25,975 nucleotides of DNA from a virus. The notes below the pieces were generated by a model. It searched no databases, was not told where the DNA came from, and saw only the letters and a list, made by a program, of their open reading frames with translations. Shown here one piece after another: positions 1 to 25,975 of this stretch (position 1 is the stretch's first letter; the number at the start of each line of letters is the position of its first letter). A program made the translations under genes and the position numbers. The stretch covers positions 1-25,975 of IMG/VR virus record IMGVR_UViG_3300025141_000643; one strand, 5' to 3'.

Positions 1-3
1 ACT

Positions 4-1140
4 ATGGATAAAAGTACATTCTCTAAAATAGATGAATTTATTGGAACAGGTAATTATATGCTTAATGCATGTTTGAGTGGTTCATTATTTGGAGGTGTTC
101 CTAATAATAGATCAGTTTGCTTTGCTGGACCTTCTGGAACTGGTAAAACATTCTTATTATTAAATGTTGTAAGAGAAGCACAAGCAAAAGGTTATCAAAT
201 TATATTTTATGATTCAGAAACTGCTGTAGATATTGATATGATAGAAAAATTTGGAATAGATCCAAAGAAGTTTAGATATGAACCATGTAATACAGTTCAA
301 GAATTTAGAACCTCTATAACTAATCTTGTTAAGATCATAAGTGAACAAAAAAGAAAAGGTTTAGATGTTCCAAAAGTTATGGTTTGCTTAGATTCTTTAG
401 GTAATCTTGCTTCACAAAAAGAAATTGATGATGCAATGAGTGGAAGCGATAAAGCCGATATGACGAGAGCAAAAACTATCAAATCATTATTTAGAATACT
501 CGGAACTCAATTAGCTGAATGTAAAATTCCATTTGTATTCACTAATCATACCTATTCCGGCCAATCTTTTATCCCTATTGTTACGGCTGGTGGTGGTACT
601 GGTCCTGAATATTTCGCATCTATAATACTATTTCTCAGGAAAGCTCAATTAAAAGAAGGACAAGAAAAAGCTGGTATTGTGGTGACTGCGACTCCTAATA
701 AAAATAGATTTGCTAAACCAACTCCAGTAAAATTCATAATTCATTTTGATAAAGGAATGAATCAATATATTGGATTAGAAAAATATATTTCATGGGAAAC
801 TTGTGGAATTGAAAAGGGAGAAATTCATAATCAAAAAGGTTATGATAAATGGAAAGATGGAGATAAAAAAGGATATGATTTAGAAAAGTATTCATGGAAA
901 GATACCGAAGATAATGATTGGTATTTTTGGCCAAAACCTACTGCTCGAAAATTTGTTTCAAAAGATCTTTGCCAAACTATAGACGTTCAACAATTATTTT
1001 CAAATATAGGATTACCACTTCATCTTCTTAAACAAATGGATGAGATGGTAATAAAACCAGATTTTTCTTATGGTGTAAATGAAAATGTTGTTGATGAATT
1101 AGAATCAATAATCCAATCAAATGATGAAGACAAAGAATAA
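4..1140 (+). CDS. uvsX: UvsX-like RecA-family recombinase
   Basis: Strand-exchange ATPase of T4-type replication and repair: it coats ssDNA (with UvsY and gp32 in T4) and drives homologous pairing for recombination-dependent replication. Seen: Walker A GPSGTGKT at about residues 42-49, Walker B-type VMVCLDSLGN near 125-134, then the UvsX-typical stretch DMTRAKTIKSLFRI and the L2-like GGGTGP loop. T4 UvsX has the same DSLGNLAS and MTRAKTxKSLFRI blocks. The C-terminus is acidic (ends DEDKE), as in T4. The listed ATG at position 4 gives 378 residues, but the frame is open to the left edge. The T4 protein has roughly 20 more N-terminal residues before the block matching SKIDEF, so the true start may lie outside the window. 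First gene of a tight replication operon; its 3' end overlaps the next start by 20 bases. Confidence 0.93.
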   Translation: MDKSTFSKIDEFIGTGNYMLNACLSGSLFGGVPNNRSVCFAGPSGTGKTFLLLNVVREAQAKGYQIIFYDSETAVDIDMIEKFGIDPKKFRYEPCNTVQEFRTSITNLVKIISEQKRKGLDVPKVMVCLDSLGNLASQKEIDDAMSGSDKADMTRAKTIKSLFRILGTQLAECKIPFVFTNHTYSGQSFIPIVTAGGGTGPEYFASIILFLRKAQLKEGQEKAGIVVTATPNKNRFAKPTPVKFIIHFDKGMNQYIGLEKYISWETCGIEKGEIHNQKGYDKWKDGDKKGYDLEKYSWKDTEDNDWYFWPKPTARKFVSKDLCQTIDVQQLFSNIGLPLHLLKQMDEMVIKPDFSYGVNENVVDELESIIQSNDEDKE

Positions 1141-1438
1141 TTTTAAAATAAAATATATTATTGGTACATATAAAGATGATCCAAATTACCCAAGTAAAGA
1201 AGATTTATTTGCTGTAGCTGATATGTGGTATTATTTAGATGGTGGAAAAAATTGGATCCATGATTACCGAGGTCTTCCAGACCAAGGGGAAACTATTTTC
1301 ACTATAGAAAAGTTATTAGATGCTGGATTACCTAAAAGAAAAACCATGAATTTACTTTCCGAATTAATCGAACGTGGTGATATTGGAGTTGCAAAAGAAA
1401 CTAAACACACAATATACCATATAATAAATAAAAGATAA
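1121..1438 (+). CDS. small unknown protein between uvsX and helicase
   Basis: A 105-residue protein I do not recognise. The start is an ATGATG inside the end of uvsX (20-base overlap), and the stop is two bases before the helicase start, so it is translationally embedded in the replication operon. The sequence is mixed-charge. An N-terminal aromatic-rich half (WYYLDGG, WIHDYRG) is followed by helical segments (IEKLLDAGLPKRKTMNLLSELIERGDI) that look like a winged-helix or HTH-type fold, with a beta-hairpin-like basic tail. In T4 the slot between uvsX and gene 41 holds gene 40, but I see no hydrophobic segment or sequence resemblance to gp40. Position would also suit a helicase-loading or recombination accessory protein; that is inference from context only. 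Confidence 0.75.
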   Translation: MMKTKNNFKIKYIIGTYKDDPNYPSKEDLFAVADMWYYLDGGKNWIHDYRGLPDQGETIFTIEKLLDAGLPKRKTMNLLSELIERGDIGVAKETKHTIYHIINKR

Positions 1439-1440
1439 TT

Positions 1441-2742
1441 ATGTTAGATATTGTTGAGTTCGAAAAGGTATTTTATTTGTATACATTAGAAAATCCAAAA
1501 TACTTTAAGTCCATAAAACCAGAATTTTTTGATAATGATGATTTAGGACTACTCTTCAAAGTGTCTAAAGTGTTTCATGAGAGATTCAATGAAGCACCTT
1601 CAAAAGATCAAATAAAACTTTTAACCAAACAAAAACAATTCAAAGATAAAATAACCGAATCATTAGTTGATTTAATATTCGATCAAAATATGAAATCATA
1701 TGATGATGAATGGGTTAATGAAACTACCGAAGCTTGGATCTTATGGAAAAATTTAGATAAGACTATTATTGATACAATTGAATATGTAAAAACTGTTAAG
1801 GTCACTCCACAAAATATCAAGGAAATTGTTTCTAAAACTAAAGGACTTTTTGTTGAACGTAATTCTATTGTTTTTGATGAATCTTTAGGACTTAACTTTT
1901 TTGATCCAGTTTCCCATAAAATTGCAAGTGAAAATAAAATAACATCATCACATAAGTGGGTGGATATGAGAAGTTCTGGTGGATATTCATTAAAGACTTT
2001 AATTGTTTATGCTGGAGAACAAAATATTGGAAAATCTATTTGGTTAGCAAATGATGCTGTAAAATATATTAGAGATGGTCATGATGTGGCTTTCATATCT
2101 GCTGAAATGGCAGAAGGAGATGTTATTCAAAGAATAGGTGCAAATATGTTAAATGTGCCAATGTCTAAATATGAAAAGTTTGCAAAAGATCCTAAAAAAT
2201 TACAAAAGAAACTTGCTTCTTTATCCGGATCTATTATACCTCCTGGTAATTTATATGTTAAAGAATTCCCAACATCACAAGCAACTGTGAATGATTTGGA
2301 GAGTTATTTAAAGTCTTTGGAAGATTCGAAAGGAATAAAATTAAAAGTAATCATTGTTGATTATATAAATATCTTATCAAACCAAAGGAATCCAAATACA
2401 GAAAATACTTATATGAAGATCAAACAGATCGCCGAAGATCTTCGTGCAATGGCACAACGAAACGAATGGATAGTAATCACTGGTACACAAATCAATCGTA
2501 GTGGTTATGATTCATCAGAAATAAATATGGGAAATATAGCCGAATCGGCAGGGCTTTCTCATACAGCAGATATGATGTACGGTATCATTCAAGACTCCTC
2601 AATGCATTTGAATAATGAATATTGGCTTAAGATTCTTAAGATCAGAAAAGGATCCGGGAAGAATAGTAAATGTCGATATACAATTAATTATGATTATATG
2701 CGTTTAGAAGAAACAGATGAAATAGTAAATTCATTAACTTAA
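1441..2742 (+). CDS. 41: gp41-like replicative DNA helicase (DnaB family)
   Basis: Hexameric 5'-3' replicative helicase of the phage replisome, the partner of a primase not present in this window. The protein has 433 residues (T4 gp41 is 475). The N-terminal helical region covers residues 1 to about 165. The RecA-like motor follows, with Walker A GEQNIGKS at 192-199, a conserved Glu in ISAEMAEGD (motif H1a), Walker B VIIVDYIN at 303-310, motif H3 TGTQINR at 347-353 and the probable arginine finger in KIRKGSG near 400-406. The Walker A with Asn-Ile in place of the usual Thr-Gly is like the T4 gp41/DnaB phage branch. It starts two bases after the preceding stop without a Shine-Dalgarno, implying coupled translation. 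Confidence 0.93.
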   Translation: MLDIVEFEKVFYLYTLENPKYFKSIKPEFFDNDDLGLLFKVSKVFHERFNEAPSKDQIKLLTKQKQFKDKITESLVDLIFDQNMKSYDDEWVNETTEAWILWKNLDKTIIDTIEYVKTVKVTPQNIKEIVSKTKGLFVERNSIVFDESLGLNFFDPVSHKIASENKITSSHKWVDMRSSGGYSLKTLIVYAGEQNIGKSIWLANDAVKYIRDGHDVAFISAEMAEGDVIQRIGANMLNVPMSKYEKFAKDPKKLQKKLASLSGSIIPPGNLYVKEFPTSQATVNDLESYLKSLEDSKGIKLKVIIVDYINILSNQRNPNTENTYMKIKQIAEDLRAMAQRNEWIVITGTQINRSGYDSSEINMGNIAESAGLSHTADMMYGIIQDSSMHLNNEYWLKILKIRKGSGKNSKCRYTINYDYMRLEETDEIVNSLT

Positions 2743-2756
2743 AAAATACAAAACAA

Positions 2757-3272
2757 ATGAATATATTTAATGATGAAGATGAAAATTTAACAAGTGATGC
2801 CCAAGAAGCACAAAAAGATGATCTAGATAGATTTTCTAGCTTGCAAAATGATAAAATCTTTAATAACTCTTATGAATCTACTGAATATGATACTAGAAAA
2901 ATATCATTTAATGTAGCTCCACAGTATAGTGGAACCAATACTTCACCTGAAGATAGAATCGAATTAGATATGGCATGGACAGTAGTCTCCGAAATACTTG
3001 ACCATAGTAAATTTAAAAATTTAAACAGAGCCGATAAAGAAGGAAACTATAAAAAATTAAATAAATTACAAATCAATGAAGTATATTCTTTTATTGTTAT
3101 GCAATTACCTGAATTTCCTAGAATACAACTTTTTTCAGTTGTGCAAGAATACTTCGATGTGAACTCTAATAAATTCTATGATTCTCTTTCTAATACATTT
3201 AAAAAGGAATTAATTGAAGAATTACGAAAGGTTGGTTATATGAGAGAAAAAACCAGTGGACCTTTATTTTAA
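2757..3272 (+). CDS. unknown protein in replication operon
   Basis: A 171-residue protein of unknown function. The first ~65 residues are acidic, polar and probably disordered (NIFNDEDENLTSD...). Residues ~66-160 are predicted to be helical and compact (AWTVVSEILDHSKF, KLQINEVYSFIVMQL, FDVNSNKFYDSLS, KKELIEELRKVGY). The tail ends in GPLF, and a disordered linker before a short hydrophobic end is a common shape for replisome-binding peptides. It lies 14 bases after the helicase and 3 bases before gene 47, so it is co-transcribed with both. I cannot assign it to UvsY, gp59 or another T4 accessory protein from sequence. One of those roles is plausible by context only. Confidence 0.75.
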   Translation: MNIFNDEDENLTSDAQEAQKDDLDRFSSLQNDKIFNNSYESTEYDTRKISFNVAPQYSGTNTSPEDRIELDMAWTVVSEILDHSKFKNLNRADKEGNYKKLNKLQINEVYSFIVMQLPEFPRIQLFSVVQEYFDVNSNKFYDSLSNTFKKELIEELRKVGYMREKTSGPLF

Positions 3273-3275
3273 AAT

Positions 3276-4355
3276 ATGTTAGTTAAAAAGAAAACTGCAA
3301 AACGAGTGTGGATTATATCAGATACACACTTTGGTGCAAGGAATAATAGTGTTGAGTGGTTGGAACGAATGATCGCATATTTTGAAGATTATTTTATACC
3401 AATTGTTAAAGAAAACTATAAACCAGGAGATATACTTTTACATTGTGGAGATGTTTATGATAATAGGCAATCGATTAATTTATTAGTCTTACATAAAACA
3501 TTAGATTTATTTGAAAAGTTTTCTAATATATTTGAAGATGGTGTATATGTTATTGCTGGAAATCATGATATTATGAGAAAAAATACTAATGAAATTTCAT
3601 CATTAGATTCTTTAAAATATATTCCAAATGTAAATATCTATAAAGAACCAGTAACTCTTCAAACTAAATACAATGAATGTTTATTAATGCCATGGAGAAA
3701 ATCTGAGAATGATGAACGTTTAGCTATAGCAGGAAGTGATGCAGAATATTTATTTTGCCATACCACTATTCATGGGGCTAAAATGGATAAGTATTTCAAA
3801 GCAAGTCATGGAATTCAAGCAAGAGATTGCAAACAATTTAAGAAAGTTTTTACCGGTCATATTCATTTAGCCCAAGAAACAAATAATATAAAATATGTAG
3901 GTAATCCTTACCAAATGACTAGATCGGATGCTAATAATACAAAAGGTTTTTGGTGTATTGATTTATCAAATGGTGATGAACATTTTTATGAAAATACATA
4001 TTCTTCTAAATTTGTTAAAATCTATGTTAATAAAGCATTAGAACATACATTAGGAGATATTCTAAAAGTTTCTGAAAACAATTTTGTTGATGTATATGTT
4101 CCAAATGATTACTTAATGAAATATCAAGTAACATCCTTAATTGATGAAATTAGCAAAGTTTCTAAACGCTTAGATGTTATCCCATTTGAAATAGATGAGA
4201 ATCTAAATATAGAAGAATATGATTTAGATTATGATAAAACTTTAGATACATATAATCTTTGTGAAAAATATGTAGATGGAATGACATTAGACAAGAAAAC
4301 AAAAACAAATATATTACGAACATTAAAAAAGGCTTATTTAGAAGCTATAAAATAA
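3276..4355 (+). CDS. 47: gp47-like SbcD/Mre11-type nuclease subunit
   Basis: Nuclease subunit of the gp46/gp47 complex (SbcCD, Mre11-Rad50 family), which resects DNA ends to feed UvsX-dependent recombination and replication. The calcineurin-like metallophosphoesterase signature is complete: DTH in SDTHFG (15-20), GDVYDNR (58-64), GNHD (95-98), a His in CHTTIHG (~161-167) and GHIH (194-197). The 359-residue length is close to T4 gp47 (339). The C-terminal ~110 residues would be the capping and Rad50-binding region. One base separates its stop from the gp46 start, consistent with equimolar expression. The key metal-binding residues are all present, so it should be active. Confidence 0.93.
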   Translation: MLVKKKTAKRVWIISDTHFGARNNSVEWLERMIAYFEDYFIPIVKENYKPGDILLHCGDVYDNRQSINLLVLHKTLDLFEKFSNIFEDGVYVIAGNHDIMRKNTNEISSLDSLKYIPNVNIYKEPVTLQTKYNECLLMPWRKSENDERLAIAGSDAEYLFCHTTIHGAKMDKYFKASHGIQARDCKQFKKVFTGHIHLAQETNNIKYVGNPYQMTRSDANNTKGFWCIDLSNGDEHFYENTYSSKFVKIYVNKALEHTLGDILKVSENNFVDVYVPNDYLMKYQVTSLIDEISKVSKRLDVIPFEIDENLNIEEYDLDYDKTLDTYNLCEKYVDGMTLDKKTKTNILRTLKKAYLEAIK

Positions 4356-4356
4356 T

Positions 4357-6024
4357 ATGAAAATACAAAAAGTAGAATGGAAAAACTTTAATGGATATGG
4401 GAATATATCTCAATCCATAGACTTTACAAAAGATGGATTATTATACCTTTTAGTTGGATCAAATGGTGCAGGTAAAAGTACTATTGCTGAGGTCATAACA
4501 TATGGATTATATGGTAAAGTTGAAGGAAAGAGATTAGGTGATTTAGCTAATCGAATAAACCGAGGAATGGAAGTATCTATTCATTTGAATTGTAAAGGTA
4601 AGAATCTTTTAATTAAACGAGGAATTTCTCCAAATTATTTTGAATTATTTATTAACAAAAGACAATATGATCAGGCTGGCCAAAAGAACGTACAAGAATA
4701 TTTAGAAAGCGAATTATACGATATTCCTTACCAAGTCTTCAAAAATATAATCATTCTTTCTGTCAATGATTTCAAATCATTTTTAACAATGTCCAATTCT
4801 GATAAAAGAAATATAGTTGATAGACTATTTGGATTCACTGTTATTAATTCAATGAGAGAAACAATCAGAGAAAAACGACGAGAAGTAAAGGCTTCTATAC
4901 AAACTTTATATGATGAGCTTAATATATTAGATGATTCGATAGTTAGTATAAATGATAAAATAGATTTATTAAAGAAAGAAAAGAAAATTGATCAATCCAA
5001 ATTGATACAAGAATATGAATCTAAATTAAAAAAAATAAACACAAAACACAATGATACATCAGAAAAATTGAAAAAACTCAATAATAAATATATTGATTTA
5101 CAAAAAATAGTTCAAGAGAAATCATCTGATGAATCAACTTTAGTCACTAATTTAAAAGATATTAAAAAACGGTTAGATTTATTTGAAAATGAATGTTGTC
5201 CAACTTGTGGAGGAGATCTACAAACAGAAGAACATACACATATCAAAGAAAAACTAATCAAATCTGCGGTTAACTCAAAAGGCAAATTAAAAACAATTAG
5301 AGAGGATTTAGGTAAAGCAAATGATTCACTTTCAAAGTGTGATGGATTTGTCAAATCATGTAAGGATTCAATTACACGGTTAGATACATTAATCGGTCAA
5401 TATAAATATGAATTAGATCAAACAGTAGCAAAATCTGAAAAGAAAGACTTTCAATATTTAAAACAATTAATTGTAGAAAATTCAGATACACAAAAATCTA
5501 AATCTAATTCTAAATATAAAGAAGAAAAGAATGACAAATTCTTAGAAGTTGTGGAATCTATATTAGGTGAAGATGGTATTAAGAATCTTGCATTGAAAAC
5601 TATTTTACCTCCATTAAATGCCTCAATCGATTCAATGGTAAAGCAAATGCATATTCCTCATAGAATTCGTTTTGATGAAAAATTTGATTGCAAAATAACA
5701 TCATTAGGAGAAGAGATTAATCCTAAAACAATGAGTACTGGAGAAAGAAAAAAATCAGATTTTATCATAATAATAGCTATGATCAAATTATTAAAAATTA
5801 GATACCCAAGTATTAATTTGCTTTTCTTAGATGAAATATTTTCCTCGATTGATGGATCTGGAATTCATGAAATTATAGGAATTCTTAAAGATACTATCCA
5901 AGATACAAAACTAAATACATGGGTAATAAACCATTCAGAATTGCCAGTTAACCTTTTTGATATTAAAGCAGAAGCCTATAAAGAAGGTGGCTTTTCTAAA
6001 TTAGAATTAGAAACAATTTCCTAA
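4357..6024 (+). CDS. 46: gp46-like SbcC/Rad50-type ATPase subunit
   Basis: SMC-like ATPase partner of gp47. Seen: Walker A GSNGAGKS at 34-41; a long coiled coil from about 165 to 400 interrupted at its apex by the zinc-hook CPTC (281-284); the ABC signature STGERKKSD at 460-468; and Walker B LLFLDEIFSSID at 488-499. The 555-residue length matches T4 gp46 (560). Two hooks would dimerise through a shared zinc ion. It is the last gene of the leftmost operon. The stop is followed by a late-promoter-like element and the gp15-like gene, marking the shift from replication to structural genes. Confidence 0.94.
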   Translation: MKIQKVEWKNFNGYGNISQSIDFTKDGLLYLLVGSNGAGKSTIAEVITYGLYGKVEGKRLGDLANRINRGMEVSIHLNCKGKNLLIKRGISPNYFELFINKRQYDQAGQKNVQEYLESELYDIPYQVFKNIIILSVNDFKSFLTMSNSDKRNIVDRLFGFTVINSMRETIREKRREVKASIQTLYDELNILDDSIVSINDKIDLLKKEKKIDQSKLIQEYESKLKKINTKHNDTSEKLKKLNNKYIDLQKIVQEKSSDESTLVTNLKDIKKRLDLFENECCPTCGGDLQTEEHTHIKEKLIKSAVNSKGKLKTIREDLGKANDSLSKCDGFVKSCKDSITRLDTLIGQYKYELDQTVAKSEKKDFQYLKQLIVENSDTQKSKSNSKYKEEKNDKFLEVVESILGEDGIKNLALKTILPPLNASIDSMVKQMHIPHRIRFDEKFDCKITSLGEEINPKTMSTGERKKSDFIIIIAMIKLLKIRYPSINLLFLDEIFSSIDGSGIHEIIGILKDTIQDTKLNTWVINHSELPVNLFDIKAEAYKEGGFSKLELETIS

Positions 6025-6025
6025 G

Positions 6026-6040
6026 GATATATAATTAAAC
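6026..6040 (+). promoter_or_regulatory. candidate late promoter before gp15-like gene
   Basis: The sequence gatatataattaaac lies 11-25 bases before the ATG at 6051. Its first 14 bases are identical to the element at 8427-8440, before a different gene. It resembles the T4 late consensus TATAAATA used by gp55-RNA polymerase. The call rests on this exact recurrence and on location at the start of the structural region; the transcription start is not known. Confidence 0.5.
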
Positions 6041-6050
6041 ATTTTTCTAT

Positions 6051-6983
6051 ATGAGTCAATTATATGATTTAGAATTTAATAAAGACGATGTTGTTATTAG
6101 AAACATCCTTATTGGAGTTCTAGCAACATTAAATAATCGTATGTATTGGTATAATCAGATTAGTGAAACTGAGAAGAGGAAAATACCAGTCCCATTTTAT
6201 TTTAGTACAACTGGTGATGAAAGATTCTTAATGGATTGTTTCATGAATAATGTTGCATATGAAGATCCAACATTACCAAGCGGTAAAGCTGAGGGTGTAT
6301 ACAATAAAATTCCTAGAGGAATATTACAATTAGATGGGGTCAATATAGATGCCGGTTCTTTAACTAATAAATTCGTTAGAGCATTTTATCAAAGAGTTCA
6401 AGATGATGGTACATTAAAAACTTTTAATTCCGAAGTCTTTATGGTTCCTTTGAAATTACCATTTACTGGTGAAATTTATGTAGATTCTAATTTAGATATT
6501 TTTAAAGCAATTCAAAGATTATTAGAATTATTCTATAAACATCAGGTTTTTCAAGTAGATATAGATGGAACTAGAATTCCAGCAGTTGCACATATGCCTG
6601 AAGACTATCAAAAAGAAAGGCCAATTGAATATTCATTCCAAGATAAAAAAGTTTGGAAAGTTACATTTGCTATAGAAGTTGATACCTTTATGCCAATCTT
6701 TAAAAATGAAGATAATGGCTTTATTGGTCCTGCAAATACTGAAATGTTTGCTGGAAACATTATTGAAAGTTGGCAAAATGGAATGAATATCGGAGCTCCG
6801 GGTGGAGGTGGTATTGGAAGTATTGATCCTTATACTGGTGCACCAGGTGGTAATGAATATAATGCCAATAAACAATGGCAAAAAGTTAACGCTAGATTTA
6901 ATAATGGAAATGATGCTTGGCCAAACGATCCATCTGGTTTTGCTCATCCTTTACCTCCTGATGGTGGCGCTACGAGCGAGTAG
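6051..6983 (+). CDS. 15: gp15-like tail sheath stabiliser / terminator
   Basis: Probable homologue of T4 gp15, the hexameric protein capping the contracted-tail sheath and tube at the neck. The 310 residues follow the same order of blocks as T4 gp15 (272 aa). These are an N-terminal helix with IRNILIGVLATLNN (T4 FRRYATLMGDLFSN), KRKIPVPFYFSTTGDERFLM (T4 KFIRVPITYASKEHFMM), a PRGILQLDG strand (T4 PRINLHLVD), a helix LDIFKAIQRLLELF, and the C-terminal strand KVTFAIEVDTFMPIF (T4 WSLTFEVNGWMYPP). This comparison was made by eye. The last ~65 residues are Gly/Pro/Asn-rich and probably disordered, as is the T4 tail end. Next to the gp46 gene rather than genes 13, 14 and 16, so gene order differs from T4. 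Confidence 0.65.
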   Translation: MSQLYDLEFNKDDVVIRNILIGVLATLNNRMYWYNQISETEKRKIPVPFYFSTTGDERFLMDCFMNNVAYEDPTLPSGKAEGVYNKIPRGILQLDGVNIDAGSLTNKFVRAFYQRVQDDGTLKTFNSEVFMVPLKLPFTGEIYVDSNLDIFKAIQRLLELFYKHQVFQVDIDGTRIPAVAHMPEDYQKERPIEYSFQDKKVWKVTFAIEVDTFMPIFKNEDNGFIGPANTEMFAGNIIESWQNGMNIGAPGGGGIGSIDPYTGAPGGNEYNANKQWQKVNARFNNGNDAWPNDPSGFAHPLPPDGGATSE

Positions 6984-7003
6984 TAATTAAATGTTGGTAC
7001 AGA

Positions 7004-7020
7004 GATAAATATATAAACAA
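7004..7020 (+). promoter_or_regulatory. candidate late promoter before acidic core-like gene
   Basis: The sequence gataaatatataaacaa ends 15 bases before the ATG at 7036, in the only sizeable gap between the gp15-like gene and the next one. It contains the ATATAAA core shared with the elements before the portal and gp55 genes. A late-promoter role is inferred from that similarity and position. Confidence 0.45.
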
Positions 7021-7035
7021 AATAAAAACACAATA

Positions 7036-8394
7036 ATGGCTAAATTAAAAAATTTCGATGAGTTTTGTAACGAAAGCTTAATCTTAAGTAGCGAATACAA
7101 TTATTATGGGCCAGGTTCTTTGGTTCCTATGATTAAACAATTAGTTAGAGAAGGTAAAGATTCTTCTATCATTCGGTCATATTTAACATCCCTTGGAGTT
7201 GAGGCTTGGAGGATAGATAAAGCAATGTCTGAATTTGAAGTTGCATTTGGTGGTGAAAAGAGAGTTAATGAATCAATTAATGAAGCAAAAGCTACATTTG
7301 AAGAAACCGCTAATAAATTCTTAAGTGAATTAAATGAAGAAGATCAACCTAAAAAAGCAACATTTGAAGATGCTGCTAATGCATTTTTATTAGATCTTCC
7401 TGGTTCTGATGAGGTTACTGAAAAACTAAATAAAGAAACTCTTCAAGTTGAAGAAGGTGATGGTGAAGATATTGATGATATGATCGATGATCTTGAAGAT
7501 GGAGATGAGGATGAATACCAAGGTCCTGATGATGATGCTCCAAAAGATGGAGATGAAGAGAAAATAAAAGATAGCGATAATGCATCTCCAAAAGATAAAT
7601 TAGAACAAGCTGCTAAAGAACTTGCTAAAGATTCTAAGAAATTAGAAAAGATTAAAAAGATATTAGGTGAAGCTGATTCAATTACAGTTGATGATGATGG
7701 TGAAGAGGTTAAAGATAAGGAAGGTATTGAAGATGCTAAAACTGGTGATGAGATCGAAGTTGAAGAAACATTTGGAGGAGATATTCCAAAAGATGGAGCT
7801 AAATCACATAGTGATCATCAATCAAAGCAAAAGAAATTAACTGAAGCACTTAACGAAGAAAATCTAAAAGATTATCTCTTAAAAGATATAAAACCCGACA
7901 AGGAATTCTACACGACAGTAGAAGATATAGCCAAAGGATGGAAAGTTGATATAAATGAATGCTATCTATTTTCTAGTGAGGCAAGTACTCCTGCAGAATT
8001 TGGCCAAGTAACAATACTGTATGATAAAGTTGCAAGTGGCCGCGGAAAATGGGAGAAGAATGATTATTGGAATTGGAGTGATAAGCTTTTAGTTGGACAA
8101 GATCTAACAGGAGAGCAGTATTTATTTCATCCAAAATACAAATCAGATCTAACGAAAATAGTTAAGACATGGCCGATAAATGAATCCGTTAATGATACTT
8201 GGAAACCATCACCAGGATTATTCATGCAACCTGCTACTATGATTGCTAAACATATTATGGAAGGTGCTGAATCTTTAGATCAAGCAATTGCAAGATTTGA
8301 TAATCATGCGGAAAAGGTTAAACCACTTTTAGGAAATGCTGATAGACAAAATTTAGAAATGGTTAAACCTTTGCTAGAAAAAAAGCTAGGATAA
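7036..8394 (+). CDS. acidic, probable head-core/virion protein with capsid-targeting-like N-terminus
   Basis: A 452-residue protein I cannot name. The N-terminus MAKLKNFDEFCNE-S resembles the T4 capsid-targeting peptide (MKTYQEFIAE-) that gp21 removes. Further (I/V/L)NE-(S/A) tetrads occur at RVNES (76-80), SINEA (80-84), ALNEE (~272-276) and PINES (~380-384). Residues 86-99 and 108-121 form an imperfect internal repeat (KATFEETANKFLSEL / KATFEDAANAFLLDL). Residues ~135-250 are extremely Asp/Glu-rich and probably disordered. Residues ~275-380 look globular and Trp/Tyr-rich (WNWSDKLLV, GEQYLFHPKY). A Lys/Leu-rich helical end follows. Scaffold-like composition and protease motifs suggest a prohead core or internal head protein. 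A tail-associated role is possible given the gp15-like neighbour. Confidence 0.7.
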   Translation: MAKLKNFDEFCNESLILSSEYNYYGPGSLVPMIKQLVREGKDSSIIRSYLTSLGVEAWRIDKAMSEFEVAFGGEKRVNESINEAKATFEETANKFLSELNEEDQPKKATFEDAANAFLLDLPGSDEVTEKLNKETLQVEEGDGEDIDDMIDDLEDGDEDEYQGPDDDAPKDGDEEKIKDSDNASPKDKLEQAAKELAKDSKKLEKIKKILGEADSITVDDDGEEVKDKEGIEDAKTGDEIEVEETFGGDIPKDGAKSHSDHQSKQKKLTEALNEENLKDYLLKDIKPDKEFYTTVEDIAKGWKVDINECYLFSSEASTPAEFGQVTILYDKVASGRGKWEKNDYWNWSDKLLVGQDLTGEQYLFHPKYKSDLTKIVKTWPINESVNDTWKPSPGLFMQPATMIAKHIMEGAESLDQAIARFDNHAEKVKPLLGNADRQNLEMVKPLLEKKLG

Positions 8395-8426
8395 TACTTT
8401 ACTACATTATTCAAAATAATGTTGAA

Positions 8427-8440
8427 GATATATAATTAAA
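8427..8440 (+). promoter_or_regulatory. candidate late promoter before 488-aa gene
   Basis: The sequence gatatataattaaa is a perfect 14-base match to the element at 6026-6039 and lies 27-40 bases before the ATG at 8467. This exact recurrence before two unrelated structural-region genes is the best support for a phage-specific late promoter. Confidence 0.55.
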
Positions 8441-8466
8441 TTACTAATAAAAAAAATCGATACAAA

Positions 8467-9933
8467 ATGTCAAAAGTCGTAGAAAATCTTAATTTGCGTA
8501 CTAAGTTGGAAAATCTTTATGAATCATTGACCGAAAATAATGGAACATCTAAAATGTTAGTTGAACGTTATATTGGCCAATTAGATTTAAGATCAGATTA
8601 TTCTATTCTTAGGGATGCATGTTTAGAGCTTAAACAATATGATTGGATCCCAAATATTAACAAATTCATAAATGAATCATTCGAATTTGTTTATGAAAAT
8701 GAAGTTACTTTTGGGTTATTGAACACATTAGAGGCTTTGAGAGCTAATCGTGATTCTAAATCCTTTACCGCTGCAATTAATCAATTGGAAGAATTAAAAG
8801 ATCTTAGTGAATCAGATCTTCGTAAAAGACTTCCTAATAAAATGAAAAAACATTCATGGGTTCCAGGTGTTAAAAATTTAATATCTGTTACTGAAACATT
8901 ATCCGGAACTTCAGATACAACGGATCAACGCTTTACAAATACTAAACCGGTTTCACCATTACTAGAAAATGCTGAAGGTGATACATTATTTTATGTAGGT
9001 AAACGTGTATATGCAATGAATGAAAATGAAGATATTAGACTTGCAGAACGTGAAGAACTAACCGATGAATTTGCTTCATTAGTTCAATTAGCTGAGAATT
9101 TTACTTTTACTGAAAATGGATTAAGATTGAGTTCTCAAAATAAAGTTGTTGATATTAAAATTGATGAAGGAAACGTCACCGTTGAAATGGATGGTAAAGA
9201 AATTAATAAAAACCATTTATCTGCATCATTATTATCTACTGGAAAATTTAGAACTGATGAATATTCTACAATTAAAGTTTTAGAACATGCCGTTGCAAAA
9301 GCAAATGATTTATACGAATTAGATTTTGTTGATACAATTAATTCAAATGTTTACGAAGGTGTAAGTGTTAATGTTCTTAAAACTAAAAATGGAGTTTATA
9401 TAAATAAGATCAATGATTCAATGAATGAAAATACATTAGTTAAACCAGATTCTACTAAAGATGCTGTTAATATGGTTTCTGAATTTGTTGATTATGATAT
9501 TACTAATTCAGTAGCAGATTTACTTGAAGGTGAAGCTAATGAAGAATCTAAAAAAGTAGAAGCAGAACATGATATCTATGAAAGAATAGATTATATTAAA
9601 GATGAAATATCTAAATTATCCGAATTAAATATGGATGATATGAACTCAATACAAGAAGCTAAGAAAGTTCTTAATGATGCATTATTAAAAGAACAAGATA
9701 AGCTTAATAAAATGTTCAAATCAAAAGGTGTAACTGTTCATGAAGATTCATCTGATTCTGATTATGTTCCTGGAGAATTAAAAATTAAAGTTGGAACATA
9801 TGCACCTGGAACGAAAGTTCAAGTTGCTGCAGGTTCTTTTACTGAAGGTGGAACCAAAGATATGATCTCTACTATTTTGCCATCAAATGAAATTGTTGAT
9901 GTTCAAAAGAAATACTTATCTGTAGAAATTTAA
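8467..9933 (+). CDS. unknown structural-region protein, 488 aa
   Basis: Not recognised. The N-terminal ~145 residues contain a degenerate duplication. A helical unit ending DWIPNINKFI (residues 59-68) is echoed by a second ending SWVPGVKNLI (130-139), each preceded by a helix-rich stretch of about 45-50 residues. A beta-rich middle follows (DTLFYVGKRVYAMNEN; KVVDIKIDEGNVTVEMDGKEI), then a coiled-coil-like segment (~355-410) and a C-terminal small beta domain (GELKIKVGTYAPGTKVQVAAGSFTEGG). Candidate prohead-protease sites include SLTE-N (~20-24) and FINE-S (~68-71). It is preceded by a late-promoter-like element and followed by a strong terminator, so it is a monocistronic late unit. That often means a protein needed in quantity, such as a capsid, core or decoration protein. 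The product name stays open. Confidence 0.72.
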   Translation: MSKVVENLNLRTKLENLYESLTENNGTSKMLVERYIGQLDLRSDYSILRDACLELKQYDWIPNINKFINESFEFVYENEVTFGLLNTLEALRANRDSKSFTAAINQLEELKDLSESDLRKRLPNKMKKHSWVPGVKNLISVTETLSGTSDTTDQRFTNTKPVSPLLENAEGDTLFYVGKRVYAMNENEDIRLAEREELTDEFASLVQLAENFTFTENGLRLSSQNKVVDIKIDEGNVTVEMDGKEINKNHLSASLLSTGKFRTDEYSTIKVLEHAVAKANDLYELDFVDTINSNVYEGVSVNVLKTKNGVYINKINDSMNENTLVKPDSTKDAVNMVSEFVDYDITNSVADLLEGEANEESKKVEAEHDIYERIDYIKDEISKLSELNMDDMNSIQEAKKVLNDALLKEQDKLNKMFKSKGVTVHEDSSDSDYVPGELKIKVGTYAPGTKVQVAAGSFTEGGTKDMISTILPSNEIVDVQKKYLSVEI

Positions 9934-9956
9934 TCAAACACATATCCCTCGTTTGG

Positions 9957-9984
9957 AAAGGAGTCCTTTTGGGCTCCTTTTTTT
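9957..9984 (+). terminator. rho-independent terminator after 488-aa gene
   Basis: A 10-bp stem AAAGGAGTCC / GGGCTCCTTT (one T-G wobble) closes a TTTT loop and runs into a T tract (9981-9984, with the stem's own Ts giving seven in a row). It sits 23 bases after the stop of the 8467-9933 gene and about 25 bases before the promoter-like element of the gp55 gene, cleanly separating two late units. Confidence 0.9.
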
Positions 9985-10010
9985 AGTTTGAAACAATTCG
10001 TGTCCATCAG

Positions 10011-10030
10011 CATATAATATATAAATAAAC
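10011..10030 (+). promoter_or_regulatory. candidate late promoter before gp55 gene
   Basis: The element catataatatataaataaac lies 17-36 bases before the ATG at 10047 and directly after a terminator, so the gp55 operon needs its own promoter here. It contains an exact TATAAATA, the T4 late-promoter sequence, which suggests positive autoregulation of the late sigma factor. A host-type TATAAT also occurs within it, so the promoter could be read by both polymerase forms. Related sequence catataatataaaaac recurs at 25331, before the RNase H-like gene. Confidence 0.55.
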
Positions 10031-10046
10031 AGAAACATCTAAAGAT

Positions 10047-10406
10047 ATGGCAAAAGTATATTTAAGAAATAAAGATTTACTTGCTGAGATTATCAAATCT
10101 AAAGAGCAAGATAAGCTGACCCCAGAAGCAGTCCAAATGTTAATTATGCTTTCAGAAAGGGCAATTAGAAAATTAAAATATAGAAATCCAGAAGATAGGA
10201 ATGATTGTTTATCTTTTGCTCAATTAGATCTATTCAAATATTGGGATAGATTTAATCCTGAAAAATCTACAAATGCATTTGCATATTTTACTCAAATTGC
10301 TAAAAAGGGATATGCAAAAGGATGGAATAAATTATATCCAAAAAAATATTCAGGTACTATTCGTATCTCAGGATCAAGTGATGATGGTGGTATCTATTCT
10401 ATATGA
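10047..10406 (+). CDS. 55: gp55-like late-transcription sigma factor (short form)
   Basis: T4 gp55 is the divergent sigma-70-family protein that directs host RNA polymerase to late promoters. The match is in the N-terminal block VYLRNKDLLAEIIKSK (T4 YVNNKELLQAIIDWK) and in the region-2-like core at about 55-96 (LDLFKYWDRFNPEKSTNAFAYFTQIAKKGYAKGWNK), whose FxPxKSxNAFAYFTQI pattern parallels T4 FDETKYKNPHAYITQA. At 119 residues it is much shorter than T4 gp55 (185). It ends GSSDDGGIYSI, without an obvious copy of the T4 C-terminal sliding-clamp-binding motif SLDFLYE. It heads a three-gene unit with gp4, and its stop overlaps the next start (ATGA). Confidence 0.8.
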   Translation: MAKVYLRNKDLLAEIIKSKEQDKLTPEAVQMLIMLSERAIRKLKYRNPEDRNDCLSFAQLDLFKYWDRFNPEKSTNAFAYFTQIAKKGYAKGWNKLYPKKYSGTIRISGSSDDGGIYSI

Positions 10407-10879
10407 ACATTAAAAATAATAAACCAAAGAAGAAGTCTGGTTTTAGTCAAGGCTATTTCCCATTAAATGAATGTAAAAAATATCATGGCAAAGGCCCTAT
10501 TATTTACAGATCATCATGGGAAAGGAAATTTTGTTTATATTGTGAAGCTAATCCAGAAGTCATTAGATGGGCATCTGAACCAGTTAAAATAAAATACATC
10601 AATTCTTTAGATGGACGGGAACATTCTTATTTCCCGGATTATTACATTCAATTAAAAGGAAACACCGAATATTTAATTGAAGTTAAACCTAAAGCTCAAT
10701 TAAAAAAACCAAATCCTCCGAAAAGAAAAACAACCAAAGGTGTCAAAAACTATAAATATGCATATGAAATGTACGTAACAAATATGTGCAAAATTAAATA
10801 TGCTGAAGAATATTGCAATAAACGAGGTTGGCAATTCAAAATAGTAACAGAAGACTTTTTTAAAACAATTAAACTATAA
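10403..10879 (+). CDS. 4: gp4-like head completion protein (nuclease-like fold)
   Basis: Homologue of T4 gp4 (gp50/65), which finishes the DNA-filled head before tail joining. It has the TnsA/PD-(D/E)xK-like layout. The basic N-terminus GYFPLNECKKYHGKGPIIYRSSWERKF contains the SSWExKF signature with Glu40. RWASEPVKIKY follows, then the central Asp79 in YFPDYY and Glu93-x-Lys95 in YLIEVKPK. The 158-residue length fits T4 gp4 (150). All residues of a metal-dependent nuclease site are present, although whether gp4 cuts DNA is not settled knowledge. The ATGA overlap with gp55 and TAATG overlap with the next gene indicate coupled translation. Confidence 0.85.
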   Translation: MNIKNNKPKKKSGFSQGYFPLNECKKYHGKGPIIYRSSWERKFCLYCEANPEVIRWASEPVKIKYINSLDGREHSYFPDYYIQLKGNTEYLIEVKPKAQLKKPNPPKRKTTKGVKNYKYAYEMYVTNMCKIKYAEEYCNKRGWQFKIVTEDFFKTIKL

Positions 10880-11553
10880 TGGCACAAATAATCGGAGAAG
10901 CATTTGCAGAATTACCTGAATTAAGTCAAATTGGTAATGGAGATTTTGAGAATTATGTTAAAGAATGGGAGAAGAATTATGGTGGTGCTGGTCAAGCAGC
11001 TAAATATGCAAGAGATTGGTTTGATTCAACATTAGCAGATAAAGATTCGACTTACATTCAACCTTTTAGCCAAAGTGAATTAACATGGGGTAAAATGTAT
11101 CATTTTGAATATGATCCAGTTACAAGAGACAAATTATCCTATTTTGATAACTCACCAATGGTAATTTCTTTAGGTAAACATCAAAATGGAAAAACAGAAT
11201 TAGGTATGAATTTAAACTTTTTACCTAAAGCTGTTCGTTATTGGATGGTAGGCAGAGTATTTCAAGTATATGCTGGAGATATTAAAAATGCATCAAAAGG
11301 GAAAAAATGGAGAAGAGCTTTTGAACAAGAGGAAGTGCAAATAGAATATGATATGATGAAGAAATGGCTTTGGAAATATGGATTTGATTTTTGTATCAGA
11401 CAATATTATATGAATAAAACACGAGATTTAGCTGTTATTTGTTATGAAGATTGGATAAGAGCCGTAATGATTGATTGGAATAATTTTGATCAAGTTCAAG
11501 AAAATCAAGTTAAAGCATTGTATGATGACTATCTTAAAAAGGTGGGCAAATGA
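10879..11553 (+). CDS. T4-like virion protein, possible gp2-type DNA-end protector
   Basis: A 224-residue protein. Residues ~70-125 carry a pattern I associate with a conserved T4-like family: YHFEYDPVTRDKLSYFDNSPMV followed by GMNLNFLPKAVRYWMV (general form YDPK..D.LPYYD..PLV ... GLN.HYLP..R). From memory this family is annotated in marine T4-like phages as the DNA end protector gp2. In T4, genes 2, 4 and 53 are adjacent, and here the gene directly follows gp4, which supports a gp2 or gp53 slot. The assignment is uncertain; a baseplate wedge role (gp53) is the alternative. The C-terminal half is helical and basic (KKWLWKYGFDF, ALYDDYLKKVGK). The start overlaps the gp4 stop (TAATG). Confidence 0.55.
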   Translation: MAQIIGEAFAELPELSQIGNGDFENYVKEWEKNYGGAGQAAKYARDWFDSTLADKDSTYIQPFSQSELTWGKMYHFEYDPVTRDKLSYFDNSPMVISLGKHQNGKTELGMNLNFLPKAVRYWMVGRVFQVYAGDIKNASKGKKWRRAFEQEEVQIEYDMMKKWLWKYGFDFCIRQYYMNKTRDLAVICYEDWIRAVMIDWNNFDQVQENQVKALYDDYLKKVGK

Positions 11554-11557
11554 AAAA

Positions 11558-11572
11558 GAATATATAAACTAA
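11558..11572 (+). promoter_or_regulatory. candidate late promoter before portal gene
   Basis: The sequence gaatatataaactaa lies 19-33 bases before the portal ATG at 11591, right after the preceding stop. It shares the ATATAAA core with the other late elements in this window. Confidence 0.45.
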
Positions 11573-11590
11573 TAATAAAAAAATCGTAAA

Positions 11591-13177
11591 ATGGCAGGAT
11601 TTGTTGAAAGGGGAGAAGGCGGAAATAGTGATAGACGTTTCGTCGCTTCTAATGCATTAAAACAATTGAGCTCATTCGGAATGAAGTACGATGATATGGT
11701 ACTTCGTAATTCACAAGCCGTTGGTATTGTGGAAGATCAATTTGGTTGGACTTATGACCCTAGAGGGTTAGTTGGTGGTGATTATGATGATTATGCTTTG
11801 TTTGCAAACTTAGCACTATCTGATATAGCACTTAAAAAATCAATATCTATATTTGACAAATCATATCCTAAGAAAAGAGAAGAGCTTAGGAGATTTGCTG
11901 TACAAGATGAAATAGAAGAAATTTTAGATACTTTATGTGATGAATGTATAGTATATGATGATAAAAACTATTTTGCAGATCCTTTATTATTTGATGATGA
12001 TTTATTGGCTGATGATAAAGTAGATGAGATTAGAGGAGCTATATCAATCAATTTTAAAAGAATATATCAATACTTTGGTTTTAACAATGATATAACTGCA
12101 TGGTCATACTTTAGAAAATGGCTAGTGGATGGTTATCTTGCCTTTGAGATTATATATGATAATGACCAAAGAAATATTATAGGATTTAAGGAATTAGATC
12201 CAATTACATTAGAACCTGGAATTGATGACCAAGGAAAAAGAGTTTGGAAACAATTTAAAGATATACCAGCTAAAGCAAGAGTACTTTATGATTCTCAAAT
12301 CATTTATCTTTCATATGCAAACTTAAATTCACCAACCAGAATTTCTTATACAGAAAGATTAATACGTTCATTTAACCTTCTAAGAATTATGGAACATTCT
12401 AGAATTATTTGGGCAGTAGTTAATTCTTCATTCAAAACTAAATTTATTATACCGGTTGGAGGTAAGTCAAAAACAAGAGCAAAACAATCACTTGGTGTTC
12501 TTATGCAAAACTATCGAGAACAAGTTGATTTTGATTATGATTCAGGTGAATTATCAACTAATGGCCGTCCAATGATGCCATTCAATAAAGAGTATTGGTT
12601 ACCGGAAGGTGATGCTGGTTCTCCACAAATCGAAACAATCGGTGGTGATGGACCTGATCTTTCAGATACAGACTCATTAAATTACTTTAAAGAAAACTTA
12701 AGACGTGTATCTAAAATACCAATGAATAGATTCGATGTTGAAAATCCTCCATCATGGGAATTAAATGCTGAAGGAATGACAAGAGATGAAATCAAATTTG
12801 GTAGATTTATTAATAGACTTAGATCCGTATTCCAAGAAATAGTGGTTAAACCATTATGGATCCAAATGACTTTAGATTATCCAGATCTTATGAATGATGA
12901 TTCATTCAAAGCTCAAGTAGGTGTTAAATTTAACAAATATAATATCTTTGAGGAGATGAAAGAAATGGAATTATTACAAAAACGAATTGACTTTGTTACC
13001 GCAATGAAAGATGGTCTTGTAGACTATGATCCTGATGGTAATGAGATCAAATATTTCTCTTCTGAATGGCTAATTCGCCGATTCATGGATATGAGTGAAG
13101 CTGAAATTAAAGCTAATCAACGAATGAAGGACAAGGAACAAGAGAAACTTGATGCAATGGCAGAAGAGGAGGAATAA
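11591..13177 (+). CDS. 20: gp20-like portal protein
   Basis: Dodecameric portal vertex protein: initiator of prohead assembly, docking site for terminase, and DNA channel. The 528-residue length matches T4 gp20 (524). Recognisable blocks are YFRKWLVDGYLAFEII (173-188), the stem/clip segment ISYTERLIRSFNLLRIMEHSRIIWAV with VGGKSKTRAKQSLGVLMQNYREQVDFDYDSGEL (T4 DVGNMPTRKAAEYM... VYDATTGKI), and EYWLPEGDAGSPQIETIGG (T4 [20 protein letters not shown]). Next comes DTDSLNYFKENLRRVSKIPMNRF (T4 [22 protein letters not shown]), then the C-terminal crown helices. The extreme C-terminus is KLDAMAEEEE, a run of four glutamates. It begins the head module and is followed by the protease and capsid genes, as in T4. 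Confidence 0.92.
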   Translation: MAGFVERGEGGNSDRRFVASNALKQLSSFGMKYDDMVLRNSQAVGIVEDQFGWTYDPRGLVGGDYDDYALFANLALSDIALKKSISIFDKSYPKKREELRRFAVQDEIEEILDTLCDECIVYDDKNYFADPLLFDDDLLADDKVDEIRGAISINFKRIYQYFGFNNDITAWSYFRKWLVDGYLAFEIIYDNDQRNIIGFKELDPITLEPGIDDQGKRVWKQFKDIPAKARVLYDSQIIYLSYANLNSPTRISYTERLIRSFNLLRIMEHSRIIWAVVNSSFKTKFIIPVGGKSKTRAKQSLGVLMQNYREQVDFDYDSGELSTNGRPMMPFNKEYWLPEGDAGSPQIETIGGDGPDLSDTDSLNYFKENLRRVSKIPMNRFDVENPPSWELNAEGMTRDEIKFGRFINRLRSVFQEIVVKPLWIQMTLDYPDLMNDDSFKAQVGVKFNKYNIFEEMKEMELLQKRIDFVTAMKDGLVDYDPDGNEIKYFSSEWLIRRFMDMSEAEIKANQRMKDKEQEKLDAMAEEEE

Positions 13178-13197
13178 AAATTCAATAGAAAGACAAA

Positions 13198-13213
13198 GAT
13201 ATATATTAAAATA
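13198..13213 (+). promoter_or_regulatory. candidate late promoter before protease-scaffold gene
   Basis: The sequence gatatatattaaaata lies 20-35 bases before the ATG at 13233 and differs by little from the gatatataattaaa elements at 6026 and 8427. Confidence 0.5.
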
Positions 13214-13232
13214 GCAAAATAATCTATTATCC

Positions 13233-14984
13233 ATGGAAAACAAAAATTTGTTAGTACTCGAAAGATCATCTTGTGTGTTAGAGGCAAAAGGCACAGGGGA
13301 TGATAAATACGTTTTAGAAGGTACTTTCTCAGAAATCGGAAAAAAGAATAAGAATAATCGTATTTATGATGAGAAAGAACTTATTCCTCATATCGATGCC
13401 TTAAGAGAAAAAATTAAAGAAGGCAAGCTTTTAGGTGAATTAGACCACCCTAAACAATTTGATATATCATTAAAAAATGTTTCTCATGTTATTGAGGAAA
13501 TTGAATATGATAAAGCAAATAAAATTGTCAAAGGAAAAATTCGTTTACTAGATACTGAAGCTGGAAAACAAGCCCAAGCATTAGTTGATGGTGGTATTCC
13601 TATTCATATTTCTAGCAGAGCTGCTGGGGTTGTAGAAAACAATGGTCATGTAAAAATTAAGAAACTTTTTACTTATGATTTAGTTGCAGATCCAGGCTTT
13701 GAAAATGCTGAATTAAAACGTGTCAATGAAGCATTGGGATTCTCTAATGACGGTGATATACAAATTTACGAACTGAATGGATATATAGAAGAGAACAATA
13801 AAGAAATTCAAAAAGAATTAGAAAATACAATGGAAAAAAATACTTCTGAAAACCCAATCAATGAAGGAACTGGGAATTTTGTTACCGTAGAAGATTTTAA
13901 CGAATATTCAAAAATCGTAAAAGAATCAATCGAAAGAATCACTGGTGATGTTGATAAAATGAACGAGACTTCTCAAGTCGGTGACTTAGTAAAATATTCT
14001 GAGTCTATCGCGAAACGTGTTAATCAAATATCTGGTTATGTAGAACATGTTGCAGAAAACGTAGATAATCTTATTTCTCATAATGATTACATCATTGAGA
14101 ATCTTGATAAGGTTAAAGATTATGCTGAATATGTTGGTTTAAAAACCGATCAAAATATAGAATATTCAAAACACATAGCAGAGAATGTTAATTCGAGAAC
14201 AGAATACCAAGATTATGTCAATGAACATGTTGATAAGGTAATTGATTATCAAAATTACTTGGTAGAAGGTATTGATGCCGTTGCAAATTATACAGAATAT
14301 ATTAAAGAAAACCTAGAAAATCTAGGTAATTATACAGATTACGTTGCTACTTCAATAAATGAAAGTGGTATTACAAAAGAAAATCCTGTTGAAAATGTTA
14401 ATGAAGCTGAAACTCCAAATGAAACAGATGTTGTTTTAACGGAGACAGAAACATTTAAAACAGACTTAAATGATAAAATTCAAGCGTTAGTCGAATCAGC
14501 TAAGAAGCAAAAAGTTGAAGAAACCGCTGCAAATACACATTTCTTACATTTCTTAAATGAAGATCGTAGAGAAGAATTCAAATCATTTGATGATGAGTCT
14601 AAAGCGAAAGTTATTAGGGCTTATGAATCAAATAATTGGTTCGGATCTACTGAGGTTTCAGGAATATGGGAAAGTGTATTCACACCAGTCGAAAAAACAA
14701 TCAACTGGCTAGATAATATGCCTACTAAATTCGCAAACTCATGGAATTCATTAAATGAATCTCAAAAGAATGCTATTAAAGGTCAGGCAACTATGAGAAA
14801 TCTTGATACACAATACAAGATCGATCATTTCTGGTCAACTAGAGAGTTAAGGGCTACTAACCCATCTGAACAAATTAATGAGTCTCCTAAGATGGTGGTT
14901 GAAAATGAATCACCTGAATATGAAACTTCATCTGTTTACATGGAAACTGTTGCAGAGGAACTTAAAAAGCGCTTTAATAAGTAG
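13233..14984 (+). CDS. 21: gp21-like prohead protease fused to coiled-coil scaffold-like region
   Basis: Residues 1-170 are the maturation serine protease (T4 gp21 / herpes assemblin-like fold): GTFSEIGKKNKNNRIYDEKEL, catalytic His72 in GELDHP, Ser127/128 in HISSRAAG, and LVADPGF at 150-156. The protein then continues for ~410 residues, whereas T4 gp21 is 212 aa in all. Residues 255-380 are nine head-to-tail 14-residue units (YxxYVxExVDxVxx, two heptads each). A Thr/Glu-rich linker follows, then a helical C-terminal domain (~430-540, with Trp-rich AYESNNWFGSTEVSGIW). T4 encodes the gp22 scaffold separately between 21 and 23; no such gene exists here, so this region probably supplies it. (I/V/L)NE-(G/S/A) sites at 209-212, 375-377, 389-391, 507-509 and 548-551 would let the protease free and destroy the core. 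Confidence 0.85.
   Translation: MENKNLLVLERSSCVLEAKGTGDDKYVLEGTFSEIGKKNKNNRIYDEKELIPHIDALREKIKEGKLLGELDHPKQFDISLKNVSHVIEEIEYDKANKIVKGKIRLLDTEAGKQAQALVDGGIPIHISSRAAGVVENNGHVKIKKLFTYDLVADPGFENAELKRVNEALGFSNDGDIQIYELNGYIEENNKEIQKELENTMEKNTSENPINEGTGNFVTVEDFNEYSKIVKESIERITGDVDKMNETSQVGDLVKYSESIAKRVNQISGYVEHVAENVDNLISHNDYIIENLDKVKDYAEYVGLKTDQNIEYSKHIAENVNSRTEYQDYVNEHVDKVIDYQNYLVEGIDAVANYTEYIKENLENLGNYTDYVATSINESGITKENPVENVNEAETPNETDVVLTETETFKTDLNDKIQALVESAKKQKVEETAANTHFLHFLNEDRREEFKSFDDESKAKVIRAYESNNWFGSTEVSGIWESVFTPVEKTINWLDNMPTKFANSWNSLNESQKNAIKGQATMRNLDTQYKIDHFWSTRELRATNPSEQINESPKMVVENESPEYETSSVYMETVAEELKKRFNK
13830..14984 (+). other. possible internal translation start for a separate scaffold protein
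   Basis: Met200 of the protease-scaffold ORF begins MEKNTSENPINE-G. This looks like the short N-terminal peptides ending in INE that open other head-associated proteins here (MNLINE, MKFFKYYTINE). The protease domain ends at about residue 170, so a product from this ATG would be a 384-residue scaffold similar in concept to gp22. The upstream bases are A-rich, like ordinary starts in this genome. No independent proof; nested protease/scaffold genes are known in other phages (for example lambda C/Nu3). Confidence 0.35.
13995..14372 (+). repeat. nine tandem 14-residue coiled-coil repeats
   Basis: Codons 255-380 encode nine consecutive 14-residue units, each starting with Tyr (or His at unit 3), with a second aromatic at position 4 and usually E-N-V/L-D at positions 7-10. 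Examples are YVEHVAENVDNLIS, YQDYVNEHVDKVID and YTEYIKENLENLGN. A related unit, YSKIVKESIERITG, occurs earlier at 225-238. The DNA copies have diverged, so this is an old protein-level repeat. Confidence 0.8.
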
Positions 14985-14994
14985 AAATTTCTAC
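14981..14994. repeat. 14-bp perfect palindrome at 3' end of protease-scaffold gene
   Basis: GTAGAAATTTCTAC equals its own reverse complement and covers the stop codon of the preceding gene (TAG, 14982-14984). It lies 35 bases before the capsid-protein ATG. It could be a protein-binding site or simply an AT-rich coincidence. With no loop and no T tract it is a poor terminator. Confidence 0.5.
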
Positions 14995-15008
14995 TAAATA
15001 ACCAAACC
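14992..15008 (+). promoter_or_regulatory. weak late-promoter-like sequence before capsid gene
   Basis: The sequence tactaaataaccaaacc, 21-37 bases before the MCP start at 15029, has ACTAAATA against the T4 late TATAAATA. It is weaker than the other elements. The capsid gene should be the most highly expressed late gene, so either this variant is functional or transcription enters from 13198. Confidence 0.3.
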
Positions 15009-15028
15009 CTAAAAATAATTAGATAATC

Positions 15029-16690
15029 ATGAATTTAATTAATGAATCTGAAATCTACGGAAAGTGGTCTCCTATTATTGAGAGTACTACTGGAATAGAG
15101 GACAGAAACAAACTCGATTGGATGTCTAAGTATTGTCATAACCATGAGCTTTATGAAAATAACGTTTATGCTCAAGTTGGTTCTGTAAATGGTATGGGTG
15201 CTACAAGGTTTCCTGGTGATCCAGGATTACAAACTACCTTTGGTGCTCAAACTACTGGTTCTGGTGATAAGCCTTACACTTTGCTTCCACTTGCTATGCA
15301 AGTTGCTGCTCAGACTGTAGGTTTAGACCTAGTACCTGTTGTACCTATGAATGGACCAATGGGTGTATTGACATACCTTGACTTCGTCTATGGTGGTGGT
15401 AAAATACCAACACTTGGACAAACTGCTGCATTTAATGCAACAGGCGCAAACAGAGCAGGTGCTCCAGATAACCAACCTTTAATAATCAAAGATGCAACTA
15501 CTTTTGCAGGTACAACTGCATTTGTTGAAGGTACTCAATATACGGTTTCTACTGGTGCTACTGTTACTTATGCTGGTGTATCTAGAATAGATGGAAATGA
15601 TATTTTCCGTATCGATTCTACTGGTGCATCTACCGTTGCTGAAGTATTTACTGCTGGTGCACTTATCAGTACAACTGCTGGATCTACTTATACTCTTACA
15701 GGAGCTCCGGCTTTAGTGAAAGCACTAGAAGATCACATAATAGGATTCTCATCTAACGACTGGACTGGTTCAACTGAACCAATGTCAAGGTTACAAGGTG
15801 AAGCTACTATGGATAATGTAATGAACCTTAGTTTATTCAACAAATCCGTTGAAGCACAAACTTATCAAGTTGCTGCTGCAGTAACTAGAGAGCAAGTTCA
15901 AGATCTGAAGCAATTCGGAATTGATGCTGTTGCTCAAGTTGAGTCTGTACTTATCAACGAATTAACTCAAGATATTAACAAAAATATCCTTGAGAGAATT
16001 AGAGCTAATGGATTTACAAATGCTGCTCAGATTTCTATCACACAAGGAGTTAATTTCTTCTTGTTAGTTGGAACTACTACTGGTCTAACCTATGATGCTT
16101 ATGCAACTGCGGCTGGTGGAATTAATTCTAACGGTGCAGATAGTACTCAACAGTTTGGAACTGGTGGAGCTGCTGGAAACATCAATATTGCTGCTTCTGA
16201 ACTTAATTCAGCTGCTGAAAACTTGCATACTCGTCAGAGAAAAATCATGTCTAAAATGCTAGCAATGGCGAACATGATTGCTATCCGAGGAAGACGTGGT
16301 CCTGCTACATTCGTTGTTACTAACGGACAAGTTGGAACTGCACTGCAAGATTGTGCTGGATTCGTTCCTGCTCCAATGATGAATACTATTAATCAACAAA
16401 CTGGTTCTTTGTACCCTATCGGTACTTTAGCTGGATTAGTTGTTTATGTAGATCCATTAATGGCGTGGAGTGATAACCGTTTCTCAGTTGGTAGAAAAGG
16501 TGATGGAAATTCTCCAGGACTTGTATTTATGCCATACTTAATGGCTGAATCAGTTCAAACTATTGCTGAAGGTACTATGGCGCCTAAAATCGCTGTAAAA
16601 TCTAGATATGCATTAGTTGAGGCTGGACATCATCCACAAACTATGTACTTATCAAGTTATGTTTACAATGTAGCTGGTGGATTAGCTTAA
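15029..16690 (+). CDS. 23: gp23-like major capsid protein
   Basis: HK97-fold hexamer-forming shell protein. The 553-residue length is close to T4 gp23 (521). Seen: an N-terminal IYGKWSPIIES block (T4 LLNKWKPLLEG), then LLPLAMQVAAQTVGLDLVPVVPMNGPMGVLTYLDFVYG at 85-122 (T4 VMGMVRRAIPNLIAFDICGVQPMNSPTGQVFALRAVYG). A Ser/Thr/Gly-rich beta insertion occupies about 150-235, where T4 also has its insertion domain. Then come TREQVQDLKQFGIDAVAQVESVLINELTQDINKNILERI at 286-324 and a C-terminal VYVDPLMAW...FSVGRKG...SRYALVEAG. A likely maturation cut is after Glu43 in HELYE-NN, matching the T4 LTE-A cut after Glu65 in position and in the (L/I)-x-E rule. A strong terminator follows the gene. Confidence 0.93.
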   Translation: MNLINESEIYGKWSPIIESTTGIEDRNKLDWMSKYCHNHELYENNVYAQVGSVNGMGATRFPGDPGLQTTFGAQTTGSGDKPYTLLPLAMQVAAQTVGLDLVPVVPMNGPMGVLTYLDFVYGGGKIPTLGQTAAFNATGANRAGAPDNQPLIIKDATTFAGTTAFVEGTQYTVSTGATVTYAGVSRIDGNDIFRIDSTGASTVAEVFTAGALISTTAGSTYTLTGAPALVKALEDHIIGFSSNDWTGSTEPMSRLQGEATMDNVMNLSLFNKSVEAQTYQVAAAVTREQVQDLKQFGIDAVAQVESVLINELTQDINKNILERIRANGFTNAAQISITQGVNFFLLVGTTTGLTYDAYATAAGGINSNGADSTQQFGTGGAAGNINIAASELNSAAENLHTRQRKIMSKMLAMANMIAIRGRRGPATFVVTNGQVGTALQDCAGFVPAPMMNTINQQTGSLYPIGTLAGLVVYVDPLMAWSDNRFSVGRKGDGNSPGLVFMPYLMAESVQTIAEGTMAPKIAVKSRYALVEAGHHPQTMYLSSYVYNVAGGLA

Positions 16691-16715
16691 TCGTTAATTC
16701 TTACATATATTATTC

Positions 16716-16750
16716 AAAAGGTCTTCCATATGGGAGACCTTTTGTTTTTT
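16716..16750 (+). terminator. rho-independent terminator after capsid gene
   Basis: A 12-bp stem AAAAGGTCTTCC / GGGAGACCTTTT (one wobble) around an ATAT loop (16716-16743) is followed by GTTTTTT. It ends the head operon 25 bases after the MCP stop and insulates the accessory operon that follows. Confidence 0.92.
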
Positions 16751-16756
16751 GTCACG

Positions 16757-16773
16757 AATATATAGTAATATAA
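16757..16773 (+). promoter_or_regulatory. candidate late promoter for the accessory operon
   Basis: The sequence gaatatatagtaatata, 20-36 bases before the ATG at 16793, is directly downstream of the capsid terminator. It shares the GAATATATA start with the portal element at 11558. It would drive the K/E-rich protein and the modification enzymes behind it. Confidence 0.45.
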
Positions 16774-16792
16774 CAAATAAAATCTACATTTC

Positions 16793-17671
16793 ATGAAATT
16801 AATGCCTAGAGAAGACTTTAACGAGTTAAATGAAGCTATTATTGGTATGCAACGTAATCAATATACGTTAAAGGACTTAAATGAAGAAGAATTCAAAGAA
16901 TTTATTAAATACCTTTTGCTACTTTCCGGTAGTGGTTCTGCAACTGTTTGTGAATCTTACATTACAAAAACTTTAGCTGATCATAACATCGGAGTTACTA
17001 ATGAACAACTCCAAAATCTTGACTTCAATCAATTATTATTAGAATGTGAGTCTCTTAATGAAGGAGACTTTATGGATGCTGGCTCTCAAGCTTTAACCGT
17101 TGGAGCTGCAACTGGTGTTGCTGCTGTTGGAGGATTAGCTGCATATATCTCATTTTTATTTAAAAAGAAAAAAATAAGAAAAGCTTCAGAGGCAGTACGA
17201 GATGCCAAAATAAAAAAGATAGACATCGAAAAAGAAGTTTATGATGAATTAGAGGCTATGAAACCAATTCTTACTAAAGAGGAAGGTGATGCTAAAATTA
17301 AAGAGATAGAAGAGAAAGCAAAAAAGGATAAAGATGATTTAAAAAACTTTGAAAAAAATAAAAAAGAAGAGGCTGAAAAGGTTGCTGCTGAGGTTGATGT
17401 AGAAAAATTACAATTAAAAGATTTAGGTGCGGATGGTTATGAAAGTTATGAATCACCAAAACCTAAGAAGAATCCAACGCCGACACCAGCTCCAGGAGCT
17501 ACTGGTTCTGCTGGACAAACCGGACAAGCTGGAGGTACTGGACAAACCGAGGTTAAAACTGAAGATATAAATAAAGAGTCTTTACCTGGTGCAGATGAGG
17601 CCACTGTTAAAACATTACAATCTGGAACTCCAGATGAGAAGATAGCTGCTACAGGAAAATTAAAAACTTAA
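16793..17671 (+). CDS. N-terminal part of split K/E-rich protein with one hydrophobic segment
   Basis: Unknown protein of 292 residues, ending at a TAA that exactly marks the junction of a 108-bp tandem duplication. The same frame stays open beyond it to 19867, so this is best read as the N-terminal part of a protein of about 1,024 codons. The start MKLMPREDFNELNE-A resembles a capsid-targeting peptide. Residues ~88-91 (SLNE-G) are another protease-type site just before a hydrophobic segment at 101-123 (LTVGAATGVAAVGGLAAYISFLF), which is followed by KKKKIRK, as in a membrane anchor with a positive cytoplasmic flank. Then come a Lys/Glu coiled coil (~130-205) and a PTPTPAPGATGSAGQTGQAGG linker (228-250). 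Candidate internal head protein or membrane-linked assembly/ejection protein; the function is not known. Confidence 0.7.
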   Translation: MKLMPREDFNELNEAIIGMQRNQYTLKDLNEEEFKEFIKYLLLLSGSGSATVCESYITKTLADHNIGVTNEQLQNLDFNQLLLECESLNEGDFMDAGSQALTVGAATGVAAVGGLAAYISFLFKKKKIRKASEAVRDAKIKKIDIEKEVYDELEAMKPILTKEEGDAKIKEIEEKAKKDKDDLKNFEKNKKEEAEKVAAEVDVEKLQLKDLGADGYESYESPKPKKNPTPTPAPGATGSAGQTGQAGGTGQTEVKTEDINKESLPGADEATVKTLQSGTPDEKIAATGKLKT

Positions 17672-17778
17672 GATATAAGTAAAGAGTCTTTACCTGGTGC
17701 AGATGAGGCCACTGTTAAAACATTACAATCTGGAACTCCAGATGAGAAGATAGCTGCTACAGGAAAATTAAAAACTTC
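17563..17778 (+). repeat. 108-bp in-frame tandem duplication with a nonsense change
   Basis: Copy 1 is 17563-17670 and copy 2 is 17671-17778 (period 108 bases, 36 codons). The copies are identical apart from the first few codons. The GAA at 17561-17563 corresponds to TAA at 17669-17671 (G to T), and AAT in copy 1 corresponds to AGT in copy 2 (A to G). The reading frame is unchanged, so the only coding damage is the TAA. Near-identity implies a recent event, or an assembly or sequencing error at the repeat junction. Confidence 0.92.
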
Positions 17779-18103
17779 TTCAGATGAAAAAATCAAAGAA
17801 CAAACTGCTGCTTTAGAAGCTGCAAAAGCTAAAAAACCACCAGATACAGCTGCTGCTGAAAAGGCTGAGAAAGAAATACAAGCACAACAGAAACAAAAGG
17901 AATTAGCTGAAAAAATCGAAGCAAAAGCAGAGGCAGATAAAGAAAAAGCTGATGAAGCTAAAGCGATTGATGCTCAAATTAAAACGGCTAAAGCTGCATT
18001 TGATAAAGTAAAAGATGGTGATGATGCAGAGGCAGCATACAAAGCAGAGATTAAATTTAAACAAGCTCAACAGAAAAAAGCTAAGTTAGATGGTAATAAT
18101 GAA
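17672..18103 (+). pseudogene. open frame linking the two halves of the split K/E-rich gene
   Basis: These 432 bases have no stop in the frame shared by 16793-17671 and 18104-19867. They encode the same Lys/Ala/Glu-rich coiled-coil style (AAEKAEKEIQAQQKQKELAEKIEAKAEADKEKADEAK). There is no in-frame ATG in this stretch and no promoter or leader before 18104. It is therefore coding sequence orphaned by the TAA at 17669, not an intergenic region. Confidence 0.75.
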
Positions 18104-19867
18104 TTGTTTCAAGGATTAGGTGATGACATCGGAAAAATCATGAAATTGATGAATACACAAAATTCTTCATTAGATCCATTAGCAGAAGCTGATGAGACGA
18201 CAAATAAAGATAAAGATAAAACCAACGATAAAGGCGATAAAGGCGAACCTTTTGGTAAATTAGGTGTAGCTAAAGCAGATTTAAAAGCTATTCAAGGAAA
18301 AGAAGAAGAGGAAGTAAGAAAGGCAAAAGAGAAAATTGCTCAAGAACGTGGGAAAATAGAAAAAAATATTAAAAAACTTAAAGAAAAAAGTTCTGACGAA
18401 AAAACATTAAAGAAAGTTGAGAAATTAGGTAAAGATAAGAAAAAACTTTCGGATGAAATAGAAAAACTTGAAAAGGAAGGTACCGGAAAAGTTAAAACTG
18501 CTAGAGAAAAAGTTGCAAAAATTAAAGGTGATATTGAAACAAAATTAGCTAAAGTTGCAAAATTAGAAGAAGATAATAAGAAAGCTAACGATGAAACTAC
18601 AATAAAAGCAGAAAAAGTTAAACTTCAAAAAGAGATCGATAAAACTGAAGAAAAGATAGAAAAGGTCAAGGAAGATATGCAACCAACCGGAACTGCAAAA
18701 GAAAAAGAAGCAATTGAAGCTAAAGCTACCGCAAAGAAAGAGAAAGTTGGTGAGGATGTTGCTGCAGCTCAAAAGGAACTTGATAGAATGAGTGGTACAT
18801 CTACTGATAAAGAAACCGGTAAAAAGAAATCAGATAGTTTAATTGGCAAAATGACAGGATTTGAAAAAAATTACGTAAAACAAATAGGTGGTGAACATGA
18901 ATTAGAAGTATTACAACATAAAGAAGAGGTAATGAATCAAATCGGTAATGAAAAAGCCGCTGCTGCTGCAGCTGCTGGAACGAAAGGTGCCGAAGCTAGA
19001 GCTGAAGCCGGAGAAGATGGCGTTAAAGCAGAAAAAGATAAAACTGATGCTACTCCAGCAGAAATGGAAGAGGTAGATGATAAAGTTGCTGCAGCTAAAA
19101 AAGAAGAAGAAGCAAGAAAAGCAGAAGAAGCAAAAGAGAAAAAAGAAAAAAAGAAACAAGGATTACAAAAACAAATTGAAGCTTTACAAAAGCAATTAGA
19201 AAAAGTAAAGGCTGATAAGAAAGATTTTACGCCAAAAGATCCAAAAGAAAAGGAACAAAAGGAAAAAGTATTTCAACATAAAATAGATAAAATATCTGAT
19301 AACTTAACTAAAGCTAAAGAGCATTTAGCTGCGGTAGGTGAATCATTTGGCCTTAAATTAGAAGTTGCAATGTTAATAAGTGAATTTAATTCTCTTCTAG
19401 AAGAATATGATCTAGTATTAGAAGATAGAAAAGAATTAAAAGAAGAAGAGAAGGAGAAGAAAAAAGATGATGTAAAACCTGATGATGAAAAATTGGATCT
19501 TCCGGCTGATGCAGAACCTCCAGCTGAAAAGAAAGAAAAGAAGAAAGAAGATAAACATAAATTAATAGATCAAAAAGTTGTTATTATTGATATGATTGGT
19601 TCGGATGAATCTCATCTAGAAGGTGCCAAAGGTGTTATCACACATGCTTGGAAAGAAAATGAAAGAGCACCTGAAGGAGATATGCCTAGAAGATCAGGTG
19701 ATCCGGAATTATTTACGATAACATTTGATAAACCAAAAGATCCAATGTACCCAGAAATTAATTTAACACAAAAGAATTTTAAAGAAGATAAAGAAGATAA
19801 AAAGGATGATGATAAAAGCACTAATGAATCATTTAGAGAGAAATACTATAAAGCAGTAAATGGATAA
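18104..19867 (+). CDS. C-terminal part of split K/E-rich protein
   Basis: A 587-codon open frame if counted from the TTG at 18104. That TTG lies mid-domain and is unlikely to be a genuine start; the frame continues upstream to 17672 (732 codons in all). The first segment (LGDDIGKIMKLMNTQNSSLDPLAEA) looks folded. Residues ~30-400 are long Lys/Glu/Ala coiled coil with an alanine run. Near 410-435 sits an amphipathic helix (KLEVAMLISEFNSLLEEYDLVLE). After another charged linker comes a C-terminal beta domain (~490-560: HKLIDQKVVIIDMIGSDESHLEGAKGVITHAW ... PELFTITFD) that resembles a small SH3/KOW-type barrel, an impression only. The gene overlaps the next by 8 bases. Base composition is A-rich and purine-skewed, as expected from the Lys/Glu content. 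Confidence 0.65.
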   Translation: MFQGLGDDIGKIMKLMNTQNSSLDPLAEADETTNKDKDKTNDKGDKGEPFGKLGVAKADLKAIQGKEEEEVRKAKEKIAQERGKIEKNIKKLKEKSSDEKTLKKVEKLGKDKKKLSDEIEKLEKEGTGKVKTAREKVAKIKGDIETKLAKVAKLEEDNKKANDETTIKAEKVKLQKEIDKTEEKIEKVKEDMQPTGTAKEKEAIEAKATAKKEKVGEDVAAAQKELDRMSGTSTDKETGKKKSDSLIGKMTGFEKNYVKQIGGEHELEVLQHKEEVMNQIGNEKAAAAAAAGTKGAEARAEAGEDGVKAEKDKTDATPAEMEEVDDKVAAAKKEEEARKAEEAKEKKEKKKQGLQKQIEALQKQLEKVKADKKDFTPKDPKEKEQKEKVFQHKIDKISDNLTKAKEHLAAVGESFGLKLEVAMLISEFNSLLEEYDLVLEDRKELKEEEKEKKKDDVKPDDEKLDLPADAEPPAEKKEKKKEDKHKLIDQKVVIIDMIGSDESHLEGAKGVITHAWKENERAPEGDMPRRSGDPELFTITFDKPKDPMYPEINLTQKNFKEDKEDKKDDDKSTNESFREKYYKAVNG

Positions 19868-20345
19868 TAAAATTAAACGAGGTAATGTTGGAAAGAATCC
19901 AACTAGGCATGGAATAATTCTCCAAGGCCTAAAACCTCGATATAGAAATGTTTTAAAAAAATATGAGTTTATTAAAGAAGATTGCAATGATGATGTATTT
20001 GTAAATTTATTATTTAGTTTAGTTGATAGAGAAACACAATCTAAGAACCAAAGTAAATTTTTTATAGACCCAACTGATAATGAAATAAAAGATAGGAAAC
20101 TTTTAATTGATGAAATACGAATTGTACCTTGGATTTGTTCTTTTTGTGAAAAAGACATAAAATCTAAAATGGATAACTTTTCTATAAAGAATTTTGTTTG
20201 TGATAATTGTTATGATATTTATGTAAAAGATGAAAAAAAGATTAGTCAATTAATATTAGAAAATTCAGTAGAATTTACAGAACATTGCAAACGTTTGATA
20301 AATAAAGATAGAAAAACATTCCTTAAATATATTTTAAATAAATGA
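19860..20345 (+). CDS. unknown zinc-ribbon-like protein
   Basis: A 161-residue protein with four cysteines in two CxxC knuckles (C93-C96 in ICSFC, C114-C117 in CDNC) spaced as in a zinc ribbon. The N-terminus is basic (NKIKRGNVGKNPTRHG), which could contact nucleic acid or an acidic protein, and the C-terminal tail is helical and Lys-rich. The start overlaps the preceding stop by 8 bases and the stop overlaps the next start (ATGA). It is thus translationally coupled between the K/E-rich protein and the ATP-grasp enzyme. I do not recognise the family; an adaptor for the neighbouring ligase or a small transcription factor are both possible. Confidence 0.75.
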   Translation: MDNKIKRGNVGKNPTRHGIILQGLKPRYRNVLKKYEFIKEDCNDDVFVNLLFSLVDRETQSKNQSKFFIDPTDNEIKDRKLLIDEIRIVPWICSFCEKDIKSKMDNFSIKNFVCDNCYDIYVKDEKKISQLILENSVEFTEHCKRLINKDRKTFLKYILNK

Positions 20346-21808
20346 AGCATTTTGAAAATTATACATTAATAACCGAGGCACTTTCTTTAAATAAAGTGCA
20401 GGTAATAATCCTTTCCAATTTGGACTCAAATTCAACTACAGTAGATTCAATAAAATCTGAATGTTCAAAAAGAGGAATACCATGTAATGCATTAGATGTT
20501 AAAACTGCATATTTAAAAGAATATGTTAATAAAAGAAATGATATTAAAGTTGGTGATGCTGATACTAAACCAATTGCTATTAATAGATTAAATACTGTTA
20601 TTATTGCAAGACGAGGAATAGTTACGAATTCATATACTCAAAAATTATTACAAGATCTTGAAAAGGCTAATTTCTTTTGTGTAAATGGATTGGAGCCAAC
20701 ATTAACTTGTGAAAATAAAAATACAACAAATACTGTTTTAGAGGCTGCTGGTTTACCAACACCAAAAAACGCAATAGTAAGTGATGCTGATGGTATTGAT
20801 TTAGCATTAAAATCTATTGGTGGAAAATTCCCAATTATTGTTAAACTTCTTTCTGGAGCTCAAGGTATTGGTGTCTCTCAAGTAGATTCATATGAATCAT
20901 TAGTTTCAGTATTACAAACATTATGGAAAGCTAGTGGTAAAAATGAAATTTTATTACAAGAAAAAATATCAGCAACTGGTGATGTTAGAATACAAGTTTT
21001 ATCTAGAAAATTTTATAGCCCGGATGATGAATCTTCGGAAATCGTTGCAGCTATGCAAAGGACTACTGCTAAAAAGGATTTTAGAACAAATTATTCTATT
21101 GGTGGTGGAGTTAAAAAGATCAAATTAACTTCTGAAATGGAAGAAATTGCTAAAGGTGCTGCCAAGGCAGTAGATTGTACATGGTGTGCAGTAGATTTGA
21201 TTGTAGATAAGAAAACTAAAAAACCATACATCTTAGAAGTTAATGCATCTCCAGGAACTAAAGGAATTACTGAAGCAACTGGTATAAATGTTGTTTCAGA
21301 AGTTTTGGATTATATTTTAGATAAAGAAAATTGGACGTATCCTACAATTAATTGTGGTTTCCGTGAATGTTTAACATTACCGGGTATCGCTGAATTAGTA
21401 GTAAAAATGGATACTGGTAATGGTGCAAAAGGTATGGCATTTCAAGGTGAAAATATAGAAGAGGATGGTAAATATCTTAAATGGGAATTAAATGGCCATA
21501 AATTTAGAGACAAAATTATAGGTTATTCTGAACCTATGGATATGAAGGGTAAAAAACATAAAAGACCAATTATAGAAAAAGATATAGTTTTTGCTGGTAA
21601 ATTAGTACCAAAGGTTGCTATATCTGTAACCGATAGAGCTGCTAAAAGTACACCGGTTTTAGCTAATAGAAAATTCATGGATAGATTGGGTATAGTTGTT
21701 AGTCCTTCCAAAGCCTTTAAAGCTACCCAGTTCGATGGGGAATATGATGTATTAAAAGCTCAAGGTGATAAATATGGCGGAATAAATTTTGACACCGAGA
21801 AGAAATAA
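20342..21808 (+). CDS. RimK-like ATP-grasp ligase fused to retropepsin-like domain
   Basis: Two domains are visible. Residues ~18-325 are an ATP-grasp amide ligase of the RimK type: IARRG, FPIIVKLLSGAQGIGV (163-178; RimK PLVVKLVEGTQGIGV), DVRIQVL, AAMQRT, KDFRTNYSIGGG (245-256; RimK GDFRSNLHRGG) and the metal-binding YILEVNASPGTKGI (296-309; RimK VMEVNASPGLEGI). RimK adds glutamates to the C-terminus of ribosomal protein S6. Residues ~340-455 match the RimB-type, retropepsin-like aspartyl protease family (Pfam Zn_protease, often called ATP-dependent zinc protease): LPGIAELVVKMDTGNGAKGMAF with the DTG motif at 357-359, then HKRPIIEKDIVF and VTDRAAKSTPVLANRKFM. The N-terminus MKHFENYTLITE-A resembles the T4 capsid-targeting peptide. 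Likely function: glutamylation of a protein tail with trimming by the fused protease. The substrate is unknown. Confidence 0.85.
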   Translation: MKHFENYTLITEALSLNKVQVIILSNLDSNSTTVDSIKSECSKRGIPCNALDVKTAYLKEYVNKRNDIKVGDADTKPIAINRLNTVIIARRGIVTNSYTQKLLQDLEKANFFCVNGLEPTLTCENKNTTNTVLEAAGLPTPKNAIVSDADGIDLALKSIGGKFPIIVKLLSGAQGIGVSQVDSYESLVSVLQTLWKASGKNEILLQEKISATGDVRIQVLSRKFYSPDDESSEIVAAMQRTTAKKDFRTNYSIGGGVKKIKLTSEMEEIAKGAAKAVDCTWCAVDLIVDKKTKKPYILEVNASPGTKGITEATGINVVSEVLDYILDKENWTYPTINCGFRECLTLPGIAELVVKMDTGNGAKGMAFQGENIEEDGKYLKWELNGHKFRDKIIGYSEPMDMKGKKHKRPIIEKDIVFAGKLVPKVAISVTDRAAKSTPVLANRKFMDRLGIVVSPSKAFKATQFDGEYDVLKAQGDKYGGINFDTEKK

Positions 21809-21917
21809 ACGTAAGAAAAAAATTATATCTAATCCACTTATTGATCCCGATAAGTGGACACGAGATGCTAAAGGTAATCTTATTCTTAGACGGATATCAC
21901 AAAAGAAGAAAAAATGA
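21789..21917 (+). CDS. candidate 42-residue basic peptide with TTG start
   Basis: An open frame bridging the gap between the ligase and kinase-like genes. It begins with TTG at 21789, overlapping the ligase end by 20 bases. It ends with a TGA that overlaps the kinase ATG (ATGA), the junction type used repeatedly in this operon. The peptide is strongly basic at both ends (TPRRNKRKKKI ... RRISQKKKK) with a neat centre DPDKWTRDAKGNLILRR that looks like real protein. An in-frame TAA at 21783 forbids an earlier start. A weak purine run (GGCGGA) lies upstream. It would be a DNA- or acidic-protein-binding peptide if made; the non-ATG start keeps confidence modest. Confidence 0.45.
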   Translation: MTPRRNKRKKKIISNPLIDPDKWTRDAKGNLILRRISQKKKK

Positions 21918-22528
21918 AATTTTTTAAGTATTATACTATAAATGAAGGTAATATCAATACTACACTTAAAAGGATTGCAACGACCGAAAAATTTAAAGTA
22001 AAAGATTTTGATGATTATGTTAATAAGTATAAGGAAATGGGTGCAAAAGAAATCGATACAGGTTCTTCTGCTGAGGTTTTAAAAATGCCAAATGGTGATA
22101 TTGTTAAAATATTTGCTGGAGAAAATGATCCAGCTATGGTTAGAACATTATCTTTCATGTTAGATAATCAACGTAATGTATTTGTTCCAAAAATTAGATC
22201 CATTAAAAAGGTATGGGCAGATGATGAAGATAGATGGATGGTGGCTATATTCATGGAAGTATTAAAACCGGTTAAAGGAAAATTTAAAAGAGATATAGAT
22301 TTATTATTACATTCAGATCATTCTATAGATGACCAATATTGGCAAGATCTTTTCGATATAATTATAGAATTCTCTCCAAATGACAAAAAGGATCTAAAAG
22401 TTCTTATCTCATTCTTAAAAGGTCATATGAAAAAATACTCCCAAATGCAAGACTTTTCAAGTCAAAATTGGATGATGAGAGGTAATCAATTAGTATTAAT
22501 TGATCCATTCTGGCCTGATATGGATTAA
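21914..22528 (+). CDS. small kinase-fold protein with capsid-targeting-like N-terminus
   Basis: A 204-residue protein with a minimal protein-kinase/aminoglycoside-kinase-like pattern. GSSAEVLKMPNGDIVKIF (50-67) fits a nucleotide loop followed by the ATP-binding Lys65. A hinge-like segment IFMEVLKPV (~112-120) follows, then a catalytic loop D180-FSSQ-N185 (the DxxxxN spacing of HxDxxxxN kinases) and LVLIDP (193-198) with Asp197 in the DFG position. The catalytic-loop His is absent. It is shorter than most kinases (about 250 or more residues), so a pseudokinase is possible. The first residues MKFFKYYTINE-G resemble the peptide gp21 removes from T4 internal proteins (MKTYQEFIAE-). It is the last gene of the accessory late operon, next to the ATP-grasp ligase. 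No substrate can be inferred from sequence. Confidence 0.65.
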   Translation: MKFFKYYTINEGNINTTLKRIATTEKFKVKDFDDYVNKYKEMGAKEIDTGSSAEVLKMPNGDIVKIFAGENDPAMVRTLSFMLDNQRNVFVPKIRSIKKVWADDEDRWMVAIFMEVLKPVKGKFKRDIDLLLHSDHSIDDQYWQDLFDIIIEFSPNDKKDLKVLISFLKGHMKKYSQMQDFSSQNWMMRGNQLVLIDPFWPDMD

Positions 22529-22550
22529 ATATCATTTTTTTTCACTTTTT

Positions 22551-22610
22551 TGAAAAATAAGTACCAAAAAATTTTTTTATGTCGCAAAAAAGTATTATAT
22601 TTATATTATA
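22551..22610 (+). promoter_or_regulatory. early-type promoter region, copy 1
   Basis: A 60-base block aligns without gaps to 23334-23393 at about 50 of 60 positions by my count. It contains an A6T7 tract (a likely curved, UP-like element), then ATGTCG, a 17-base spacer and TATATT, which reads as -35 and -10 boxes of a host-type promoter. The ATG of the first small ORF is at 22638, leaving a short leader. It marks the change from the late accessory operon to a probable early gene island. Confidence 0.7.
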
Positions 22611-22637
22611 TAAATTAAACACATAAAAACGACACAA

Positions 22638-22877
22638 ATGCAAAACATCACCACATCCGAATTCACATCAGAGGTTGAAAATCAAATCACTGATATTATC
22701 TTACATAACAATCCATTAGATTCTACAAAACAAATCATGCAATTAGGATTCGATTTATTCGAATCTCAATACTATGCTGCTCAAGGCGAAGTTGCAAAAT
22801 ATAAAAAAGACTTCAAACTTACTAGAGCTCAAATCAATATGGATACTTTTCAAACAATTTTCCCTAAATTCAAATAA
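22638..22877 (+). CDS. small unknown protein, 79 aa
   Basis: Not recognised. Predicted mostly helical (EVENQITDIILHNN, TKQIMQLGFDLFESQYYAAQGEVAKY), soluble, with no Cys and no membrane segment. It is the first gene behind early-type promoter copy 1, and its stop is two bases before the next start. Such small promoter-proximal genes in T4-like phages often act on the host early in infection; here that is inference from position. Confidence 0.65.
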   Translation: MQNITTSEFTSEVENQITDIILHNNPLDSTKQIMQLGFDLFESQYYAAQGEVAKYKKDFKLTRAQINMDTFQTIFPKFK

Positions 22878-22879
22878 TC

Positions 22880-23317
22880 ATGACAAATACAAAAACAACA
22901 AAACCAAAAATCGATGTTAGTTGCTTAACATCTCACGACAAATCTTTAGTTTCTGGAGCATTCCGCTTAAAACTTACAAATCTTTTAGATAAAGCAAAAG
23001 ATTCAGATCATTGGAAAAACCGTCCAGAAGTTTGCCACGAAACATCATTTAAGAAAGGAAGACGATACAATGATACCGACCGATGTGTGGATGTAATACT
23101 TGGTAGTTTTCGCCGAGCTTGTGAAATGGTGGTAAATGACAATAATAATCACGAATTTTCATTTGGGCATTACGAAGAGTTTGCTACAGAATATGATCTT
23201 TATTTTGTATCTTATTTAGAAAAAGTAAATGCCGAGGATCTCACACAATGGGTTGATTCTTGCTTAAAATATTCAGGAGGATGTGATCATTGGTACACAT
23301 ATGAAAAAGAATGGTAA
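22880..23317 (+). CDS. small unknown protein, 145 aa
   Basis: Not recognised. The 145 residues have a mixed composition with His, Cys and Trp scattered along the chain (DHWKNRPEVCHET, DRCVDVILGSFRRACEMV, SGGCDHWYTYEKEW). This suggests a folded enzyme-like or metal-binding domain, though I see no standard catalytic motif. Paired with the preceding 79-aa gene in one early-type unit. The second promoter-like block begins 16 bases after its stop. Confidence 0.65.
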   Translation: MTNTKTTKPKIDVSCLTSHDKSLVSGAFRLKLTNLLDKAKDSDHWKNRPEVCHETSFKKGRRYNDTDRCVDVILGSFRRACEMVVNDNNNHEFSFGHYEEFATEYDLYFVSYLEKVNAEDLTQWVDSCLKYSGGCDHWYTYEKEW

Positions 23318-23333
23318 AAAAAGTAAAAATAAT

Positions 23334-23393
23334 TGAAAAATAAGTGCCAAAAAATTTTTTTTTGTCGCCAGGATTTATTATATTTATATATAA
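23334..23393 (+). promoter_or_regulatory. early-type promoter region, copy 2
   Basis: Ungapped counterpart of 22551-22610. It shares tgaaaaataagt, the A6-T tract, the GTCGC block and the TTATTATATTTATAT run. Here the -35-like box reads TTGTCG, 17 bases before TATATA, closer to a consensus than copy 1. The ATG of the membrane-protein gene follows at 23424. Confidence 0.72.
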
Positions 23394-23423
23394 CAAATTT
23401 AAACAAATCATAAAAAACAACAC

Positions 23424-23645
23424 ATGAAAGCATCAACAAAAAACTTCTTAACTTTTCTTGGAGGAATCTTCTCCTTTTACATTACCTATTTAACTACTCA
23501 AGGAATCTTACAACAATACATACATTTTTCCGATCCACTTAATGAAATGGCATTCTGTATATGTGCATTTACTCTTGGTGCAATGTGCATCTACTGTGGA
23601 ATACCTCAAAGACATTGGAATAAACTTAACCCTTTCAAATCATAA
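23424..23645 (+). CDS. small two-helix membrane protein
   Basis: A 73-residue protein with two hydrophobic segments, residues ~8-30 (FLTFLGGIFSFYITYLTTQGIL) and ~42-60 (MAFCICAFTLGAMCIYCGI). They are separated by a short polar turn, with a basic C-terminus (RHWNKLNPFKS). The topology is probably both ends in the cytoplasm by the positive-inside rule. It is first behind early-type promoter copy 2. A superinfection-exclusion or membrane-targeting early function would fit such a protein, but nothing in the sequence proves it. Confidence 0.68.
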   Translation: MKASTKNFLTFLGGIFSFYITYLTTQGILQQYIHFSDPLNEMAFCICAFTLGAMCIYCGIPQRHWNKLNPFKS

Positions 23646-23648
23646 AAT

Positions 23649-23927
23649 ATGCAATACTTTAACAGACACGAGCACATGAGTGCTGAAACTAGAAGATCTA
23701 TTCTAGAAGCTATAACCGAACTTTATTCCATCGATGGTAATATGTTTTCTCTATCAAATATGCTTTATGGCTTATTCGATGGATTCGATTATTCTACTAA
23801 AATTGCATCTTCATCTCAAATGGAAATCGTTGAAAAACAAAATGTTCCATTATATAAAAAAATCATGAAATTTTGCAAAACTATCCAAACATACCCAAAA
23901 TCAGAAACACATAACACTTTAATCTAA
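23649..23927 (+). CDS. small unknown protein, 92 aa
   Basis: Not recognised. A helical N-terminal half (HMSAETRRSILEAITELYSID) is followed by an aromatic-rich middle (MLYGLFDGFDYSTK) and a Lys-rich helix (VPLYKKIMKFCKTIQTYPK). It starts three bases after the membrane-protein stop in the second early-type operon. No domain assigned. Confidence 0.62.
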   Translation: MQYFNRHEHMSAETRRSILEAITELYSIDGNMFSLSNMLYGLFDGFDYSTKIASSSQMEIVEKQNVPLYKKIMKFCKTIQTYPKSETHNTLI

Positions 23928-23932
23928 ATAAT

Positions 23933-24142
23933 ATGACATTAAATAACAAATCAGACGTAGTCAATCTACTCGTAAAAAATTGGAATTGTGAAAAATCATC
24001 ATTCTATAATACTTCAACTAATCAACAACGTGAAAAATTCTGGACATTCAATAGGTGTTTAAGAACACTTTGGAATTATGAAGAAAATTACTATATCGAT
24101 GAACATGGCATGCGATCACATAACTCTCTAAAACATATATAA
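23933..24142 (+). CDS. small unknown protein, 69 aa
   Basis: Not recognised. A short, polar, Asn/Trp/Tyr-containing sequence (VNLLVKNWNCEKSSFY, FWTFNRCLRTLWNYEENYYIDEHG). It lies five bases after the preceding stop, and its own stop overlaps the next start (TAATG), indicating translational coupling. No motif for function. Confidence 0.6.
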   Translation: MTLNNKSDVVNLLVKNWNCEKSSFYNTSTNQQREKFWTFNRCLRTLWNYEENYYIDEHGMRSHNSLKHI

Positions 24143-24348
24143 TGAAAATTCTTACCGAAAGCAAAGATGGTAAATACATCTTTATACTAGCAGAAGGTGA
24201 TGCACCTTGCATAAATAGCAAAATAAAATATAATGAACAAGATTATCGTGTACTTAGTTGTAGATCTTTTGTTCACGATTCTAATAAATTTAAAGCTACT
24301 TTAATGCTTGAAACTCCACCATCAAAACGTCATATAATAATTAAATAG
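24142..24348 (+). CDS. small unknown beta-rich protein, 68 aa
   Basis: Not recognised. A predicted small beta barrel (KYIFILAEGDAPCINSKIKYNEQDYRVLSCRSFVHDSNKFKATLMLE) with a basic tail (PPSKRHIIIK), the size of a minimal SH3-like fold. Coupled to the upstream gene by TAATG and placed eight bases before the clamp-loader start, so the early-type unit probably reads on into the replication genes. Confidence 0.62.
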   Translation: MKILTESKDGKYIFILAEGDAPCINSKIKYNEQDYRVLSCRSFVHDSNKFKATLMLETPPSKRHIIIK

Positions 24349-24356
24349 ACTTATCT

Positions 24357-25310
24357 ATGACACATGCAAAAAAACTACTGTGGACCGAAAAATATCGTCC
24401 ACAGATCTTAGATGATTTAATTGTACCAGAAAGAATATCCAAAAAACTTAATAAAGGTGTATATCAAAACTTTTTATTTTATGGTAGTCCTGGAAGTGGA
24501 AAAACAAGCTCGGCTAAAATATTAGCTACTAATCATCCATATTTATATATTAATTGTTCTAGTGAAACTGGTGTAGATACAGTGAGGAATAAAATATCCG
24601 AATTCTGTTCTACTCTGTCACTCTTAGACGGTGAAAGAAAATTAAAAATAGTTATATTAGATGAGTTTGATGGTGTCTCAGACCAATACATGAAAGCATT
24701 ACGAGGAACTATAGAGCAATTTCATATGAGTGCGAGATTTATTGCAACATGTAATTATTTTAATAAAATTCCTGATAATATTCAATCTAGATTTGAGTGC
24801 ATTAGTTTTGACTTTAGTGATGAAGAAGAAACAGAAATTTTGAAATCATATTTAAGAAGAATATATGAAATATGTAAAGCAGAGGGGATGGAAATTGAAA
24901 AGGATGCACTAATGGAATTAGTTAAACGAAAGTTTCCAGATCTTAGAAATACAATCAATGTTTTACAAGGATATTATGCCGAAGGGATAACAAAAATAAC
25001 ATCAAAAGACGTTACTACATTCCACGGAGCCTATAAAGATTTATTTGATTTAGTCTTTAATCAATTAGCATCTCCACATAAAAATTATCAATACTTAGTC
25101 GGCAATTATTCTCATCGAGTAGATGATGCCATTAAAGCTTTAGGAAGTGATTTTGTAGAATATATTCAAACAGAATACCCAGACAATGCAAAACATTTAG
25201 CAGAAATTTGTTATGAAGTTAATAAACATTCATATGAATCTCGATTTGCTATTGATCCAGTAGTTACTTTATTATCTTTGGTTTTCAAACTACAAAAGAT
25301 AGTATCTTAG
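24357..25310 (+). CDS. 44: gp44-like sliding-clamp loader ATPase
   Basis: Large subunit of the clamp loader (T4 gp44/gp62), an AAA+ ATPase that opens and places the gp45 clamp at primer junctions. Seen: N-terminal LWTEKYRP (the RFC-type WxEKYRP box), Walker A GSPGSGKT at 43-50, Walker B IVILDEFD at 98-105, sensor 1 IATCN near 129-133, and SRFE (144-147) in place of the canonical SRC arginine-finger box, as in gp44-type proteins. The 317-residue length is almost that of T4 gp44 (319). The C-terminal collar helices follow. No gp62 or gp45 gene is visible in this window; T4 has 45-44-62 in a row, so the order differs here. Confidence 0.93.
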   Translation: MTHAKKLLWTEKYRPQILDDLIVPERISKKLNKGVYQNFLFYGSPGSGKTSSAKILATNHPYLYINCSSETGVDTVRNKISEFCSTLSLLDGERKLKIVILDEFDGVSDQYMKALRGTIEQFHMSARFIATCNYFNKIPDNIQSRFECISFDFSDEEETEILKSYLRRIYEICKAEGMEIEKDALMELVKRKFPDLRNTINVLQGYYAEGITKITSKDVTTFHGAYKDLFDLVFNQLASPHKNYQYLVGNYSHRVDDAIKALGSDFVEYIQTEYPDNAKHLAEICYEVNKHSYESRFAIDPVVTLLSLVFKLQKIVS

Positions 25311-25330
25311 AAACTATTTCATCAAATCAA

Positions 25331-25346
25331 CATATAATATAAAAAC
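25331..25346 (+). promoter_or_regulatory. candidate promoter before RNase H-like gene
   Basis: The sequence catataatataaaaac in the 50-base gap before the ATG at 25361 shares its first 12 bases with the gp55 element (catataatatat...). It holds a good host-type -10 (TATAAT). Whether it is early, middle or late cannot be told. Confidence 0.35.
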
Positions 25347-25360
25347 ATAACCTATATAAT

Positions 25361-25975
25361 ATGAAAAGGTATACATTAATAGTAGATGGAAATTATTTTT
25401 TACATAAGACTTTATTTATTTCGGGTAGAATAAAGACTAAAAAACAAGGCCCATTAAATTTTATCGATGATCCCGAAAAGGATGCAGATTTGTTTGCACA
25501 TAAATTAGCTACAGATTTTGCATATGAAGTAAGGCGATTTGCTCCGGTTTTAGATGGAGTTGTTTATTGCATAGATTCATCATCTTGGAGAAAAGATTTT
25601 TATCCTGATACATCACCATTTGGAAAATCTTCTACTTACAAAGGAAATAGAAAGAAAGATAATACAATCAATTGGAAAGCAATATATGATTTACATGATA
25701 AATTTGCTGAATCTTTAAAGTCTTTAGGCTGTACAATATCTAGAGTAAGTGGTGCTGAAGCAGATGATCTTATATTTGCATGGAGTTCATACTTAAATAT
25801 GAACGATAAAAATGCACTTATATTTTCTGGAGATAATGATTTAATTCAATTAGCTTGTGAAAATGCAAATGGTACCAACACAATTTTTTACAATAAATTT
25901 TCCAAAAAAGTTTATTCTCCATTAGGATTCACAGAATGGTTGGCACAAACAAATGATACTACAATAGATATATTT
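25361..25975 (+). CDS. rnh: RNase H / FEN-type 5'-3' exonuclease (partial, runs off right edge)
   Basis: The first 205 codons are in the window and the frame is open to the last base. It matches the T4 RNase H / flap-endonuclease family, which removes RNA primers and 5' flaps on the lagging strand. Seen: the N-terminal metal-binding Asp in TLIVDGNYFLHK (~6-17), VVYCIDSSSWRKDFYP with a second acidic residue, YKGNRKKD (the YKxxR motif), the helical clamp region, GAEADDLIF (EADD metal ligands, ~138-146) and FSGDNDLIQL (GDxD). Both acidic clusters are intact, so the enzyme should be active. T4 RNase H is 305 aa, so about 100 residues are missing. It follows the clamp loader by 50 bases with a promoter-like sequence in the gap. 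Confidence 0.9.
   Translation, partial: MKRYTLIVDGNYFLHKTLFISGRIKTKKQGPLNFIDDPEKDADLFAHKLATDFAYEVRRFAPVLDGVVYCIDSSSWRKDFYPDTSPFGKSSTYKGNRKKDNTINWKAIYDLHDKFAESLKSLGCTISRVSGAEADDLIFAWSSYLNMNDKNALIFSGDNDLIQLACENANGTNTIFYNKFSKKVYSPLGFTEWLAQTNDTTIDIF

What the first reader, a model, noticed from the sequence alone, without database searches (positions are those of the whole stretch)
17563..17778. Recent 108-bp tandem duplication with a nonsense codon that splits a ~1,024-codon gene
Copies are identical except for two bases in the first few codons of the unit; one turns GAA into TAA at the junction. The frame is otherwise intact over 16793-19867, and there is no plausible start for the downstream half. 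Options: a true recent mutation, a mixed population (phase-variable length by repeat recombination), or an assembly/sequencing artefact at a repeat.
Basis: seen in the sequence. Interest (0 to 1): 0.6.

Follow-up and report, generated by a model that had tools for sequence, protein, structure and literature searches.

The report
Phage gene broken by recent duplication
A T4-like environmental phage carries a very recent 108-base duplication whose seam happens to spell a stop codon, cutting short a repeat-prone, probably head-associated gene that a near-identical phage sequence carries unduplicated; it is an ordinary kind of mutation, though it should be exactly reversible.

Summary
The unit is 17562-17669, repeated at 17670-17777 (108 bp, 36 codons). 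A near-identical virus contig (IMGVR_UViG_3300005595_000032 = L008) carries the one-copy allele. The window equals L008 with L008 7355-7462 doubled, plus two substitutions in 7.6 kb (14578 and 17679).

T17669 is the last base of the unit, and the seam ...AAAACTT|AAGATATA lies one base past a 6-bp microhomology (AAAACT). The duplication is in frame, but its seam is the stop. The only substitution in the second copy (A to G, 17679) is its tenth base.

The gene follows T4-type portal, protease and capsid genes. Fused relatives (782-853 aa) are open. Most homologues carry in-frame tandem repeats there (repeat cover 5.2% against 0.4% elsewhere; 12 of 12 periods divisible by 3). One near-identical pair differs in length by a single 15-bp unit. 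A sister clade encodes the locus as two genes.

Most likely this is a genuine, recent microhomology duplication in a length-variable phage gene, giving a truncated allele that loss of one unit would revert exactly. A chimeric-read artefact is not excluded. Adaptive on/off switching is possible but unsupported.

The parts
17562..17669 (+). First copy of the 108-bp unit; identical to the single copy in L008 (7355-7462)
17670..17777 (+). Second copy; differs from the first only at 17679 (A to G, Asn to Ser)
17663..17668 (+). AAAACT microhomology at the seam (counterpart at 17555-17560); the seam lies one base 3' of it
   Evidence: chance of 6 bp or more within 1 nt of a random breakpoint in this gene is 0.0025
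17669..17671 (+). In-frame TAA created by the seam (T from the unit's end, AA from its start)
16793..17671 (+). Truncated ORF, 292 aa: N-terminal domain with a conserved (L/I)NE motif, a hydrophobic segment and the YISFLFKKKKIRKA motif, then a low-complexity linker
17672..19867 (+). Rest of the original frame: K/E-rich coiled-coil-like region and C-terminal domain (ENERxPEGDMPRR, PKDPMYP), without a start codon near the stop (first TTG 18104, ATG 18140)
15029..16690 (+). Major capsid protein, Gp23 family (context)
   Evidence: PF07068 E=7e-38
13233..14984 (+). Prohead protease, S77/S80 type (context)
11591..13177 (+). T4-type portal protein (context)
   Evidence: PF07230 E=4e-71
16715..16744 (+). 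Terminator-like hairpin with T run between the capsid gene and the split gene
4..1140 (+). UvsX/RecA-like recombinase, relevant to how repeats are made and lost

Best explanation
A T4-like phage recently suffered an in-frame 108-bp tandem duplication in the length-variable linker of a probably head-associated gene that lies just after its capsid gene. Recombination or slipped synthesis at a 6-bp microhomology (AAAACT) joined the end of the unit to its start, one base past the homology, so the seam reads ACT TAA. The product stops after 292 residues, in place of an expected 988 in the one-copy state. One substitution ten bases into the second copy probably arose in the same event. The parent one-copy allele is known as L008. 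Shown: the allele pair, the exact breakpoints, the open frame in fused relatives, and the excess of repeats in this gene. Inferred: the mechanism, the loss or weakening of function, and exact reversion by loss of one unit, because any exchange inside the 98 identical bases deletes the seam.
For: L008 with bases 7355-7462 doubled reproduces window 10208-17834 with only two mismatches, and no other breakpoint does as well. Six-bp microhomology at the seam has a chance of about 0.0025. T4 makes tandem amplifications at microhomologies of typically 6-10 bp and keeps one copy of the microhomology between repeats (PMC9391042); here one AAAACT lies between the copies. A UvsX-like recombinase and a probable gp46/47-like pair are present. 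Fused relatives L003, L005, L006, L007 and L022 are open throughout, and L004 is open to its contig end. Strong tandem repeats cover 5.2% of this gene and 0.4% of flanking sequence across 13 loci, with 12 of 12 periods divisible by 3. L006 and L007 are 99.8% identical and their only indel is one 15-bp unit in this linker.
Against: The two-copy allele is known from one assembled contig only: no other IMG/VR contig holds the seam, although records close to the window may be left out of the search. The extra substitution close to the seam (probability about 0.0015-0.014 by background divergence) would also fit a chimeric or error-bearing read. L008 ends 57 bases past the unit, so the downstream half of the one-copy allele was not seen.
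Confidence: 0.7

Rival explanations
1. Artefact: the population is one-copy, and a chimeric read (template switch at AAAACT during amplification or library preparation), or a rare minor variant, was built into the consensus.
For: Single contig with the seam. The only substitution of the copy lies ten bases from the seam. The one-copy allele is 99.97% identical and comes from another dataset. Repeats at this site seem to interrupt other contigs: L004 ends just after a 15-bp array.
Against: An assembler cannot create the seam k-mers without reads that hold them; mis-counting copies would not give ACTTAAGATATAAG. Homologues show in-frame repeat gain and loss at the same place, so a real duplication is expected here.
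Confidence: 0.22
2. Reversible on/off switch: the 108-bp repeat lets the phage population toggle between a full-length (one-copy) and a truncated (two-copy or more) protein, and selection maintains both.
For: Two alleles exist. Loss of one unit by exchange in the 98 identical bases restores the open frame exactly, which follows. The linker varies in length in relatives.
Against: All other homologues found are open; length changes elsewhere are in frame and make no stop. No second off allele was found. The off state would be hard to regain from one copy, because the seam is not itself at a long repeat.
Confidence: 0.06
3. Gene fission: the stop has made, or is making, two genes, as in the sister clade, where the N-terminal domain and the coiled coil are separate ORFs.
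For: The sister clade encodes the locus as two adjacent ORFs, with ORF A matching the N-domain profile at E=1e-5 to 2e-12; fused and split forms are two clean groups on the capsid tree. None of 22 starts in the window has a Shine-Dalgarno-like motif, so internal starts cannot be dismissed for lacking one.
Against: In the sister clade ORF B starts with its own ATG a few bases after ORF A, and the split lies near residue 170. Here the split is at codon 293 and the next in-frame ATG is 156 codons further on.
Confidence: 0.04
4. The stop is read through or recoded (TAA as sense).
For: The downstream frame is intact; the capsid is related to Lak phages, which as I recall recode TAG.
Against: Most ORFs of the window end in TAA, so TAA is an ordinary stop here; L008 lacks it.
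Confidence: 0.01

Closest known systems
Microhomology-driven tandem duplications and amplifications of phage T4 (PMC9391042 and works cited there)
   Same: T4-type phage with UvsX; tandem copies; short homology at the seam with one copy of it kept between repeats
   Different: Only 108 bp, inside one gene; the seam lies one base past the homology and makes a nonsense codon; one extra substitution nearby; no known selection
In-frame coding tandem repeats (coding VNTR)
   Same: Units of a multiple of three bases in a low-complexity linker; copy number differs between near-identical relatives (L006/L007)
   Different: The window's newest unit carries a stop at its seam, so more than one copy truncates the protein instead of lengthening it
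T4 internal head proteins and prohead core proteins with an N-terminal targeting peptide cut at L/I-X-E (PMC9026906)
   Same: Gene follows the capsid gene; N-terminus has a conserved (L/I)NE at residues 12-14, comparable with MKTYQEFIAEA of T4 IPIII and IPII
   Different: No sequence homology to T4 internal or core proteins was found; has a hydrophobic segment and a long K/E-rich region

Membership tests
Microhomology-mediated tandem duplication of T4 type | Head-to-tail identical copies with a definable parent allele | tested here: met
Microhomology-mediated tandem duplication of T4 type | Short homology (2-10 bp) at the breakpoints, one copy kept between repeats | tested here: met
   AAAACT, 6 bp, offset by one base from the exact breakpoint
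Microhomology-mediated tandem duplication of T4 type | Formed by phage recombination or replication in vivo | not testable with these tools
   UvsX-like recombinase present; no experiment
Phase-variable (contingency) locus | Two alleles that differ in on/off state | tested here: met
   window truncated; L008 open to its end 57 bases past the unit
Phase-variable (contingency) locus | Frequent reversible switching within one population | not testable with these tools
   needs reads or culture
Phase-variable (contingency) locus | Recurrence of on/off alleles in relatives | tested here: not met
   all other homologues found are open
Two-gene architecture of the sister clade | Second ORF with its own start directly after the first | tested here: not met
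   next in-frame ATG is 156 codons on; sister ORF B starts within about 20 bases
T4 internal or prohead core protein | Sequence homology to a known member | tested here: not met
   no convincing PHROG or Pfam match; only weak coiled-coil-like hits
T4 internal or prohead core protein | N-terminal targeting peptide with an L/I-X-E cleavage site | tested here: inconclusive
   motif present and conserved, but a short motif; cleavage not tested

The most novel reading that the evidence does not exclude
A phage head gene with a built-in, exactly reversible off switch: repeat gain truncates the protein through the seam codon, repeat loss restores it, and both states are kept in nature.
Probability: 0.06. 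Interest if true: 0.6.

Novelty: new member of a known kind. Interest (0 to 1): 0.25.

Why it matters
It is a clean natural example, with the parent allele in hand, of how a duplication that keeps the reading frame can still break a gene through the codon formed at its seam. It also marks a fast-changing, repeat-prone and unnamed gene family beside the capsid gene of a group of uncultured T4-like phages, fused in one clade and split in another. The single mutation itself is ordinary.

Tried and rejected
Recoding of TAA: rejected, since most ORFs end in TAA. Frameshift rescue: rejected, the other frames hold 77 and 162 stops. Isolate relatives of the gene: none in the phage collection; none in GTDB genomes. 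Pfam and PHROGs: no family for the gene or its relatives. AlphaFold models of the N-terminal and C-terminal domains: mean pLDDT 54-55, not used. Hairpin-templated origin of the 17679 change (it perfects GTAAAG-AGT-CTTTAC): 11 of 123 possible substitutions make some inverted repeat of that size, so not significant. Downstream half of the one-copy allele: no near-identical contig found. Paper search for the sample number of L008: nothing. Large phages LR756500, Lak-C1, LR745206 and PAU with related capsids show no recognisable version of the gene after the capsid gene.

Full report
What is there. The window is a whole virus record of 25,975 bases. Its genes include a UvsX-like recombinase, a DnaB-like helicase, a phosphoesterase/Rad50-like pair, a T4-type portal, a prohead protease, a Gp23-family capsid protein, a RimK-like ATP-grasp protein and a clamp loader, so it comes from a T4-like phage. 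The closest capsids among named phage records are those of uncultured huge phages and Prevotella Lak phages. The finding lies in the gene right after the capsid gene. Frame 16793-19867 is open except for one TAA at 17669-17671.

The duplication. TRF and a direct comparison confirm two copies of 108 bp. A search for a 24-mer of the unit found one public virus contig, IMGVR_UViG_3300005595_000032 (L008, 7,519 bp), with a single copy. Aligned to the window it has one mismatch in 7,462 bases upstream (14578, Phe/Tyr in the protease gene) and leaves the unit straight into the same downstream flank. When L008 bases 7355-7462 are written twice, window 10208-17834 is reproduced with two mismatches only, at 14578 and 17679; every other placement of the breakpoints is worse. 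So the T of the TAA is inherited from the end of the unit, and the stop is made by the join. The duplication keeps the frame (36 codons), but its seam codon is TAA.

How it arose. The two ends share AAAACT; the join lies one base beyond it. A match of 6 bp or more within one base of a random breakpoint in this gene has probability 0.0025. T4 forms tandem amplifications between short homologies, typically 6-10 bp, and keeps one of the two homologies between repeats (PMC9391042), as seen here. The only substitution in the second copy is its tenth base. From the divergence of the window to L008 and to L037 (7 differences in 5,649 bases), a change within 11 bases of the seam has probability 0.0015-0.014, so it probably belongs to the same event, or to an error-bearing read.

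What the gene is. The N-terminal part has relatives at 39-44% identity in IMG/VR, where the gene is one open frame of 782-853 codons, and a more distant fused relative in L021/L022. The capsid proteins of the first set are 73-76% identical, so this gene evolves fast. It has a conserved N-terminus with (L/I)NE at 12-14, a hydrophobic stretch, FLFKKKKIRKA, a low-complexity linker, a K/E-rich coiled-coil-like region and a conserved C-terminal domain. T4 prohead protease cuts after L/I-X-E, and T4 internal proteins carry a ten-residue targeting peptide of that kind (PMC9026906; T4 IPIII and IPII read here). Within the window such a motif near the N-terminus occurs in the protease, capsid, this gene, the RimK-like gene and a few others, and not in the recognised replication genes. 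My inference, at about even odds, is an internal or core head protein.

Repeats and architecture in relatives. Repeat arrays in the linker or coiled coil occur in most homologues: 15 bp x 7.9 (L004), 42 bp x 2.1 and 12 bp x 4.2 (L005), 15 bp x 4.5 and x 3.6 (L006, L007), and in the sister clade 30, 18, 69, 246, 51, 42 and 33 bp units. L003, L022 and L028 have none above the threshold used. Over 13 loci strong arrays cover 5.2% of this gene and 0.4% of the rest; all 12 periods are multiples of three. L006 and L007 are 99.8% identical, and their only indel is one 15-bp unit in this linker. The window's duplication is thus one more event at a site where such events are common, and the one that happened to make a stop. 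In a sister clade (capsid 61-65% identical) the same place holds two ORFs: A (156-200 aa), matching the N-domain profile at E 1e-5 to 2e-12, and B (371-703 aa) with its own start just after A and, in several members, the shared LGES segment near its end. Fused and split forms are two well-supported groups on the capsid tree. This shows that the two parts can exist as separate polypeptides, but the window lacks a start near the break, so it is not the same arrangement.

Consequence. The window allele should give a 292-residue product with the N-terminal domain and the linker. Restart at TTG 18104 or ATG 18140 cannot be dismissed, because no gene in the window has a Shine-Dalgarno-like motif, but nothing supports it. 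Exchange anywhere in the 98 identical bases would remove the seam and return the L008 state, so the allele is expected to be unstable in a recombination-rich phage. Whether that matters to the phage is unknown.

Limits. No raw reads could be examined. The seam is known from this contig only, and L008 ends 57 bases past the unit, so the intact downstream half was seen only in more distant relatives. Searches may omit records very near the window.

Noticed in passing
20342-21808: RimK-like ATP-grasp gene (PF08443, E=6e-32) starts MKHFENYTLITEA, and sister-clade homologues start like MKNRLAYFNEFVINEA, close to the targeting peptide MKTYQEFIAEA of T4 IPIII/IPII. The homologues in Yersinia phages YerA41 and GN1 are annotated 'structural protein'. 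It may be a packaged, injected enzyme.
   Followed up: partly
L023, L024, L026, L028, L030, L041, L045 (downstream of the capsid gene): In a sister clade the split gene's locus is naturally two ORFs, N-domain and coiled coil, a few bases apart.
   Followed up: yes
L026:8142-8607: A 246-bp, 94% identical in-frame tandem duplication in the homologous ORF B.
   Followed up: partly
whole window: None of 22 gene starts has a Shine-Dalgarno-like motif and upstream regions are A-rich (mean 54% A), as in Bacteroidota; the closest capsids include Prevotella Lak phages. The host may be a Bacteroidota member.
   Followed up: partly
13233-14984: The protease ORF (583 aa) has a long C-terminal part with degenerate repeats (YxxYVxExVDKVIDY); 42-bp repeat arrays occur at about 3.2-4.0 kb in five sister-clade loci, upstream of the capsid gene.
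   Followed up: no
L004:5739-5857: The contig ends just after a 15-bp x 7.9 array at the same linker, and L008 ends 57 bases past the unit; repeats here seem to break assemblies.
   Followed up: no
19860-20345: Small cysteine-containing protein conserved between the split gene and the RimK gene across both clades and in the 462-kb phage LR756500; no Pfam match.
   Followed up: no
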